Source: Bacillus sp. F19
Lineage (GTDB): Bacteria > Bacillota > Bacilli > Bacillales > Bacillaceae
Direction: 5' to 3'
Assembly (NCBI GenBank): GCA_023823795.1
Contig: CP085710.1
Location: 2,940,001 to 3,004,000, forward strand
Length of the DNA: 64,000 nucleotides
The translations under genes and the position numbers were made by a program. This document shows positions 1-64,000 of the stretch, one piece after another. Numbering within the stretch: the first letter of the stretch is position 1; each line of letters opens with the position of its first letter. The notes under the pieces are model-generated. The model saw nothing but the letters and a program-made list of their open reading frames with translations. It was not told the origin of the DNA and did no database searches.

Positions 1-650
1 TGCGGGTTTGACGGATCCACTTCTATTTTTTCCCGAAGTCTTCTAATATGAACATTAATCACATTTTCATTCCCATAATAGTCATCTTCCCAAATAAAAT
101 GGTAAATTTGCTCCTTTGTAAACACTCTGCTCTGATTTATCATAAATAGCTTTAAAATATGAAATTCCTTGGATGTAAGCTGCACGGTCTTCCCCTTAAT
201 TAGTGCCGAAAAGGTTTTTAAGTCAAGAGAAAGCTCTTTAAAATGTACGATAGCTGAAGTAGATCCATTCTCTGTAGGAAGATATTGTGTTGCCCTGCGA
301 ATTGCAGCATGTACCCTGGCGGTTAGTTCAAGCATGGAAAAAGGCTTGCTGATATAATCGTCTGCACCAAAACCAAGACCTAACGCTTTATCTATATCAC
401 TCCCTTTTGCTGAAATGATCAATACAGGAATTAAACTCGTTGCTCTTATCTGCTTTAGGAAATCCATCCCACTTAGCTTAGGAAGCATTAAATCAAGTAA
501 GATTAAATCAACCTCATTTTTCTTAAGAAGAGCCAATGCCTCCTCTCCATCAAATGCAGTAAGTACCGTAAAATTCTCCTGTTCTAAGTGACAACTAACC
601 AGTTTACTTATTTCTCTGTCATCCTCGACAAGTAGGATATTCTTTTGCAC
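1..650 (-). CDS. OmpR-family response regulator (3' end cut by window)
   Basis: DNA-binding response regulator of a two-component system. The N-terminal receiver domain shows the acidic pair (LVEDD), the phospho-acceptor Asp in LILLDLMLP and the conserved Lys in ISKPF. A winged-helix output domain follows (LTSKEFHILKLF, then VNVHIRRLREKI), and the window ends just before the natural C-terminus. I chose the GTG start at 650 because the receiver fold starts right there (QKNILLVEDD); the ribosome site is weak. The partner histidine kinase would be expected to the left, outside the window. The next gene to the right is a divergent small secreted protein, so a regulatory link is possible but not shown. 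Confidence 0.9.
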   Translation of the reverse strand, partial: MQKNILLVEDDREISKLVSCHLEQENFTVLTAFDGEEALALLKKNEVDLILLDLMLPKLSGMDFLKQIRATSLIPVLIISAKGSDIDKALGLGFGADDYISKPFSMLELTARVHAAIRRATQYLPTENGSTSAIVHFKELSLDLKTFSALIKGKTVQLTSKEFHILKLFMINQSRVFTKEQIYHFIWEDDYYGNENVINVHIRRLREKIEVDPSNP

Positions 651-877
651 GTTTCCACATCCATTCTTTTGTAAGAATACCACCAAACTGAACAAAAAAT
701 GGTAAATCAAATTTTTTTGTCTCTTCATAACAATTTCTGTACCTTATCAAAAACTCCTTCTTATTCCCATGGTGGTACCCCATTGCAATCCAAAAAGACT
801 AAAAAAACTGTTATCAAAATGAATTTACATAATATACTTTATTTGTAAATAGGTTTTAAAAATAAGGAGGGAATTTG

Positions 878-1312
878 TTGAAAAATATATTATCTGTTCT
901 TGGTGTTATGGTTATTAGTTTAATTGGAGTTTTTTCTTTTGGAACTGATAAAGCAAGTGCTGATTATAGTTCTGGTTGGGGAAGTTTTCACACTGAGGAT
1001 GGAAAACATGAAGGAATAGTAAGTACAAATAATACGGATCGAGAAATAGTTATTTTTACAAGGGGGATGTGGAGGCAGAGTTATACACCAGGAACTGGTT
1101 ATGCTCCAGCTCACGCACACAATATAAAAGCACGTGTATGCAATGTTAGTACAAATGCTTGTACAGGATACAAAGCGTTTACTCAAAATTATAATAGTCA
1201 AGGGGCAGTCGTAACCTTTTCTGGAATGAAAGTAGGAACATTTAAAATTGATATTTCTGATAATCTATATGGTGCATATGTATATGGTCAAAGAGTAAAT
1301 ATAGTCCGATAA
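878..1312 (+). CDS. Small secreted protein of unknown function
   Basis: About 144 residues with a clear Sec signal peptide: Lys near the N-terminus, a hydrophobic stretch of about 20 residues, and a likely cut after the ASA before DYSSGW. The mature part is about 115 residues, rich in Gly, Tyr, Ser and Asn, with two Cys ten residues apart (VCNVSTNACT) that could form a disulfide. Two TTG codons are possible starts (875 and 878); AAGGAGG at 864-870 gives seven bases of spacing to the second, so 878 is preferred. A terminator follows at 1328. I do not recognise the family. A signal peptide with a small Gly/Tyr-rich domain would fit an exported peptide, toxin or surface protein, but nothing here proves it. 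Confidence 0.7.
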   Translation: MKNILSVLGVMVISLIGVFSFGTDKASADYSSGWGSFHTEDGKHEGIVSTNNTDREIVIFTRGMWRQSYTPGTGYAPAHAHNIKARVCNVSTNACTGYKAFTQNYNSQGAVVTFSGMKVGTFKIDISDNLYGAYVYGQRVNIVR

Positions 1313-1327
1313 ATTTAATAAGACTAT

Positions 1328-1355
1328 ACACTTATTTATTAAGTGTCTTTTTTAT
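1328..1355 (+). terminator. Rho-independent terminator of the secreted-protein gene
   Basis: The six-base arms ACACTT and AAGTGT enclose a seven-base loop and are followed by CTTTTTTATTT. It lies 16 bases after the stop codon of the small secreted protein. Confidence 0.7.
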
Positions 1356-1444
1356 TTGTTCCATTAGAGTGTACCTTATTGATAAAAAATGGACTGATCG
1401 GTTTTTACCTGTTAGTCCATAAATATTATGTTACTCCATTAAAA

Positions 1445-1460
1445 CGCCCGATTGTTGAAT
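1445..1460 (+). repeat. Short dispersed intergenic repeat, copy 1
   Basis: CGCCCGATTGTTGAAT. Related copies at 49154, 51897 and 52035 share the core GCC-y-r-ATTGTTGAA or a close variant. Confidence 0.45.
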
Positions 1461-1527
1461 ATATCAAAATAAAACTTGCTGTATAGATATTGCATAAGCA
1501 ACAATCATCTTTTTATATGAATATCTA

Positions 1528-2496
1528 TTAATCCTTAACAAAAGTATCCGTGAATTCATTAACGTAATCGGATATTTCCTTATACCGCGTCCAATGAAGA
1601 TAATGGTGCCCTTCTAAAATAACGAGTTTATTAATAGCTACATTACTTAATTGCGTTTGATAAAAAGTTCTATTGGATCGGCCTTCTTTATTTATTTCAT
1701 TTTTATCTGTAGTAAAGATCATGACAGGCAAATTCGTAGGAAATGACATATCTTTCGTTTTTTCTATGTTATTATTTATTTCATTTCCTTCATCAACTAC
1801 ATTTTGATTATAGCCTTTCCAAGCAGAAATGATTTTGGTCATCTTTAAATTCTCATTAGAATAAGTTCCTTCATTTGCTAATGGTAGGAATTCATTAGGG
1901 ATGATAGATAATGCAACTCTTACAATTCCAGTTGGTGCAACAAAGCTAATATACTTGGGCAAAGTTGGTGCAGACTCTTCAAAATACTCCAATGCCTTTG
2001 GCAATGTGAAATCAATCCCTATAATAGCTTTAATTTCATCAGGATATTTATTGGCGTAATACATGCTATAGATTCCGGAAACAGAGTGAGGCATTAATAT
2101 GTATGGCCCTTCTATGTTTGATTTTTTTAGAGCTGTTCTTATTTCTTCAACTATATTTTCCACTGTTCGTTCCTTATTTGTTAAATCACTCCAGCCATAT
2201 CCAAAAGGCTCTACGACTACAATTTTATTGTACTTAGCCATCTCATTAATCAAAGGTCCAAAATCCAGCACTGGTGAAGAGGTACCCAAACCACTTAATA
2301 AGAGAATTGTATTTCCACCATCACCCTTTGTATAGACATGCATGTTGTTTCCATCTACTTCAACTAATTGCCCTAATGCTTGGTATTTTTTTTGTTCATA
2401 TATAGTCATAACATTATGAAAAATAATCCAAATAAGGAGGACTGCTACTATAGTTAATAAAATATTTCTCGTAATAATCTTTATTTTTGTTTTCAA
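1528..2496 (-). CDS. Membrane-anchored alpha/beta hydrolase
   Basis: A 322-residue alpha/beta-hydrolase with one N-terminal membrane segment (residues about 10-28, NILLTIVAVLLIWIIFHNV), so the catalytic domain is probably outside the membrane. The oxyanion region is LLSGLGTSSPV; the nucleophile elbow reads MPHSVSGIYS, a variant of G-x-S-x-G in which the first Gly is His. The acid is probably the Asp in FTTDKNE and the base the His in EGHHYLHW near the C-terminus. The start is TTG with an upstream GGAAG. It stands alone, with no neighbour to suggest a substrate. Esterase or lipase-like activity is the safe reading; the natural substrate is unknown. Confidence 0.8.
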   Translation of the reverse strand: MKTKIKIITRNILLTIVAVLLIWIIFHNVMTIYEQKKYQALGQLVEVDGNNMHVYTKGDGGNTILLLSGLGTSSPVLDFGPLINEMAKYNKIVVVEPFGYGWSDLTNKERTVENIVEEIRTALKKSNIEGPYILMPHSVSGIYSMYYANKYPDEIKAIIGIDFTLPKALEYFEESAPTLPKYISFVAPTGIVRVALSIIPNEFLPLANEGTYSNENLKMTKIISAWKGYNQNVVDEGNEINNNIEKTKDMSFPTNLPVMIFTTDKNEINKEGRSNRTFYQTQLSNVAINKLVILEGHHYLHWTRYKEISDYVNEFTDTFVKD

Positions 2497-2669
2497 GTTT
2501 TCACTACTTCCTATATAAACTCTATGGATATAAACGCTATATTCGATTCTAAATCTCGGTTTTCTTCTTTTGGGATTTTTATGACCAATCCTCCTTTTAC
2601 CTTTTCATGTCTATCTTAGGCAATGAAGGTTAAAGTCAGGTTAGAGGAAAGTTTAAATTTCATTTAAAA

Positions 2670-2717
2670 AAGGTGTATGTGAAAGGACACTATTTAAGTC
2701 CTTTTCACATACACCTT
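2670..2717 (-). terminator. Hairpin terminator downstream of a decayed gene
   Basis: Near-perfect 19-base arms (AAGGTGTATGTGAAAGGAC and its complement, one mismatch) enclose a nine-base loop. On the minus strand the hairpin is followed by TTTTTTAAAT, so it ends minus-strand transcription coming from the coding remnant at 2750-2885. Confidence 0.65.
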
Positions 2718-2749
2718 ACTTGTCTTTTATTTTAATCATTGTTCAGTGC

Positions 2750-2885
2750 TCAATTGTCCTCATACCGTCTAGATTCATCCTCTACACATTGTTGGCGAAA
2801 AGAATAATCTGCTCGTTTAAACACATAAGTGATCTTCCATAAATGGCCCGATTGCGGAATAATATTAAAAGCTATCTTTAACAAT
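2750..2885 (-). pseudogene. C-terminal remnant of an unidentified gene
   Basis: On the minus strand about 44 codons are open up to a TGA at 2750-2752 and read IIPQSGHLWKITYVFKRADY and onward to SRRYEDN. The reading frame is closed just upstream and has no start codon or ribosome site, while a strong minus-strand terminator sits 30 bases after the stop. This looks like the tail of a gene whose front part was deleted. I do not recognise the family. The rest of the 2500-3176 gap shows no convincing gene. Confidence 0.35.
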
Positions 2886-3176
2886 CTGATGCGTTAGTTA
2901 CTATGTAATACTTCCTCTTTCACATGCTGAATTACTCTTTGTTCCCAATTTCTATGAAAGATTTTTACTATCCCGCTCTTCCAATTTTAAATGGGTATGG
3001 ACATTGTATATTTATAAATTTCTGTAAAATAGAAGGAAAACAAAGTAAGCTGAAGAAGTAATAAAAGTGGATCATGCGGGTGATATTCATTTTACATTAT
3101 TGGTGTAATAGTTGACTTCATGAAAAAGCATCTGATGGTTCCGGACTATAAAAAATATTAATTAAGGGTGATAAAA

Positions 3177-3587
3177 ATGAGTCTGACAGCAGATAAAATC
3201 TTTGTGAACTTACCTGTAAAAAATCTTAATCAATCCGTCGAATTTTTTTCAAAAATCGGGTTTGAGTTCAACCCGCAATTCACAGATGATAATGCTACTT
3301 GTATGGTGATCAGCGAGCATATTTTTGTCATGCTGCTTGTTGAAGATTATTTTAAAACTTTTACTAAGAAAGATATTTCCGATGCAGGAAAAAGCACTGA
3401 AGTTATCTTGGCCCTATCTGCTGATAGCCGTGAAAAAGTAGATGAGATTGTTAATAAAGCCCTAAAGGCTGGAGGTTCAGAATCTAAAGATCCAATTGAT
3501 CACGGATTTATGTATGGCTGGAGCTTTCAGGACTTGGACGGTCACCTTTGGGAAGTTATGTACATGGATGAGAGTACCGTTAATTAG
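3177..3587 (+). CDS. VOC-superfamily protein (glyoxalase/bleomycin-resistance fold)
   Basis: About 136 residues with the two beta-alpha-beta-beta-beta modules of the vicinal oxygen chelate fold: the first module begins KIFVNLPVKNLNQSVEFFSK and the second ends in the usual DLDGHLWEVMYM with the metal-ligand-type Glu. This subgroup (often annotated as glyoxalase/extradiol dioxygenase or lactoylglutathione-lyase-like) is common in Bacillus and mostly without known substrate. AAGGGTG at 3164-3170 favours ATG 3177 over the in-frame GTG at 3168, which lies inside that ribosome site. It is monocistronic. Confidence 0.85.
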   Translation: MSLTADKIFVNLPVKNLNQSVEFFSKIGFEFNPQFTDDNATCMVISEHIFVMLLVEDYFKTFTKKDISDAGKSTEVILALSADSREKVDEIVNKALKAGGSESKDPIDHGFMYGWSFQDLDGHLWEVMYMDESTVN

Positions 3588-3629
3588 AACATTATTTATT
3601 TGGCAAGTGAAAAACCTCCATCTTTTGAA

Positions 3630-3722
3630 CTGCACCCCAAATGTTAGACACAATCTAACATTTGGAGGTGCAGTTTTTTTTATGGCTAAATTTACAGCGC
3701 AGGAAAAGATAAAAGTCGTCAT
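3630..3722 (+). mobile_element. Left-end remnant of an IS3-family insertion sequence
   Basis: The sequence starting TGCACCCCAAATGTTAGACA followed by a mirrored copy and a T-run, then ATG GCT AAA TTT ACA GCG, matches the left end and the first codons (MAKFTAQEKIKVV) of OrfA in IS3-family (IS150-like) elements as I know them. The coding part breaks off after about 13 codons and runs into the 3' end of the histidine-kinase gene. The long inverted repeat at 3630-3673 may now work as a terminator for the VOC gene. Confidence 0.6.
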
Positions 3723-5104
3723 TACCCTTTAGGTAATAAAATAATGATTGAAGTCCCTTTTAGCGGTACACTCTCGATGTCAATACTGCCGTGATGCAAA
3801 TTCACAATCTCTCTCACTATCGAAAGACCTAGACCTGTTCCTTCTGTTTTGCGGGTTCTTGCTTTATCTGCACGATAGAACCTTTCAAACGCCTGTTTCC
3901 TCTCATCCTCAGACATTCCAATCCCCTCATCACGGATCTTGATCATAACCTGATCCTCTTTATTATCTGTTTCAATGTGGATACTTCCGCCTTCCTCACT
4001 ATATTTAACGGCATTATTTAAAAGGTTTTCCCATACTGTTTGAAGCAAGGATGCATTTCCTATGATGTTTTCTGCTTTCAAAGAGTGAGAAAGGCTCATT
4101 TCTTTTTCTTCTAATTTCCACCTAAAGTGGTTAATGGTGTCTGACCATTGTTTATTTATTGAAAGTAGTTTCTTATCTTGAAGTGCAAGAGATTCATCCA
4201 AAACGGTTAATGCAAGCAGCTGTTTAGTTAATTCAGACAGTCTTGAGGTTTCTTGATGAATTATTTTCTGATAAGCGATTTGCTCTTCTTTTGTCACATC
4301 GGGCTTATTCAATAACGCAAGGTAGCTTTGAATCGTATGCAGCGGTGACTGAATATCATGTGAAACATTATTTACAAACTCTTTTCTTTTTGTCATCAGC
4401 TGTTTGATTTGAACACGCATCGCATCAAAACTTTTAGCTAATTGTCCGATTTCATCTCTGCGGGAAATGTTAATCGGTTCATCAAACGATTCAGCGGCCA
4501 GTTTTTTTGTCACTTTTGTCAAGTGAGTAATTGGATGAATTAATTTCCTTGCAACAATAATCATGCCAAAAATACTTAAAATCAATAGACCAATACCTAG
4601 ACCTCCGAATAAAAAACGAAGCTCTCCAAACAGCAAGCCGATGTTCGGCCGAATAAAGAGTGCATAGTTTGTTCCACCTGCTTCCATGGGAACACCTACT
4701 GAATTTTTCAGCTCATTTGCAAAAAATCCTGTCACAAACGTTTCTCTTGGGTAGTCTCGCATTCCATGATAAACTTTCCCATCTATGACAGAAGAAATGA
4801 CCTCTTTGGGCAAGGTTTTATCCCGGTACTCTCCTCCGTAGAAAGAACCGCTTCCGCTTTGATCCTCCACATAAAGCTGATAGCCGGATGCACCTAGCAT
4901 TTCTAGAGCATCACTTAGCTGATCGGAATTCAAACCCTCTAAATATGCCGACATCTCAGCCGCAATCGCTGCATTCTTTTTATCATTTTCTTTTTTTAAA
5001 AACTGGTGATAATACGTATTCATAACAAAGAAGGATGTTAAACTGCTGATGATCATTGTAATGAGAGTAAACCAAACGAACTTCAAGTAGAGTGAATGGG
5101 TCAT
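3722..5104 (-). CDS. hssS: Haem-responsive sensor histidine kinase HssS
   Basis: A 460-residue membrane histidine kinase. Two membrane segments (about residues 8-28 and 163-185) flank an extracytoplasmic sensor that carries stretches typical of HssS (FYGGEYRD, VYHGMRDYP, FVTGFFAN, IRPNIG). A HAMP linker follows, then the H-box FVNNVSHDIQSPLHT with the phosphorylated His at 249 (HDIQSP instead of the usual HELRTP), and an ATPase domain with ENLLNNAVKYS, DEGIGM, FERFYR and GTGLGLSIV. It overlaps hssR by four bases, so the two are translationally coupled. In Staphylococcus aureus HssS senses haem exposure and phosphorylates HssR, which turns on the HrtAB exporter; those genes lie immediately upstream here. 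The assignment rests on remembered similarity plus gene context. Confidence 0.85.
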   Translation of the reverse strand: MTHSLYLKFVWFTLITMIISSLTSFFVMNTYYHQFLKKENDKKNAAIAAEMSAYLEGLNSDQLSDALEMLGASGYQLYVEDQSGSGSFYGGEYRDKTLPKEVISSVIDGKVYHGMRDYPRETFVTGFFANELKNSVGVPMEAGGTNYALFIRPNIGLLFGELRFLFGGLGIGLLILSIFGMIIVARKLIHPITHLTKVTKKLAAESFDEPINISRRDEIGQLAKSFDAMRVQIKQLMTKRKEFVNNVSHDIQSPLHTIQSYLALLNKPDVTKEEQIAYQKIIHQETSRLSELTKQLLALTVLDESLALQDKKLLSINKQWSDTINHFRWKLEEKEMSLSHSLKAENIIGNASLLQTVWENLLNNAVKYSEEGGSIHIETDNKEDQVMIKIRDEGIGMSEDERKQAFERFYRADKARTRKTEGTGLGLSIVREIVNLHHGSIDIESVPLKGTSIIILLPKG

Positions 5105-5775
5105 GTCAGCTCCTCCATCTTATACCCGACTCCGCGAACTGTTGTAATTTGAATGTCTGGCGCCTTGCCGGAAAGCCGGCTGCGGATTCGTTTTATATGA
5201 ACATTGACGGTCTGGTCATCACCTGTGTAGTCTATTCCCCACACACTCTCAATGATTTGTTCGCGGGTAAATACATGATTTGGGCGAGAAGCGAGAAGAC
5301 GCAGGACTTCGAATTCTTTAAGCGGAAGCATCAGCGTCCCGCTTTCCGTCTGAACTTCATAGCTTCTGCGGTCAATTTTGATTGAACCAATATTCAGCAG
5401 CTCATCCTGCGGTTTCTGATATCTTCTTAAAATAGCTTGTATTCTATATAGTAATTCTTTAAATTCAAATGGTTTTACGACATAATCATCTGAGCCTGAT
5501 TGAAATCCCTTTTCTTTGTCTTCTATGTGATGCCTTGCCGTTAATAAAATGACAGGCACCTCGCAAATGCTTTTCAATTCTCTTGTTACTTCGAAGCCAT
5601 CTAATCCGGGCATCATGATGTCTATTACAGCTAAGTCTACCGCCGTTTTATTTATAATTGAAAGAGCTTCCTTGCCAGAATAAGCGGTGACTGCATCATA
5701 GCCTGCACGGTTTAACTCTATCTGGATAAATTTCACCATTACCTGATCATCGTCCACTACTAAAATTCTTTTCAT
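5101..5775 (-). CDS. hssR: Haem-responsive response regulator HssR
   Basis: A 224-residue OmpR-type regulator, the usual HssR length. The receiver domain has Asp8-Asp9-Asp10, phospho-Asp52 (AVIDIMMPG) and Lys in VVKPFEF; the C-terminal winged helix has LKEFEVLRLLAS and VNVHIKRIRSRL, ending in the RGVGYKME turn typical of the family. A GAGGGGAAGAG ribosome site precedes ATG 5775. It forms an operon with hssS and lies next to the hrtBA exporter genes. A perfect half-site of the staphylococcal HssR box (GTTCATATT, minus strand 5831-5839) sits just upstream, which might mean autoregulation, though the second half-site is poor. Confidence 0.87.
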   Translation of the reverse strand: MKRILVVDDDQVMVKFIQIELNRAGYDAVTAYSGKEALSIINKTAVDLAVIDIMMPGLDGFEVTRELKSICEVPVILLTARHHIEDKEKGFQSGSDDYVVKPFEFKELLYRIQAILRRYQKPQDELLNIGSIKIDRRSYEVQTESGTLMLPLKEFEVLRLLASRPNHVFTREQIIESVWGIDYTGDDQTVNVHIKRIRSRLSGKAPDIQITTVRGVGYKMEELT

Positions 5776-5830
5776 GTTCTCTTCCCCTCATAAAAAATAA
5801 ACCGATCGTCAAGTCTATTATGATCAAATG

Positions 5831-5839
5831 AATATGAAC
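5831..5839 (-). promoter_or_regulatory. HssR-box half-site upstream of hssR
   Basis: The minus strand reads GTTCATATT, identical to one half of the direct repeat bound by staphylococcal HssR. The expected second repeat two bases further is only poorly matched, so binding here is uncertain. Confidence 0.3.
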
Positions 5840-5848
5840 AAAATCAGA

Positions 5849-5875
5849 CTGCCACAGATTCTGGCAGCCTTTTTG
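5849..5875 (-). terminator. Terminator-like hairpin between hrtA and hssR
   Basis: CTGCCA and TGGCAG arms enclose a seven-base loop. The T-run (CCTTTTT) is on the plus-strand side; on the minus strand the hairpin is followed by TCTGATTTT. It lies directly after the hrtA stop and separates hrtBA from hssRS. Confidence 0.5.
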
Positions 5876-5876
5876 T

Positions 5877-6554
5877 CTATTTGAAAACCAATCCATCCCT
5901 CATTGTCACGACTTTGTCTGCATAAAGAAGCATTTCTTCGTCGTGAGTAACCATTAATGTGGTTATCTTCATCGTTTTTGTTAATTGTTTGATTAATTTC
6001 ATTATATCCTTTGACCTTTTAGAATCTAAACTGGCAGTCGGTTCATCCGCAAATAATATTTTCGGTTTGTGTATCAGGGCTCTGGCTACAGCTGCTCTCT
6101 GTTTCTCTCCTCCTGATAAAGATTGGGGATATGCATCCTTCCGATGATACAGATCTGTCAATTTGAGCAACTTTTCCGTTTCGTCGATTTGTTCCTGTTT
6201 CTTAAGCTTTGTTTCTGAGAGTTTAAGCATGAGCATAAGCTGTTCTTGAACCGTAAGAAATGGGACCAGATGAGAAGCTTGAAAAATAAAACCAAACTGA
6301 TTGGCTCTCAAATTTCTGATTTGGTCTTGATCCATTTCACTGATATTTTTATCGTTAAAAAGGATATGGCCATGAGTTGCATGCTGAAGCCCTGCAGCAA
6401 TCGTCAAAAGGGTACTCTTTCCTGAACCTGATGCTCCTACTAATGCAGTTATTTCACCTTCTTTAAGTGATAAACTAATTCCATTTAGTATCTGTTCTTT
6501 TACTTCGCCATTAATGAACGTTTTCTTCACATCTTTCAGCTGAAATATTGTCAT
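5877..6554 (-). CDS. hrtA: Haem exporter ATP-binding protein HrtA
   Basis: A 225-residue ABC ATPase of the LolD/MacB class. Walker A GASGSGKST, Q-loop in FIFQASHLVPF, signature LSGGEKQR, Walker B ILFADEPTASLD and the switch His in VTHDEE are all present. Length and order fit HrtA, which drives the HrtB permease to remove toxic haem from the membrane. It starts one base after the hrtB stop codon, so both are one operon. It ends at the hairpin in front of hssRS. Without the kinase context this could only be called a MacB-type ATPase. Confidence 0.85.
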   Translation of the reverse strand: MTIFQLKDVKKTFINGEVKEQILNGISLSLKEGEITALVGASGSGKSTLLTIAAGLQHATHGHILFNDKNISEMDQDQIRNLRANQFGFIFQASHLVPFLTVQEQLMLMLKLSETKLKKQEQIDETEKLLKLTDLYHRKDAYPQSLSGGEKQRAAVARALIHKPKILFADEPTASLDSKRSKDIMKLIKQLTKTMKITTLMVTHDEEMLLYADKVVTMRDGLVFK

Positions 6555-6555
6555 T

Positions 6556-7590
6556 TTACTCTCCTCCTTGTTGTATGGCTTTTAATGGTTCCACTTTTTT
6601 AATTTGAATACCTGATAAAGTAGCACCAATGAACCCTACTGCAATAAAAATGAGTGAAAGCTTGAAACTTGTCTCTGCCGGCAAATAAAATGGCAGGGCG
6701 TCAGGAGCAAGGCGTTCTAAAGCTTGGCTTACTAGAACCGATATTCCAAGTGAAGAGAGCGTGATGATCATCATTTGGCTCCACATCATGACAAATAATG
6801 ATCTCGTTTTCATGCCAATGGCTTTTAAAATTCCGTATAATCCAATTTTTTGAACATTCATCATATAGAAAAAGATAGTGAACAGCATGCCGCTAATGAC
6901 AATTAAAAACCAAGAAATCATGTTAAGGGACAGCTGCTCTGCTTTGTAGCTTGGAATTGTGCTGAGGAACTCGTCATTGGTAAATGACTGAAGTCCGGAA
7001 AAGGATTGTTCCTCATTTTTCTTTGGCAGAAAGATGAATTGCATCTCATTCCCCTTGAAAATTTCTTGATAATCTTCTTGATTAATAAAAGCTGCAGGTG
7101 CATGACTGAATTTTTTATGATCTGTAAACCCTTTTACAATCAGTTCACCGCTATATTGATTGTTTTTTACCTTATCTCCTATCTTCACTCCTTCTTCTAT
7201 TAAGGAACGATCTAGAATCACTTCCCCTTTTTCGACCTCATCAAAAAATGGCGATTGAGTTGATGTCACAAAGGCAACACTATGCTGTTTTTCTTGATCA
7301 TCGTTTAGGAAACCCATTTGGATTGCAAGGGCAGAAGCCTGTTTATTTTCCGCAAGGATATTTTCCTCAATCTTTTTATCAATCTTAGATGCGAGATAAT
7401 TTTCTTCAGCATCTGCATTCATATAGAAGTGACCCTCAGGCAAACCTTTTATCAGTGATGCATTATCTTGGGACAATCCATTTGAAAGCCCAGAAATCAT
7501 AAACGTCAGTAAACTCACTAAAAAGATGATCGATCCTAAAATGATAAAACGAGCCTTATTCTTTTTTATTTCCTTCCATGCCAGATTCAC
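6556..7590 (-). CDS. hrtB: Haem exporter permease HrtB
   Basis: A 344-residue FtsX-type permease: one N-terminal membrane segment (AWKEIKKNKARFIILGSIIF), a large extracytoplasmic domain of about 190 residues, then three C-terminal segments, the four-segment topology of HrtB/MacB-like exporters. GGAGG at 7598-7602 lies seven bases before GTG 7590, and the HssR-like repeat plus a TATACT -10 box lie upstream of that; a longer reading frame from 7650 would run through the promoter, so 7590 is the start. It is transcribed with hrtA and probably controlled by HssR. Confidence 0.85.
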   Translation of the reverse strand: MNLAWKEIKKNKARFIILGSIIFLVSLLTFMISGLSNGLSQDNASLIKGLPEGHFYMNADAEENYLASKIDKKIEENILAENKQASALAIQMGFLNDDQEKQHSVAFVTSTQSPFFDEVEKGEVILDRSLIEEGVKIGDKVKNNQYSGELIVKGFTDHKKFSHAPAAFINQEDYQEIFKGNEMQFIFLPKKNEEQSFSGLQSFTNDEFLSTIPSYKAEQLSLNMISWFLIVISGMLFTIFFYMMNVQKIGLYGILKAIGMKTRSLFVMMWSQMMIITLSSLGISVLVSQALERLAPDALPFYLPAETSFKLSLIFIAVGFIGATLSGIQIKKVEPLKAIQQGGE

Positions 7591-7621
7591 TTTGTGTCCT
7601 CCAATTCTTCTTGATAAGAAG

Positions 7622-7654
7622 AGTATAGGTGAGTAAGGTGAACAAAACATGAAC
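7622..7654 (-). promoter_or_regulatory. HssR-type direct repeat and promoter of hrtBA
   Basis: The minus strand shows GTTCATGTT, two bases, then GTTCACCTT (7646-7654 and 7635-7643). This is the arrangement of the HssR box of Staphylococcus (GTTCATATT, two bases, GTTCATATT). A TATACT -10 element lies at 7622-7627, eight bases past the second repeat, about 30 bases before the hrtB start. The repeat would then occupy the -35 region, as expected for an OmpR-type activator. Confidence 0.6.
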
Positions 7655-7713
7655 AGGAGATTACATTCGTTCAGTATAAAAAATCCTCTAAAAGGTTCGA
7701 AATCCTTTACAGG

Positions 7714-8109
7714 TTATTTAATGGATTTGTCATTTTGCTTATTATTGGTGTTTTTCTTCTTTATTGATTCTTTGTATGCTGCAATCTTATCATCAAGCAT
7801 TTTTTCTGTAGCCTCCAGCGTCTTTATTTGCTGATGTATTGATTTTCTATGATTTTCAAGCAGCTGCAGGCGAGCATATGCTGTATGTTCACCTTCTAAA
7901 TATAGCTGAGCATATTTTCTAATTTGTGCAATCGGCATTTGCGTTTGTTTTAGTTTGACCACAAAACGAAGCCAGGCAAGCTGGTCATCATTATAGATTC
8001 GAACTCCATTCACAGTGCGGCCCGGCTCAATAATGTTCTCTTTTTCATAATAGCGTAGGGTGTGAGTGCTTAGTCCCAATAAATCTGCTGTCTCGCCAAT
8101 GGTATACAT
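7714..8109 (-). CDS. MerR-family regulator (AdhR/NmlR-like)
   Basis: About 131 residues: an N-terminal MerR winged helix-turn-helix (YTIGETADLLGLSTHTLRYYE, then the arm with RIYNDDQLAWLRF), followed by a long coiled-coil helix and a Lys/Asn-rich tail. The effector region has no Cys, so sensing by metal or thiol in this protein is not evident. GGAGGG at 8115-8120 sets the start at ATG 8109 rather than at the in-frame ATG at 8130. It is divergent from the short-chain dehydrogenase at 8218, and the palindrome between them fits a MerR operator. Relatives such as AdhR respond to reactive aldehydes; that role is only inferred here. Confidence 0.85.
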   Translation of the reverse strand: MYTIGETADLLGLSTHTLRYYEKENIIEPGRTVNGVRIYNDDQLAWLRFVVKLKQTQMPIAQIRKYAQLYLEGEHTAYARLQLLENHRKSIHQQIKTLEATEKMLDDKIAAYKESIKKKNTNNKQNDKSIK

Positions 8110-8155
8110 CCTATCCCTCCAGGTTCTCATTTCTAGTAATTATTATAAATACTAT

Positions 8156-8186
8156 TTGACTTAGAGTATACTCTAACCAATAAAAT
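8156..8186 (+). promoter_or_regulatory. MerR-type promoter with 19-base spacer and palindrome
   Basis: TTGACT (8156-8161), 19 bases, TAAAAT (8181-8186). The perfect 16-base palindrome TTAGAGTATACTCTAA occupies 8161-8176, between the two boxes. An over-long spacer with a central operator is the hallmark of promoters activated by MerR-family proteins; it drives the short-chain dehydrogenase. Confidence 0.75.
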
Positions 8187-8217
8187 GAAAAAGAAATCAA
8201 TCGTTGGAGGAGTTCAA

Positions 8218-8988
8218 ATGAAGTATACTGTTATAACCGGAGCTAGCTCAGGCATTGGGTATGAAGCGGCACTTGCTTTTGCAGGCCGCGGAAAAAATTT
8301 AATTATCGCTGCACGCAGAGAAGAAAAGCTGCAGGAATTAAAAACAGAAATCGAAGAAATAAACAAAGAACTGGATGTTGTCATCCGGATTAGTGATTTA
8401 TCCGTTTCAGAGAATGCTTATAAGCTGTACGACAGCCTTCAAGAATACGAACTTGAAACGTGGATCAACAATGCAGGGTTTGGCAACTTTGCATCAATCG
8501 CTGAACAAAATTTAAACAAAATAGCGTCTATGCTCCATTTAAATATTGAAGCGCTGACGATTTTATCTTCTCTTTTTGTAAGAGATTATTCCGATCATGA
8601 TGGTGCACAGATTATGAATATTTCATCCGGAGGCGGATATACCATAATTGCTGAAGCCGTCACGTACTGCGCAACGAAATTTTATGTAAGTGCATTTACT
8701 GAAGGCCTTGCCCGTGAATTAAAAGCAAAAGGGGCTAAAATGCAGGCAAAAGTATTGGCTCCTGCCGCAACTGAAACAGAATTTGCCAAGCGCTCTTTTG
8801 ATCTAGATGAGTTTATGTATGAAGGCGCCGTGCCAAAGTTTCATACTGCTAAAGAAATGGCAGCTTTTATGCTGGACCTTTACGACAGTGAAAAAACGGT
8901 CGGCATTGTGGACGGGAATACATATGAGTTTAAACTCTCTGACCCCATCTTTAATTATGCCGAACGATCCACCCGCACCGATTCATAA
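8218..8988 (+). CDS. Short-chain dehydrogenase/reductase under MerR control
   Basis: About 256 residues of the classical SDR type: cofactor loop TGASSGIGYEAA, the NNAGFG motif, the Ser of ISSGGGYT, and the catalytic YCATK. An Arg-Arg pair after the second strand (IIAARREEK) suggests NADP(H). GGAGGAG at 8206-8212 puts the start at ATG 8218; the 11 extra codons of the longer frame lie over the promoter. It is followed by a strong terminator, so it is monocistronic. The MerR-type promoter suggests induction by a toxic carbonyl compound, with the enzyme reducing it; this is inference. Confidence 0.85.
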   Translation: MKYTVITGASSGIGYEAALAFAGRGKNLIIAARREEKLQELKTEIEEINKELDVVIRISDLSVSENAYKLYDSLQEYELETWINNAGFGNFASIAEQNLNKIASMLHLNIEALTILSSLFVRDYSDHDGAQIMNISSGGGYTIIAEAVTYCATKFYVSAFTEGLARELKAKGAKMQAKVLAPAATETEFAKRSFDLDEFMYEGAVPKFHTAKEMAAFMLDLYDSEKTVGIVDGNTYEFKLSDPIFNYAERSTRTDS

Positions 8989-8992
8989 AAGA

Positions 8993-9028
8993 AAAAAGCT
9001 AGAGCGGACTTTTCCGCTCTAGCTTTTT
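8993..9028. terminator. Bidirectional terminator between convergent genes
   Basis: A perfect 16-base stem (AAAAAGCTAGAGCGGA and its complement) with loop CTTT. A-run and T-run flank both sides, so it can serve the dehydrogenase on the plus strand and the DUF3243-like gene on the minus strand. Confidence 0.85.
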
Positions 9029-9037
9029 CTAACGATT

Positions 9038-9385
9038 TTATGCGTTCTCTTTTCCAACAAGTCTTACAAGCAAATGTGCCAATTGATGGCGCTGTTCCTG
9101 CTCGCCTGCTTTCCATAGTTCCTGCAGCAATTTTTCTTCTCTATTTCTCGGTTCCTCATTTTCAGCAAGGTAAGCTGCTACCTTTTCTGCTGTTTAGGCT
9201 AATTGCTCTTCATTTAGTCCAAGTTTTTCGCCAAGTGCCACCCTTTTACCCAAATACTGTTTAAAGCTTTCAAAACTCCCCAGAATATCTTCCATCTTTT
9301 CATCAGGAATCGTCGCTATGCGGCATTCAACTTTTTCTGTTTCAAGACTTTCATTTTTATTAATAATATGATTTTGTTCTGACAT
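9038..9385 (-). pseudogene. DUF3243 (YmfJ-like) gene with an in-frame stop
   Basis: The minus strand encodes an acidic protein whose C-terminal 85 residues follow the YmfJ/DUF3243 pattern: SFESFKQYLGKRVALGEKLG, NEEQLA, then a TAA at 9194-9196, then in the same frame TAEKVAAYLAENEEPRNREE, LLQELWKAGEQEQRHQLAHL and LVRLVGKENA. The same frame continues on both sides of the stop, so one nonsense change (or a sequencing error) breaks an otherwise complete gene. It also has an N-terminal extension of about 30 residues that I do not know from YmfJ. GAAGGGA precedes ATG 9385. The family has no established function. Confidence 0.65.
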
Positions 9386-9466
9386 TTGAATCCATCCCTT
9401 CTTTATATAAGCGTCGTTCTATTAGTTTATTTCCCCGCTTTTTTCTTATCGAAACTCATTAACACT

Positions 9467-9655
9467 TTACTGAATGGATGCGGATTTGTACAATTTGACT
9501 GAGTCCACATACCGCTCAACACCTGAACTCACAAAAAATATAAGCTGCGGGAAGATTCTCTGTCTGACATACAAGTAGAAGTTGTAATAGTTAATGCCGG
9601 CAGTCAGAAATAAAAAGAGTAATATGCAGTTATATATAAGTCTTTCTTCAGCCTA
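9467..9655 (-). pseudogene. C-terminal remnant of a membrane protein
   Basis: On the minus strand about 62 codons are open to a TAA at 9467-9469. They read as a hydrophobic segment (CILLFLFLTAGINYYNFYLY) followed by a basic, aromatic stretch (VRQRIFPQLIFFVSSG) and a short tail. No start codon or ribosome site is present and a stop closes the frame upstream. It looks like the last membrane helix and tail of a lost gene. The family is not recognised. The rest of 9386-9790 holds nothing I can support. Confidence 0.3.
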
Positions 9656-9789
9656 ATAATAATAAGATTGAGCTTCGTTCCATGAAACATGCGGTTTTCA
9701 ATGCAAGACCTATCTTTCCATCAGATTCCATCTTGCTCTATAAATACCTGTCTGCTTAAAGAAGAGACACTTCTAGCCGTTTTTACAGA

Positions 9790-9828
9790 AAAAAAAGAGT
9801 GTGCCAAAAGTTAGCCTTTGGCATACTC
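9790..9828 (-). terminator. Terminator of the nine-gene sigma-54 operon
   Basis: On the minus strand GAGTATGCCAAA and TTTGGCACACTC form a 12-base stem with one mismatch and an eight-base loop, followed by eight T residues. It lies 70 bases after the stop of the M20 deacylase, the last operon gene. Confidence 0.85.
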
Positions 9829-9896
9829 TATTCATTCAAATTTCCCAAATATATTTCATTACAAAGGAAGAACTGATGTTATTTTCATGTGAAGTG

Positions 9897-11111
9897 CTAC
9901 TTTAAAAAGTTAAGAGCAGAAAGTGTGTAGATTTGCACAGTTTCAACGAGCTCATCAATATCTACATATTCATCGGCATGATGGGGTATATGGCGATCAC
10001 CTGCTCCTGTTGTAATGATCGGCACACCTGCAAGATGAAGGAACGTCCCGTCTGTAGCCCCAGGGACCCCATTGTATACGGGTTCTTTACCTGTAACTTC
10101 CTTATAAGCCTGCGCAACAGCCTGTACTACCTCATGATCTTTCGGTGTCTCTGTCCAAGGTCTGTCCTCAATCAGTTCAAGTGTCGCTTTGAAATGCGGA
10201 TCTTCTTTACCAAGCCGTTCAATAATGACTTCTATTTCCTTTCTCAATTGATGATGCTCCTGCCCAGGAACCGTCCGAATATCAAGTGTAGTCATACATT
10301 GTGCAGGAACTACATTGATTTGCGGTTCTCCCTTAACTGGTGCTTGTATGATAGTTGGTGTAATGCTCGGCCAGCCAAGATACGGATGTTCCCCCATCCG
10401 ATCTTTTTCTCTTTGTTCCAATTGATCCAATTCCACTATTAATTTAGCCATGCGTGTATTGGGATTAATTCCAGTAAGCGGCATCGCACCATGGGCCATT
10501 TTTCCGTACGTTTTAAGTACGATGCGCATCGCCCCTTTTTGTGTAATACAGAGCTGATTCTCCTCAGGTTCACAGATAATGGCTCCATCAACTCCATCTG
10601 CCCAGCCTTTTTTAATAAAATCTTTAATTCCGATCATCATTCCCTCTTCGTCGCAGGGGATACAAAGGATCATTTTCCCTTTAAAGGCAGCGCCTGATTT
10701 TTTTATAGAATGAACAGCAGAAATGGCAGCAGCAAGGTTCCCTTTCGTATCACAAGAACCTCTTCCATAAATTCTGCCATTACTGACTTCTCCGCCAAAA
10801 GGATCATATGTCCATGAATCAATATCTCCTTCAGTTACAACATCTGTATGCCCTTCAAATAAAAGAGTTTTTCCTGGGAGACCAGAGTCATAAACTGCAA
10901 TAACATTTGGCCGTCCTGGCACCACTTCTTCATAATAAACATCTAATCCGATGTTCTTAAGGTATTCAACTATGAAACGGGCAACCTTTTCTTCGTTTCC
11001 ACCCTCGACATTTGGACGATAGACACTTTGTATACGAATAAGACTCCTTGTCAGTTCAATCACTTCTTTTTTATCAATAAAAGGAAGAATAGATTCTATT
11101 GCTGCTGTCAT
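9897..11111 (-). CDS. M20-family N-acyl amino acid deacylase (ArgE/DapE-like)
   Basis: A 404-residue metallopeptidase-fold amidohydrolase. The metal ligands can be placed at His88 (FEGHTDVV), Asp121 (GSCDTKGN), Glu156 next to the catalytic Glu155 (CDEEGMM) and a His near the C-terminus in RHIPHHADE. Such enzymes remove acyl groups from N-acyl amino acids. It is the last gene of the operon, 15 bases after the P1-family hydrolase, with AAAGGACG before ATG 11111. Pantothenate is itself an N-acyl beta-alanine, so this is one of two candidates for the pantothenate-splitting step in the proposed pathway; a general acylamino acid deacylase is the conservative reading. Confidence 0.85.
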   Translation of the reverse strand: MTAAIESILPFIDKKEVIELTRSLIRIQSVYRPNVEGGNEEKVARFIVEYLKNIGLDVYYEEVVPGRPNVIAVYDSGLPGKTLLFEGHTDVVTEGDIDSWTYDPFGGEVSNGRIYGRGSCDTKGNLAAAISAVHSIKKSGAAFKGKMILCIPCDEEGMMIGIKDFIKKGWADGVDGAIICEPEENQLCITQKGAMRIVLKTYGKMAHGAMPLTGINPNTRMAKLIVELDQLEQREKDRMGEHPYLGWPSITPTIIQAPVKGEPQINVVPAQCMTTLDIRTVPGQEHHQLRKEIEVIIERLGKEDPHFKATLELIEDRPWTETPKDHEVVQAVAQAYKEVTGKEPVYNGVPGATDGTFLHLAGVPIITTGAGDRHIPHHADEYVDIDELVETVQIYTLSALNFLK

Positions 11112-11126
11112 TGCAATCGTCCTTTC

Positions 11127-12098
11127 TTAATGAGATTCATTGATTTCTTTACTTGATGGAAAGCCTTCAATTCCTTCAGCATTCTGAACAGCGAGGATGA
11201 CTGCTTCTGCCAAAATGTCAGCAGCAATCGTCCCAATCAGGTCAACTGATGCACTCATATCGCCTGTACTCAAAGAAAAGATCGTGTCTCCATCAAACAT
11301 CGTATGCACAGGATAGATGGTTCTAGCTAATCCATTTTGTGCCATGGACGCTACCTTAGAGGCCTGTGATTTAGTTAACTTCGCATTGCAAGCAACAACC
11401 CCTATTGTTGTATTTGTACCAGGCTTTAAGGGGATGGCAGGCTGTTCTAGCATCCATTCTAAACTGCTCTTTATTTTCCCCTGATCATCTCTGGCACCGG
11501 CAATGACTTCTCCCGTTTCGGGATTTCGAATTTCCCCCATCGCATTTACTGCAACAATGGCTCCTACAACTAAACCATTTGGAAAAACTTTAGACGCGGA
11601 ACCTAGCCCGCCTTTCATTGCCCGATGGTGGCCAGCCACTTTTCCAACCGTAGCCCCGCAACCCGCTCCTGAATTACCTAATGGAAAATATCCTCTTTTG
11701 GCGTTTAATGCCGCCTTATAACCCATTTTCTGATCCGGACGAACAGAAGGGTCCCCTACAGGCATATCAAACAGGACAGCTGACGGCACAATCGGAACCA
11801 CTCCTGCACCTACATCCAGTCCAATACCTTTCTTTTCCAAAAACTGCATAACACCACTTGCTGCATCAAGACCATAGGCACTTCCTCCCGCCAGACAGAT
11901 ACTGTGAACCCGGTCTACAAGGTTCACTGGATTAAGTAAATCTGTTTCCCTTGTTCCAGGAGCTGAACCTCTAACATCTACACCGCATACAGCACCTTTC
12001 TCCAACAATAAAACGGTACAGCCCGTATAACCTAAATTATCCTCTTCATTCCCGACTTTAACGCCAGGAACGTCTGTTATGTTATGAAACCGTTCCAC
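11127..12098 (-). CDS. P1-family N-terminal nucleophile amidohydrolase (DmpA/NylC-like)
   Basis: 323 residues of the DmpA/BapA/NylC family (often annotated L-aminopeptidase/D-esterase). The precursor is expected to cleave itself between Asn229 and Thr230 in the motif GTNTTIGVV, freeing Thr230 as the nucleophile, as in the nylon-oligomer hydrolase NylC. The family loop GGSAYGLDAASGV and GNSGAGCGATVGK are present. Known members cut beta-alanyl peptides, D-amino acid amides and omega-amino acid amides, so an amide containing beta-alanine is a sensible substrate. The start is GTG, sharing one base with the stop of the ECF S-component (TAGTG), so translation is coupled. It lacks a signal peptide and is cytoplasmic. 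Confidence 0.87.
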   Translation of the reverse strand: MERFHNITDVPGVKVGNEEDNLGYTGCTVLLLEKGAVCGVDVRGSAPGTRETDLLNPVNLVDRVHSICLAGGSAYGLDAASGVMQFLEKKGIGLDVGAGVVPIVPSAVLFDMPVGDPSVRPDQKMGYKAALNAKRGYFPLGNSGAGCGATVGKVAGHHRAMKGGLGSASKVFPNGLVVGAIVAVNAMGEIRNPETGEVIAGARDDQGKIKSSLEWMLEQPAIPLKPGTNTTIGVVACNAKLTKSQASKVASMAQNGLARTIYPVHTMFDGDTIFSLSTGDMSASVDLIGTIAADILAEAVILAVQNAEGIEGFPSSKEINESH

Positions 12099-12655
12099 TA
12101 CAATTCTCCAGAAATCTTTGATTTCTTGTTTCCGCTATGGTCAAGCTTTTTCCATGCAACAACCACTGCCAGGGTAATGATCACGGAAACAATTGCTTCC
12201 GGTATTCCGTTTGTTACAGCAATCGTAACCGCGACACCTGGAGCAATATATCCTCTAATGACCGCCATTGTCAAAACAAGCAGCGTATTTGTAAACGCTC
12301 CTACAAATCCCGCCACCCCAATAGCGGCATACTCGTTGACTCTCTTCAAGGAAATGTAAGATAAATAGGCTGTTACTCCAATAAATAATCGCGGCAGTAT
12401 AGCAACCAGCGGGTCTTTAAATAACGGAATAGTTGCATCAAGGAACGAAGACACACCGAAGATCAGTCCAATGACCAGTCCAACAAACGGGCCTTGCATG
12501 ACTCCTCCAATGATTGCCGGGACATGCATGATGGTAGCGTTCCCTGCTGCAGTAGGAACAGGAATAAAACCTAATCGGGTGACACCAAGCAAAATAGCTA
12601 CTGCTCCTAATACTCCAGCAATGACAATCTTTCTAGTGGTTAGACCTTTTTCCAT
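12098..12655 (-). CDS. ECF transporter substrate-binding S-component
   Basis: A 185-residue integral membrane protein with about six hydrophobic segments. It has the S-component pattern with an N-terminal LTTRKIVIAGVLGAVAI, followed by a conserved core (LGFIPVPTAAGNATIMHVPA, GGVMQGPFVGLVIGLIFGVS, DPLVAILPRLFIGV) that I associate with pantothenate/folate-type S-components, though I cannot fix the vitamin from sequence alone. GGAGGG precedes ATG 12655. It lies with its own EcfT, EcfA1 and EcfA2 genes, so this is a dedicated (group I) ECF importer. Genes on both sides encode enzymes that would open an amide and oxidise the product, which suggests uptake of the operon's substrate. Confidence 0.85.
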   Translation of the reverse strand: MEKGLTTRKIVIAGVLGAVAILLGVTRLGFIPVPTAAGNATIMHVPAIIGGVMQGPFVGLVIGLIFGVSSFLDATIPLFKDPLVAILPRLFIGVTAYLSYISLKRVNEYAAIGVAGFVGAFTNTLLVLTMAVIRGYIAPGVAVTIAVTNGIPEAIVSVIITLAVVVAWKKLDHSGNKKSKISGEL

Positions 12656-12714
12656 TCGATTACCCTCCTTATTTTTTTCAGACTGATAGAATGGTATTGC
12701 ATTTTTAATAAAAT

Positions 12715-13560
12715 CTAATAGGGAAATGGAAATGCCAATAATAGAATAGTAAACAGGATACAGAAAAGAAGTGCACTATAATCCCTGGTTTGAGCTTTAT
12801 ACTTTGTGTAAATTGACCGTTCACTCCCTGGGGTATAGCATCTGGATTCCATAGCAAGCACTAAATCTTCAGCCCTCGCCATCGCAACATTGAATAATGG
12901 AATGATAATCGGAAATACATCCTTGGTTCGCTGGATAATTCTCCACCATGCACCTGTGCCGAATTCTGCCCCTCTTGAGGCTTGGGCTTTCATCATTTTT
13001 TCCATTTCCATTGCAAATGTAGGAACAAATCGAATCGCAATCGTAATGATTAAAGCAAATTCATGAACCGGAAACTTTACATGCTTCAAAGGTCTTAAAA
13101 GACTTTCAATCCCATGTGTAATTTGTGTGGTCGAAGTGCTTAACGTTAATACACTGCTTAAAAAAATGATTTCAATAAATCGAAGGGCTGAAACGATTAC
13201 CAGACGAATGCTGTCACTTGTTATAAGAATAAATCCATAATCCACAAAAACCGTTCCGCCTGAAGCAATCTCGCTATAGAATAACAGCTGCAATACCGCT
13301 AATATTAAAATGAAAGGTACAGCGGGCTTGACTCCTGACAAACCATAGCTAATCGGAATACGAGACATATAAAATAAATAACATGCAAAAGCAAGCGCGA
13401 TTATGTTTCCACCGTAGCTGTCACAAATAGCCATTGCAATGACAAGGATGGTAAATGCTAAGAGCTTGATGCGAGGATCCATACGATGAATGAGTGAACC
13501 TGTCGGCAAATACTGCCCGATGGTAATATTTCGGGTTAACTCGAATTCAACACTTGCCAT
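12715..13560 (-). CDS. ecfT: ECF transporter transmembrane protein EcfT
   Basis: About 281 residues with five or six membrane segments and the two cytoplasmic coupling helices of EcfT, carrying Ala-Arg-Gly/Ser-type motifs: MMKAQASRGAEFGT and MARAEDLVLAMESRCY. These bind the two ATPases. The ribosome site AGGAGGTGA overlaps the last codons and stop of ecfA2 and points to ATG 13560, eight bases on, rather than the in-frame GTG at 13569. It is part of the nine-gene operon; the usual Bacillus ecf genes sit in the ribosomal protein region, so this would be a second, dedicated copy. Confidence 0.9.
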   Translation of the reverse strand: MASVEFELTRNITIGQYLPTGSLIHRMDPRIKLLAFTILVIAMAICDSYGGNIIALAFACYLFYMSRIPISYGLSGVKPAVPFILILAVLQLLFYSEIASGGTVFVDYGFILITSDSIRLVIVSALRFIEIIFLSSVLTLSTSTTQITHGIESLLRPLKHVKFPVHEFALIITIAIRFVPTFAMEMEKMMKAQASRGAEFGTGAWWRIIQRTKDVFPIIIPLFNVAMARAEDLVLAMESRCYTPGSERSIYTKYKAQTRDYSALLFCILFTILLLAFPFPY

Positions 13561-13565
13561 TTTCC

Positions 13566-14438
13566 TCACCTCCTATTTGACTGAATAACAGAAACCAATT
13601 CTTTTGCTGCAGCCTCTATTTCGTATGCATTAAGATTGACAGTATATCCCCGTTCTTTTAGCTGCGACAGAATCTCCACTGTTTGCGGTGCTCCAATATG
13701 ATGTTTTGCCAGGGTTTCAGAATTACCGAAAATGTTTCCTGGTGTTCCTTCAATCAGATTTCTTCCCTCTGCTAAAACGTAAATTCTATTTGCTAAATAC
13801 GCCACTTCCTCCATGTTGTGAGAGACGAAAATGACTGTCATGTTTTCCTTTTTGTTCAACTGAACGATTTGCTCCAAAAGTTCCTGTCTTGACCTTGGAT
13901 CGAGGCCTGCTGTCGGTTCGTCCAACACTAAAATTTCAGGCTTCAAAGACAGCACTCCGGCCAGAGCGACTTTTCTTTTTTGACCCCCGCTTAAGGCATA
14001 GGCTGCTCGGTCTTTCAGATCTTCAAAGGAAAGACCAACCAATTCCATTGCCCATTTCACACGGTCTCTTACTTCATTTAAAGGAAGTCCCATTTTTAAT
14101 GGTCCATAAGCAATATCATCACCGATCAATTTTTCAAAAATCTGATCCTCTGGATTCTGAAACACAAGGCCTACCTTTCTCCGCAATGCTTTCACATCAA
14201 TTTTTGGATTAGACAAATGCTTTCCGTCCACTATTACATCACCCTGCTGGGGACGCATCAGCCCATTAAAGTGCTGAATTAAAGTCGATTTTCCGGATCC
14301 TGTATGCCCTATAATTGCTATGCATTCCCCCTTTTCAACACGTAAACTGACTCCTGAGAGGGCCTTGTGTTCAAGAGGTGTCTTTTCCATATAGATATGA
14401 TGTAAGTCCTTCACTTCAAGAATGGGAAATTCACTCAA
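13566..14438 (-). CDS. ecfA2: ECF transporter ATPase EcfA2
   Basis: A 290-residue ABC ATPase: Walker A GHTGSGKST, Q-loop FQNPEDQIFE, signature LSGGQKRK, Walker B ILVLDEPTAGLD, switch His in VSHNMEEV. FQNPEDQ and DDIAYGPLKMGL are typical of the EcfA2 half. The start is TTG overlapping the EcfA1 stop by four bases (TTGA). With EcfA1 it forms the ATPase pair that powers uptake through EcfT. Confidence 0.92.
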   Translation of the reverse strand: MSEFPILEVKDLHHIYMEKTPLEHKALSGVSLRVEKGECIAIIGHTGSGKSTLIQHFNGLMRPQQGDVIVDGKHLSNPKIDVKALRRKVGLVFQNPEDQIFEKLIGDDIAYGPLKMGLPLNEVRDRVKWAMELVGLSFEDLKDRAAYALSGGQKRKVALAGVLSLKPEILVLDEPTAGLDPRSRQELLEQIVQLNKKENMTVIFVSHNMEEVAYLANRIYVLAEGRNLIEGTPGNIFGNSETLAKHHIGAPQTVEILSQLKERGYTVNLNAYEIEAAAKELVSVIQSNRR

Positions 14439-15298
14439 CCTGCATACACCCCTCTTTTAGCTGATAAACGGATGACCTCTTGAATGATCTCGTCATTATG
14501 AATCAAATCTGCCTTATATTCATTGTCATATTTATGAATCAGCCTTGCTAATTGGCTGGCTACCGGGACATCGAGCTGCAATCGATGCAGCAGTTCATAC
14601 TGCTGAAAAATTTCTCTTGGTGCACCATCCATTACGATTTGACCTTTTTCAATGACAATAACCCGGCTTGCTTCAGCTACCTCTGACATATGGTGGGTTA
14701 CAGTAATGATCGTCATTCCGTCGTTATTAAGCTTGCGGACGACATCCAGTATATCTCTTCTTCCATAAGTGTCCAGCATACTGGTTGCTTCATCCAGGAC
14801 AATGCAATCAGGCTTCATCGCAAGGATACCCGCTATAGCAACCCGCTGCTTTTGGCCTCCTGAGAGATGATGAGGAGGGCGTTTCCGAAATTCACTCATC
14901 CCAACCGCTTCTAATGCAAAATCAATTCTTGCCTTTATTTCTGAAGCAGGTACTCCGATATTCTCCAGCCCAAAGGCCACATCATCTTCAACAATAGTCG
15001 AGACAATCTGGTTATCGGGATGCTGAAAGACCATCCCTACTTTTTGACGGATCTCACGGAGCAGTCCGCCATCTCTGGTATTTAAACCATCCACATAAAT
15101 ATCGCCCAGATGAGGTTTAAGAATTCCGTTAAGATGCTTGGACAGCGTTGATTTTCCAGAGCCATTATGCCCGATTATCGCCACATATTCACCCGGATGT
15201 ACATCAAAGGCAACGTTCTGCAGAACGGGAACAGTCTTTTGGTTATTAATTGTATATTCAAATGAAATTTCATCTATTTGGATGAATGGTTTACTCAT
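14435..15298 (-). CDS. ecfA1: ECF transporter ATPase EcfA1
   Basis: A 287-residue ABC ATPase: Walker A GHNGSGKST, Q-loop FQHPDNQIVS, signature LSGGQKQR, Walker B CIVLDEATSMLD, switch His in VTHHMSEV. The Q-loop FQHPDNQ and the DEATSMLD form are typical of EcfA1. Its ATG overlaps the stop codon of the preceding dehydrogenase by one base (TAATG). It is the fourth gene of the sigma-54 operon. Confidence 0.92.
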   Translation of the reverse strand: MSKPFIQIDEISFEYTINNQKTVPVLQNVAFDVHPGEYVAIIGHNGSGKSTLSKHLNGILKPHLGDIYVDGLNTRDGGLLREIRQKVGMVFQHPDNQIVSTIVEDDVAFGLENIGVPASEIKARIDFALEAVGMSEFRKRPPHHLSGGQKQRVAIAGILAMKPDCIVLDEATSMLDTYGRRDILDVVRKLNNDGMTIITVTHHMSEVAEASRVIVIEKGQIVMDGAPREIFQQYELLHRLQLDVPVASQLARLIHKYDNEYKADLIHNDEIIQEVIRLSAKRGVYAG

Positions 15299-16071
15299 TA
15301 CACTCCCCTTCCCCCGTCAACATTCATGATTTCCCCAGTAACAGCCCTGGCGAGATCAGAAGCTAGATATAGTGCCGCTTGGGCAATATCCTCCGGCTGA
15401 ATTAACGTACCTAAAGGAACACTATCAAGAAAGATTTTCTTTTTATCTTCTTCTACTTTTAGCGAATCGCCAGGTAAAAACCTCTCTAGCATTGGTGTTT
15501 CAGCAGGGCCTGGATTAATGGCATTGACCCGTATTTTAAAAGGAGCCAATTCTAATGCCAATGCCTTGGTTAACATAATCGCTGCTCCTTTAGATGCACA
15601 ATATGCATTTAATCCAGGCCTTGCCCGTATTCCTGCAATCGATGCGATATTTATAATCGATCCTTTTTCCTTTCTTTTCATAATAGGAACAAGATGGCGA
15701 GTGGTTAGAAAAATGGAGTTCAAATTAACCGACATAATTTTATCCCATTCACTCAAGCTCATTTCTTCAATCGGGGTAAAGAATTGCGGAACGCCAGCAC
15801 AATTAATCAGTACATCTATATCTTCAAATTCATTAAATGCCTCTTTGACAAGATTTTGGACACTTTCGTCATCTCCTACATCTGTGTGAACCGTCTTAAC
15901 GTGTCCTATTCGATCTATTTCTTTCGCCGTCTGGTCTGCTGCATCTTTATTTATGTCAGATAGAACCACGTTTGCCCCTTGTGCTGCAAACAATTTGGCT
16001 GCAGCTTTTCCCATACCTGATCCCGCACCTGTAATTATGGCTGTTTTTGCTTCTAACAATCGTGCAGTCAC
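15298..16071 (-). CDS. Short-chain dehydrogenase, candidate pantoate 4-dehydrogenase
   Basis: A 257-residue classical SDR: TGAGSGMGKAAA cofactor loop, Asp after the second strand (VVLSDINKD, which points to NAD), NCAGVP, Ser of IASIAG and catalytic YCASK, ending in MNVDGGRGV. It overlaps the aldehyde dehydrogenase stop by four bases (GTGA). In the operon it would oxidise a hydroxyl to an aldehyde or ketone. If the operon handles pantothenate, its step is pantoate to 4-dehydropantoate (EC 1.1.1.106), which is then a substrate for the aldehyde dehydrogenase next door. By itself the sequence does not give the substrate. Confidence 0.85.
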   Translation of the reverse strand: MTARLLEAKTAIITGAGSGMGKAAAKLFAAQGANVVLSDINKDAADQTAKEIDRIGHVKTVHTDVGDDESVQNLVKEAFNEFEDIDVLINCAGVPQFFTPIEEMSLSEWDKIMSVNLNSIFLTTRHLVPIMKRKEKGSIINIASIAGIRARPGLNAYCASKGAAIMLTKALALELAPFKIRVNAINPGPAETPMLERFLPGDSLKVEEDKKKIFLDSVPLGTLIQPEDIAQAALYLASDLARAVTGEIMNVDGGRGV

Positions 16072-17519
16072 AGGTTCATCACCACCATTCGTTCATCTGT
16101 CATTTCTTGAATCGCATAGTACGGCCCTTCCTTCCCAAGGCCGCTGTTTTTCACTCCCCCATAAGGCATAACGTCATTGCGATAAGTGGATACATCATTA
16201 ATAATGACGCCACCGTATTCCAGAACTTTTGCCGCCCTCATTGCCAGCTGCAAATCACGTGTGAAAATTCCTGCCTGTAAACCATACTCTGATTGATTAG
16301 CCGAATGAAATGCCTCTTCAATATCTTGATAAGGGATGATACAAACGATCGGGGCAAAGACTTCTTTACATACCACCTTCATGGCAGGATTCGTGTCAAC
16401 AAGTACCACTGGATATAAAATCGCCCCTTCCCTCTTTAATGGAAGCAAAGATTGGGCTCCTTGTTCCATGGCTTCTCTCACCCATTCCTCTGATCGAATA
16501 GCGTCTTTTTCACTGATCATCGGGCCCACATCTGTTTCTGTTTTTTCAGGATCGCCGACTATCAGCTGCTGAACATGTGATAAGTAGTTTTCCGTAAACT
16601 CTTTTAATACCGATTGATGGACATATAAGCGCTGTACAGCTATACAGGCTTGTCCAGCATTATGAAAACTTCGGCTAGCTGTCAGTTTTGCAGCAAGATT
16701 GAGATCTGCATCATGATGAACAATATTTGGAGAATTGTTTCCCAGTTCAAGCGCTACAGGCCTCAGTCCGCTTCGTTCTTTAATATGCTTGCCTACTTCA
16801 CCAGAACCCGTAAACGTATACATGGCAATTCGTTCATCTTCCAATAGCCATTCACCCACTTCACTTCCTGCTCCGGTTATGATGTTCACATATCCCTTAG
16901 GAAGACCTGCCTCTTCTAAGAGTTCTACTAGCTGAAAGGTTGCAAGAGGAGTTGAAGTTGCAGGCTTAATAACAATGGTGTTTCCAGCCGCAAGAGCGGG
17001 CGCTATTTTATGGACGCCCAATAATAAAGGATAATTGAATGGGGTAATCACTCCTATGACCCCTTTAGGAACACGAATGGTAAATCCCAGACGGTTATCT
17101 GAGCCTTCTGTCGCCTGAAGAGGAATCATTTCACCTGCGATTCGTTTAGCTTCTTCAGCAGACAAACGAATCGTGTTAATCGTGCGATCCAGTTCCCCTG
17201 TTGCATCTTTGCGTGTTTTTCCAACCTCTCTTACTAATGAAATCTCAAAATCCTCTCGTCTTTGTTCCATTAAATCTGCTGCTTTTGATAGAATATTAGA
17301 TCGTTGATAGGCAGTTAATTTGTCTGATTTAAAGATTTTTTCAGCTGCACTCACGGCTTGATTCACATGTTGTTTTTCCGCTTTAGAGATTGATGCAATC
17401 ACTTCACCTGTGTACTTATGGTAGACAGGAATATGATGGACTGTGTAAATTTGTTCTCCATTAATGTATAAATGGAAGTTTTTATGATTCAGCATGGAAG
17501 TTTGTGTCTCAGTCATCAT
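16068..17519 (-). CDS. Aldehyde dehydrogenase, candidate dehydropantoate dehydrogenase
   Basis: About 483 residues with a full ALDH fold: TPFNYP and KPATSTP in the cofactor site, the catalytic Glu in ALELGNNSPNIV, the catalytic Cys in NAGQACIAVQ, and VFAPIV. ELGNNSP rather than ELGGKSP places it near the lactaldehyde/glyceraldehyde-3-phosphate-type ALDHs. Several ATG codons follow each other; AAGGAG at 17526-17531 favours ATG 17519 (six bases) over 17525. It lies between the decarboxylating dehydrogenase and the SDR. In the proposed pathway it would oxidise 4-dehydropantoate to 3,3-dimethylmalate (EC 1.2.1.33). Confidence 0.87.
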   Translation of the reverse strand: MMTETQTSMLNHKNFHLYINGEQIYTVHHIPVYHKYTGEVIASISKAEKQHVNQAVSAAEKIFKSDKLTAYQRSNILSKAADLMEQRREDFEISLVREVGKTRKDATGELDRTINTIRLSAEEAKRIAGEMIPLQATEGSDNRLGFTIRVPKGVIGVITPFNYPLLLGVHKIAPALAAGNTIVIKPATSTPLATFQLVELLEEAGLPKGYVNIITGAGSEVGEWLLEDERIAMYTFTGSGEVGKHIKERSGLRPVALELGNNSPNIVHHDADLNLAAKLTASRSFHNAGQACIAVQRLYVHQSVLKEFTENYLSHVQQLIVGDPEKTETDVGPMISEKDAIRSEEWVREAMEQGAQSLLPLKREGAILYPVVLVDTNPAMKVVCKEVFAPIVCIIPYQDIEEAFHSANQSEYGLQAGIFTRDLQLAMRAAKVLEYGGVIINDVSTYRNDVMPYGGVKNSGLGKEGPYYAIQEMTDERMVVMNL

Positions 17520-17529
17520 TTTCATCTCC

Positions 17530-18615
17530 TTATATAGAATTCATGCTCATTTTGGTCATTTGCTGGTGAATCGCTTCTCCAAATTCACTTGTCGAATTTT
17601 TACCGCCGAGATCAGGGGTAGACACTTTTTGTTCAAGAAGAACCTCTTCAATAGAAGAAACGATCAAGTCGCCTATATCAGAAAAGCCAAGATGCTCCAT
17701 CATTAAGCTAATACTCCAGATTTGTGCAATAGGATTGGCAATTCCTTTTCCGGCGATGTCAGGTGCAGAACCATGAATCGGTTCGAACATCGACGGATAG
17801 TTTTTTTCCGGATTAATGTTTCCAGAAGGCGCAAGACCAAGGCCACCGACAATGGCTGCGCCCAGATCAGTTAATATATCGCCAAACAGGTTGCTGCCAA
17901 CGACTACATCCAATTCTTCTGGTCTTGTAATAAAGTAAGCAGCCAGTGCATCAATATGATAAATATCAGTCTTGATGTTCGGATGATGCATGCCGATTTC
18001 TCTGACGATTTCATCCCAGAAAGGCATCGAGTGATTTATACCATTCGATTTTGTTGCTGCCGTCAGCCTTCTCTTAGGTCTTTTTTCAGCAAGCGAATAG
18101 GCATATTTGATGACTCTTTCGCTTCCATATCTCGTAAAAACATTATTTTGTACCGCCAGCTCAAAAGGAGTATTCTCGTGAAGGCGCCCTCCCATGTTGG
18201 AGTATTCCCCTTCAGTATTTTCACGGACTACAACAAAATTCAAATCATCATGAGCTTTATACCGGAGGGGACTGTTCAAACCTCTTAATAGTTTAATAGG
18301 CCTCAAATTGATATACTGCTGAAAGGCCCTGCGAATGGGCAAGATCAGTTCCCATACTGAAATGTGATCAGGCACAGTTGGAGCACCAATTGCTCCAAGC
18401 AGAATGACATCGTAATCCCGCAGAATGTCCAAGCCATTTTCCGGCATCATCTTTCCATGTTTTAAGTAGTAATCACAATTCCAATCAAATGTGTCTATTG
18501 AGAAATGAATTCCTCCGTGGATTTCCTCAATTCTCTTTAATGTTTTCAATCCTTCTACCATGACTTCCGGTCCAATTCCATCTCCAGGTATGGCAGCTAT
18601 TGAGAAATGTTGCAA
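17530..18615 (-). CDS. Beta-decarboxylating dehydrogenase (tartrate/D-malate type), candidate dimethylmalate dehydrogenase
   Basis: 361 residues of the isopropylmalate/isocitrate dehydrogenase superfamily, TtuC/DmlA branch: IPGDGIGPEVMVEG at the N-terminus, the substrate Arg residues in the LRPIKLLRG region, VVRENTEGEYSNMGG, the catalytic Tyr/Lys and metal ligands in VVGSNLFGDILTDLGAA, and the NAD loop EPIHGSAPDIAGKG. Known relatives oxidise and decarboxylate D-malate, tartrate or isopropylmalate. 3,3-Dimethylmalate is a close structural analogue, and its decarboxylation to 2-oxoisovalerate (EC 1.1.1.84) would fit the operon. The start is TTG after AGAGGTGAT. It is the first gene after the sigma-54 promoter. 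Confidence 0.87.
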   Translation of the reverse strand: MQHFSIAAIPGDGIGPEVMVEGLKTLKRIEEIHGGIHFSIDTFDWNCDYYLKHGKMMPENGLDILRDYDVILLGAIGAPTVPDHISVWELILPIRRAFQQYINLRPIKLLRGLNSPLRYKAHDDLNFVVVRENTEGEYSNMGGRLHENTPFELAVQNNVFTRYGSERVIKYAYSLAEKRPKRRLTAATKSNGINHSMPFWDEIVREIGMHHPNIKTDIYHIDALAAYFITRPEELDVVVGSNLFGDILTDLGAAIVGGLGLAPSGNINPEKNYPSMFEPIHGSAPDIAGKGIANPIAQIWSISLMMEHLGFSDIGDLIVSSIEEVLLEQKVSTPDLGGKNSTSEFGEAIHQQMTKMSMNSI

Positions 18616-18652
18616 GCTATCACCTCTTTTTGTTCTGTTAATAGATTATTAA

Positions 18653-18668
18653 TGCAAGTTCCATGCCA
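18653..18668 (-). promoter_or_regulatory. Sigma-54 (-24/-12) promoter of the nine-gene operon
   Basis: The minus strand reads TGGCATGGAACTTGCA, matching the sigma-54 consensus TGGCACG-N4-TTGCA with GG and GC at the right spacing. It lies about 40 bases before the first gene of the operon and downstream of an adjacent sigma-54 activator gene. Confidence 0.88.
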
Positions 18669-18741
18669 ATTCTGTTAATTTAAAATATTCTGAATTATAA
18701 AGACGTTATAAGGTATAAAAATTCTGAGCAACTATTATTTA

Positions 18742-18777
18742 TGTTTCATTTTGCATCATGTGTTTCAGATTAAAACA
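18742..18777 (-). promoter_or_regulatory. Candidate upstream activator site
   Basis: An inverted repeat TGTTT-N7-AAACA at 18761-18777 sits right after the activator's stop codon, and a second TGTTTCA at 18742-18748 repeats one half 19 bases away (about two helical turns). The spacing of about 75-110 bases upstream of the -24 element fits binding of an enhancer-binding protein. Confidence 0.45.
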
Positions 18778-20610
18778 CTAAAGCTTATATTCTTTGATTT
18801 TCCGCCAAAGGGTTGATCGATCAATTCCAAGTGATTTTGCTGCTTCTGACTTACTTTCATATTGCTTAAGCGCAACTTGAATTAAATCTTTTTCTTTTCC
18901 TTTAATGGTTGCATTGCCAGCAGGTATGTGGGATTTGTTTATTCTAAGTTTAGGATAAAAAAACGAGGCATCTTTTGCAGATATGACTGAATCTTGTTGA
19001 AGCAAGACAATTCGTTCCAAGACATTTCTTAACTCACGGATATTTCCCGGCCAGTGATACTCTTGTAATACTGAAAAAAAGTCTTCATCAATCTTTTCAA
19101 TTTGTTTGCGATGCTGTTCATTGAATTGCTGGATAAAATGGCGGGTAAGGAGGGGAATATCCGCAAGTCTTGTGCGCAATGGCGGCAAATCAAGTGACAG
19201 CACATTTAAACGATAGTATAAATCATTTCTAAATCGCTTATTTCCAATTTCGGATTCAATGTTTGTATTGGTTGCTGCGATAATACGGACATTCACGGGT
19301 ATAGTACGTTTGCCTCCAATCCTTCGAATTGATCTCTCCTGTAAAACTCTTAATAAGTGCGCCTGAATTTGCAATGGCATTTCACCGATTTCATCCAAAA
19401 ATAAAGTTCCGCCATGCGCCAATTCAAATAGTCCTTGTTTTCCTCCTTTTCTTGCTCCAGTAAAACTTCCTTCTTCATAGCCAAATAGTTCACTCTCCAG
19501 TAAACTTTCAGGAAATGCGGCACAATTAACTGCAACAAAAGGTCCGATTGCTCTGGTGCTTTGTAAATGAATTCCCTGGGCAAATAATTCTTTTCCTGTT
19601 CCAGACTCCCCTGTAATTAATACCGTAGCGTCCGTTTTCGCAAAAACCTTTGCCTGTTCCTTTACTTCACAGATTTTTTTCGCTTCCCCTACAATGTCAT
19701 TAAGCGTATATTTAGCCTCCAGCCCATTCTCATGCAGCTTTTTCCTTAACTTCATTTCCAGCCTTTGCAGGTCTGTAATCTCTTTAAAATTGGATACTGC
19801 TCCTACAACAGTGTTATTAAGAATAACAGGATACCGATTAATCATGAATTGCCGGTCCTGAATTTTGGCTACATCCCCTATTTCCTTCTTACCTGTTTGC
19901 AGAACTCTCAGCATATCTGAATTTGGGATATAATCTGCAATATTTCGGCCAATAACTTCTGCTTCCAAACCCAGAAATACTTTCGCATTATTATTGGTCA
20001 ACGTGATTTTCCCTTGCCGATCAACTGCGATTAATCCATCATGTGCAGAATCTACAATAGCCTGCACTTGATATTTTTCTTTAAACATCTCTTTTGTAAC
20101 ATCGATTAATTGGATGGCCTGACGAATAGCGGAAATAACCGTATCCATTGAAGGCTGAACAAAAAAGAGATGTTCTTTTGCTTGTTGTGCAAATGAAAGG
20201 TTATTTTCCCAAGAAGGTACAAGAATGGTTGTGTTTTTCTTTGCGTTGCCGAAATGAACCTGTTCCCTGCTGCAAATTTCATAACGATTTTGATACTTAA
20301 GATGATTTTCAATGTCTAACCACTTTTTTTCTTCTTCTGAGACCATAATAAGGGGATTTTTATCATTAAGATCATGGTCCTCTATTGTTTTTTCGAAATC
20401 ATTTAAGTGAATGGAAAGTGAAACAATTGGAATGGAAAGTGAGTGAACCTCGTTTACATAAGTTAAGGGCGTAATTAGAACAAATGGGTTCATCATATGA
20501 TCTATAACTGTTTTTTTTGAATGGAAGCAGGAAGGCTTATGACCGTGTTCACTTAAAATCTGAGTGACGATTGCTTCTAGTGATTTATTCAATTTATACA
20601 ATGCGATCAA
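18778..20610 (-). CDS. Sigma-54-dependent transcriptional activator (PAS-AAA-Fis)
   Basis: About 610 residues. An N-terminal region of about 190 residues resembles a PrpR-type sensing domain. A PAS domain follows ([16 protein letters not shown]), then the AAA+ domain with Walker A GESGTGKE, the GAFTGA loop in its normal form ([11 protein letters not shown]), Walker [12 protein letters not shown] and the R-finger region, then a Fis-type helix-turn-helix ending [20 protein letters not shown]. No receiver domain is present, so it is ligand-sensing rather than kinase-controlled. AAAGGAG at 20621-20627 suggests TTG 20610 as start; the frame stays open to an ATG at 20646. It lies next to a perfect sigma-54 promoter and very probably controls the operon at 18615-9897. 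Confidence 0.88.
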
Positions 20611-20676
20611 TTTCTCCACTCTCCTTTCTTTTTTATAATTTATCATATTAATACATAAAAAAAGAGCCCAATTCTC

Positions 20677-20787
20677 ATGAACTTATCAACAAAACATATT
20701 ATTCTATCCTACATGAATGCACTGGTGGAGCATGACAACTTTCACGTTCAGCAAATTCTTTGCTTTTTAAATGAAAAGAGGCAATAA
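20677..20787 (+). CDS. 36-residue protein, possibly Sda-like
   Basis: ATG 20677 opens a 36-codon frame, [20 protein letters not shown] and onward to NEKRQ, stopped at 20785-20787 within a terminator. The pattern LS-x-x-x-I-I-x-x-Y-x-x-A resembles the start of the sporulation checkpoint inhibitor Sda, a small helical hairpin that blocks the KinA phosphorelay kinase; the second half matches poorly. AAAAAGAG upstream is a weak ribosome site. A real gene is plausible because a terminator follows directly, but the assignment is tentative. Confidence 0.35.
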
Positions 20788-20812
20788 AAGGGAGCATTTA
20801 TTGCTCTCTTTT
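20785..20812. terminator. Terminator between the 36-codon frame and murG
   Basis: TAAAAGGGAGCA and TTGCTCTCTTTTA form a stem with one mismatch and a four-base loop. A T-rich run follows on the plus strand (TTTTATTATTT); on the minus strand it lies 17 bases after the murG-like stop. Confidence 0.6.
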
Positions 20813-20828
20813 ATTATTTAGAAGTTTC

Positions 20829-21887
20829 TTATCTGGCGTTTATCTCCCTTACCAATACTCCAATAGCGTCCTTCTTCTCAAGTGATGTCATTTTCTCCTT
20901 TATTGCATCTCTTCTTCTCTTTAAATCAGCAAGATGTATAACCAATGTATCCACTGATAAATTTTCTTCCTCAAGCATCACGGCATATCCTTTTTCCTGA
21001 AACGATCTCCCGTTTAATATCTGATCTCCCCTGCTTTGATTTTTCGTAAGAGGAATAATGAGCATAGGGATTTTTAATGCAAGGAATTCGAAGATGGAAT
21101 TCGAGCCTCCTCTAGTAATGACAAATTCCGTTGCTGCCAAATAATGAGGCAGCTCGTCATGAACATATTCGAATTGTTTGTAGTCCTTCAAATTTGCATA
21201 GTTCTCATCAACATTGCCTTTTCCGCATAAATGAATAATCTGATAATCTTTCAGCAGCGGCAATGCAGCTCTAATAGTCTCGTTGATTTTTTTTGCCCCC
21301 AGGCTGCCGCCCATCACTGTTAATACCGGACGTTTGCGGTCAAAGCCGAGCAGCTCCGTTCCTTTGTATGGAGATCCTTTTAAGATCCCTCTGCGAATCG
21401 GTGATCCGATAGCAGCCGTTTTATCTTTTGGAAAATAGTTTAGCGTTTCTTCAAATGAAGTAAATATTTTTGTAGCGAAGCGCTGTGCAATTTTATTGGC
21501 AAGTCCAGGAGTCATATCGCTTTCATGAATCAGAACAGGAATGTTCAGTGATTTTGCTGCAATAATGACCGGTACGGAAACAAAACCGCCTTTTGAGAAA
21601 ACCAAAGCAGGCTTCAGTTTTCTTAGTACTTTCCTTGCATCCATGCAGCCTTTTAACACACGAAAACTGTCAGCCACGTTTTCAAAATCGAGATACCTTC
21701 TCAGCTTTCCGCTAGAAATTCCATGATAGGGAATAGAGATTTTCTCAATCAGTTCCTTTTCAATCCCTTTTTTAGAACCTATATATTGGACGTCCCAGAC
21801 GTTTTTATCAAGCTCATCTATAATCGCGATATTTGGCGTGACATGCCCTGCTGAACCGCCTCCTGTAAAAACGATCGTTTTTTTCAT
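20829..21887 (-). CDS. murG: MurG-like UDP-GlcNAc:lipid I glycosyltransferase
   Basis: 352 residues of the MurG family (GT28): GGGSAGHVTPNIAI at the N-terminus, GGSLGAKKINE at the start of the second domain, HLCGKGN, and the nucleotide-binding ITRGGSNSIFEFLALKIPML. MurG adds GlcNAc to lipid I at the inner face of the membrane to make lipid II. The gene is isolated: the normal dcw context (murD, ftsW, murB) is absent, so this is probably a second copy as found in some Bacillus groups. AAAAGGAGGCC precedes ATG 21887. Function as a true, redundant MurG or as a glycosyltransferase with a changed role cannot be told apart here. Confidence 0.85.
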   Translation of the reverse strand: MKKTIVFTGGGSAGHVTPNIAIIDELDKNVWDVQYIGSKKGIEKELIEKISIPYHGISSGKLRRYLDFENVADSFRVLKGCMDARKVLRKLKPALVFSKGGFVSVPVIIAAKSLNIPVLIHESDMTPGLANKIAQRFATKIFTSFEETLNYFPKDKTAAIGSPIRRGILKGSPYKGTELLGFDRKRPVLTVMGGSLGAKKINETIRAALPLLKDYQIIHLCGKGNVDENYANLKDYKQFEYVHDELPHYLAATEFVITRGGSNSIFEFLALKIPMLIIPLTKNQSRGDQILNGRSFQEKGYAVMLEEENLSVDTLVIHLADLKRRRDAIKEKMTSLEKKDAIGVLVREINAR

Positions 21888-21903
21888 ATGAAATGGCCTC
21901 CTT

Positions 21904-22782
21904 TTAAATTCTGAACTGCGAAAGAAATGCTAAAAATTCTTTTTGCTTTTTATGAGTGTATTTCATGATGGCATATGTATGAGCTTCGGGCAATGGAATA
22001 GAGGGACAATCGACCTCCAGCAGTCTTCCTTCAAGCATTTCTCTCCTTACAGTTGAAGCTGGAAGAAACGAAACACCAAGTCCTTCGACAATAAACCGTT
22101 TCGTAATGTGAATTTGGGAGACCTCCATCATTCGAATGCCGGGATAGTTTGTTTTTACAGCTCTGCACAGGGAATCCCAGTATACAGGATGATTATGAGT
22201 GAGAAGGTAATTTGATGTTAAAACCTCTTCCTCATTAAGAGGGAGTGCACTTTCAGAATCCATACCATCGTGCGGGGCGACAAGTAATACCTTATCTTTG
22301 TACAGAAGCTGACAGTTTAAATCTGGATGCGTGCTTTCTGAACAGGACAAACCCAGATCCACCTTTTCATTCAGCACCGCCTTTTCAATCTCGCTTGATT
22401 CAATAATTTTAACGGAAATTTCTACCTCAGGAAACTGGTTGCAGTATTTTTTAAGTACATAAGGAAGAATCGTGTCCGCAATCAGCGGGGAAATAGCCAG
22501 GGTAAACTGCGATGTAAACCCCTGCTGAAAGGATTGAAGCTTTACTAGCCCATTCTGATAAACTGAAAGAAGCTCCTTTGCATGCTTCAAATAAATCCTT
22601 CCCTCTTCTGTCAGCTTAATTCTCCGGCCATCTCGCTCAAATAAGGAAACCCCGAGCTCTTTTTCAAGCAGTTTGATATGAACGGAAACAGTTGGCTGGG
22701 AAATGTAGAGAAGCTCAGCTGTTCTTCTGAAATTTTCGCATTCTGCAGCAGTCACAAATGTTTGGAGCCAAGTGAATTCCAT
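21904..22782 (-). CDS. citR: LysR-family regulator CitR
   Basis: 292 residues: N-terminal helix-turn-helix (FTWLQTFVTAAECENFRRTA, YISQPTVSVHIKLLEKELG) and a C-terminal two-lobe effector-binding domain. It is divergent from a citrate synthase gene with about 100 bases between them, the arrangement of citR-citA in Bacillus subtilis, where CitR represses citA. AGGAGA at 22789-22794 favours ATG 22782 (six bases) over ATG 22788. The ATTAAG-ATT-CTTAAT palindrome just upstream is a candidate site. The name rests on gene arrangement and family. Confidence 0.8.
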   Translation of the reverse strand: MEFTWLQTFVTAAECENFRRTAELLYISQPTVSVHIKLLEKELGVSLFERDGRRIKLTEEGRIYLKHAKELLSVYQNGLVKLQSFQQGFTSQFTLAISPLIADTILPYVLKKYCNQFPEVEISVKIIESSEIEKAVLNEKVDLGLSCSESTHPDLNCQLLYKDKVLLVAPHDGMDSESALPLNEEEVLTSNYLLTHNHPVYWDSLCRAVKTNYPGIRMMEVSQIHITKRFIVEGLGVSFLPASTVRREMLEGRLLEVDCPSIPLPEAHTYAIMKYTHKKQKEFLAFLSQFRI

Positions 22783-22795
22783 ATTCATTCTCCTA

Positions 22796-22810
22796 ATTAA
22801 GATTCTTAAT
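22796..22810. promoter_or_regulatory. Palindrome in the citR-citA intergenic region
   Basis: ATTAAG-ATT-CTTAAT, perfect six-base arms with a three-base centre, 13 bases upstream of the citR start. It contains the T-N11-A spacing of LysR-family sites, so it may be the CitR operator. The region is AT-rich, so chance is possible. Confidence 0.4.
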
Positions 22811-22890
22811 CAAATGATTTATATATTTTTAATTTTCTTAATACTTATTATTTTATAAAATAAACAGTACAAAGGAAAGGAGAGATTTTC

Positions 22891-23979
22891 ATGGTTATCA
22901 AAGGATTAAAAGGCGTTGCAGCTGCTGAAACAGCAATCAGCCATATTGACGGGGTAAATGGCCGATTGATTTACAGAGGACTTGATATAGGGGAATTGAC
23001 GAAAAATCATTCGTTCGAAGAAGTTTCGTATTTACTTTGGCATGGAGAATGGCCAGACTCTCGCCAGCTCCTTCACCTGAAAAAAGAACTGAAGAAACAT
23101 CGCGAGCTTCCTGAGTATTTAGAAAATCTGCTAATCAGTCTCCCGGCTGAGATGGATTTTATGAGCGTTTTGAGAACAGCGGTTTCAGCAGCTGGTCCTT
23201 CAAATAAAGATAAGCCCTCTTATTCAGACAGCATCCGGTTAACGGCTATGATGCCGACAATCATCGCATGCAGAAAAAGCCATTTAGAAGGCAGGCCCTT
23301 TGTCCGCCCTTCAGCAGAGCTTGATCATGTTGAAAATTATCTTTATATGCTTAATGGAGAAAAGCCTGCGGAATCCAAGCGTAAGGCTCTGGAAACCTAT
23401 ATGATTTTAACTCTAGAGCATGGAATGAATGCTTCTACATTCTCGGCCAGAGTTACTGTCTCTACCGAGTCTGACATCTATTCAGCGGTGACCTCCGCTA
23501 TTGGCACGATGAAAGGTCCGCTTCATGGAGGAGCACCCTCTGAAGTTATTGCCTTTTTAGATGAAGCGGCCAAAAGCGGTAATTTTGAAAAACTGATTCG
23601 GGAGAAAATAAATCGCGGGGAACGATTAATGGGGTTTGGCCATCGCGTATATAAAACGCATGACCCAAGAGCTTTGGCACTGAAATCAGTTTTACTTGAG
23701 ATTGCAGGTAAGGATGAATGGCTTGGTCTTTCCCTAGAGGTGGAAACGGCTGCTGTCAGCCTGCTTCAAGAGCTGAAACCGGGAAGAGCATTATACACAA
23801 ATGTTGAATTTTATGCTGCAGCCATTATGAAATCTATTCAAATGGAATCAGAGCTTTTCACCCCGACTTTTACAGCAAGCAGAGTTGTCGGCTGGACGGC
23901 TCATGTCCTGGAGCAGTCTGAAAATAATACGATTTTCAGACCGGAGTCTCACTATATTGGGAGAATGCCTGTGGTTTAA
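22891..23979 (+). CDS. citA: Citrate synthase CitA (minor)
   Basis: A 362-residue citrate synthase. The catalytic His pair and Asp are in GPLHGGAPSEV and GFGHRVYKTHDPRA, with RVVGWTAHVLEQ near the C-terminus. It condenses acetyl-CoA and oxaloacetate to citrate. The position beside a divergent LysR gene and away from icd/mdh marks it as the minor citA type rather than citZ. AAGGAAAGGAGAG precedes ATG 22891. A hairpin about 190 bases downstream may end its transcript. Confidence 0.87.
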   Translation: MVIKGLKGVAAAETAISHIDGVNGRLIYRGLDIGELTKNHSFEEVSYLLWHGEWPDSRQLLHLKKELKKHRELPEYLENLLISLPAEMDFMSVLRTAVSAAGPSNKDKPSYSDSIRLTAMMPTIIACRKSHLEGRPFVRPSAELDHVENYLYMLNGEKPAESKRKALETYMILTLEHGMNASTFSARVTVSTESDIYSAVTSAIGTMKGPLHGGAPSEVIAFLDEAAKSGNFEKLIREKINRGERLMGFGHRVYKTHDPRALALKSVLLEIAGKDEWLGLSLEVETAAVSLLQELKPGRALYTNVEFYAAAIMKSIQMESELFTPTFTASRVVGWTAHVLEQSENNTIFRPESHYIGRMPVV

Positions 23980-24174
23980 TCTCAGATATTTAAAGAGAAA
24001 CGCAGGCTGCGTTGATTTTGTATACTACAGATAACCTGAAGCGGTCCAAAGAGTGCATAAAAAATGTGGCTTTGCGCACAGAAAATGCGGATTTGGCACA
24101 GCCCGATTAGGTACCAATTCCAAGGTATGCCAATTAAATCCCGTTTACTGTTTTTAAGAATCACCCTTTAATGA

Positions 24175-24214
24175 AAAAAGACACAATAAGCATCGCTCAT
24201 TGTGTCTTTTCTTT
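24175..24214 (+). terminator. Terminator hairpin downstream of citA
   Basis: AAAAGACACAAT and ATTGTGTCTTTT form a 12-base stem with a ten-base loop, followed by CTTT. It lies about 190 bases after the citA stop and could also serve the minus-strand remnant at 24226-24330. Confidence 0.65.
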
Positions 24215-24225
24215 ACATTTTCACT

Positions 24226-24330
24226 TCAGCTGGCTGCTCAGACCACTTTTTATTTTTTTCGGCGACCGGCTTTTTTGACCAAAAGGTTGCTAGAATTGGA
24301 CCGGAAATGTTATGCTATACTGCTCCAAGT
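24226..24330 (-). pseudogene. C-terminal scrap of a lost gene
   Basis: On the minus strand a short open stretch reads NISGPILATFWSKKPVAEKN followed by KKWSEQPAEVKM and a stop, then a terminator. It looks like the last helix and charged tail of a membrane transporter, and the frame is closed upstream. The family is not recognised. The rest of 24331-24650 shows nothing I can support. Confidence 0.25.
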
Positions 24331-24653
24331 ACACTTGGCCGCGCAGCTAGCGAACCAATTACGTGTAGAGTTTAGGACACCAAATTTATAAACGCCTTCT
24401 CACTGTTTCACTTACTAAGTAATTGATGGCCTTTAGCTTACCACTCTCATTAGTATTGTTCTTTGTCTTGGAGCTTTCTCTTTCAGGGGCAGATCCCGGT
24501 AATAAATTAAAGTGTCGGTTTTTGCATTTTAAGTTTTTTTCCATATTTTTTACCTCTACTTTCTAACCTTCAAAATAAATCTATTATATTGGAATCTGAT
24601 TCTATTATTATTTCGGTCACTCCTCTCAAATTTTTTAAAAGATATATAAGAAA

Positions 24654-24703
24654 AAAAGCCCTTGATTAATAAACCTGCAGAAGGTTTTTAATCAAGGGCT
24701 TTT
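24654..24703 (-). terminator. Terminator of the spo0E-like gene
   Basis: AAAAGCCCTTGATTAA and its complement form a long stem that contains a smaller hairpin (AACCTGCAGAAGGTT). On the minus strand a TTTTTTT run follows. It starts four bases after the spo0E stop. Confidence 0.85.
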
Positions 24704-24707
24704 CCCA

Positions 24708-24971
24708 TTAAAATAAGCTGTAATATTTTTTCAACCTAATGATAGAGCCATTACAAGTAACATTTTCCATTCCGTTCACACGGTTATTGGGGTCAGGTTC
24801 TTTTGTTATACTTTGATATTTATAAAGTAATCTATCAAGTTTTTCGCTCCATTTAAGAGTCTTTGGACTAGTAAATCCATAATAATTAGCTGCCTCTATC
24901 ATATTTTCTCTAAGCAAATTGATTTCATTTATGAGTTCCTCATTATCATTTAAAGGTGAAATTTCTATCAT
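24708..24971 (-). CDS. Spo0E-family aspartyl-phosphate phosphatase
   Basis: About 87 residues with the Spo0E pattern: INEINLLRENMIEAANYYGF, then S-x-x-L-D-x-L-L-x-x-Y (SEKLDRLLYKYQS), two antiparallel helices with the SxxLD signature used to dephosphorylate Spo0A-phosphate and so delay sporulation. GAGGG places the start at ATG 24971, five codons shorter than the frame from a TTG at 24983. The C-terminal 30 residues are variable, as usual. It is monocistronic. Which member (Spo0E, YisI, YnzD) it corresponds to cannot be told. Confidence 0.8.
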   Translation of the reverse strand: MIEISPLNDNEELINEINLLRENMIEAANYYGFTSPKTLKWSEKLDRLLYKYQSITKEPDPNNRVNGMENVTCNGSIIRLKKYYSLF

Positions 24972-24983
24972 CGATACCCTCAA

Positions 24984-25329
24984 TTCAAATTATATTCCTA
25001 ATGTTAAATCATTACCTAAATTCCCCAAAAAAGGAATAGCTTTTTGAAGTTCCAGAAACCTGTATTCTTTCAATCCGTTTACTGAAACGCCTTAAAGTCG
25101 AGGGAAAAGGAAAAAAACTTGCAAACAACCTTAAATCTTTTTACTAAGATATTCTCTTAAATTACCGATATTTCTTCTCCAATCATTGCAAAATCAAATG
25201 GGGAGCATTGATGTAAACTTTCTGCCAACCGTACAAAAAATTCTCTGTTCTCTATTAACTAAGGATTTTGTTCTTCTGTAAGGGGATATTTATAAGGATA
25301 AATCTTTGCAAACGCAGCTTGTGGTATTG
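24984..25329. other. Intergenic stretch without recognisable feature
   Basis: About 350 AT-rich bases between the spo0E-like gene and the protease remnant. I find no open frame with a ribosome site, no terminator and no clear promoter. Confidence 0.5.
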
Positions 25330-25602
25330 AAACCGACAAGACGCAGGAAGTATTTCAGTCCTTTTTTGCCTCTTTATTTTTGGCTGGAGCTAACTGTGAT
25401 TACCCGCTTGTTACTGTAATCGATGAAGGCACAGCTACTTTCACACCGTTCTTCACAGCATCTTGGATGCCTTTACGTTCACTGTGATACTCCACTCCTA
25501 GTTTAAAAGATTTTTCTTCCTGGCTGTTGTTTTGAACGGTGACCTTTTTACTTGCTTCAAATGGTTGTTCACCTTTTTTATTATATCTGCCGAATACGAT
25601 GG
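25330..25602 (-). pseudogene. Remnant of a third Vpr-like protease gene with internal deletion
   Basis: On the minus strand, bases 25376-25602 match the part of the large protease gene at 34228-34453 almost base for base (KKGEQPFEASKKVTVQN, FKLGVEYHSERKGIQD, KNGVKVAVPSSITV), and 25330-25367 match the protease's last codons at 32361-32399 (KGLKYFLRLVG). The roughly 1,830 bases between those parts in the intact gene are missing, as is everything upstream of the matched internal part. It carries several stop and frame changes and is not functional. Its high similarity means either a recent duplication or gene conversion with the intact copy 7-9 kb away. Confidence 0.8.
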
Positions 25603-25637
25603 TCAGGCTTAACAATACAAAAAGTTAAAGCCTGACC
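25601..25637. repeat. Inverted repeat at the edge of the protease remnant
   Basis: Perfect ten-base arms GGTCAGGCTT and AAGCCTGACC enclose 17 bases and start exactly where similarity to the intact protease ends. It may mark the deletion or insertion junction. Confidence 0.4.
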
Positions 25638-25746
25638 GTTTCTATCGATATATTTAAATCTTCCCGCTAAAATAATCCTTTGAATATCTGGAGTCTTAAG
25701 ACACGATTATTTTTCTGAATTATTCCAATATTGGTTCTGTTGCATG

Positions 25747-26745
25747 TTAAGAAAGAATTTCTTCTTTTTCATTGCCGTAGTCTTTTTTCTTTTTTTTCTC
25801 TTTTTCCTTTAAGACATAGCTGAGCAAGTCCAGTAATATACGGGCTGCTACTTGTCCGGTCATGCCGGTTGGATCATATGGAGTAGCTACTTCGACCAAA
25901 TCAAAACCGATGACTTCTCCTCTTTTGGCAATTCCTTCGAGCAATTCATTGACCTCATCGTAAAGAAAGCCGCCCGGTGACGGTGTACCTGTTCCAGGAG
26001 CGATTGAAGGATCAATTCCGTCGATGTCAATCGTTACATAATATTTTTCTCCTGGTGGAATGTGGTTGAGCACTTCCTTAAGTCCCATCTTTCTCATCTG
26101 ACGAGGGGACAAAATCACACTGCCATATTCTCTTGCTGCATCGACGTCTTCTTTTTTGCTGCTGCTGATCCCTCGAATCCCAAACTGAAATATTCTCTGA
26201 ACATGATCCAGCTCAGATAAGCGGCGAATACAATTTCCGTGGCCATATCGCATTCCCGAGCGATGATTCGCCCAATCTAAATGGGCATCAATTTGAATTA
26301 CATGAAACGGACCCAGGTCTTCCAGTCCTTTTCCAACTGCTGCTGTGATTGAATGATCACCACCCAATACGACCGGCAAAGCGCCTTTGGATATAATTTT
26401 CCGAATCGCTTCTTCGGTATTCTCATGACATTGCATAATATCCCCATGTACCATGTCTACATCACCACAGTCGACAACTTTCCAGTCAGGTCCAAGGTAC
26501 ATTATATCGTTTTCAATATCATAGGCACCATCCAGCCCGAAACTATATAAAGTAGAACCTTCACGGATTCCTCTAGGGCCCATTCTTGCTCCCGATTTCC
26601 ATTGTGTCCCCATGTCATTAGGCACCCCGATGACGGCTGCATCTGCGTCAAGCTGATCTAGGTCAGGGCACATCGGGTATTTTCCAAAAGTACAGATGCC
26701 TGTAAAAGGTAAATTTAAAAATTGCTTTTCATCACGATTAGACAT
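25747..26745 (-). CDS. Ureohydrolase of the agmatinase/guanidinobutyrase type
   Basis: 332 residues of the arginase/agmatinase superfamily with all manganese-binding motifs: GGDHSITAA, DAHLDWANH (D-A-H-x-D) and DIDGIDPSIAPGTGTPSPGG. The long N-terminal part (GVPNDMGTQWKSGARMGPRG) is typical of the agmatinase branch. These enzymes split guanidino compounds to an amine plus urea. A Lys/Glu-rich tail ends the protein. GAAGGAGG precedes ATG 26745. It follows an iron alcohol dehydrogenase, an ALDH and a permease in one operon, which suggests 4-guanidinobutyrate or another guanidino acid/aldehyde rather than agmatine alone; no urease genes are in the window. Confidence 0.85.
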   Translation of the reverse strand: MSNRDEKQFLNLPFTGICTFGKYPMCPDLDQLDADAAVIGVPNDMGTQWKSGARMGPRGIREGSTLYSFGLDGAYDIENDIMYLGPDWKVVDCGDVDMVHGDIMQCHENTEEAIRKIISKGALPVVLGGDHSITAAVGKGLEDLGPFHVIQIDAHLDWANHRSGMRYGHGNCIRRLSELDHVQRIFQFGIRGISSSKKEDVDAAREYGSVILSPRQMRKMGLKEVLNHIPPGEKYYVTIDIDGIDPSIAPGTGTPSPGGFLYDEVNELLEGIAKRGEVIGFDLVEVATPYDPTGMTGQVAARILLDLLSYVLKEKEKKKKKDYGNEKEEILS

Positions 26746-26845
26746 ACATGCTGCCTCCTTCTATCCCCGCTTTTCAAAGTTCCTGCCGGCGGGCCATATT
26801 TTAACCGGGGATTTTTAATTATTCTCCTATACTTTTTTACATAAT

Positions 26846-28030
26846 TTAATTTTCAATTAAAGTTGTGGTTTTCACCTCATAAGTCTTTTGAAATAAGTTC
26901 AGATAGTCTTCTTTTGTCAAATCTCTTGAATTCGCCTGTGTACACAAATGTTTATAGGCTCCTTCCGCTAGGAACGGGAAGTCTTCGGGATTTACATTGC
27001 CTAAATCCCGGAAGCTAGGAATGCCGATTTTATTTGCCAGCTCTTTTAACAGCACAACACCTTCGTACGCCGTTTCTTCGATTGTTTTGCCTTCAGGATT
27101 TGCCCCAAGCTTGATTGCTACCATGGCGTGCTTTTCTGGGTTTGAAGGAATATTAAATTCAAATACATGTGGAAGAAAAATCGAATTCGCCACTCCATGT
27201 GGAGTATCATAGAGTCCTCCAAGCGGTTCAGCCATCGCATGTACAGCCCCAAGATCCGTGTTATCAAAGGCGACCCCTGCAACTAAACTGCCCAAAAGCA
27301 TATTTTTCCTAGCCTCTAAATCATGACCATCTTCTACTGCTAATGGAAGGTACTTAGCTATTAATTCAATGGCATAAAGACCCAAAGCATCTGAAAGTGG
27401 TTGAGCAACTTTGCAAGTATATGCTTCGATTGCATGTGTGAGTGCATCCATTCCTGTAGCAGCAGTAATGGATTTCGGCAGCGTTAACGTTAATTCAGGA
27501 TCGACAAGTGCCAGTTTAGGAGCGATTTTCAAATCTAGTATCGCCTCCTTCTGTTTCGTCACGGTATCGGTAATGACAGAACCTCTTGTAACCTCACTAC
27601 CGGTACCTGATGTTGTCGGAATACAAATTAGTGGTGGGATTTCCCGTTCTAGTAAATTTACTCCGTAACGTTCTCTTAGCTCTCCTCCATGTGTTAAAAG
27701 TGTCCCAATTGCTTTGGCTGTATCCATTGAACTACCGCCGCCGAGACCAATTAAAAGATCGATGTTCTCGTCTTTAAACTGTTGATATGCGCTCTCGCAA
27801 TCTACATCTTTTGGATTAGGTGATATTTCATCATAAACAATATAATTGACACCTTCTTGATCTAATGACTGTGTGATTTTTTCCAAAATTCCTGTTTGTG
27901 CAAGTCCTTTATCGGTAATAATAAGGGCTTTTTTTCCACCTAATTTTTTGGCCCTTTTCCCAATATTCTTTACTTTGCCATTCCCAAACTCTATAGAAGT
28001 AGGCAGATTAAAATGAAAATCCCATAACAT
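26846..28030 (-). CDS. Iron-dependent (class III) alcohol dehydrogenase
   Basis: A 394-residue Fe-ADH: N-terminal GNGKVKNIGKRAKKLGGKKA, NAD loop GLGGGSSMDTAKAIG, PTTSGTGSEVT, and metal ligands in the D-x-x-x-H region GMDALTHAIEAYTC and in HAMAEPLGGLYDTPHGVANS. These enzymes interconvert alcohols and aldehydes. AGGAGGACATTCATT precedes ATG 28030. It lies between the ALDH and the ureohydrolase of the same operon, so an amino or guanidino alcohol/aldehyde is a reasonable substrate; the exact one is unknown. Confidence 0.85.
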   Translation of the reverse strand: MLWDFHFNLPTSIEFGNGKVKNIGKRAKKLGGKKALIITDKGLAQTGILEKITQSLDQEGVNYIVYDEISPNPKDVDCESAYQQFKDENIDLLIGLGGGSSMDTAKAIGTLLTHGGELRERYGVNLLEREIPPLICIPTTSGTGSEVTRGSVITDTVTKQKEAILDLKIAPKLALVDPELTLTLPKSITAATGMDALTHAIEAYTCKVAQPLSDALGLYAIELIAKYLPLAVEDGHDLEARKNMLLGSLVAGVAFDNTDLGAVHAMAEPLGGLYDTPHGVANSIFLPHVFEFNIPSNPEKHAMVAIKLGANPEGKTIEETAYEGVVLLKELANKIGIPSFRDLGNVNPEDFPFLAEGAYKHLCTQANSRDLTKEDYLNLFQKTYEVKTTTLIEN

Positions 28031-28090
28031 AATGAATGTCCTCCTTTATTTTCCGGAATATTGTTAAATTAATAACAGTGCTTTTTCTAT

Positions 28091-29563
28091 TTAATTGCTA
28101 AACCATTCAGTTGGCTTAACATCTAAATTAATATTGATTTGTTTCACCTCAGTAAACGTATCCAAACCAAAGGTTCCTAACCCGCGGCCAATCCCGCTCT
28201 GCTTGTAGCCTCCCCATGGTGCTTCATTATAGGCGAGGTTATAGGCATTAACCCACGTAATTCCGGCTCTTACTTTTTTAATAACCCTTAAAGCTTTGGC
28301 GCCATCTTGTGAAAAAACACCCGCCGCCAGACCGTATGGAGTATCATTTGCCAGCTGGATTGCTTCTGCCTCATCTTTAAACTTTTGAACGACAAGGACT
28401 GGTCCAAAAATCTCTTCCTGAACAATTCTCATATCAGGTTTAGTGTTAACAAAAATCGTTGGCTCTACATAGTAACCATTTTCAAGCCCGTTGCTTGTGA
28501 TACGGTTGCCACCGCATGCTAATTTCGCCCCTTCGTTCAAGCCAATTTGAATGTATTCGAGCACCTGATTCATATGCCCCTCACTAACAAGCGGACCCAT
28601 CTCTGTAGACGTATCATCCCCAGGGCCAACCTGAATCTTGTTCGCTCTTTCTATCAATCTAGCAATAAACTTGTCATGGATACTTTCTTCTAACAGCAAA
28701 CGGGATCCCGCATTACAAACTTGGCCGGCATTGGTAAAAATCCCATTCAACGCATAATCGACTGATGTCTCAAAGTCTGCATCGGCAAAAACAATGTTAG
28801 GTGACTTGCCGCCTAATTCGAGAGAAATGTTTTTGATATTCCCAGATGCTGATTTCATGATGCTTCTGCCCGTTGATGTGCTTCCTGTGAAAGAAACCAT
28901 ATCTACTTTATCGCTTTCGGCGATTTCATTTCCAACCGTTGCACCACCTCCCAAAACTAAGTTTGCAACGCCATCTGGTATCCCCACTTCTTTCATTATC
29001 TCGAATAATCTATAAGTTGTAGCCGGAGTAATCTCGGCTGGTTTAAACACAATCGTATTTCCTGCAGCAAGAGCAGGTGCTATTTTCCAAGCTCCGGTCA
29101 GTAAAGGGAAATTCCATGGAGCAATTAGTCCACATACACCGACAGGTTCCCGAACAACCATAGCCTGAACAGGATCGGAAACATGATACGTTTGCCCGCT
29201 TGGTTTTGTCACTAAGCCAGCATAGTAGCGAAAACACCCTACCGTATCAGCAATGTCAAACTCTGATTCTTTAAGTGGTTTTCCCGTATTTTCTGTTTCA
29301 AGCTTGCTTAGCTCAGCTGCATTTTCTTCAATCTTATCCGCTATTTTATATAAATAAGAAGCCCGTTCGGAAGCTGACAAATCCGACCAAATTCCTGAAT
29401 CAAAGGCTCTGCGTGCTGCATCAATAGCCATCTTGGCATCTTCTTCATTTCCGCTTGGAGCCACTGCAATGATCGTGCCGTTTGCCGGGTTTATAATATG
29501 ACTCTTTTGTCCATTTAAAGAATCCATCCACTCACCATTTATAAACATTTTCAACTTAAACAT
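28091..29563 (-). CDS. Aldehyde dehydrogenase (betaine/aminobutyraldehyde type)
   Basis: A 490-residue ALDH: APWNFPLLTGAWKIAPALAA, KPAEITP, the catalytic Glu in SLELGGKSPNIVF, catalytic Cys in NAGQVCNAGSRL, and EEIFGPVLVV. The sequence is of the betaine-aldehyde/gamma-aminobutyraldehyde/guanidinobutyraldehyde branch. TTTGGAGGTTTG precedes ATG 29563. It is the second gene of the MerR-controlled operon and would produce the acid that the ureohydrolase hydrolyses, if guanidinobutyraldehyde is the intermediate. This link is inference. Confidence 0.87.
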   Translation of the reverse strand: MFKLKMFINGEWMDSLNGQKSHIINPANGTIIAVAPSGNEEDAKMAIDAARRAFDSGIWSDLSASERASYLYKIADKIEENAAELSKLETENTGKPLKESEFDIADTVGCFRYYAGLVTKPSGQTYHVSDPVQAMVVREPVGVCGLIAPWNFPLLTGAWKIAPALAAGNTIVFKPAEITPATTYRLFEIMKEVGIPDGVANLVLGGGATVGNEIAESDKVDMVSFTGSTSTGRSIMKSASGNIKNISLELGGKSPNIVFADADFETSVDYALNGIFTNAGQVCNAGSRLLLEESIHDKFIARLIERANKIQVGPGDDTSTEMGPLVSEGHMNQVLEYIQIGLNEGAKLACGGNRITSNGLENGYYVEPTIFVNTKPDMRIVQEEIFGPVLVVQKFKDEAEAIQLANDTPYGLAAGVFSQDGAKALRVIKKVRAGITWVNAYNLAYNEAPWGGYKQSGIGRGLGTFGLDTFTEVKQININLDVKPTEWFSN

Positions 29564-29758
29564 TTTGACAAACCTCCAATACGATTTTCTTACTTGATCA
29601 ATCTGAAAAAAAGTGCTTACTTGTGATCTTAGTGAGTTACCGCTTACATAAGAAGTGGCACCACCTCCTAATTAGAATTCAAAAACTTGTTATAAGTAAT
29701 CAGCCATTGCCGGTATCAAGTGAAATGGCAATAAATAAATGATTCGAAACGAGACAGA

Positions 29759-31174
29759 TTACAGATCTCCTACCTCTCTATCAATGCCCGGTACATTTTG
29801 TGGAATTTTCTGTCGATCAACGCTCTCTTCCTTTTGAGGAATCGCCTCTTCATCAAAATGAAACTCAGGAAGTGGTTTGCGAAACCATTTTGTCAAATAG
29901 ACAAGATATACGAAGCCACAAACCATCCAAATGCCACCGAGAACCAGTGCCTCCATTTCTAAATGTGACCATAACCACAATGTAAAAGCTGCACCAATCA
30001 GTGGCAAAAGCAGATAACGGATGCAATCATAAAAAGAACGTTTGTGATTTCTTATAAAATAATGGGCGATGACTGATAGATTAACAGATGTAAAAGCAAT
30101 TAGCCCTCCAAAGTTAATAAACTTAATCACTTGTTCCAATGTCAGCAAGATAGCTATTAATGAAACGGCTCCGATCACAAGAATGCCGCGTGAGGGGGTT
30201 TTAAAATCGGGATGAATATATCCGAATATTTTTTGTGGCAATGCGGAATCTCGTCCCATCGCATACAAGACACGAGAGGCGCTTGTAGTTGAAGCAACTC
30301 CTGAAGAAAAGTTGCCAATAATCACCGCAGTAATAAAAATGGATTTAAATAAATTTCCGCCAATAAGTACAGCTATTTCAAGGGCTGCAGAATCAGCATG
30401 TTTGAATGAATATCCCGGATGTACCAATTGTGCCAGATAAGAAGAGCCGATATACAAGACTCCGATAAACAATAGCATTATGATAATAGCTCTTGGGATC
30501 GTTTTTTCCGGATTGATTGTTTCCTCTGACAAGGTGGTGAGAGAGTCGAAACCAAGAAAACTAAAACAAAGAATGGAAGCTCCTGCTAAGATTACGGACA
30601 AGGAAACATCTGGATTGAACAATGATTTACTTGAGAGAAAACTGCCTGTTCCCACTCCTTCTAATAAACTTCCAACGGTTAATATCCAGAAAAGACATAC
30701 AAAAATGATTTGAGCAATAACAAAAATTTTACTAGCGAATGCGGATATCTCCACACCAAGTATGCTCGGTGCCACTATACTGGCAGTTAAAAGAATAATC
30801 CACACATAATGCGGAATTTCTGGAAATACTGCATTTAAAAAGACCGCAGACATCAAGCAAGTAACCATTGGTGTTAACACATAATCAAGCAAAATCGTCC
30901 AACCGACAAGGAACCCAATCTCAGGATTAATAGATTTTTGTGTAAAGGTATAAGCTGACCCTGAGATAGGGTATACTTTTGACATCTTTCCATAGCTAAG
31001 TGCTGTAAACAGGATCGCTAGAAATGCAATCGTGTATGCACTCGTAATAAGCCCCTGTGAGGTTTCGGCAGCGATTCCATACGTATTAAAAAACACCATG
31101 GGGTTATTCCATGCAATCCCTAAAAAAACAACCTGTGACAATGTAAGTGTTCTTGCGAGCGCTTTCTGTTTCAT
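29759..31174 (-). CDS. APC-superfamily amino acid/polyamine permease
   Basis: A 471-residue membrane protein with about 12 helices. The first, ALARTLTLSQVVFLGIAWNN, and the following AYTIAFLAILFTALSYGKMS and YPISGSAYTFTQKSI are APC-family signatures. The C-terminal tail is charged and cytoplasmic (FHFDEEAIPQKEES). It imports an amino acid, amine or guanidino compound. It is the first gene of the operon behind a MerR-type promoter; GGGAGGGAG precedes ATG 31174. A 195-base gap to the ALDH carries no clear terminator, so the four genes are probably co-transcribed. Confidence 0.87.
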   Translation of the reverse strand: MKQKALARTLTLSQVVFLGIAWNNPMVFFNTYGIAAETSQGLITSAYTIAFLAILFTALSYGKMSKVYPISGSAYTFTQKSINPEIGFLVGWTILLDYVLTPMVTCLMSAVFLNAVFPEIPHYVWIILLTASIVAPSILGVEISAFASKIFVIAQIIFVCLFWILTVGSLLEGVGTGSFLSSKSLFNPDVSLSVILAGASILCFSFLGFDSLTTLSEETINPEKTIPRAIIIMLLFIGVLYIGSSYLAQLVHPGYSFKHADSAALEIAVLIGGNLFKSIFITAVIIGNFSSGVASTTSASRVLYAMGRDSALPQKIFGYIHPDFKTPSRGILVIGAVSLIAILLTLEQVIKFINFGGLIAFTSVNLSVIAHYFIRNHKRSFYDCIRYLLLPLIGAAFTLWLWSHLEMEALVLGGIWMVCGFVYLVYLTKWFRKPLPEFHFDEEAIPQKEESVDRQKIPQNVPGIDREVGDL

Positions 31175-31237
31175 AAATCAACTCCCTCCCTGTCAATAAA
31201 ATAATTTATCAGATGATTGTGAAAATTGTGTGTTTTC

Positions 31238-31268
31238 ATTGTAAACCTTGTTGTTACACAAAGGTCAA
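31238..31268 (-). promoter_or_regulatory. MerR-type promoter of the permease operon
   Basis: On the minus strand TTGACC (31263-31268), exactly 19 bases, TACAAT (31238-31243). The spacer holds the imperfect dyad ACCTTTGTGTAACAACAAGGT. This is the over-long spacer of MerR-activated promoters, and the MerR gene itself lies divergently at 31310. Confidence 0.75.
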
Positions 31269-31309
31269 TAGCTGTATACTATTTTTTTTAGGAGGTGGTT
31301 CAACTGGGG

Positions 31310-32140
31310 GTGAAGGAAAAATTAACCATCGGTGAGATGGCAAAATTACGAGGGGTAACGACAGAAACTTTGCGCCATTATGATCGGATTGGCTTATTCA
31401 AACCACAATATGTGGATCCTCATTCTGGATATCGCTACTATTCTATTTTTCAGTACGAAATTTTGGGAACCATTAAAGAGTTACGTCAACTCGGGATGAG
31501 TACGGACGAAATAAAGGATTATTTCAATGAACGTAATTTTAGTAAGTCCTTGGATATTTTAAAAGCCAAGCACATCGAACTTGTGTCAAAACTAAATGAG
31601 TTAAATGACTTAGAGGAAAATATTAGGGAAAAAATTGGATACTTGGAGCACGCAGCAAGAGAAAAAGAACTTCAAACGGTGTTTTTCCGTGAAATAGGAA
31701 GAAGGAAGTTAATTACCCTACATGAAAAAATAAATAATAATTTGGAACTCAGTTATGGTGTGATCAGGCTAGAGAATATGCTCACTGAGAAAACACCAAT
31801 TCTGGCCAGTAACAGACTGGGCATTATTATCTCAGAAGCGGATCTTAGAGCGAAACAGTTTGAGGAACCATCAGTAATTTTTGTAGTCGCAAAAAATAAA
31901 GAAAAAATACCCAAACAGTACCAAAAGACGGTTCCGGCTGGGTTATTTGCTTGTATCCGTTATAATGGAGAATTATTGTGGAATCGTAGCGAGAGTTTAA
32001 GTAAAGTGTTGGCATATATAACTAAAACGGGATATCGAATTACCGGCGATGCACTGCAAATTATGCATGTTGATATTACAATCACAGACAAACCAAATGA
32101 GATTACATTTGAAATTCAAGTACCTGTTCAAAAGGTCTGA
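31310..32140 (+). CDS. MerR-family regulator with effector-binding domain (BmrR-like)
   Basis: About 276 residues: N-terminal MerR helix-turn-helix (LTIGEMAKLRGVTTETLRHYDR, HSGYRYYSIFQYEI), a coiled-coil dimer helix, and a C-terminal domain of about 150 residues of GyrI/BmrR-like type that would bind a small organic ligand. The start is uncertain: AGGAGGT at 31290-31296 would favour a CTG at 31304; GTG 31310 is the first normal codon past it, while GTG 31295 overlaps the ribosome site. It is divergent from the permease-ALDH-ADH-ureohydrolase operon and is its likely activator, with the operon substrate as probable ligand. Confidence 0.85.
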   Translation: MKEKLTIGEMAKLRGVTTETLRHYDRIGLFKPQYVDPHSGYRYYSIFQYEILGTIKELRQLGMSTDEIKDYFNERNFSKSLDILKAKHIELVSKLNELNDLEENIREKIGYLEHAAREKELQTVFFREIGRRKLITLHEKINNNLELSYGVIRLENMLTEKTPILASNRLGIIISEADLRAKQFEEPSVIFVVAKNKEKIPKQYQKTVPAGLFACIRYNGELLWNRSESLSKVLAYITKTGYRITGDALQIMHVDITITDKPNEITFEIQVPVQKV

Positions 32141-32298
32141 CTCGTTCTAACAATTTAGTAAGCGGATTCATTTTGAAAACTAGCCGATTAGCAAGTCGAT
32201 GGAAGGCTTGCTGAATTTAAACTAAAGAGAGGATTTTTCAACCTTTCTTGCCTCTGCTATTCTTAACTTCATTTGAATTTTATAACAAAGAAAAAAGA

Positions 32299-32323
32299 GG
32301 AAGGAATGTTTTGCATTCCTCCC
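32299..32323 (-). terminator. Terminator of the first large protease gene
   Basis: On the minus strand AGGAATG and CATTCCT arms with flanking GG/CC pairs and a five-base loop, followed by TCTTTTTTC. It lies about 20 bases after the protease stop codon. Confidence 0.75.
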
Positions 32324-32342
32324 CTTTTATCAACATCCCTTG

Positions 32343-35300
32343 TTATTGTTTCGGCTCAAGACCGACAAGACGCAGGAAGTATTCCAGCCCTTTCTTGCCA
32401 ATTTTTTCTTTCGGCTGTTTGTTGGCAGGTGCGTCAGGTCCCTTCGTTAAGAAGTTGGTCTCAATTAAACGAACATCCGCTTCGTCCACCACACCATCTT
32501 GATTGAGATCTTGCGGCACGATGGAAGTATCTTTCGTACCGTATGCATCCACGACACTTTGGATATCGAGGATATCAATCATTTTGTCGCCATTCACATC
32601 CCCTGCAAGACTTCTCTGACCAATTCTTAAAAATTGCCCTCGTAGCTCTCCATTTGCATCATGATATCCAGGAATGAATTTCTTCATCACTTTAAGATGC
32701 CCCGGAACATCGAAAACAGCTGTATATACTTGATCGGAAGCAGGAATATCATTGACTGTGAATTTTCCACTCTTATCAATTGTTCCTGGATATTTTTTAC
32801 CACTTCTAGAGAGAGCGTATACTTGTGCTCCTATTTTTGAATAATCCCCTTTTTTCAAAAATGCTGATCCTGATTCATATATCAAAAATGCTTCCGGCAA
32901 TATGGATCCCAGCAACTGTGTATGTGTAGGAATTATTTTAAGATCTTCAGTGCCGTAAAAAGGAATAGCAGTACCTGCTGTTTGTCCGGATTTCTTATAA
33001 GACCCCTTCTTTACCTCAAATCCAGGAATTTCATCGTAAACTTCATCATTCGATACTTTAAACGTTACATCGAGGAACGGCATGTCTCCATCCAGTCCTC
33101 TGAATACATTTCCAGTAATGGAAGCACCGATTTTCAAACTATTATTGAATGTACCTTCCGTCACAACCGGCTCATGTAGTGATACCTGTAAGCCTTTTTC
33201 CGTTGCATATTGTTTTACTGCATTGTTCAGCTTCACATTCGCAAACTTGAAGAAGTCTTTGTAGTACTCTACATTAAATTCTCCCGAGACAAGCTCTTTC
33301 ACATTATTAAGGCTGAGTGTCATCGTAAAGTTATCGCCGACTCTCAACTCATTCTTACTATAACTAGTCGTCGTATATTCCGTTCCTTCTTTCATGAAGT
33401 AATACTTTTGGTAACCAACTGCCGTTGCAGTATCCCACGTTCTCAACCACAATCTCATAGGTTGTTTTGCAATATCACTTTCCTCAATTCCTAATTTCAC
33501 ATCTCCATTCGCTTGAACCGGGAAGAACCCAGCCATATATCCAGAGGCACCTGTATAGTAAGCCATAGTGTTGGACGATTGATCGACGTCCAACCCTTTA
33601 GATTGCAATAAATCCACTGTCTCATCCTTAGCTGTTCCATGCAGCCACACTGCTTTTTGGCCATCTTCTACTGTAAACATAGAATCATTGATTTCGATTA
33701 CTCCCGATTTTATATCCATGTTTACTTCTGGTGCTGTATTGTCCACGATAAGCGGATTGTGGAAAACATATGAGTTCCCATCCTCATCGTGTGCAATCAG
33801 TTCCAGTATATAATCGCCCGCTGGAAGCTTTATAGGAATATCACTGATTGGCTGGGACGGATCATTTGTAAATGGTAAGACCGTACCGCTGAATGCACCC
33901 GTAAGAAACACTTCTCTATCTATTGGAAAGTTAGTGTTCGCTGTCCCTATGAACCCTACAGATTTTCCTGTTTTACTGTCTTTTACAAGCACATCCATGG
34001 TTGTCATTGGGCTGTTCAACTTCATGATGAAATGGATCCTTGTGTCATTAAGTTCCCAGAAAGGTGTTGTATTTGTCACGGATGGTCTAGTCGCTTTGAC
34101 ATAATCAAATCCTTTTTCCGTCACCATGACAGCAAATGGAATTTGATAGGTTTCGTCTGGATTGTTCGCATGGGTCACATGGATATACCCTTCATATCTG
34201 CCTGTCTCAGCGCTCGTTGGAATCGTTATTTTTGGCTGGAGCTCTTGTGATTGTCCGCTTGATACTGTAATAGATGAAGGCACAGCCACTTTCACACCGT
34301 TCTTCAATGCATCTTGGATGCCTTTACGTTCACTGTGATACTCCACTTCTAGTTTAAAAGATTTTTCTTCCTGGCTGCTGTTTTGAACGGTCACCTTTTT
34401 ACTTGCTTCAATTGGTTGTTCACCTTTTTTATAATGTCTGCCGAATACGATGGAGCCTGTTTGTTCGTCAATTTCTACGACGTTTCCATTTTCGATATTT
34501 TTTGTCTTATCCCATACTTTGATGGATGTATCTGTATGAACCGCTTGATAGGCATCGATTCTTCCTGCTCCTACTTCGTATACAGAATTATCCCCTTTTA
34601 AATCATCTGATGTATTCATGAGTGCCGCTTTTACATCGAAAGGAGTATATTCCGGATGCTGCTGCAAAATTAATGCTGCTGCACCTGCTACGTGTGGCGA
34701 AGCCATCGATGTGCCCGACATGCGTACATATCCATTGCTATAATTAATACCGTCCTGTGGATCATTGATAAATTCTGGTGTCGTAGAGAATATCGATACA
34801 CCTGGAGCGACTACATCCGGCTTAATATCATAGTTTCCGTTTACCGGTCCGCGTGAGCTGAAATCTGCCAAATGATCGCCTTCCGTTTTTGTGTTACTTA
34901 ACGTTTCAAATGTGAAGGATCCATTTCCCAGTCCCTTTAACCGTTCTCCATCCGCTTTTGAAAGGCGGAAAGAAGGAATCAATCCGACAGCCTCACCCAA
35001 ATAGGCAGGGATTTGCCCGTCAACATTGTTGTACACGATCACCGCTTTGGCTCCAGCATTTTTAGCATTTTTTATTTTTTCATCAAAAGTAATTCCCCCG
35101 CGCTGAATCAACGCAAGTTTCCCGTTGACATCTTCCCCTTCAAAATCAGCCGCTTTACCAAGCCCTGCAAACACAATCGGAAGAGATTGTCCTTGCAGCT
35201 CTTCTAATCGATCAGAAAAATCCTTGCCTAATAGCTGGGTGTTTTCAAACGTTTCAATGGAAGCGCTTCCATTGAATGTAGGAATCGACATGGAGACATC

Positions 35301-36491
35301 GCTTGCCCCTACTGAAATGCCGAGAGCCGCTGCTCCTGGGGAACCGAGTGTTTTGTCGCCCGGTCCGGAGTTGCCTGCGGCAACGACGGTCACCACGCCT
35401 GAAAGCATAGCGTTATTTGTTGCGACAGAAGTGGCATATAACGGATCGTTCGTCTGGGCGCCGAGTGACATATTGATAACATCCATGCCATCTGCAATCG
35501 CTTGATCGATTCCTGCAAGGATTCCCGCAGTATCTCCTCCACCCCAAGGTCCTAATACTCTATAAGCATATAAATCTACTTCAGGCGCTACACCTTTAAC
35601 GGCATAATCCACATCATTTTTCTTTTGGGCTGCAATCGTTCCTGCGACATGTGTTCCGTGATTTGTGTAGTACACATAGCCGGGATATTCCGGCTTGCCA
35701 GCATTGATCCAATCCTCGTATGACGTTTCCATCGGATCTGCATCGTTATCTACAAAATCATATCCGCCTTTATATGCTTCTTTTAAGTCTGGATGGTTGT
35801 AATCAATCCCTGTATCAAGAACGCCGACTTTAATCCCTTTACCGGTAATGTTCTCGGCATGAAGCTTGTCCACGCCAATTTGCGGAATACTGTCCGCCAT
35901 TTTCGGATCGATGGCTTCTTTCGTTTTTACCGGCGGTTCCACTTTTACTTCGTAATCTTTAAAAATACGTTTAACTACTCCAGATTGCAGCAAATCCTCC
36001 ACTGCCACGCCAGGCAGCGTCATCGCTACACCGTTGATGGCTTTTTTATACTCTCTTGTGATGTTTACATCTTCCACTTTGTATTTGGTCACGTTTTTCT
36101 GTGATTTTAATGATTGCACATGCTGTTTAAAATCTTTATGAGCTTTTTCCACTTTCTCATTCGCATCAGCAGAAGATAGTTTCTTTCCTTTCGCTGCTTG
36201 TTTCATCACTTCAATTTTCGCCGGCGCCTGTTCAAATTCGACGATGACTTTGACTAATTCCGGACTATTTGCATTAATATCCGGAGAAATCGTAAAGTTT
36301 GAATTGGTATCCAATTGCTCTAACGACTTTCTTTGTTCCGCAGACAGGCTCTTTAGAATATCTTCCGCATGATCAACTGGATTCAGCTCATACGGGCTTT
36401 TCGCCAATACGTTATATGGAGCGCCTTGAGATAGTAACATGCCAACAGCTAGCGTTCCTGTAATAATTTTACTGATTTTTTTCCTCTTCAT
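32343..36491 (-). CDS. Large secreted subtilase (Vpr-like) with cohesin and dockerin modules
   Basis: 1,382 residues. Signal peptide (1-30, cut near NVLA), inhibitor I9 propeptide (about 78-182), subtilisin S8 domain with Asp226 (VLDTGID), His281 (NHGTHVAGT) and Ser595 (SGTSMASPH), and a PA domain inserted between His and Ser (about 430-520, LIQRGGITFDEKI). Then Fn3/DUF1034-like domains, a cohesin-like domain (about 1,060-1,190, FTMTLSLNNVKELVSGEFNV), a Cna-B-like segment, and two dockerin calcium loops near the C-terminus (DVNGDKMIDILD and DLNQDGVVDEAD). Cohesin and dockerin usually pair between different proteins; having both on one polypeptide is unusual. AAGGGGGATG precedes ATG 36491. It shares an upstream repeat with the next protease, and a two-component system lies beyond. 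Confidence 0.88.
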   Translation of the reverse strand: MKRKKISKIITGTLAVGMLLSQGAPYNVLAKSPYELNPVDHAEDILKSLSAEQRKSLEQLDTNSNFTISPDINANSPELVKVIVEFEQAPAKIEVMKQAAKGKKLSSADANEKVEKAHKDFKQHVQSLKSQKNVTKYKVEDVNITREYKKAINGVAMTLPGVAVEDLLQSGVVKRIFKDYEVKVEPPVKTKEAIDPKMADSIPQIGVDKLHAENITGKGIKVGVLDTGIDYNHPDLKEAYKGGYDFVDNDADPMETSYEDWINAGKPEYPGYVYYTNHGTHVAGTIAAQKKNDVDYAVKGVAPEVDLYAYRVLGPWGGGDTAGILAGIDQAIADGMDVINMSLGAQTNDPLYATSVATNNAMLSGVVTVVAAGNSGPGDKTLGSPGAAALGISVGASDVSMSIPTFNGSASIETFENTQLLGKDFSDRLEELQGQSLPIVFAGLGKAADFEGEDVNGKLALIQRGGITFDEKIKNAKNAGAKAVIVYNNVDGQIPAYLGEAVGLIPSFRLSKADGERLKGLGNGSFTFETLSNTKTEGDHLADFSSRGPVNGNYDIKPDVVAPGVSIFSTTPEFINDPQDGINYSNGYVRMSGTSMASPHVAGAAALILQQHPEYTPFDVKAALMNTSDDLKGDNSVYEVGAGRIDAYQAVHTDTSIKVWDKTKNIENGNVVEIDEQTGSIVFGRHYKKGEQPIEASKKVTVQNSSQEEKSFKLEVEYHSERKGIQDALKNGVKVAVPSSITVSSGQSQELQPKITIPTSAETGRYEGYIHVTHANNPDETYQIPFAVMVTEKGFDYVKATRPSVTNTTPFWELNDTRIHFIMKLNSPMTTMDVLVKDSKTGKSVGFIGTANTNFPIDREVFLTGAFSGTVLPFTNDPSQPISDIPIKLPAGDYILELIAHDEDGNSYVFHNPLIVDNTAPEVNMDIKSGVIEINDSMFTVEDGQKAVWLHGTAKDETVDLLQSKGLDVDQSSNTMAYYTGASGYMAGFFPVQANGDVKLGIEESDIAKQPMRLWLRTWDTATAVGYQKYYFMKEGTEYTTTSYSKNELRVGDNFTMTLSLNNVKELVSGEFNVEYYKDFFKFANVKLNNAVKQYATEKGLQVSLHEPVVTEGTFNNSLKIGASITGNVFRGLDGDMPFLDVTFKVSNDEVYDEIPGFEVKKGSYKKSGQTAGTAIPFYGTEDLKIIPTHTQLLGSILPEAFLIYESGSAFLKKGDYSKIGAQVYALSRSGKKYPGTIDKSGKFTVNDIPASDQVYTAVFDVPGHLKVMKKFIPGYHDANGELRGQFLRIGQRSLAGDVNGDKMIDILDIQSVVDAYGTKDTSIVPQDLNQDGVVDEADVRLIETNFLTKGPDAPANKQPKEKIGKKGLEYFLRLVGLEPKQ

Positions 36492-36622
36492 ACTGCATCC
36501 CCCTTGTCCTTATATAATTGTTTTTTTCTCTCTTAAACTTGTATTTTTTACAAACAAGTTATTTAAAGAAAGATCCATGAAACTAGTTAACTCGATTCTG
36601 TCCTTATCATCCCACATTTCTA

Positions 36623-36686
36623 CTTTTCTGAAAATTAAACATAGGGAGTAAATTTTGTAGTTATTGGTTCTATACCATTATAGAAC
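36623..36686 (-). promoter_or_regulatory. Shared upstream element of protease gene 1
   Basis: An inverted repeat with perfect eight-base arms, GTTCTATA and TATAGAAC, separated by four bases (36667-36686), and a second conserved block CTTTTCTGAAAATTAA at 36623-36638, 28 bases closer to the gene. Both blocks recur with identical spacing upstream of protease gene 2 (40428-40491). Likely an operator for the NarL-type regulator encoded at 40533. Confidence 0.6.
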
Positions 36687-36761
36687 AAAAGTACTACACC
36701 GCGACTTTTTATTTAATCATTCATCTTTTGCGTATAGAAATGGCACCATGCACCAGGTATG

Positions 36762-36793
36762 AAAAAACCCAAGTGAATCATCCTCACTTGGGT
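36762..36793 (-). terminator. Terminator of the second large protease gene
   Basis: On the minus strand ACCCAAGTGA and TCACTTGGGT with an eight-base loop, followed by TTTTTTC. It starts about 11 bases after the stop codon of the protease. Confidence 0.9.
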
Positions 36794-36803
36794 CGCAATC
36801 GGT

Positions 36804-39800
36804 TTATTGTTGGAGAACCGTTACTTGTTTAGGAGTTGTTGTTACTTTAAAACCGTCTTTTGTCACGACATCAATTGAGATAGAATACGTTCCATTTTGA
36901 AGGTCCGTATTAGGTACCCATTGTGTTTTCAGTGTATGTTCATTTTTCACTTCAAACGAATCGACTATCTTTCCACTTGCATCTTTAACATTAATCGTCC
37001 AGTCTGCTCTGGCATAAGCCCAGGCATTAATATTTGCAGGTTTGCTTTTGTTAATATTTGCAGTCGGAGTTATACTGATCGTTTGAACGGCCATAGTATA
37101 TTTAATATAGCTCGGATCTCCCCAAACTTTGTACGATTGATTTCCTGCATAATCAAGGGCTAGAATAATAATACTTTTCGGTTCTGTATTAACTAAGAAA
37201 GATTTTTGCTCAAGACTTAGTGAATAATATTGTCCATTCACCCATACAACAGCAGAATTAAAGTCACTTGCATTGTCTTGCGGATTGAAGGAAATTTCAT
37301 ATTTTCCGTTCTTTGGCGTTACTGTAATATCTGAAACGGTCGGAGCGACGGAATCTACCGTAATTGGCATTTTAACAATCTGTGGTTTTGCGTTTGGATA
37401 ATCTAATGTTGTTTTGATAACATATTGATAAACACCATCAGGTACATATTGTCCGGATGAGTCTTTCATATCCCATTTATATCCGCCATACTTTGTATCC
37501 CCATATGACATTATATTTTTTCTGAATTTCCATGGAGTACCAGTATATTCACTAAAATCGCCTAAACTTTTAATGAGATTTCCAGATTGATCTTCAATAT
37601 ACATTTCAACTTTGTCTAAATTACGTAAGGCTTGGAAGGACGGATAGATACCATCGAGTATATAGTTTTTCGAGTATGCAATATGGTTAAGACTGAACCT
37701 TCCAGTATATGGGTTATATCCCAATGGATATCTTTCTGAATTCTCATCCCAAAGGGCCGTATATCCTACAAATGCATCCTTCTCCCATGCAGGTGCGTCG
37801 ATATTTCGCGGTTCATCCCATTTTCCATAGAAGCCCATATAAGGAACAGTTAAAGGTACTGCTTTATCTTGGTCCTTGGCTACTGGAACTAGACGAACAA
37901 ATCCTTCTACAAAACTATTTTTCTTTAAGGAATCTGGTAAGGTTATATTAACAGTCAGCATTTTTGTTTGACCTGGTTTAATTTTAACTAATGCTCCAGT
38001 TTTATCTGTTACTACATTATCATTTACAGTGACTGTCGCACCATTAATTCGTTCACTAGTTAATGTTAAATACTCTTTTGAATCCAATTTCCCATCACTA
38101 TCTAAATCGAATTCCTTCATTTCAGTCTTATCTTTCAATAGATCTACATAAACATTGTATTCAATATCATCACTATTATTTTTACCCTTAGGAGTGTCGA
38201 ATGCTTCCATGTTTAATTTAAAGCTTGTATTTTGATCGATATCCTTTAATGCAACTGCTCCAGCTTGTTCTAAAGGCGTGTTTCTACTTGTTACAATGAC
38301 TGGTGTATTAATGGCATTTTGAATTTTCATTATCCCAGACCCTTGTACACGTGGTGAATATGGAACTTCTCCATTTATCCTTGGATCCATGGCAATATTA
38401 GCTGTATTCATTAAAGCAAGTTTTGCTTTTAAAACTGTATCTTCTGAATGGGTTAATCCTTTTTGATAAAGGACCTGCAATAACAATGCTGAACCGCCTG
38501 CAACATGAGGAGTTGCCATCGATGTACCGCTAATCACTTCATAATCATTTCCTGGTATAGTTGAATAAATATTTCCACCAGGAGCAGAAATCTCTGGTTT
38601 AAAATCTAATGTACTTGGAGAACCGAAAGATGAAAAATAGGACATCGTATCTTTCGCTGGATTCTCTACCCAAGTATCGCCTGCAAATTTCATGCTTAAA
38701 TATTGACCACTTGGCAGACTATTCATTTTACTCAGTAGTGCTTCACCTGCAGCTTTACTTGTTGACGCCGTTGGTGCTGCAGTTGGCGTTAATGGCAGAT
38801 TAGGATAATCTGGCAAAGCAGCAGGCGGTATCATAATAATCGCTTTTGCTCCCGCAGTCTTAGCTTCCCACTGAATGGATGAAACAGTACTATATACGTT
38901 TAATAGTTTAACTACTGCAATGTAGCCAGTTTTGCCTTTAGGATAATCTGATGCATTCTTCCCTTCCCCAACATATACCAAATCATAAGGTACATCTGGT
39001 GAAAGAACCTTAGAGACTTTAAAATTATACGATGCTGGAAATTGCGTTTGATCTTTGAACGGCACCGAAAAACCACTTGGATCTGCTAATGCATTTAAAT
39101 GAAGTTTCGTATTTTCATAGGAAGCAACCGATAACGCATATGGACTTACACCCGGTGCACCTACTGTTCCAATATCTGGATTTTCTGCATATGGTCTTAA
39201 TGAAGAGGGAATAATATTATTCTTTGTACTATAGGCTGAATTACCGGCTGCCACTACAACAAGGGTGCCTTGTTCTGTCGCAACTCGGATTGATTTTTGG
39301 ATCGGATCAAAATCTTCATCTACATAGCCTGCATCAACACCTAAACTCATGTTGATTACATCTGCACCCATTGTGACTGCATGCTCAATTCCTGCGATAA
39401 TATCATCCTCATAGGCACCACCGCCATTATCAGAAAATACCTTCTCGGCTAATAGTTGAACACCTGGTGCAATTCCAGCGACACCACCCTTCGTTTCGTC
39501 GCCATTTGCTCCAATTGTACCAGCCACGTGTGTACCATGCGGACTGCCATTTGTTCCCGGAATGACATTGGTATCATTGTCTGCCCAATCATATCCTGTT
39601 GGAACTTTATCGGAATACCAAATTTCGTTTACGTCTGTCTCAGCAAATTTTTGATTAATTTTATCTTGAGTCCATTTTTCTTTCGCTTTGGCTGTGTCAG
39701 ATAGTTTCATATCTTTGTGCGTATAATCAATCCCTGAATCTACGACCGCTACTACTAATCCTTCACCTTTATAACCATATTGTTCCCATACATTTTGAGC

Positions 39801-40349
39801 TTGTACTAATTCTTTACTTGCTGCCATATTTTCCTGGAAGGTTCTGGCGATATGGACATTCGTAACCCCTGGAATAGACTGGATATCTTTTATATTTTGG
39901 AACTCTGTTTCTACACTGAATCCGTTAAACCCTTTGAAAAAACGATGCTTCACTTTAATAGGAGCATTTGATTGAGAATTTTTTTCTTTTGAGATTTGTT
40001 CGATTACTTTATCTTGTTTTTGTTTATATAAAGCTTTTTTGCTTTTGGCTGTTTGCTCAATTTCTGTTGGTTGTTCAACTTCTACAATTAAGCGAACAGG
40101 ATCATTCGGTTTATATGCTGTAGCCAAACCTTCTTTCTTAACGTCTTTATATAGTGAATCTTCTTGACCTGTTTCGATCTTATCCTTATCAAAAAATAAT
40201 TGTCCTCTTTGTTCCACAATTTCTTCAACCATTTGTGACTCAGCTGGCGTAACATCACCTTCTGCAAAAACGGTAAGTGATGAAAATAATAAGGAAGTCA
40301 CCGCTGCTGTGGTCATGACTTTCCATGCCTTCATTTTTCTTTTTTCCAT
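36804..40349 (-). CDS. Large secreted subtilase (Vpr-like) with FlgD/Fn3-type tail
   Basis: About 1,181 residues. Signal peptide (cut near VFA), I9 propeptide (about 85-170), and subtilisin domain with Asp204 (VVDSGID), His274 (SPHGTHVAGT) and Ser610 (SGTSMATPH), with a PA-type insert (about 455-555). Behind it are beta-sandwich domains, a calcium loop DLDSDGKLDSKE (about residue 780), and a C-terminal FlgD/Fn3-like region (YGGYKWDMKDSSGQYVPDGV) with a final domain ending TPKQVTVLQ. GGAGA at 40358-40362 favours ATG 40349 over 40355. It is an extracellular protease, probably for nutrient scavenging; no sortase signal or S-layer motif is present. Confidence 0.87.
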   Translation of the reverse strand: MEKRKMKAWKVMTTAAVTSLLFSSLTVFAEGDVTPAESQMVEEIVEQRGQLFFDKDKIETGQEDSLYKDVKKEGLATAYKPNDPVRLIVEVEQPTEIEQTAKSKKALYKQKQDKVIEQISKEKNSQSNAPIKVKHRFFKGFNGFSVETEFQNIKDIQSIPGVTNVHIARTFQENMAASKELVQAQNVWEQYGYKGEGLVVAVVDSGIDYTHKDMKLSDTAKAKEKWTQDKINQKFAETDVNEIWYSDKVPTGYDWADNDTNVIPGTNGSPHGTHVAGTIGANGDETKGGVAGIAPGVQLLAEKVFSDNGGGAYEDDIIAGIEHAVTMGADVINMSLGVDAGYVDEDFDPIQKSIRVATEQGTLVVVAAGNSAYSTKNNIIPSSLRPYAENPDIGTVGAPGVSPYALSVASYENTKLHLNALADPSGFSVPFKDQTQFPASYNFKVSKVLSPDVPYDLVYVGEGKNASDYPKGKTGYIAVVKLLNVYSTVSSIQWEAKTAGAKAIIMIPPAALPDYPNLPLTPTAAPTASTSKAAGEALLSKMNSLPSGQYLSMKFAGDTWVENPAKDTMSYFSSFGSPSTLDFKPEISAPGGNIYSTIPGNDYEVISGTSMATPHVAGGSALLLQVLYQKGLTHSEDTVLKAKLALMNTANIAMDPRINGEVPYSPRVQGSGIMKIQNAINTPVIVTSRNTPLEQAGAVALKDIDQNTSFKLNMEAFDTPKGKNNSDDIEYNVYVDLLKDKTEMKEFDLDSDGKLDSKEYLTLTSERINGATVTVNDNVVTDKTGALVKIKPGQTKMLTVNITLPDSLKKNSFVEGFVRLVPVAKDQDKAVPLTVPYMGFYGKWDEPRNIDAPAWEKDAFVGYTALWDENSERYPLGYNPYTGRFSLNHIAYSKNYILDGIYPSFQALRNLDKVEMYIEDQSGNLIKSLGDFSEYTGTPWKFRKNIMSYGDTKYGGYKWDMKDSSGQYVPDGVYQYVIKTTLDYPNAKPQIVKMPITVDSVAPTVSDITVTPKNGKYEISFNPQDNASDFNSAVVWVNGQYYSLSLEQKSFLVNTEPKSIIILALDYAGNQSYKVWGDPSYIKYTMAVQTISITPTANINKSKPANINAWAYARADWTINVKDASGKIVDSFEVKNEHTLKTQWVPNTDLQNGTYSISIDVVTKDGFKVTTTPKQVTVLQQ

Positions 40350-40427
40350 GAACATATCTCCTTTTCCTTATAATAAATAGATAAAACTAGTAAACTTCAA
40401 ATCTATCTTTATCATCTCTCATTTTCA

Positions 40428-40491
40428 CTTTTCTGAAAATTAATCAAAAGGTATAATTGCTGCAGCTTTTGGTTCTATACCAACATAAAAC
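40428..40491 (-). promoter_or_regulatory. Shared upstream element of protease gene 2
   Basis: The inverted repeat reads GTTCTATA-CCAA-CATAAAAC (40472-40491), six of eight arm bases conserved, and the block CTTTTCTGAAAATTAA is identical to the one upstream of protease gene 1 at the same 28-base spacing. Candidate binding site of the adjacent NarL-type regulator. Confidence 0.55.
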
Positions 40492-40493
40492 AA

Positions 40494-40533
40494 AAGAACT
40501 ATCCGCACCTTGTGCAGGCGCAGGATAGTTCTT
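40494..40533 (-). terminator. Terminator of the two-component operon
   Basis: AAGAACTATCC and GGATAGTTCTT form an 11-base stem with an inner GCAC/GTGC hairpin; on the minus strand TTTGTTTTAT follows. The stem reaches the last bases of the regulator gene. Confidence 0.8.
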
Positions 40534-41174
40534 TAAGAAAAAGGAACAAGTTGATTTCGAACGGCATAAATGACTGCTTGGGAACGGCTTTTCACATTCA
40601 GCTTTTTGAAAATCTTATTGATGTGGATTTTAACGGTCTTGTCACTGATAAATAGGGCTTCAGCAATTTCTTTATTACTAAGACCTTTGACCAATTCAAA
40701 CAGGATTTCTTTTTCACGCTTTGTCAGCATATTTTCGTTTGGTTCTGATGTAGTGTGCTGGTGATGATACGTAATCAGTTTTTTCGTCATGCGCGGATGA
40801 ATAACAGAATCTCCTTGTGACACCATTCGGATGGCTGTCACCACTTGTTCAGATGATGAATCCTTCAATAAATATCCGTCTGCACCCGCACGAAGCGCTT
40901 CCATCAAATATTCATCATCCTCAAACATAGTCAATACGAGAACACGGCAGTTTGGATACTGACTTTTCACCTGTGAGGTTACCTCAATTCCATTTTTTCC
41001 AGGGAGATTGATGTCCATCAAAATACAATTAGGTCGAAACTCTTCTACTTTCTTCAACACCTCATCCCCGGAAACGGCTTCTCCTACGACTCGGATGTCG
41101 GATTCGAGATCCAATATACTCCGAATTCCATCACGCAAGACAGTATGATCATCCACTAATAATATTTGAATCAT
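40533..41174 (-). CDS. NarL/FixJ-family response regulator
   Basis: A 213-residue regulator: receiver domain with VDDH, phospho-Asp54 (ILMDINLPG) and Lys in YLLKDSSS, and a LuxR-type helix-turn-helix ([40 protein letters not shown]). It follows the kinase gene by four bases, so both form one operon. Two secreted protease genes lie directly downstream on the same strand but behind a terminator, and both have a shared inverted repeat that would suit a dimeric NarL-type protein. Control of the proteases by this regulator is inference. Confidence 0.9.
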
Positions 41175-41178
41175 GATA

Positions 41179-43005
41179 CTATTCCCTCTTTTCCGAATCT
41201 GGAATTAACAATGTTATTTCTGTACCTTTTCCTGCTGAACTATCAATCTGAAGGGTTGCACCCAGCTGTTCAGCTTGTTCATTCATTTGCAAGATGCCAT
41301 AATGGGGCTCATGCTTCGTTTTAATCATAGATTCAAAAAGGGAAAAGCCAATCCCGTTGTCCTTCACCTTTAAAAGTACATGTTCACGTTGATAGCTTAG
41401 GAGAATGTCAACTTCGTCAGCTTTTGCATGCTTTATAATATTCTGCAAGCTTTCCTGTAAAGTATCGAAGATGGCTCGTTCTTTTGTAAAACTGAGTGTT
41501 CGAGAACGGCCCCTTTCATGATATTTAATCGCTAGATCATATTCTTGTTTTATAGATTGTATTTTATTTGCTACTGCTTGTTTTAGCCCTAGCCTTTGAG
41601 TAGGATATGGCTTTAAAGCATAGATAGAATAACGAACTTCCCCTAAACTCTTCCGTAATTTTTTTATGCTTTTGTCTACCACTTGCTCCATGTTTCCTGA
41701 TTGATCTTTGGACTGTTTCTGAGCTGATTCCAGATGAAATATGACCCCGGCTAATACTTGTGCGATTCCATCGTGGATTTCACGGGCTAATCGATTTCTT
41801 TCTTCCAGAATAATTCGTTTTTCCTGTTCGGAGACGAGCGACCGTGTTTTAAGCAAGCTGCCCAAATGATTGGCAAACGTAGCTAAAGACTGTATATCTT
41901 CGGTAATAAAACTCGCCCCCCTGCTTTTGCCTGCAACAAACATTCCAACCAACTCATGATTGACTTTTAGAGGTAAGTAGACGAGGGAGCGTATGACATC
42001 TTCAAATACTTCATCTCCTGGAGCCATACCCGTTTTCCAATCAGTAACAACAAAGGTTTGAGCTATCTCCTCAAAATTCTGCAGATCAAACGAACTTGAA
42101 ATATTGGAATGTACTTTTCCATCCTTTAATAGAAGCTGCCAGTTCCCTTCATCTTTTACCCATAAAGCATATGCTTGTATTCCCAAGAATCCTTTAAGTG
42201 ATTGTTTCATCTGATGTAAGTTTCCGGCAGACAGCCCATGGCTCAACTCCGTCGTAATAGAAAAAAGATTATATAATCGTTCTTTTTCAATCCGTATTTG
42301 CCGGGAGAAAGAACTAATGATGCAAATGGCTACAAGCGGGAAAAAGAAGAACAGAACAGTAACTCCATCCATCTCTCCGCGATATCGATGTTCTAAGATA
42401 TATATAAGATAGGCGTAGAATAAACAAAAACTTGCACTCAAAAATACTAAAATATTTTTCTTGTGCCATTGTTCTCGCGTGTATGGCTGAGGAAGAAGCA
42501 CCATTAAAAGATCGTAAGAAAGGGTGTTGATAGAGCAAAAGAATACGGTAAATAAAAGCAAGCTTATTAATTCTTCATATAAAACAGACAGGTTCATATC
42601 CGTAATAAAAAAAGAAATACATTGGTTGGACAACCACTCTGCTAGAATGATACTTAGAGCTAATTGAGTACTATTAAATAGTGTTCTTTGCATGGGCAAA
42701 CGGCGAAGGGTATGAGTAAATACCATTGCACACACACAAGCAATGACAGTTATATGTATCCCAAACTCCCAATTCATTGGATAAATGAGCGTAAGGCTGA
42801 GCGTGATTCCTCCTCTCCCAATTCGGATAGGAAAATACTCAATAATCCCCATAAACACAGCCAATAGGAAAAGGATTATGGGGTCAGAAGTCTTTTCACT
42901 CATAAATATGGAGGTGATAACAGCTATTAAACCGAGAAAAGAAATAGAATAAATATAAAAACTTGCAAAATGTTCTCTCATAGAAATAGAATCTATCTTT
43001 TCCAA
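41179..43005 (-). CDS. Membrane histidine kinase with GAF domain (HisKA_3 type)
   Basis: 608 residues: about seven or eight membrane helices in the first 230 residues, a GAF domain (about 240-390), a HisKA_3 dimer domain with the phospho-His in [15 protein letters not shown], and an ATPase domain with the [16 protein letters not shown] helix, DNGIGFS and [14 protein letters not shown]. The many-helix N-terminus with no large outside loop recalls ComP-like kinases that sense a peptide or a membrane-soluble signal. The start is TTG after GGAAGGTGG. No signalling-peptide gene was recognised next to it. Confidence 0.87.
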
Positions 43006-43269
43006 AGCGCCACCTTCCTTTATCTCATAGAATCTATAATCACACTATTATTATCTAATAAAAAACCGGCACTGGCAAAATGGAAAATGTCCCACTAGCC
43101 AATCACCGGCTGTGCACTAACCTTAAATGGTAACACACAATATTAGTATAATACTTAATACTTCATTTGCCTGTTCACCAAATGTTGTAATTATAAATGT
43201 TTTTTTGCCTAGACTATATAGAACAAAAGATATATACGGATTCCAGACTGCCTTTCAGACAGCCTTCCT

Positions 43270-43972
43270 TTAGGCATAAGCCAGATGGTGTCTTGCTTCC
43301 CAAAGCCTATTTCGAGCAGCACTATCCGTTTCAAATTTAATGAGTTCACAATGCAGATCTGATACAAGCTCTTTCGTAAACTCAACGTCCTGTCTAAGCC
43401 CTGCTTCATTTCCATGGAATTCAAGAAAGAGAGTCGGTTTTTCAAGGTAATCTGTATCACTGTACAAGTTGGCCTGCTTCATGGATGGCTCATCAACAAG
43501 CTCTACTCTTGCAATTAGAATTCCCGCTTGCATTTGTAGCCGCTATCCCCCCCAAGAGTTGCATCCTCTCCTGGATCAACTGAAAAGAACAGGCCGTATT
43601 TTTTAAGTTTATTTAATTGAGAGCACGTGGCGCCAGGCTGGACTCTTACAAGAAAATCCTGCTCCCTTACTTCAAGGATTTTTTCATTAGGGAAAAATCA
43701 ATTGTAATCCCCAAATCATATGGAATCACATGTCCTTCTAAGCTCGAGCCAAGTACAAAAGGCACAACAGGCACTTGATATGTATTTGCGAATTTGATAA
43801 TTCTACTTACTTGTGCAGTCGTCTCAGGAAAAACAACCAAATCCGGGAGACTTGGTGCGTGTTACGATTCATCCCTGCTGTGCTGTTCTCTCACTGTCGC
43901 ATTAATAGAGACCTGACTTTCAGGAAGGATTTTTTTAAAAGCTTCTGCCAGATTAGCAATTTCCAGATTCAT
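43270..43972 (-). pseudogene. glcD: Decayed FAD-linked oxidase gene (GlcD-like)
   Basis: On the minus strand ATG 43972, after a GAGAG site, begins MNLEIANLAEAFKKILPESQ, typical of glycolate oxidase subunit D; a stop follows at the HSRDES position, then the frame reopens (PSLPDLVVFPETTAQVSRII, VPVVPFVLGSSLEGH), shifts once more ([20 protein letters not shown]), loses sequence after the LGG loop, and resumes in the C-terminal oxidase domain (LEKPTLFLEFHGNEAGLRQD) to a stop at RHHLAYA, where about the last 150 residues are missing. At least one nonsense change, one frameshift and two deletions are visible. An intact GntR regulator with a good operator stands divergent to it. Confidence 0.8.
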
Positions 43973-44041
43973 TCCACTCTCTCCCCTAAATTAATATGTA
44001 ATCGTTTACAATAAATCGTTTATAATGATTAAATCTGTACT

Positions 44042-44065
44042 ACCAATTCCCAATTGGTCTAACCA
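44042..44065. promoter_or_regulatory. FadR/LldR-type operator
   Basis: TGGTCTAACCA (44055-44065) fits the TGGT-N3-ACCA consensus of FadR-subfamily GntR regulators. It overlaps a second palindrome ACCAATT-CCC-AATTGGT (44042-44058). The site lies between the decayed glcD gene and the regulator. Confidence 0.65.
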
Positions 44066-44124
44066 CTTTCCATTATACTTAATTATCTGAAAAACACAAC
44101 AACTCTTAAAGGTGTGAAGGTTCA

Positions 44125-44844
44125 TTGAAGCATAATAAACGAACGTATGAAATCATTGTGGAACAGCTCAGAGAATTTTTTCTGAACGGTGACTTAAAGC
44201 CAGGAGATAAACTCCCTTCTGAGCGTCAACTCGCAAGCAAGTTTAACGTTAGTCGCACATCAATTAGAGAAGCTCTGCGGATGCTTGAGCTGCGCGGAGC
44301 GATCGACATTCGCAGAGGCGGCGGAAGCTATATCAAATCAACAGAATTTCCCCCTTCAACAGAGGAATTATCTTCTGTCATCACTAAAGCTGAAAGCCAT
44401 CTGGTCTATGAAATGCTCGAGCTTCGCCGTGCCCTCGAAGCAGAATCTGCCTATTTGGCAGCTCAAAGAGCGAATTCTGCGGACTTAGAAATAATCCGAA
44501 AAGCGCTAGATAAAATGGCAGCTTCAAAAAATGACGTGGAATCGGGACTTGAATCAGATCTCAACTTTCATTTATCGATTGTAAGAGCTACACACAACTC
44601 CTTATTTATTGAACTGATTCAAACCATGAGTGAGCACATGGAAGATACTATCCGCACAACCCGCAGACACCGCCTGGCTGACTCAGCACGTGCTCAGGAC
44701 ACACTGGATGAACACAAAAGAATCTATTTGGCCATTGCTTCCGGGAATGCCGTTCAGGCCAGAAATCTTGTTGAAGAGCACATTGCCCGGATTAGAAGTG
44801 AATTGAGTGAGACATTATTATCGGAATTAGGTGAATCGATATGA
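44125..44844 (+). CDS. GntR-family regulator, FadR subfamily (GlcC/LldR-like)
   Basis: 239 residues: N-terminal winged helix (LKPGDKLPSERQLASKFNVS, TSIREALRMLELRGAIDIRR), then an all-helical FCD ligand domain whose metal-binding residues are visible as D-x-x-x-H (DLNFHLSIV), the second His in QTMSEHM and the third in LVEEHIARI. The subfamily responds to small carboxylates such as lactate or glycolate. The start is TTG after AAGGTGTGAAGG. It faces the decayed glcD gene and has a FadR-type operator upstream, so it is probably an orphan regulator whose target has been lost. Its stop overlaps the ATG of a peptidase E stub. Confidence 0.87.
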   Translation: MKHNKRTYEIIVEQLREFFLNGDLKPGDKLPSERQLASKFNVSRTSIREALRMLELRGAIDIRRGGGSYIKSTEFPPSTEELSSVITKAESHLVYEMLELRRALEAESAYLAAQRANSADLEIIRKALDKMAASKNDVESGLESDLNFHLSIVRATHNSLFIELIQTMSEHMEDTIRTTRRHRLADSARAQDTLDEHKRIYLAIASGNAVQARNLVEEHIARIRSELSETLLSELGESI

Positions 44845-44924
44845 CGAAACTGCTTTTAACATCATGCGGAGTTTATAATGGAAGCATTAAAAAAAGAGCA
44901 CTGCACAGAGATATTAAATCATGA
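44841..44924 (+). pseudogene. 5' stub of a peptidase E (S51) gene
   Basis: ATG 44841 overlaps the regulator stop (ATGA) and opens MTKLLLTSCGVYNGSIKKRA, which resembles the start of S51 peptidase E/glutamine-amidotransferase-like proteins (usual form TKLFLTSNGFYTEEIK). The frame ends after 27 codons and nothing of the remaining 190 or so residues follows. It was probably co-transcribed with the regulator before truncation. Confidence 0.5.
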
Positions 44925-45017
44925 TTGACCCTTTACAATTTGAAAAATGTATTTTCTTTAGATACAAAGGAAACTTTAATAGTGTAAGTTCAAGATACAT
45001 GAAAGGAGTAAATCACC

Positions 45018-45155
45018 TTGAAAAAAGAAGGAAACCAAGATAAAAGAAATACTGAAGAAACGCAAGAGGAATTGCAAACAATTAATGATATTACTTCCAG
45101 CGATAACGGTCAGCCGGTACCGCAGCCTAAAGATTACGATGAAATAGAATATTAA
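45018..45155 (+). CDS. 45-residue acidic protein of unknown function
   Basis: TTG 45018 with AAAGGAG at 45002-45008 (nine bases) opens a 45-codon frame, KKEGNQDKRNTEETQEEL, then QTINDITSSDNGQPVPQPKD and YDEIEY. It is very hydrophilic and acidic, with no membrane segment or Cys. The good ribosome site and the clean codon use make it likely to be real. Small acidic proteins of this kind are common in Bacillus and often linked to spores, but I do not recognise it. Confidence 0.5.
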   Translation: MKKEGNQDKRNTEETQEELQTINDITSSDNGQPVPQPKDYDEIEY

Positions 45156-45206
45156 ATTAAAAGATAATCAAATGTTCAGCTAAAGATAAGTCTATAATTA
45201 AAAAAA

Positions 45207-45237
45207 GGGCTGCTGAAAGTGATATACTTTACAGCCC
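45207..45237. terminator. Hairpin after the 45-residue gene
   Basis: GGGCTG and CAGCCC arms with inner AAAGT/ACTTT pairing form an imperfect stem. The downstream T-run is short, so it is a weak terminator at best. Confidence 0.4.
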
Positions 45238-45339
45238 AGCCCCCTTTGTTAGGATCATTGCAAAGTCAAACAATACAACAGAGAAATCATACTCATCTTT
45301 CCCCTTGCATTATTCTTTTTCCGGCAGCGGAATGTTTTT

Positions 45340-45510
45340 TTAAAAATTCTCGTTTGTCTAACTAAACTTACTGTTTGGAAAGGTACCAGTCTCATATGTT
45401 TGACAGCATCTTGATCAGATAGATAGTGAAACATATCGTCAGCATCCTCTTTGTGTTACTGCTCTTAGGATTAATCTTGCTGTTTCTATTATTGGAAATT
45501 CTTTTTCCAT
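45340..45510 (-). pseudogene. Frameshifted 5' remnant of a GNAT acetyltransferase gene
   Basis: On the minus strand GAGGGG at 45519-45524 precedes ATG 45510 and the start MEKEFPIIETARLILRAVTQ, typical of RimJ/RimL-type acetyltransferases. The frame then shifts by one base and continues as EDADDMFHYLSDQDAVKHMR before losing similarity. The rest of the gene, including the acetyl-CoA site, is absent. Confidence 0.6.
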
Positions 45511-45649
45511 TGATTTTCCCCTCCTCAATCCATGTTCTTGATATGCGTCCATTTGTTGATGAAAGTTCTAATCTAATCTCAAAAGGAAAGTCGAGTCAAA
45601 CATGATATAATCACTCATCTTTATCTCTTTACCTTACCATTTAGATCTT

Positions 45650-46171
45650 TCAATGCGATAAAGTTTTTAAATAAGAGTGGATCTCTTTCTTATTCTTCAG
45701 CATGATAATGTTTTTTTGAGAACCCGTTCCTTTGAAAGCTTGAAGCCTGGTTTCCATCTTTTTCTTTCGGGGATAGTAAGTGGTACAGATGAACTTAAGA
45801 AATTGGAAGTCTAATTTTTCCATACACCCCTCTCCCATGTCAGGTCTCGTTTTCCCAATGTTTTGAATCCAGCGCTTGAAAACTCGATACAAACATACAA
45901 TTAAAGGAAGCTCCAGATAGATAATCGTATCTGCATTCCGCACTCGAATGTCATATGTATTACTATAATTGCCCTCTATAATCCATTGATCTAGAGAGAC
46001 AATTTTTTGCTGATCAGCTGCAAACTCTTCTAATGAAGCTTCTGCCCATTCTGGTTTCCAGTATAAAGCATCAAGATGATAGACAGAGATCTCCAGTAAT
46101 TCTCCTAACTTTCGTGCAAATGTAGACTTCCCAACCCCTGCTGATACTCCCATCACCATAATTCGGTTCAT
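45650..46171 (-). CDS. P-loop kinase-like protein (DNA topology modulation/FlaR family)
   Basis: 173 residues with a P-loop GVSAGVGKST, the YHLDALYWKPEW segment that marks the FlaR/topology-modulation group of adenylate-kinase-like proteins, and the WIIEGNYSNTYDIRV strand. Relatives bind ATP but their substrate is unknown; the old name comes from a flagellar-supercoiling study and should not be taken as function. AAGGAG precedes ATG 46171 by 12 bases. Monocistronic. Confidence 0.8.
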   Translation of the reverse strand: MNRIMVMGVSAGVGKSTFARKLGELLEISVYHLDALYWKPEWAEASLEEFAADQQKIVSLDQWIIEGNYSNTYDIRVRNADTIIYLELPLIVCLYRVFKRWIQNIGKTRPDMGEGCMEKLDFQFLKFICTTYYPRKKKMETRLQAFKGTGSQKNIIMLKNKKEIHSYLKTLSH

Positions 46172-46813
46172 TTTACAAATCAGCTCCTTACTTTTCCTTC
46201 TTTAAGGAATACACCCGTTAGTTTTATGAGGATCATTGTGTTTTAGTTTGATAGTCTCTTCAAACTGTTCACTTTTTATTCTGCTGCTTTCTATTTACTC
46301 TATATGTAATATCCATTTATACTTAAGCAAATTCTTTTATAAAGAGATTATATATCATAATTTATAAATATCAGTTTATATAGAGTGGTAACTCTATAAT
46401 TTTTTGGCTGATGTCAATCGCACGTAGTATCTATTTTCATCTCAAAACAGAGCTTTGTATTGAGATCCGTCAGCATTAACTGGCTAACCTTACAATGAAA
46501 TCTGCATGCAAAAAAGAGCACAATCCTTATTATTGGAAAGCGCCGATAGTAGCATATCAATATAAAATTGTATTTCCGAAAGTAACTTTCTTGTTAATAA
46601 AAGCTACCGGTACAAGAAAATTAAAATCCCTAATTTATCCCAAAAAGCTTTATTCCATTTACTGTTCTTCAAGAATAATCTCCGCCTATAAGATGAGGCT
46701 TTGTAATGGATTGTTTAATAAATTTAATATGTTTTATACCAATTTAGGGTATCCTTCTTCTGAATTAGCTTCTTGCTGGTTTTGAGGTTTCATAAATACT
46801 GCTCACGCCGATC
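46172..46813. other. Intergenic stretch without convincing gene
   Basis: About 640 AT-rich bases. One open frame of 96 codons exists (46495-46785, plus strand), but it has no ribosome site, no known motif and an irregular composition, so I do not call it. Confidence 0.5.
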
Positions 46814-47704
46814 TCATTCACTTAAATTCAGTTTACCAATTTTGTTGCATTCTAACGCAACCCATACGGAACCATCTTCCCCAAATGCAATACCATGCGG
46901 CTCAGCATTTTCTGTTTGAATTTGATATTCATGAATCGTTTGATCACTTGTAATCCTGCCAATTTTATTTGCACCCCATTCAGTGAACCATATTTCGCAA
47001 TCTTTTCCCTTAATAATTGCGTGTGGGCGTGCGTTTGGAGTTGGAATATCATATTCGCTAATCACCCCAGAAGTAGTGATGCGACCTATTTTGTTGCCCA
47101 TAATTTCGACAAACCAGAGTGCACCATCGTTACCACTAGTAATACCCACTGGCCCTGCTTCTTGTGTAGGCAGAGGGTATTCAGTTAACTCTCCAGTATC
47201 TGTTATTCTTCCAATAGCATTATTTTGGTTTTCTGTGAACCATAGTGCGTTATCTGAACCTAAAGTAATATAAGAAGGAAAGGAACCCTTATTTGGAAGA
47301 TCATATTCATGGATATCACCTTCAGTGGTCAATTTGCCAATACGATTCCCACTCATTTGGGTAAACCAAATATCACCATTTGAGCCTTCAGTTATTCCAT
47401 AAGGAGCTGAATCCGACTGTGGTAGTGGATATTCAATAAACATACCTGATGTTGTAAGCCTTCCTATTTTATTGGCTCCATTCTCTGTAAACCATATGTC
47501 GCCCATGGAAGATACAGTTAAACACATAACTTTAGCATCAGGTGTAGGAACTTTATACTCTTTTACCTCACCACTTAGATCTAGACAGCTGATTTTGTTT
47601 GCTTTATGTTGTGTAAACCATATCTTTCCGTCTTGTGTTGAATCTATACCGTACGGACCTGAGTCGGGAATTGATAAATTAAATTCTCTAAAATCAAATT
47701 TCAT
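46814..47704 (-). CDS. vgb: Virginiamycin B lyase homologue (streptogramin B resistance)
   Basis: A 296-residue seven-bladed beta-propeller built from repeats of the form GPYGI...GDIWFTE...NKIGRLTT. The residues I remember as the active site of staphylococcal Vgb are present at the same numbers: Tyr18, His228, Glu268 and His270. Vgb opens the ring of type B streptogramins by an elimination reaction at the thiocarboxyl ester, giving resistance. Length (295-299 in known Vgb) fits. GGAGGG precedes ATG 47704. It has no mobile element around it except a nearby IS3 tail. A household function for the family is possible, so resistance is a prediction. Confidence 0.85.
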   Translation of the reverse strand: MKFDFREFNLSIPDSGPYGIDSTQDGKIWFTQHKANKISCLDLSGEVKEYKVPTPDAKVMCLTVSSMGDIWFTENGANKIGRLTTSGMFIEYPLPQSDSAPYGITEGSNGDIWFTQMSGNRIGKLTTEGDIHEYDLPNKGSFPSYITLGSDNALWFTENQNNAIGRITDTGELTEYPLPTQEAGPVGITSGNDGALWFVEIMGNKIGRITTSGVISEYDIPTPNARPHAIIKGKDCEIWFTEWGANKIGRITSDQTIHEYQIQTENAEPHGIAFGEDGSVWVALECNKIGKLNLSE

Positions 47705-47891
47705 TTAAATCCCTCCATCAATAATTTTCGAACAAAAAAAACTCATGCCCATTTTCTGAGATAGGATGTAATGTAATCCATAGTACAAACTTAAAATAGG
47801 CTGTTTATCCAATGCCTGATTAGTGGGCAGCTTGCAGCAAATGGAACATGAATTTGCGGAATGCAGGCGAAGTGCTGACGCAAGTACCAAT

Positions 47892-48683
47892 TTAATTATA
47901 AAGAATTCCTTTCATTAATGTTACACAGTCTCCAACTAACTCAACTTTAACTCCTTTTATTTTCAGTTTTATTTCACCCCCGCGCTCTGAATCTTGATAT
48001 GCTGTCATATTTGTTTTATTTAAGAGATTACTCCAATATGAAACTAATGCACAGTGTGCTGAACCTGTTACGTAATCTTCGTTAATTCCTATCTTTGGAG
48101 CAAAATACCTTGATACAAAGTCATATTTATCTGATCCGCGGCTAGTAATAATTATACCCGGACCTTCTATTTCTCTAATTGCTTTCAAATTAGGCTTTAC
48201 GTCATGAACCATCACCTGATTTTCCAACTCTAATATGTACCGATCCTCTGCCCAAGCAGCATCTTTAATAGGAAAATCAATAGCACGTTTTAATTTGTCA
48301 GTAACCTCTGTTTGAGTTGATTCTTTTATATTAAATGTCAGAATGATTCGTTGTTCTGATAGCTTAGTTCTAAGGAGTCCTGATTGAGTATAAAAGTTAA
48401 TTGCGGACTCTGATGAAGAAAAACCCTCGCTCCACAGAATATGAGCAGCTCCCAATGTACCATGACCGCATAAATCAATCTCTTTAGCAGGTGTGAACCA
48501 TCTTAGGTGATAGTTATTTCCATCTTTTAACGAAATAAAAGCTGTGACTGGCTGATTAAGTTCTTTGGCTAAGGACTTCATCCATTGTTCTGTCCTTTTC
48601 TCTCTCAAGAAAACGATTGCTGCAGGATTCCCTTTAAATTTTTCTTTAGTAAAAGCATTAATAATATAAAAATAGCTATTCAA
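47892..48683 (-). CDS. PhzF-family isomerase/epimerase homologue lacking the catalytic Glu
   Basis: 263 residues of the PhzF/diaminopimelate-epimerase fold: FKGNPAAIVFL at the N-terminus, LCGHGTLGAAHILW, and GSAHCALVSYWSNLL near the C-terminus. In active PhzF enzymes the Glu of the (S/T)ET-A/V-F motif after the first helix is catalytic; here that position reads NQPVTAFISL, with Val in place of Glu. The protein may be inactive as an isomerase or do something else. The start is TTG after GAGGGTGG. The substrate is unknown for most Bacillus members. Confidence 0.82.
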   Translation of the reverse strand: MNSYFYIINAFTKEKFKGNPAAIVFLREKRTEQWMKSLAKELNQPVTAFISLKDGNNYHLRWFTPAKEIDLCGHGTLGAAHILWSEGFSSSESAINFYTQSGLLRTKLSEQRIILTFNIKESTQTEVTDKLKRAIDFPIKDAAWAEDRYILELENQVMVHDVKPNLKAIREIEGPGIIITSRGSDKYDFVSRYFAPKIGINEDYVTGSAHCALVSYWSNLLNKTNMTAYQDSERGGEIKLKIKGVKVELVGDCVTLMKGILYN

Positions 48684-48921
48684 AAACCCACCCTCTTAAA
48701 TGAAATCAACAGCATTAATCATCTAATGCAAAAAATAAACAAACCTATAGTTATAAAACGCCCTTATCTGAAATGAGCAGCTTGTAATACCAGTCTAATT
48801 CCTTTCCTATTTAATTTTGGCCCGGCATCTTCCATACCAAGTTTAACGCAGCTAGTTAATTCACCCCTTTTTTTCATAAACCTGCTCGGCTCCCTACTAT
48901 CAATTATTTCAAAATTAAGTG

Positions 48922-49140
48922 ATTTCTTCAATATTTTATTACATCAAAAAAGCGCTGAGTGTTTTAACCTGTATACTTTTAAAACTTCACAAGAGGTTAG
49001 AAGGGCTATTAAAAACTACATTCTCTTTTATAACCACGAAAGGTTTCAAAACAAGCTAAACAACCTGACTCCTATTGAATATAGAAGTCAGGCTTCTTAA
49101 CTGCGCTTATTTTTTATGTCTACTTGACAGGGGTCAGATC
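48922..49140 (+). mobile_element. Right-end remnant of an IS3-family insertion sequence
   Basis: The plus strand reads ECFNLYTFKTSQEVRRAIKN, YILFYNHERFQNKLNNLTPI, EYRSQAS and stop, the C-terminal end of an IS3-family OrfB transposase (the YNHERFQ motif carries the last DDE-adjacent residues). The element end follows, with TGTCTACTTGACAGGGGTCA, whose complement resembles the IS left end seen at 3631. The upstream nine tenths of the element are missing. Confidence 0.75.
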
Positions 49141-49145
49141 AACTT

Positions 49146-49170
49146 TGGATAAACGCCTAATTGTTGAAAT
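49146..49170 (+). repeat. Short dispersed intergenic repeat, copy 2
   Basis: TTGGATAAACGCC followed by TAATTGTTGAAAT. It shares the lead-in TTGGATAA with copy 3. Confidence 0.45.
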
Positions 49171-49263
49171 AAATCTAAACTTGATTATCAGCTTACATAA
49201 AATGTTTCATCTTGAATAAAGCATAAAGAACCAATTACAATTCTTCCATGCCTATTCTTGATG

Positions 49264-50736
49264 TCACGTACCGCAAAAAGTTTTGTAAGGACTTGATGAT
49301 TCCGGCGGCAGTGTGCAGTATTCAGCCTGTTTAGGAGAGTGCGCGTACGGGCTGGAAAGTACACCTAGAAGCCTCTCCATAACACTGTAGTCTCCTTGTT
49401 TCACAGCAGCATCTAAGGCCTCTTCTACTCGATGGTTGCGGGGGATTACAGCAGGATTGCTGCTGCGCATTAATTGCTGCGAGTTGGTTTTCGGCTCCTC
49501 CTGCCTTCCCAGTCTATCCTGCCACAGCTTATGCCACTCAGCAAATTCTTCAGTGCCAAACAGCATCGTACCCTCCGCTTTATCAAAAGTTAATGCAAGG
49601 AATGTATTGGTATAGTCAGCGCGATGCTTCTGCATCAGATTCAGCAGGTCGTTAATAAGGGCTTCATCCTGAATCTCTTCATTAAATAATCCCAGTTTAC
49701 CTCTCATTCCCGCAAGCCAATTTCGTCGGTACATCTCAATAAAATTTGAAATTTCGTCCTGCGCAAACTGGACGGCCTGCTCCTGATCCGTATGCAGCAG
49801 CGGCAATAAGGTTTCCGCAAATCTAGCAAGATTCCACCCGGCAATATACGGCTGATTTCCATAGGCATACCTGCCTTGAATGTCAATGGAACTGAATACC
49901 GTTTCCGGGTCATAGGCATCCATGAATGCGCAAGGACCATAATCAATGGTTTCCCCGCTTATGGTCATGTTATCTGTGTTCATCACTCCGTGAATAAAGC
50001 CAACCAGCTGCCACTTGGAAATCAGCATGGCATGACGCTTAATCACTTCCCGAAGCAGAGAAAGATATCGGCTCTCATCCTCATCAACGTCTGGAAAATG
50101 ACGCTTAAGTGCATAGTCAGCAAGGGCCCGGAGTTCCTCGACTGATCCCCATTTTGCAATATATTGAAAAGTTCCGAAGCGCAGGTGACTTGAAGCCACA
50201 CGGGTCAAAATCGCACCCGGCAACTCAGTTTCGCGAATTACCGGCTCACCGGTTGTCACCACAGCCAGGCTGCGAGTGGTTGGAATACCAAGCGCATGCA
50301 TAGCTTCGCTTATGATGTATTCGCGCAGCATAGGTCCAAGTGAAGCCCGTCCATCGCCCCCGCGGGAATATGGTGTTCTGCCTGAACCCTTTAACTGAAT
50401 ATCAACCCGCTCACTTTGGGGAGTAATTTGCTCACCTAGCAGCAAGGCCCGTCCGTCCCCTAACATGGTAAAGTGGCCGAATTGATGCCCTGCATAAGCT
50501 TGAGCTAGAGGCAAAGCACCTTCAGGAATCTGGTTGCCCGAAAGCGCCGCTACTCCATCTTCGCTTTTTATCGCCTGTATGTTTAACCCAAGGGATGCTG
50601 CCAAAGGGTCATTAAGAATAATCAACTTCGGTGAACTTACAGAGTTAAGTTTTACGCTGGTAAAAAAAGATTTCGGCAGATTGGCGTAGCTGTTGTCGAA
50701 GTTCCATCCTGTTTTTATTTCTTTTTTATTTGTCAT
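49264..50736 (-). CDS. selO: Protein adenylyltransferase SelO (YdiU)
   Basis: 490 residues of the SelO pseudokinase family: [53 protein letters not shown], the metal/ATP region [21 protein letters not shown], and the standard C-terminal YKTFCGT (Cys where some organisms have selenocysteine). SelO binds ATP upside-down and attaches AMP to Ser, Thr or Tyr of proteins in response to oxidative stress. GAGAAGGAG precedes ATG 50736. It is monocistronic and full length. Confidence 0.92.
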
Positions 50737-51210
50737 CGTATCTCCTTCTCTTCTTTATGTAATATTATTTTTACTCACGAATAACAATCGAAAATTTAAA
50801 GTTAACATGCGCGTTCAACTGGTTCAGTTCATTTGAAGGGTAAAGACATTCCAATAAATAACATCTTATCATTATTTCTTACATACTTGTTCCAATTCTT
50901 TTATCATTGGTTTATCATATTATCAAGGGAAACATGTCGGGTTTTACAATGCCAATTTAAATGACAGCTGTTTCTGTTTTGATTTATATTTATTAAAATT
51001 GGCATGAAGGGTTTGAAAAATACCGGACGGACTAATGAAGTTTTCATTAAACCTAAATGCTCAGAGAGGAAATTCTCTGAGCATTTTTTATTCAATTCCT
51101 TGCCTGGAACCTTGATGGACCAGTTATTTTAGTCCAGTTTGCACTTTGAAAAAACATGAGTATTAATTATAAGATTTTGAAGAGAATTGCGTTAATAATG
51201 ATTTTTAATC
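50737..51210. other. Intergenic stretch with one hairpin
   Basis: About 470 AT-rich bases upstream of selO and downstream of the VOC gene. Apart from the hairpin at 51055 I see no gene; the short minus-strand frame at 50904-51095 lacks a ribosome site and runs through that hairpin. Confidence 0.5.
51055..51086 (+). terminator. Terminator-like hairpin without an obvious gene
   Basis: AAATGCTCAGAGA and TCTCTGAGCATTT form a perfect 13-base stem with a six-base loop, followed on the plus strand by TTTATTC. No plus-strand gene was found upstream, so it may end a small RNA or be left over from a lost gene. Confidence 0.6.
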
Positions 51211-51672
51211 CTATTCTTCACTTCTGATGTTTTCCCATTCACTTAAATACATGACATCTCGTTCCACATTCTTCTTTTCGGGAAGTAAACAAAGAAATTC
51301 TAAAGAATTCCCGTCTGGATCATAAAAATAGAGATTAGCAGAAGGTGTCCAAGTATGAACCATTGGTTCAGAGGGTTCATGCCCAAAAGCAGGTCTTGGA
51401 CTTATACCTTTTGCAAGAAGCCATTCTCTTGCATGAAGGATATCCTCATAGCTAATCTTAAATGCAAAGTGGCTTTTATGAAATTTTTCTTCTGAAACCT
51501 CCCAAACGCCAAGCATTTGTTCTCTCTTATTATTTTTATCAAACCAAAAGAATGCTGCACGGCGCTCTTCAATATAATGAGCTAGATCTAACCCTAGTTT
51601 TTTATAGAATTCTATTGCTGTTTCTAAATTTATTGTTTGAATATGTGTTTCATATAGAGTTCCTGGAAACAT
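51211..51672 (-). CDS. VOC-superfamily protein
   Basis: About 153 residues of the vicinal oxygen chelate fold: GTLYETHIQTINLETAIEFY with the first metal-type His, and YFYDPDGNSLEFLCLLP with the Glu at the second module. AGGAGGG at 51681-51687 sets the start at ATG 51672, 15 codons shorter than the open frame. Substrate unknown; relatives include glyoxalases and fosfomycin-resistance-like proteins. Monocistronic. Confidence 0.83.
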   Translation of the reverse strand: MFPGTLYETHIQTINLETAIEFYKKLGLDLAHYIEERRAAFFWFDKNNKREQMLGVWEVSEEKFHKSHFAFKISYEDILHAREWLLAKGISPRPAFGHEPSEPMVHTWTPSANLYFYDPDGNSLEFLCLLPEKKNVERDVMYLSEWENIRSEE

Positions 51673-51889
51673 TATTAAGTCCCTCCTCATTTTTAAAAAA
51701 GGATTGTTTTTCCACATTATAACAAATGAGAAATGAAAGAGACATCGTATATTTAGCTGAGCATGTGTACGTTTTTAGTCGTACGACTATGGACTTAACT
51801 CGCAAATTGTTCAAGAGAAACTGATCCATTTCATTTCAAATCCCAACAATTCACTTTAAACTCTCCATTAAATAAGACACTATCCCAAG

Positions 51890-51915
51890 TTGGATAAGTG
51901 CCCAATTATAGAATA
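51890..51915 (+). repeat. Short dispersed intergenic repeat, copy 3
   Basis: TTGGATAAGTGCCC followed by AATTATAGAATAA, with the same lead-in as copy 2. Confidence 0.45.
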
Positions 51916-52034
51916 AAGGAATTATCACTTTAATATATGCCAATTAAGCTTAATCAAACTTATTTCTAATTAACAGACAATTTATTGAAAATGTTCTTGA
52001 ATCGTTTTCATTTATAACCTCCTTTCTTAAGAAG

Positions 52035-52050
52035 AGTGCCCGATTGTTGA
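52035..52050 (+). repeat. Short dispersed intergenic repeat, copy 4
   Basis: AGTGCCCGATTGTTGA, matching copy 1 in its core. Confidence 0.45.
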
Positions 52051-52129
52051 CTATTAATTATTCACAAATGAGATTAGATTCTAAATACGCAAGAATTTCT
52101 TTCTTATTCATCATCTCAATAAATATTAA

Positions 52130-52483
52130 TTAACACTTACAAATCATCAGATGATTTCCATCAGGGTCTTTAAAATTAAAATAATGATTATGTTCAATTT
52201 CAGTCATCACATCAATCTTCTTTTTCTTCATAAACATATAAGCTTCTTCAATATTTTCTGTATTGAAATGGAATAAGGGGGTTTTTATTATGTTATGTTT
52301 TGAATAAATCTTGCTGTCTAATACAATTCCCGTACCATTCATAGGTAAGACATAAATATGACCAAATTGAATGTCTCCATCTGCTTGTAAACCTAAAATG
52401 TCACAATACCAATCTCTTGCTTGTTCTATGTTGCTCACTGGAATAAAGACTGCTCCGATTTGATTTAAAATAGGGTTATTCAA
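52130..52483 (-). CDS. VOC-superfamily protein (short)
   Basis: 117 residues: IGAVFIPVSNIEQARDWYCD, ILGLQADGDIQFGH, and FKDPDGNHLMICKC at the end. The Glu normally in the last strand (NxxE) is replaced (NHLMI), so metal binding may be weakened. GGAGGTGTTTAT precedes a TTG start at 52483. Function unknown; the fold is clear. It stands alone. Confidence 0.8.
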   Translation of the reverse strand: MNNPILNQIGAVFIPVSNIEQARDWYCDILGLQADGDIQFGHIYVLPMNGTGIVLDSKIYSKHNIIKTPLFHFNTENIEEAYMFMKKKKIDVMTEIEHNHYFNFKDPDGNHLMICKC

Positions 52484-52779
52484 ATAAACACCTCCATAAT
52501 TATTTACATAGTTGCCTTAACTATTACATTCGTTTTTTTGATTAACTAACCTGCTTTTAAAGTTCAACAATTAAATGGAGCTATTAAATGATTTTTTTTT
52601 TGTTTTACGAAGCAGTATGCAGTTTGAAAATAGGATAGATGTTTAATAGTTAAGAGTGCAGCCAAAAGATTGAAGTTAATTGCTTCTATTAACACATTTT
52701 AAAGGCGTATCCTTGACAAGGCTCTAAAAATACAAAAAACACCGCAGTGAAAAATTCTTTTTAAAAAAATAAATTATTT

Positions 52780-52806
52780 CAAACCGTTTTGTGTTTTTTC
52801 TCGTTA
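52780..52806 (+). promoter_or_regulatory. Candidate ECF-sigma promoter
   Basis: AAC (52782-52784) and CGT (52802-52804) are 17 bases apart in CAAACC...TCGTTA, the -35/-10 pattern of many Bacillus ECF sigma factors. It lies about 40 bases before the AcfC-like gene, and an ECF sigma gene lies 1.4 kb downstream. A pattern this short can occur by chance. Confidence 0.4.
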
Positions 52807-52841
52807 CCTATAGTGATACATGTAAAAAAAGGGGGATGGAA

Positions 52842-53624
52842 ATGAACAAAACCGTTTTTATTGCTGGATTATTAATAATGCTAGTGCTGCTCGGGTTTTC
52901 GGAAGCTGCTGATTCAAGACAGGCGCAGACCAGCCGAAATAATGATGAAGTTGTAAACGTTTACGGACCAGGAGGACCTCTCGGGCCAATGAAAGAGCTG
53001 GCGGAACGGTTTACAGAGGAAACGGGAATAAAAGTGAATGTAACTGCTGGTCCAGAAGCAAAATGGATCGAACAAGCCAAACTGGATGCCGACATTATTT
53101 ATGGAGGCTCCGAATATATGCTTCGTGACCTTATGCTCAAATATCCCGGAATGATTGATGAAAAAACACGTATAGAGCTGTATCCGAGAGCAGCAGGCAT
53201 TTTAGTCAGAAAGGGAAACCCAAAGAACATTCGATCGTTGGAGGATTTAACGAAAAATGGCGTTAAAATCATTGATGTCAATGGTGCAGGCCAGCTTGGA
53301 CTGTGGGAGGATTTGGCGGGAAGAAAAGGGCTTATTCCAGGAATTGACCGCAATATTGCCATTTCAGTAAAATCAAGCGCGGAAGCCATTGAGCACTGGA
53401 AAGCTAATTCCAAATATGATGCTTGGATTACATATGAGTCTTGGCATTATCGGTTAAAAGACGAGACAGATTTGGTTCAGCTCCCTGAAGAAGAAAAACT
53501 GTATAGGGGAACACCTATTAGTATGACGAATGATTCGAACAATAAGATAAAAGCAAAAATGTTTATCGACTACTTAAAAACAGAAGTTTCACACCAAGTT
53601 TTTCAAAAATGGGGATGGAAATGA
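52842..53624 (+). CDS. AcfC-like extracytoplasmic substrate-binding protein
   Basis: 260 residues with an N-terminal signal peptide or membrane anchor (KTVFIAGLLIMLVLLGFSEA). The mature part begins VVNVYGPGGPLGPMKELAER and has AKWIEQAKLDADIIYGGSEY, AAGILVRKGNPKNIRSLEDL and YDAWITYESWHYRL, the pattern of AcfC (accessory colonization factor) proteins, which look like type II periplasmic binding proteins for an anion. No Cys lipobox is present. GGGGG at 52831-52835 points to ATG 52842 rather than 52836. No ABC permease lies nearby. It is followed after 25 bases by a lipoprotein gene. Confidence 0.78.
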   Translation: MNKTVFIAGLLIMLVLLGFSEAADSRQAQTSRNNDEVVNVYGPGGPLGPMKELAERFTEETGIKVNVTAGPEAKWIEQAKLDADIIYGGSEYMLRDLMLKYPGMIDEKTRIELYPRAAGILVRKGNPKNIRSLEDLTKNGVKIIDVNGAGQLGLWEDLAGRKGLIPGIDRNIAISVKSSAEAIEHWKANSKYDAWITYESWHYRLKDETDLVQLPEEEKLYRGTPISMTNDSNNKIKAKMFIDYLKTEVSHQVFQKWGWK

Positions 53625-53649
53625 TAACTAGTATAAGGAGTGGTTGGAG

Positions 53650-54138
53650 ATGAAAAAATGGATGTTTGTATTATCAATTTTTGCTGCTATATTTGTTTTA
53701 GGCGCCTGTGGAAATGAAGCTAAAGAAACGGCAAACGGAACTCAAAGTGAAACTGATGCAGCATCGGAAACCGTTGCTAAAGAAGAAGACGCGGCAAGTT
53801 TGCAATTACTTAAGAATGAAGCGGCAGGTGAGTATCTTACTGATTCAGAGGGGAAGGCGCTATATTATTTTAAGAATGACGTGTCCGGAAAAAGCAACTG
53901 CACTGGTGATTGCTTAGCAAAATGGCCGCCATTTACAGAAAAGGAATTTGAAGTGCCGGATGGGTTCAATAAAAAAGACTTCGGTACGATTACAAGAGAG
54001 GATACTGGGGCGGAGCAGGTAACGTACAAAGGATACCCTCTGTACTACTTTGTGAATGACAAAAAAGAGGGTGACGTAAACGGCCAGGGTGTGAAAGATG
54101 TATGGTTTATTGTAAACAGTGAAACAGTCTTTCAATAA
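53650..54138 (+). CDS. Secreted-repeat lipoprotein (COG4315-like)
   Basis: 162 residues. Lipoprotein signal with lipobox LGAC-G, then an acidic, low-complexity linker (ETANGTQSETDAASETVAKE) and two copies of the 'secreted repeat' domain: EGKALYYFKNDVSGKSNCTG and YKGYPLYYFVNDKKEGDVNG, each with a Y-Y-F core; the Cys pair SNCTGDC sits between. Proteins of this family occur on the cell surface and often lie beside redox or cupredoxin-type genes; function unknown. AAGGAG at 53635-53640 favours ATG 53650. A hairpin after the stop separates it partly from the sigma factor gene. Confidence 0.83.
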   Translation: MKKWMFVLSIFAAIFVLGACGNEAKETANGTQSETDAASETVAKEEDAASLQLLKNEAAGEYLTDSEGKALYYFKNDVSGKSNCTGDCLAKWPPFTEKEFEVPDGFNKKDFGTITREDTGAEQVTYKGYPLYYFVNDKKEGDVNGQGVKDVWFIVNSETVFQ

Positions 54139-54152
54139 ATATAAAAAGGATC

Positions 54153-54184
54153 AGGAACTTTCACAAGAGTGATGGTTCCTTTTC
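54153..54184 (+). terminator. Weak terminator between the lipoprotein and sigma genes
   Basis: AGGAAC and GTTCCT arms with inner TCA/TGA pairing and a large loop, followed by TTTTC. It may only partly stop transcription. Confidence 0.45.
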
Positions 54185-54243
54185 ATCATTCTATTGTATG
54201 GTTTTAACCAATAAGATATTAATGGTGAGGAGTGCAGGTACGA

Positions 54244-54798
54244 TTGAAGAACAAACGTGATGACGAATTAATGAGATTAGTGAAAAAAAAGCATCGTCCT
54301 GCTCTAGAAGAACTTTATGATCGCTACATTAAATTAGTCTATAGCTTTGGATTTAAATTTACAAACGGCAATGAAGATAAAACGAAAGAAATTGTCCAGT
54401 TAGTATTTTTAAAGCTTTGGACGACAAAAAGCAGCTATGACCCATTAAAAGGCAGTTTTACGAATTGGCTTCTTACGGTTACCCGTAATGTTTGCGTTGA
54501 TTATATCCGGAAAGACAGTATTCATGCCCAAAACACCCGACAAATGGATCCAAGTTGGTCAATTGAAATAGCAGATCCGAACAATGAAATTGAGAAAAGG
54601 CTGATTTTCAGTGAAGTGGCCAAGGCAAAAAGCAAATTAAATATGTCGCAAAAAAGATTGATCGATTTACTTTACTGGAAAGGCTATTCTCTAACAGAAA
54701 TTGCTAAGATCGAAAACGAACCGGTAGGAACCGTTAAGAGCAGGCTTCATCAATCTCTCAAACAATTAAAGAAGCATTTGGAAATGGGGGATTTGTAA
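54244..54798 (+). CDS. ECF-family RNA polymerase sigma factor
   Basis: About 184 residues with region 2 (ALEELYDRYIKLVYSFGFKF, FLKLWTTKSSYDPLKGSFTN, WLLTVTRNVCVDYIRKD) and region 4 (LIDLLYWKGYSLTEIAKIEN, GTVKSRLHQSLKQLKKHL). GAGGAG at 54227-54232 suggests TTG 54244 as the start; a GTG at 54232 is too close to it. The next gene, directly adjoining, encodes its anti-sigma factor. The AcfC-like protein and lipoprotein upstream are possible targets. Confidence 0.9.
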   Translation: MKNKRDDELMRLVKKKHRPALEELYDRYIKLVYSFGFKFTNGNEDKTKEIVQLVFLKLWTTKSSYDPLKGSFTNWLLTVTRNVCVDYIRKDSIHAQNTRQMDPSWSIEIADPNNEIEKRLIFSEVAKAKSKLNMSQKRLIDLLYWKGYSLTEIAKIENEPVGTVKSRLHQSLKQLKKHLEMGDL

Positions 54799-55539
54799 AT
54801 GGGCAGAGAATGTGAAAACCTGCTTTCGTTTATAGCGGATGAGTTGGATGCAAAAGAAAAAAGAAAATTTGCAGAGCATTTACAGCATTGTCTTGAATGC
54901 TCAAAGGAGTATGAACAAATGACAGAAACCTGGAATTCATTACATTGGGACTTTGAAGAAAAAGAAGTACCTGCATCCTTAAAGGCGGAAGTAATGGATT
55001 TTGTGTTCGAGAGTGAGAAAAAGAATGTTAATAAGTCAATCCGAGCAAAGCTGGAAGAATGGGGCAGCTTTCTTCAAAAGCAGTTTACCCCCATAACTGC
55101 TGTTATCGTGCTAGTCTTTCTGTGCCTGTCAATCGGTCTGTCAATTTCAAATGGCAAATTGAGAAATGAACTTGTGAGTGAAGAAAACTTAAAATCCGCT
55201 CCAATTGAAGTTTTGTCAACACTTTCATTACAGAGCGCCAATCAAGCGAACAGCGACGTGAGGGGCCATGCATCTATTTTGCAGCAGGGCGAAGACAAGA
55301 GGCTGGTTGTACAAGTCAATAATTTGCCTAGGTTAGAAGGATCGGAAGTGTACCAGGTGTGGCTGTTAAAAAATGGAAAGCGGGAGAATGCCGGGATTTT
55401 CAAGCCGGATGAAAGCGGGGCAGGAGTGTTAACCTACCAGCTTGCACAATACCCCGATTTTGATCAAATCGGTATTACCGTCGAACCGGACCAATACAGC
55501 ACCCAGCCAAGAGGAAAAAAGATTGTGGGATCGTCGTGA
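54799..55539 (+). CDS. Anti-sigma factor with zinc-finger and RskA-like domain
   Basis: 246 residues: an N-terminal anti-sigma zinc motif H-x3-C-x2-C (EHLQHCLECSKEYEQM), one membrane helix (about residues 96-117, ITAVIVLVFLCLSIGLSISN), and an extracytoplasmic RskA/anti-sigma-K domain (NNLPRLEGSEVYQVWLLKNG, TVEPDQYSTQPRGKKIV). It holds the sigma factor at the membrane until a signal outside triggers release. It starts immediately after the sigma stop codon and the two are co-translated. Confidence 0.9.
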   Translation: MGRECENLLSFIADELDAKEKRKFAEHLQHCLECSKEYEQMTETWNSLHWDFEEKEVPASLKAEVMDFVFESEKKNVNKSIRAKLEEWGSFLQKQFTPITAVIVLVFLCLSIGLSISNGKLRNELVSEENLKSAPIEVLSTLSLQSANQANSDVRGHASILQQGEDKRLVVQVNNLPRLEGSEVYQVWLLKNGKRENAGIFKPDESGAGVLTYQLAQYPDFDQIGITVEPDQYSTQPRGKKIVGSS

Positions 55540-55556
55540 TATTTCATTTTTTGAAG

Positions 55557-55592
55557 CAACACGGACTTTCCAATTGTGGTGAGTCCGTGTTG
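55557..55592 (+). terminator. Terminator after the anti-sigma gene
   Basis: CAACACGGACT and AGTCCGTGTTG form an 11-base perfect stem with a 14-base loop, followed by TTCTGATTTTT. It starts 18 bases after the stop codon. Confidence 0.75.
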
Positions 55593-55732
55593 TTCTGATT
55601 TTTGGGCGATCGCCGAAATATTCAGAAAATCGGAGACAACCAGCATCTTCTCCTGCCAAATCAGCAGGAACCCCCTCTGTATCTCCTCTAATCAAAAATA
55701 CATCTACTTCCCTTATAAAAAATATCAGAATT

Positions 55733-56665
55733 TTAATATTTATACACCAAGTTTAGCTTTTTAATCATATTGTAGCATGCACCATATAAACCAGCATCAT
55801 TTCCCAGCATAGATGGAATAACTAACGAATCATGTTCGTAGAACTCCATTACTTCCTTTTTTAAATCTTTATTAATATCTATTATTAAACGGTCAGCTTT
55901 TTCTGTTATTCCGCCGCCAATAATAATGGCTTCTGGATTAAGCAGGTGAGTGATGTTTGCAAGGCCTATGCTAATAAAGTGAACAAATCGGCTGTAAACG
56001 GAAAAAGCTGCAGGATCATCATTCATAGCCAGCTGAATAATTTCTTCCCCTGATATGTTCTTTTTTACCTCTTTACTCTTATTTTCTTCTAGATAGTCTT
56101 TGACGAAAGCTGAGGTAGATGCATATCTTTCATAACATCCTTTTCTTCCGCAGCTGCAGGACCTTCCATTATGGACAATTACAGTGTGGCCTAACTCTCC
56201 GGCTAATTTGGCTGAACCGTTAACCAAATTTCCATTTATTACAATCGCGCTGCCGATTCCTGTTCCTAATGTTAAAAAAACGACATTTTCCCTTCCGCGG
56301 ATTGCACCCTTCCACATTTCACCAAGACATGCACTTTTTACATCATTTTCGACTTTTACCGGCAAAGTGGTTATATTGGATAAAAGTTCAGCAAGTTTCA
56401 TCCCTGTATAACTTTTAAGGTTATTAGAAAATAAGATTTCACCCTTCTCGCTGTCAATTAGCCCACAAGAAGAAATACCTATACCGGATATAGGAAAAAT
56501 TTTTTTTAGTTCATTGATCTTTTCGCATAATATTTCAAGTAAGTGTTTTTGAACATTTCCTTTTGGTGTTTCTACCTTGTTCTTTTGCAGCAAATGGCCA
56601 GTACTATCTATTAGTCCGTATTTAATATATGTTCCCCCGATATCAAAACAGGCAATATAGTTCAA
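55733..56665 (-). CDS. ROK-family sugar kinase
   Basis: 310 residues: N-terminal ATP motif DIGGTYIKYGLID, catalytic region LTLGTGIGSAIVING, GELGHTVI, and the ROK zinc motif CSCGRKGCYERYAS. ROK kinases phosphorylate glucose, GlcNAc, ManNAc or related sugars at O6. The start is TTG two bases after the upstream kinase stop. As the last gene of an AgaS/LacC/aldolase cluster it may phosphorylate an unphosphorylated amino sugar such as GalNAc or galactosamine, which would replace the missing PTS; this is inference. No repressor helix-turn-helix is present. Confidence 0.87.
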   Translation of the reverse strand: MNYIACFDIGGTYIKYGLIDSTGHLLQKNKVETPKGNVQKHLLEILCEKINELKKIFPISGIGISSCGLIDSEKGEILFSNNLKSYTGMKLAELLSNITTLPVKVENDVKSACLGEMWKGAIRGRENVVFLTLGTGIGSAIVINGNLVNGSAKLAGELGHTVIVHNGRSCSCGRKGCYERYASTSAFVKDYLEENKSKEVKKNISGEEIIQLAMNDDPAAFSVYSRFVHFISIGLANITHLLNPEAIIIGGGITEKADRLIIDINKDLKKEVMEFYEHDSLVIPSMLGNDAGLYGACYNMIKKLNLVYKY

Positions 56666-56666
56666 C

Positions 56667-57602
56667 TTAATCCCCTACCCTTAATTCAATGACTTTTATA
56701 TCTTCTGCAAATCGATTAACTTGAGATATATTGATAGATCCGGTTTTCTCTGATGCAGCATTAGATATCCCACATGCACAAGCCCATTTAAGTGCTCTTT
56801 CAATTGGAAAGTCATTAGAATGAGCATAAGTAAAGCCAGCGAGCATACTATCACCTGATCCTACCGGATTAATTGCTTTTACTTTAGGAATGGATGCCTG
56901 CAGGATTATAGCATTGCTTACTAATATGGCTCCTTCCTGACCAAGTGACAGCAAGACATATTGAACTCCGTTCCGGCAAATTGACTTTGCATGCCTGATC
57001 ATTCGATCAATGGTCAAGTGTTCCAGTCCAACAAGCTGTTTAAATTCTTCCAGATTTGGTTTTATCAAAAATGGCTTCCCTGCTATACCTTTCTCAAGTA
57101 CAATTCCACTTGCATCCATAAGTAAATACTTCCTTTTCAGGTTTGCCTTTTCAGCAAGAATCTGATAAAAATCAGCATCTATCCCTCTCGGCAAGCTGCC
57201 AGAAACAATAACATATTCTGCTTTATCAAGGATAGATTTATAGATTTCAAGAAAGGCAGCAATTTCATTTTCTAAAAGAAAAGGTCCTTTTTCAAGAATT
57301 TCAGTTTGTTCATTTTCGGATAAGATGGCAAGACACGATCTCGTTTCACCCTCTATGGCCACAAAGCGGTCTATTAACTTCCCATGAGACAATTGATCAG
57401 CTATCCATTCCCCGCTCTTTCCTCCTAAGAAACCTGTGCAAATGACATCAGCACCTAATTGAGATAAAACCCGGGACACATTTAACCCCTTTCCCCCAAT
57501 TGTCTTATCAACGGAGGAGACACGATTTACCTGACCTTTCTGAAAGTCAGAGAGATTATATCTTATATCAATGGCAGGGTTTAAAGTAACCGTTGCAATC
57601 AT
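56667..57602 (-). CDS. PfkB-family kinase (tagatose-6-phosphate / 1-phosphofructokinase type)
   Basis: 311 residues of the LacC/FruK branch of PfkB: VTLNPAIDIRYNL, GGKGLNVSRVLSQLG, IVSGSLPRGID, KPNLEEFKQLVG, and the catalytic GSGDSMLAGFTYA. It adds a second phosphate to tagatose-6-phosphate or fructose-1-phosphate. Beside an AgaS-type isomerase and a class II aldolase, tagatose-6-phosphate is the better guess. It is packed four bases behind the aldolase. Confidence 0.88.
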   Translation of the reverse strand: MIATVTLNPAIDIRYNLSDFQKGQVNRVSSVDKTIGGKGLNVSRVLSQLGADVICTGFLGGKSGEWIADQLSHGKLIDRFVAIEGETRSCLAILSENEQTEILEKGPFLLENEIAAFLEIYKSILDKAEYVIVSGSLPRGIDADFYQILAEKANLKRKYLLMDASGIVLEKGIAGKPFLIKPNLEEFKQLVGLEHLTIDRMIRHAKSICRNGVQYVLLSLGQEGAILVSNAIILQASIPKVKAINPVGSGDSMLAGFTYAHSNDFPIERALKWACACGISNAASEKTGSINISQVNRFAEDIKVIELRVGD

Positions 57603-57606
57603 ATGC

Positions 57607-59666
<2,060 letters not shown>

Positions 59667-59695
59667 TTTTCTCCTCCTCATAAAGATGCTGTTCA

Positions 59696-59720
59696 TGTCA
59701 TCACTACCAGTTGAACCTGA
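59696..59720. promoter_or_regulatory. Candidate GntR operator before agaS
   Basis: TGTCATCACTACCAGTTGAA occurs here and a near copy, TGTCATTACCAGTTGTAC, at 60640-60660 upstream of the regulator gene; a third match (GTCGTAACCAGTTAAA) is at 60489-60504. The shared core is ACCAGTT. Likely sites for the HutC-type GntR protein. Confidence 0.5.
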
Positions 59721-59740
59721 AATAGAAACAGAAACGTTTC

Positions 59741-60460
59741 TTATTTCAATTCAACTGTATAAGTAAATTTATCTCCTCTGGCTATAGAGATTGTATATTC
59801 AATAATCTCTTCTTGTTCAAAAGTTATCCGTTTTAGCATAAGACAAGGTGAAGCATTTTCAATGTTTAACATTTCACTTTCAGCATTGCGCGCGCTCACT
59901 GCTTTAAAACTCTCCAGCGCACTTGTAATGTTTACGTGATATTCTGTTCTAAAGATCTCATACATTGGAGTTTGTTCTAGTTCATCACTAGAAAGTTTCT
60001 TAAACCGCTTTACTGGAACATATGAAGTTTCATAAATCATAGGCTCCTGATCAGACAGCCTTAATCTTATTATTTTAAATACTTCATCTTGGATGGTAAG
60101 ATTCATGGCTTTGGCTATCTTATTATCACAGGTCATTTTCTCGAATAAAATGACTTTTGTTGAAGGCTGTTTCCCTGCCTTTTTCATTTCCTCTGTAAAA
60201 CTATAAAATTTTACAAGACTTTGATTGTAGGCTTTTGGTGAAACAAAAGTCCCCTTACCGTGAACTTTATAAATGTATCCTTCTTTTTCAAGTTCCTGCA
60301 TTGTTTGTCTTACTGTTGTACGGCTGACCTTGTAGGTATCGCATAATTCCCGCTCTGATGGCAATTGGTCATTTTCTGCAAGATCACCGTTTTCAATTTT
60401 TTCTATGATGATATCCATTAATTGATAATACAAGGATAGTCTTTTATCTTTATCAATCAT
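59741..60460 (-). CDS. GntR-family regulator, HutC subfamily (AgaR/NagR-like)
   Basis: 239 residues: N-terminal winged helix (LAENDQLPSERELCDTYKVS, RTTVRQTMQELEKEGYIYKV, HGKGTFVSP) and a C-terminal UTRA ligand domain (FEKMTCDNKIAKAMNLTIQD, EPMIYETSYVPVKRFKKL). HutC-type regulators such as NagR respond to sugar phosphates, here probably an amino-sugar phosphate. AAAGGAG precedes ATG 60460. Control of the agaS operon and of itself is supported by three shared sequence matches around the two genes. Confidence 0.88.
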   Translation of the reverse strand: MIDKDKRLSLYYQLMDIIIEKIENGDLAENDQLPSERELCDTYKVSRTTVRQTMQELEKEGYIYKVHGKGTFVSPKAYNQSLVKFYSFTEEMKKAGKQPSTKVILFEKMTCDNKIAKAMNLTIQDEVFKIIRLRLSDQEPMIYETSYVPVKRFKKLSSDELEQTPMYEIFRTEYHVNITSALESFKAVSARNAESEMLNIENASPCLMLKRITFEQEEIIEYTISIARGDKFTYTVELK

Positions 60461-60488
60461 AACAATACTCCTTTTAGTGGTATCTATG

Positions 60489-60504
60489 TCGTAACCAGTT
60501 AAAT
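60489..60504. promoter_or_regulatory. Candidate GntR operator near the regulator start
   Basis: GTCGTAACCAGTTAAA, sharing GT-N-A-ACCAGTT with the other two candidate sites. It lies about 30 bases upstream of the regulator start codon. Confidence 0.4.
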
Positions 60505-60639
60505 CTATTGTACATTAAATGGCATTCAATACCACTAATCTTGTCATCGGAGATTAAAATGTAAATGGTTACAAATGTTTCTAAATGATCATATTTTTTG
60601 TCCTCCTAAAAAAGATTCAACTCTTTTTAATTATCATGA

Positions 60640-60660
60640 TGTCATTACCAGTTGTACTGA
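60640..60660. promoter_or_regulatory. Candidate distal GntR operator
   Basis: TGTCATTACCAGTTGTAC with the small perfect palindrome CAGT-TGT-ACTG at 60649-60659. It repeats the sequence in front of agaS. The rest of the 60461-61066 gap is AT-rich and holds no gene I can support. Confidence 0.45.
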
Positions 60661-61066
60661 GTATAGCATGCATTTTTTATTAACGAAATATATTTTTTAA
60701 ATTTTTTTAAAATTAAAGGTTATCTTAAATCATGAAAGTTTTTGCCAAAGGAATCTTGAATTTACTTAATATAAATGCCCAATAGCATGTTTGGAGACTG
60801 ATTCATTGATCTTATTATGATATGCTCCCTATCATGCCTAAGAAAGTTAAGATTCTTCATGTAACTGACCTAGTTTTCTCATCGATTTATTTTTAGCCAA
60901 AACTAAAATTCCAGCAGAAGATATAGAACAGCTTCTGGAATGTCCAGCAACAAATAAGATACAAGTCCTACAAAGATAAACCATACTTTTTGCCCTTTAA
61001 ATAAAGGATATTGATTATTTTTGTTGAAGTTTTTACTGTGAAAATTTGAGAAAAAGGAGAGCTATT

Positions 61067-61612
61067 ATGAAAGAAAAAGAACTTTCCGGCAGTGAAATGA
61101 ATCTAACGACGCTAACAAAAGACCTTGCGAACTACAACCTATGGGCAAATACGAAAATGACCGAGTGGCTCAAAACAAAACCGTCTGAAAAAATGGTACA
61201 GGAAGTCCCTTCGAGTTTTCCAACTATCAAGCTGACGCTCAAGCATATTGAGGATGTTCAAAATTTTTGGCTGCAAGTGATTAAGCAGGAATCACCGCCT
61301 GATATGGGTCAGTTTGGAGAGAAATCCAATCAGTCAATGGATGAAGTGTTTAGTATGGTGGAGAAAAGTTCCAAAGAGTTATCTCAATATGTTCATTCAC
61401 TTTCCGAAAATTCCATAACTGGAGCTTGTCAAGTTGAAACTCCATGGTTTAATGAAACTCGACCCAGATTTGAATTTATCCTCCAAGTCATGAATCACAG
61501 TACTTATCACCGAGGTCAGATTACAACGATTGGCCGTAATGCAGGATTAACAGATGCACCTATGACAGATTTTAATGTCTATAGTTTTTCAGGAAAGCCA
61601 TCATGCAACTAA
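61067..61612 (+). CDS. DinB-fold protein
   Basis: 181 residues of the DinB four-helix bundle: LANYNLWANTKMTEWLKTKP, LTLKHIEDVQNFWLQV with the first metal-type His, and NHSTYHRGQITTIGRNAG with the other two His. The family binds a divalent metal; proposed activities include thiol-dependent detoxification as in bacillithiol transferases. AAAAGGAGA favours ATG 61067 over the frame start at 61046. Two more DinB proteins follow within 2 kb on the other strand. Confidence 0.87.
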   Translation: MKEKELSGSEMNLTTLTKDLANYNLWANTKMTEWLKTKPSEKMVQEVPSSFPTIKLTLKHIEDVQNFWLQVIKQESPPDMGQFGEKSNQSMDEVFSMVEKSSKELSQYVHSLSENSITGACQVETPWFNETRPRFEFILQVMNHSTYHRGQITTIGRNAGLTDAPMTDFNVYSFSGKPSCN

Positions 61613-61881
61613 TGGATTGCGCTGAAATCTGTTAGATATTGCTAACTTTCATAAAGGAAGGAGTGAAAGGCCCGTTTCTTTTTTGAAATTATTATTTTTC
61701 GTGCACTTTCCTCCCTTGTGAAGATGACGACAAACCGAGGTCTGAATGAGTTTTGCTGAAAAACAAAATTATTGATCTCGCTACAATTCAGCACGATGCA
61801 TGGCTGGAACCGATTGGCCATTTCATCCAGAAGCATTCCACGAGACTATAACCATTGATATCAATCAAACTTTTCTTACTA

Positions 61882-61921
61882 AACCCTTCCATGCTATTCT
61901 AATTGAATAAATGGAAGGGTT
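61882..61921. terminator. Terminator-like hairpin in a gene-poor stretch
   Basis: AACCCTTCCAT and ATGGAAGGGTT form a perfect 11-base stem with an 18-base loop. On the minus strand T residues are few, on the plus strand ATTG follows. It may serve the DinB gene 270 bases upstream. The rest of 61613-62029 holds no gene I can support. Confidence 0.5.
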
Positions 61922-62043
61922 ATTGCTTACCTTTCTAACGGCATTTTCAGTTGTAAGCATTGAACCTTATCGGATTAACGCTTCTTTTGTTGCAGATAAA
62001 TCAAGAATGATGACTGTCTTTCTTTTCTGATTGCTGTCATTTC

Positions 62044-62155
62044 ATGTAAGTATTCCAAGCTGTTAAAAGACCTGCACCAAGGAGGATGACATCAGAATCA
62101 AACCTGCGGATGAAAGAATAAACAATTTATTAGTTTTTTCATTTAACGAGTTCAT
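62044..62155 (-). pseudogene. Possible frameshifted small membrane protein
   Basis: On the minus strand an ATG at 62155 opens MNSLNEKTNKLFILSSAGLI, continuing LMSSSL; a one-base shift then joins GAGLLTAWNTYMK and a stop. Together this would be a single-helix protein of about 39 residues. The GGGGG site lies directly against the ATG, so the start is poor. Either a decayed small gene or chance. Confidence 0.2.
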
Positions 62156-62245
62156 CCCCCTAGTGTCAGAAAAACTTCTATAAAACTATTTCACTTTTAA
62201 AAGCTATTGGTCATATTTCTATTATTTGAGATTACAAACCTTCTT

Positions 62246-62752
62246 TTAAAAAGCAACACCTATCTTTTCTTCTAATTCCTGCTTCTGACGTAAATGATGA
62301 CGAAAATGCATGTCGACAAGATCGAACCATTCTTTTGCATTGAGCCAGCCGAAGCCCCCATGTTTTACTTTGAAGTTTGGCTTAATGACATTTACCTTCT
62401 CTTCCCACGCTCTCATTCTCTTCTCTACTTGAATGAGCCCCTGCATAAGTTCCTCTTTCCTTTTGGTATTGCTTGGTGTGTTTTCTGGATCGTCCGGCAG
62501 CTTGATTTTAATTAGAGGAAACCCGCCTCGCTTGTACAAATCCTCTCCGGCTTCCGTCTTTCCAAGTTTTTGTTCTTCAGATGCTGCTGAACAAGCTTCA
62601 ACATTCTCAAGATACTCGAATGCAACCTCAATCAAGTGAAGATACATTTGGCCGAGAGACCAGGTCCCTTCAGCAGAAATATGTCTTAACTGATCCTTCG
62701 AAAAGTGCTGCAAGTGGTCTTTGTAGATTTCAATTATGTGATAATCATTCAA
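62246..62752 (-). CDS. DinB-fold protein
   Basis: 168 residues: LQHFSKDQLRHISAEGTWSL, GQMYLHLIEVAFEYLENVEA with the first metal-type His, and DLVDMHFRHHLRQKQELEEK with the other two. The AAGGAGG at 62760-62766 with eight bases of spacing places the start at TTG 62752, eight codons shorter than the open frame. No partner gene; function unknown, probably metal-dependent. Confidence 0.83.
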   Translation of the reverse strand: MNDYHIIEIYKDHLQHFSKDQLRHISAEGTWSLGQMYLHLIEVAFEYLENVEACSAASEEQKLGKTEAGEDLYKRGGFPLIKIKLPDDPENTPSNTKRKEELMQGLIQVEKRMRAWEEKVNVIKPNFKVKHGGFGWLNAKEWFDLVDMHFRHHLRQKQELEEKIGVAF

Positions 62753-62817
62753 ATTAAACACCTCCTTTATATTCATTTATTTCAGTTTTACATATAAAAG
62801 CTCCTCACCTACCCCTC

Positions 62818-63336
62818 CTATTCATCGCGTAATTCGCTAAGTAATTGGAAAATCTGCCCACGATGGTGTGATTCATGTTCAATCAGATGATAAACAACCC
62901 ACTCAGGTGTGACATCATAATGTTCCAGTACTCTCGATTTACGCCAATCCGTTAGATCCATTGTACGAAAGTGGGAAAGAAATACTTCACGCACCTTAAT
63001 AAGACGATGCAAATGTTTTTCTGCACTTTGTCCCTCAATGTGAGTCAAAGAGCCGTCTTCAGCATGGCTTTCAAACGGAAACAGCGAGCTTATTTCTGGA
63101 TCCCATTCAACACCCAGGACTTCTGCATATAACCAATCTGCCTCGACCAATGCAATGTGATATAACAGGGAGCCAATGGAATGTCTTTCTTCTATTTTTG
63201 TGTCAAGAATACGTTGGCTGATTCCGGTTAATGCTGAGGTGAGTGTTTTGCGAACATCCTCTAAACACCATAGCCATCGGCCAATTTCTTTTTCAAAATC
63301 CGGTAACGGAGATACCATTAAAGATTTTCTGTCCAA
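62818..63336 (-). CDS. DinB-fold protein
   Basis: About 172 residues: RWLWCLEDVRKTLTSALTGI, RHSIGSLLYHIALVEADWLY with the first metal-type His, and WVVYHLIEHESHHRGQIFQL with the other two. AGGAGG at 63347-63352 leaves one base to ATG 63345 and ten to TTG 63336; I prefer the latter, with moderate certainty. It is convergent with nothing and transcribed toward the preceding DinB gene, with about 65 bases between, so the two may be one operon. Confidence 0.83.
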   Translation of the reverse strand: MDRKSLMVSPLPDFEKEIGRWLWCLEDVRKTLTSALTGISQRILDTKIEERHSIGSLLYHIALVEADWLYAEVLGVEWDPEISSLFPFESHAEDGSLTHIEGQSAEKHLHRLIKVREVFLSHFRTMDLTDWRKSRVLEHYDVTPEWVVYHLIEHESHHRGQIFQLLSELRDE

Positions 63337-63345
63337 CGAGATCAT

Positions 63346-63710
63346 CCTCCTCTTAAATGCTTACATTCTATTTATAATAGATGTTTCCTCCTGAAAAGTA
63401 CTTTCTGAACTTATGTTTTCACCTAATTTCGGTCTATTACAATTAAACAGCAGACAATGGGATATCACGGGAAAACAAAAGAACAGCTGCTAACTTTGAC
63501 TTTATAAAGTTGATCGCCGTCCCTTTTGGTCTATATTTTTGATCAATGTCAGTTCCAAAGATGAGGCAGAGCTGCTAATGATTGTCCCAAGAAGATTGGC
63601 ATCATTTTGAATCATATCTATATCAAAGTCACCGAATTCCGAATATTTTGTTCAATTATAAAATGAAATCGTATACAATAATAGTAATAACTTACAAGGA
63701 GGCCATTTAC
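63346..63710. other. Intergenic stretch upstream of the exporter leader
   Basis: About 365 bases without a gene. Near its end a TACAAT -10 box (63674-63679) with TTCAAT 17 bases upstream (63651-63656) may be the promoter of the leader peptide and exporter. Confidence 0.45.
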
Positions 63711-63767
63711 ATGAAAAACATAACGAATCAAACAGCTCCAACATATAAGGGTGAAACACTTTCTTAA
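63711..63767 (+). CDS. Exporter leader peptide (18 residues)
   Basis: AAGGAGG at 63696-63702 with eight bases of spacing gives a strong ribosome site for ATG 63711. The peptide is MKNITNQTAPTYKGETLS. Codons 11-14 (ACATATAAGG) are one arm of a hairpin with CCCTTATATGT downstream. A short, well-translated peptide overlapping a switch hairpin before an ABC exporter gene is the mark of ribosome-mediated attenuation, as known for bmrCD in Bacillus subtilis and erm-type genes. Confidence 0.75.
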   Translation: MKNITNQTAPTYKGETLS

Positions 63768-63820
63768 AGTAATCGGTGTACTCTCCCCTTATATGTGTAC
63801 TTAAATAACACAAAAAGGGG
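63741..63820 (+). promoter_or_regulatory. Translational attenuator with two exclusive hairpins
   Basis: Segment 1 ACATATAAGGG (63741-63751, inside the leader gene) pairs perfectly over 11 bases with segment 2 CCCTTATATGT (63786-63796). Segment 2 can instead pair with segment 3, CCCCTT with AAGGGG (63815-63820) and TGTGT with ACACA (63808-63812), hiding the exporter's ribosome site AAGGGG. A ribosome reading through the leader would cover segment 1 and allow the 2:3 lock; a ribosome stalled in the first codons would leave segment 1 free, form 1:2, and open the exporter start. Confidence 0.7.
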
Positions 63821-63826
63821 TAAATC

Positions 63827-64000
63827 ATGCGTTTTCCAGTAAAAAAATTTTTCTCCTATTATAAACCGTATTTAACGCTGTTTTTTTCAGTATTGGCGTG
63901 CGCCTTTATCGTATCAGCTGTGACTTTGACGTTTCCTTTACTAGTCAGGTATATCACGAAGGATGTTCTGGAAGGAGATTTATCCATTGCGCTAAGTAAA
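63827..64000 (+). CDS. ABC exporter, permease-ATPase type (cut by window)
   Basis: ATG 63827 after AAGGGG opens MRFPVKKFFSYYKPYLTLFF and then SVLACAFIVSAVTLTFPLLV, RYITKDVLEGDLSIALSK, running off the window. This is the first membrane helix and following loop of a type-1 ABC exporter with a joined ATPase (MsbA/BmrA/YfiB-like). The ATPase part lies outside. The attenuator in front suggests a multidrug or antibiotic exporter. Confidence 0.75.
   Translation, partial: MRFPVKKFFSYYKPYLTLFFSVLACAFIVSAVTLTFPLLVRYITKDVLEGDLSIALSK

Follow-up and report, generated by a model that had tools for sequence, protein, structure and literature searches.

A candidate sigma-54-controlled operon for breaking down vitamin B5 compounds in Bacillota

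Pseudomonas degrades pantothenate (vitamin B5) by a route described in the biochemistry of the 1960s–70s, in which pantothenase (EC 3.5.1.22) is followed by EC 1.1.1.106, EC 1.2.1.33 and EC 1.1.1.84, with 2-oxoisovalerate and beta-alanine as products. A 2023 paper (PMC10393543) confirms the pantothenase activity of P. fluorescens and calls the identity of the protein unknown. Our search of the open literature, which takes in a minority of the subscription journals, found no gene assigned to pantothenate degradation; the accessible parts of PMC12570885 and PMC11521937 hold nothing on genes, and that of PMC9426600 carries Goodhue and Snell 1966 as a reference entry with nothing on genes. In one of the literature searches, the matches listed dealt mostly with animal pantetheinases. 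What is new here is the gene set in Bacillota, the pathway itself being already known biochemically.

Nine genes on the minus strand of a 64,000-nucleotide stretch of Bacillus sp. F19 DNA (the window, that is, the whole sequence analysed) form an operon with successive gaps of 4, −4, −1, −4, −4, 59, −1 and 15 bases. They encode, in order, a beta-decarboxylating dehydrogenase (TDH/DmlA-like, hereafter TDH; 17530–18615), an aldehyde dehydrogenase (ALDH; 16068–17525), an SDR dehydrogenase (15298–16071), the ATPases EcfA1 (14435–15298; TIGR04520, 371.2 bits against a cut-off of 315) and EcfA2 (13566–14438; TIGR04521, 353.1 bits against 330), the transmembrane coupling protein EcfT (12715–13569; PF02361), an S-component (12098–12655; PF12822), a P1/S58 N-terminal-nucleophile amidohydrolase (P1; 11127–12098) and an M20 ArgE/DapE-type metallo-amidohydrolase (M20; 9897–11111). 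A consensus scan, the only source for this feature, places a terminator-like hairpin 3′ of M20 (9802–9823, minus strand). Coordinates, strand, gaps and Pfam/NCBIfam families all agree with the tight packing and the gene classes listed in a preliminary description of this DNA, which also held that each reaction of pantothenate degradation has one matching enzyme class in the cluster; all four reactions are indeed matched in the operon by a gene of the fitting class. Whereas the Pseudomonas pathway is known as activities, here it would be a set of genes accompanied by an importer, a regulator and a second hydrolase. The GC content of the operon (41–44%) is higher than in the sequence adjoining it, yet such values are nothing out of the ordinary farther off in the window, and it is thus no proof of transfer.

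We consider it highly probable that this operon is inducible and serves to break down vitamin B5 compounds, from import through oxidation to 2-oxoisovalerate. Gene content, conservation, promoter, relationship to PanT and genomic linkages are observed, and from these we infer every reaction and both hydrolase assignments. The substrate would be sensed by a sigma-54 activator that turns on a −24/−12 promoter, and pantothenate, perhaps also pantetheine, would enter through the dedicated ECF transporter with its PanT-type S-component. P1 would cut pantetheine to pantothenate and cysteamine, and M20, as the candidate pantothenase, would release pantoate and beta-alanine. The SDR would then oxidise pantoate at its C4 alcohol, giving the aldehyde (pantoate 4-dehydrogenase, EC 1.1.1.106), the ALDH would take this 4-dehydropantoate to 3,3-dimethylmalate (EC 1.2.1.33), and TDH would act as 3,3-dimethylmalate dehydrogenase (EC 1.1.1.84), yielding by oxidative decarboxylation 2-oxoisovalerate, which would pass to branched-chain metabolism. 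Beta-alanine would be handled by a class III transaminase and MmsA. If this is true, culturable Bacillota supply gene candidates for four enzyme activities together, consumers of vitamin B5 become recognisable from their genomes, and M20, its AS-family amidase replacement and P1 are concrete candidates for assay.

We compared the operon with 80 related loci, taken from 105 relatives. The S-component occurs together with both P1 and M20 in 39 of the 80, which argues that the operon is not a chance assembly. A profile built from 40 S-component sequences (39 of the 80 loci and the window) matched only 4rfs and 6zg3 in the copy of the PDB searched, even at an E value of 10, and both are PanT; the similarity is weak, at 41.4 and 28.6 bits. 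PMC7755397 names W64, R95 and N131 (L. brevis numbers) as substrate-binding residues of PanT, with mutation marking R95 and N131 as important. Arg89 and Asn123 of the S-component align with R95 and N131 and are invariant in the 40 sequences, whereas the position of Trp64 is an invariant Phe66, which counts against our reading. The locus further differs from the ECF-PanT transporters in carrying EcfA1-A2-T in the same operon and in its catabolic-type setting. By this likeness, the S-component is very probably PanT-type, for pantothenate and/or pantetheine, so that the earlier guess of a vitamin-type importer for pantothenate now has solved relatives that are exclusively PanT and two conserved binding residues behind it. 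The pantothenate assignment gains further from linkage in some relatives to CoaX/CoaBC, PanB/PanE and beta-alanine-type genes and from the presence of the S-component where PanC is lost in Chloroflexota, as set out below.

The operon also bears the marks of the sigma-54 control proposed for it. A −24/−12 element, TTGGCATGGAACTTGCAT, that is, TTGGCATG-N4-TTGCAT, lies 5′ of the first gene (18652–18669, minus strand) and is of the textbook type; the end previously given for the operon, 18668, falls inside it. Directly upstream is a gene for a sigma-54 activator (EBP; 18778–20646, minus strand) with PAS, AAA+ (PF00158) and Fis-type HTH domains and an N-terminus with no Pfam match, and the host genome has one match for sigma-54 itself. 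Relatives of the EBP (49–81%) are present in 23 of the 80 related loci, and 20 of these 23 carry the element 5′ of the first operon gene, against one match in a base-shuffled control of the same 1.48 Mb on one strand. Detection of the substrate and activation of the operon are the likely tasks of the EBP. Its binding site may be TGATGCAAAATGAAACA (18742–18758, minus strand), a tentative candidate chosen by visual inspection together with a simple count of dyads; TGTTGCA-N3-TGCAACA-type dyads resembling it occur in some relatives, and no exact dyad is shared by more than 3 of 12 sequences. Counting against our reading, five Neobacillus operons have a GntR gene in place of the activator.

The first dehydrogenase scores as a tartrate dehydrogenase (NCBIfam TIGR02089, 526.8 bits against a cut-off of 470.4), which counts against the pantothenate reading, and aligns over its full length with tartrate dehydrogenase 3flk, a likeness to the D-malate/tartrate enzymes DmlA and TtuC. 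It differs from them in a loop (VWELILPIR in the window), which as [VI]W[ED]LI[LM]PIR is found in all 25 operon TDH enzymes and in none of eight reference D-malate/tartrate-type enzymes, and in falling with the other operon TDHs on a separate branch, whose modest support (88/67; L124, a short match, was left out of the tree) likewise weighs against our reading. Two further TDHs outside the operon type, in L227 and L228, have the loop LWGLL. Tartrate or D-malate use as the purpose of the operon was rejected on the loop, the branch and the neighbouring genes. In 21 of the 25 TDH loci, TDH is accompanied by an SDR and by an ALDH belonging to one or the other of two subtypes (about 30% alike), the second subtype replacing the operon ALDH in some relatives. 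Genes automatically named tartrate dehydrogenase and DapE/ArgE-type deacylase in such operons are probably misnamed.

It is very unlikely, in our judgement, that the operon instead degrades another hydroxy-acid amide, or acids of the tartrate/D-malate type, with the link to pantothenate being incidental. The TIGR02089 score would fit this, as would Brevibacillus, where all 11 genomes that have only ECF-P1-M20 in one cluster carry TDH-ALDH-SDR elsewhere, accompanied by a TRAP transporter in 9 genomes and an FAD oxidase in 10, as expected for a general hydroxy acid. This division into a hydrolysis and an oxidation cluster speaks for our preferred reading, and the result that 0 of the 11 oxidation clusters have a strict −24/−12 match 5′ of TDH speaks against it. 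Set against it are the PanT-only relatives of the S-component, the loop of the operon TDHs, distinct from that of the references and of L227 and L228, and the linkage to PanB, PanE, CoaX, CoaBC and beta-alanine-type genes. Genes for MmsA and a class III transaminase, whose substrate we infer to be of the beta-alanine type, adjoin the operon in three of the 80 loci (L099, L114 and L153) and in L035, all Bacillota. The copies in the present genome are unlinked to the operon and lie near an amidohydrolase-family gene that, as judged from its sequence, may be a dihydropyrimidinase, in what would be a pyrimidine-type cluster. Similarly improbable is that the operon serves salvage of vitamin B5 for CoA, by import and trimming of pantetheine or similar amides, rather than carbon catabolism. 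Part of the S-component family does look like plain salvage, as 22 of the 80 loci hold none of P1, M20 and AS amidase while P1 is the sole hydrolase in 10 (some of these contigs are short), but PanB and PanC are present in all nine Bacillota genomes tested, so the vitamin should not be needed there, and salvage misfits the three dehydrogenases, the beta-alanine-type neighbours and the sigma-54 switch. For much of the Chloroflexota branch, salvage likely holds. Among 101 genomes of that phylum, the S-component is present in 9 of 16 without PanC versus 5 of 85 with it (p = 7.6e-6, uncorrected for kinship; 3.1e-5 without the chosen centre), and it can adjoin CoaX-CoaBC, with the gene orders EcfT-S-CoaX-CoaBC-P1 in L172 and S-CoaX-CoaBC-P1 in L171. 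PanE and PanB are divergent from ECF-M20-P1-S in L146, L158, L160 and L176, the first of which also has CoaX-CoaBC; the neighbouring CoaX, CoaBC, PanB and PanE copies scanned score above their profile cut-offs. None of six Chloroflexota genomes tested, whose completeness is not stated, has a PanC match, so destroying pantothenate makes little sense in them; an archaeal phosphopantothenate synthetase as a substitute was found in 0 of 7 genomes. M20 is nevertheless present in four of the six, which counts against the catabolic reading.

The two hydrolases had been put forward as two candidates for the pantothenase step. M20 keeps that role here, and the part that gives way is the choice between them, as the two probably act in successive steps, with the ThnT-like P1 cutting pantetheine to pantothenate and M20, or an AS amidase, acting as pantothenase, to judge from sequence and gene context. 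P1 (PF03576) is a distant relative of both ThnT and nylon hydrolase, with scores of 172–174 bits for the former and 246 bits for a nylon-66 hydrolase. Its self-cleavage residue Thr230 is kept in 50 of 50 aligned sequences and Asn229 in 48 of 50 (L104, L106, L120, L151 and L176, 5 of 54 P1-bearing loci, were left out), and the ThnT position opposite this Asn-Thr site in the alignment is occupied by Ala in chain 4ihe; what sets P1 apart from ThnT and the DmpA/P1 (S58) family is its vitamin-type operon. In M20, His88, Asp90, Asp121, Glu155, Glu156, Glu181 and His377, which we presume to have their usual functional roles, are kept in 43 of 43 aligned sequences (L120 left out). The succession is suggested by the absence of P1 from 4 of the 25 TDH loci (L111, L147, L150 and L154), whereas all 25 have M20 (20) or, replacing it, an AS amidase (5), and by the position of P1 after CoaX-CoaBC in L171 and L172, both without a PanC match, where the vitamin may not be remade and its cleavage would be wasteful. 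That the pathway runs without a pantetheine step, with P1 and M20 both acting on pantothenate, or with P1 as pantothenase and M20 cutting another pantoyl amide, is a realistic minority possibility. The joint occurrence of P1 and M20 speaks for it, as do the varied amides cut by P1-related enzymes, the nearest solved relative of P1 being nylon hydrolase, and the waste argument would equally speak against M20 in L146, L158, L160 and L176. On the other side, besides the four TDH loci without P1 and besides L171 and L172, PMC6097109 has the pantetheinyl group as the target of ThnT, if only in the carbapenem-bound form.

Beyond successive hydrolysis in the window, one could imagine a widespread, overlooked regulon that eats vitamin B5 and its CoA-derived relative pantetheine, made of an import/hydrolysis module and a pantoate-oxidation module, which some Bacillota have joined together and Brevibacillus keeps apart. 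In the Chloroflexota without PanC, the pantoate branch would be PanE and PanB run backwards, biosynthetic enzymes serving breakdown. We offer this wider picture tentatively and think it rather unlikely.

Single genes of the set also occur in other surroundings. P1 was rejected as a marker of the operon, being common as a lone gene in Bacillales: it matches at an E value of 1e-60 in 44 of 397 genomes of the order, only 5 of which have an S-component more than 70% alike, and the operon is absent from all 20 lone-P1 contexts inspected, which counts against our reading. So do AS amidases 61–70% alike in unrelated neighbourhoods on four annotated proteobacterial plasmid regions, where TDH, PanB or PanE was not found beside them (a fifth such region carries no annotation); a plasmid search for the gene set, started from TDH, M20 and the AS amidase, brought no gain. 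A Thermus M20 (44%) adjoins PucR, transaminase and SDR genes.

The nine tightly packed genes, and the families assigned to them, in the preliminary description are borne out in full. They occupy 9897–18615 on the minus strand of the window, closely spaced, and encode a tartrate dehydrogenase-like enzyme (TDH; Iso_dh), an aldehyde dehydrogenase (ALDH; Aldedh), an SDR, two ECF ATPases, EcfT, an S-component (PF12822), a peptidase S58 (P1 in MEROPS naming) and an M20 hydrolase. The sigma-54 control proposed for them is likewise supported by an element at 18669–18652, an activator gene at 18778–20646 and one sigma-54 match in the whole genome. An S-alignment scan of named genomes yielded 105 relatives, of which we kept 80 as comparison loci (Fictibacillus, Pseudalkalibacillus, Brevibacillus, Neobacillus, Alicyclobacillus, Sporolactobacillus, Chloroflexota and others); 54 carry P1, 43 M20 and 25 TDH. 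The sigma-54 element precedes the operon's first gene in 20 of the 23 activator-bearing loci and at the same place in two where the activator was not counted (L104 and L109), and was found upstream of that gene in none of the remaining 55. A TGTTGCA-N3-TGCAACA-like dyad upstream, judged by eye, may tentatively be a candidate activator site. Beyond the operon, short minus-strand frames at 9194–9385 and 9038–9130 resemble one small gene split by an in-frame stop.

We propose that this operon imports pantothenate or pantetheine and breaks them down through pantoate to 2-oxoisovalerate, with beta-alanine as the other product. Pantothenate degradation is already known as biochemistry; the accessible text of PMC10393543 describes the pantothenase protein as unidentified, and the accessible portions of the open-access literature yielded no gene assignment for these enzymes or this pathway. 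The gene set would make the old question of pantothenate-degrading genes testable at once.

Four grounds point to pantothenate: the S-component profile, linkage to CoaX, CoaBC, PanB and PanE, enrichment with PanC loss, and beta-alanine-type neighbours. Searched against a copy of the PDB, a profile of 40 S-components matched only two structures of the pantothenate S-component PanT, even at E = 10. Mutation shows PanT W64, R95 and N131 (L. brevis numbering) to be important for binding, according to the accessible text of PMC7755397; in the printed alignment R95 corresponds to Arg89 and N131 to Asn123, both invariant in the 40 sequences, and W64 aligns with an invariant Phe66. S-component, CoaX (pantothenate kinase), CoaBC and P1 follow one another on the same strand in L171 and L172, and PanE and PanB, of pantothenate synthesis, face the cluster in L146, L158, L160 and L176, the first also with CoaX–CoaBC. 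PanB and PanE of L146 and L160, CoaX of L146 and L172 and CoaBC of L146 and L171 score above curated cut-offs, the remaining copies being identified by similarity. Among 101 Chloroflexota genomes, 16 lack the synthesis enzyme PanC and 14 have the S-component, including 9 without PanC (p = 7.6 × 10−6, or 3.1 × 10−5 without the chosen centre, uncorrected for kinship and completeness), which is what a pantothenate importer rescuing auxotrophs should look like. An HpaX-like MFS transporter gene, whose product may import pantoate or pantothenate, lies inside or after the operon in eight loci (L098–L102, L111, L150 and L154).

MmsA and a class III transaminase form the usual beta-alanine route. Their genes lie next to the operon in L099, L114 and L153 (3/80 loci) and also in L035; MmsA of L103 was left out of the count, its cluster being inositol-like by eye. 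In Bacillus sp. F19 itself, G000:C1:1843288–1851467 (L191:289–8468) holds in a row an amidohydrolase, a membrane protein, a PucR-like regulator, MmsA and a class III transaminase. We read the amidohydrolase as a dihydropyrimidinase, with which beta-alanine as the MmsA/transaminase substrate fits, and the cluster likely serves pyrimidine and beta-alanine breakdown.

NCBIfam names the operon TDH tartrate dehydrogenase, but 25 operon enzymes (window plus 24 loci) split in a tree, with modest branch support (88/67), from nine references, E. coli DmlA among them. All 25 carry the loop [VI]W[ED]LI[LM]PIR, compared with none of eight tartrate/D-malate-type references, where LWGSL is commonest; in this enzyme family, as in LeuB, the loop contacts the side chain of the substrate. 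Other TDH matches in Bacillus sp. F19 are a 34% relative and a further frame resembling isocitrate dehydrogenase. On Novosphingobium plasmid pNL1, an annotated tartrate dehydrogenase 52.6% alike is flanked by two annotated 2-dehydropantoate 2-reductase genes (L199).

PanB and PanC are present in all nine Bacillota genomes tested, which should therefore make pantothenate themselves; an inducible promoter, together with three enzymes for oxidation, points to use of the substrate as a carbon or nitrogen source. SDR and ALDH accompany TDH in 21 of 25 TDH loci, and the ALDHs form two subtypes only roughly 30% alike, one in 12 loci and the other in 9, the pattern that conservation of the reaction rather than of the gene would predict. 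Neither was counted in L118 (a metagenome assembly), L124 (where TDH appears split) or L147, and L154 lacks ALDH. Brevibacillus genomes whose cluster holds only ECF, P1 and M20 carry TDH–ALDH–SDR elsewhere (11/11, all with the operon-type loop), and hydrolysis and oxidation thus form separable modules, which seem to have one metabolite in common, as pantoate would be. These oxidative clusters (L216–L226) include an FAD-linked oxidase in 10 of 11 and, in 9, a DctPQM TRAP transporter, a possible pantoate importer. An activator 51–54% alike accompanies the TDH cluster in 7 of the 11 and a more distant one (40–46%) in all, the ECF cluster having the activator in 6; no strict −24/−12 match precedes the TDH genes in these genomes. 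In the five other genomes searched, three have no TDH at E = 1 × 10−90, and the TDH of the remaining two carries an LWGLL loop.

Both hydrolases had been put forward as pantothenase. With moderate confidence we retain M20 for pantothenate, in all TDH loci save those with an AS amidase, and reassign P1 to pantetheine, on the basis of genomic context and kinship to ThnT. Four TDH loci lack P1 (L111, L147, L150 and L154; S–M20 match gap below 200 bases), whereas all 25 have M20 (20 loci) or an AS amidase (five). TDH or PanB–PanE occurs in 0/10 P1-only loci versus 29/48 with M20 or AS amidase, a comparison weakened by contig ends and kinship. P1 also comes after CoaX–CoaBC in two genomes where PanC had no match, and its relative ThnT cuts a pantetheinyl group, in carbapenem-bound form, during thienamycin synthesis, as the accessible text of PMC6097109 has it. 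The AS amidase loci (L121, L122, L124, L127 and L129) have a GntR gene and no counted activator; close relatives of these amidases occur outside any pantoate context, so it is position that assigns them here. Pantothenase of P. fluorescens works through an acyl-enzyme, a better fit for an AS amidase than for M20. On a Thermus thermophilus plasmid (L186), genes for a PucR regulator, a class III transaminase, an SDR and an ABC transporter adjoin that of an M20 44% alike, a set that may serve a different amide pathway.

Pantothenate breakdown fits less well in Chloroflexota. Six genomes all have PanB and none a PanC match, nor was an archaeal PanC replacement found in them; despite this, four have M20 with PanE and PanB. 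In these four (L146, L158, L160 and L176) PanB and PanE lie beside a PanT-type ECF transporter, M20 and P1. Either PanE and PanB run in reverse to dispose of pantoate, or a pantothenate synthetase of a new type is at work, or M20 has another role. Across the 80 loci, 22 have the S-component without a hydrolase.

In a set of 397 genomes from the order, an S-component more than 70% alike occurs in Bacillus sp. F19 and four others; it is absent from the listed genomes of the same genus (4) and the same family (11). The nearest relatives of the window TDH in the tree are from Fictibacillaceae, and Fictibacillus solisalsi (G306) belongs to a different family from Bacillus sp. F19; the operon and its activator (9897–20646) were therefore probably acquired horizontally.
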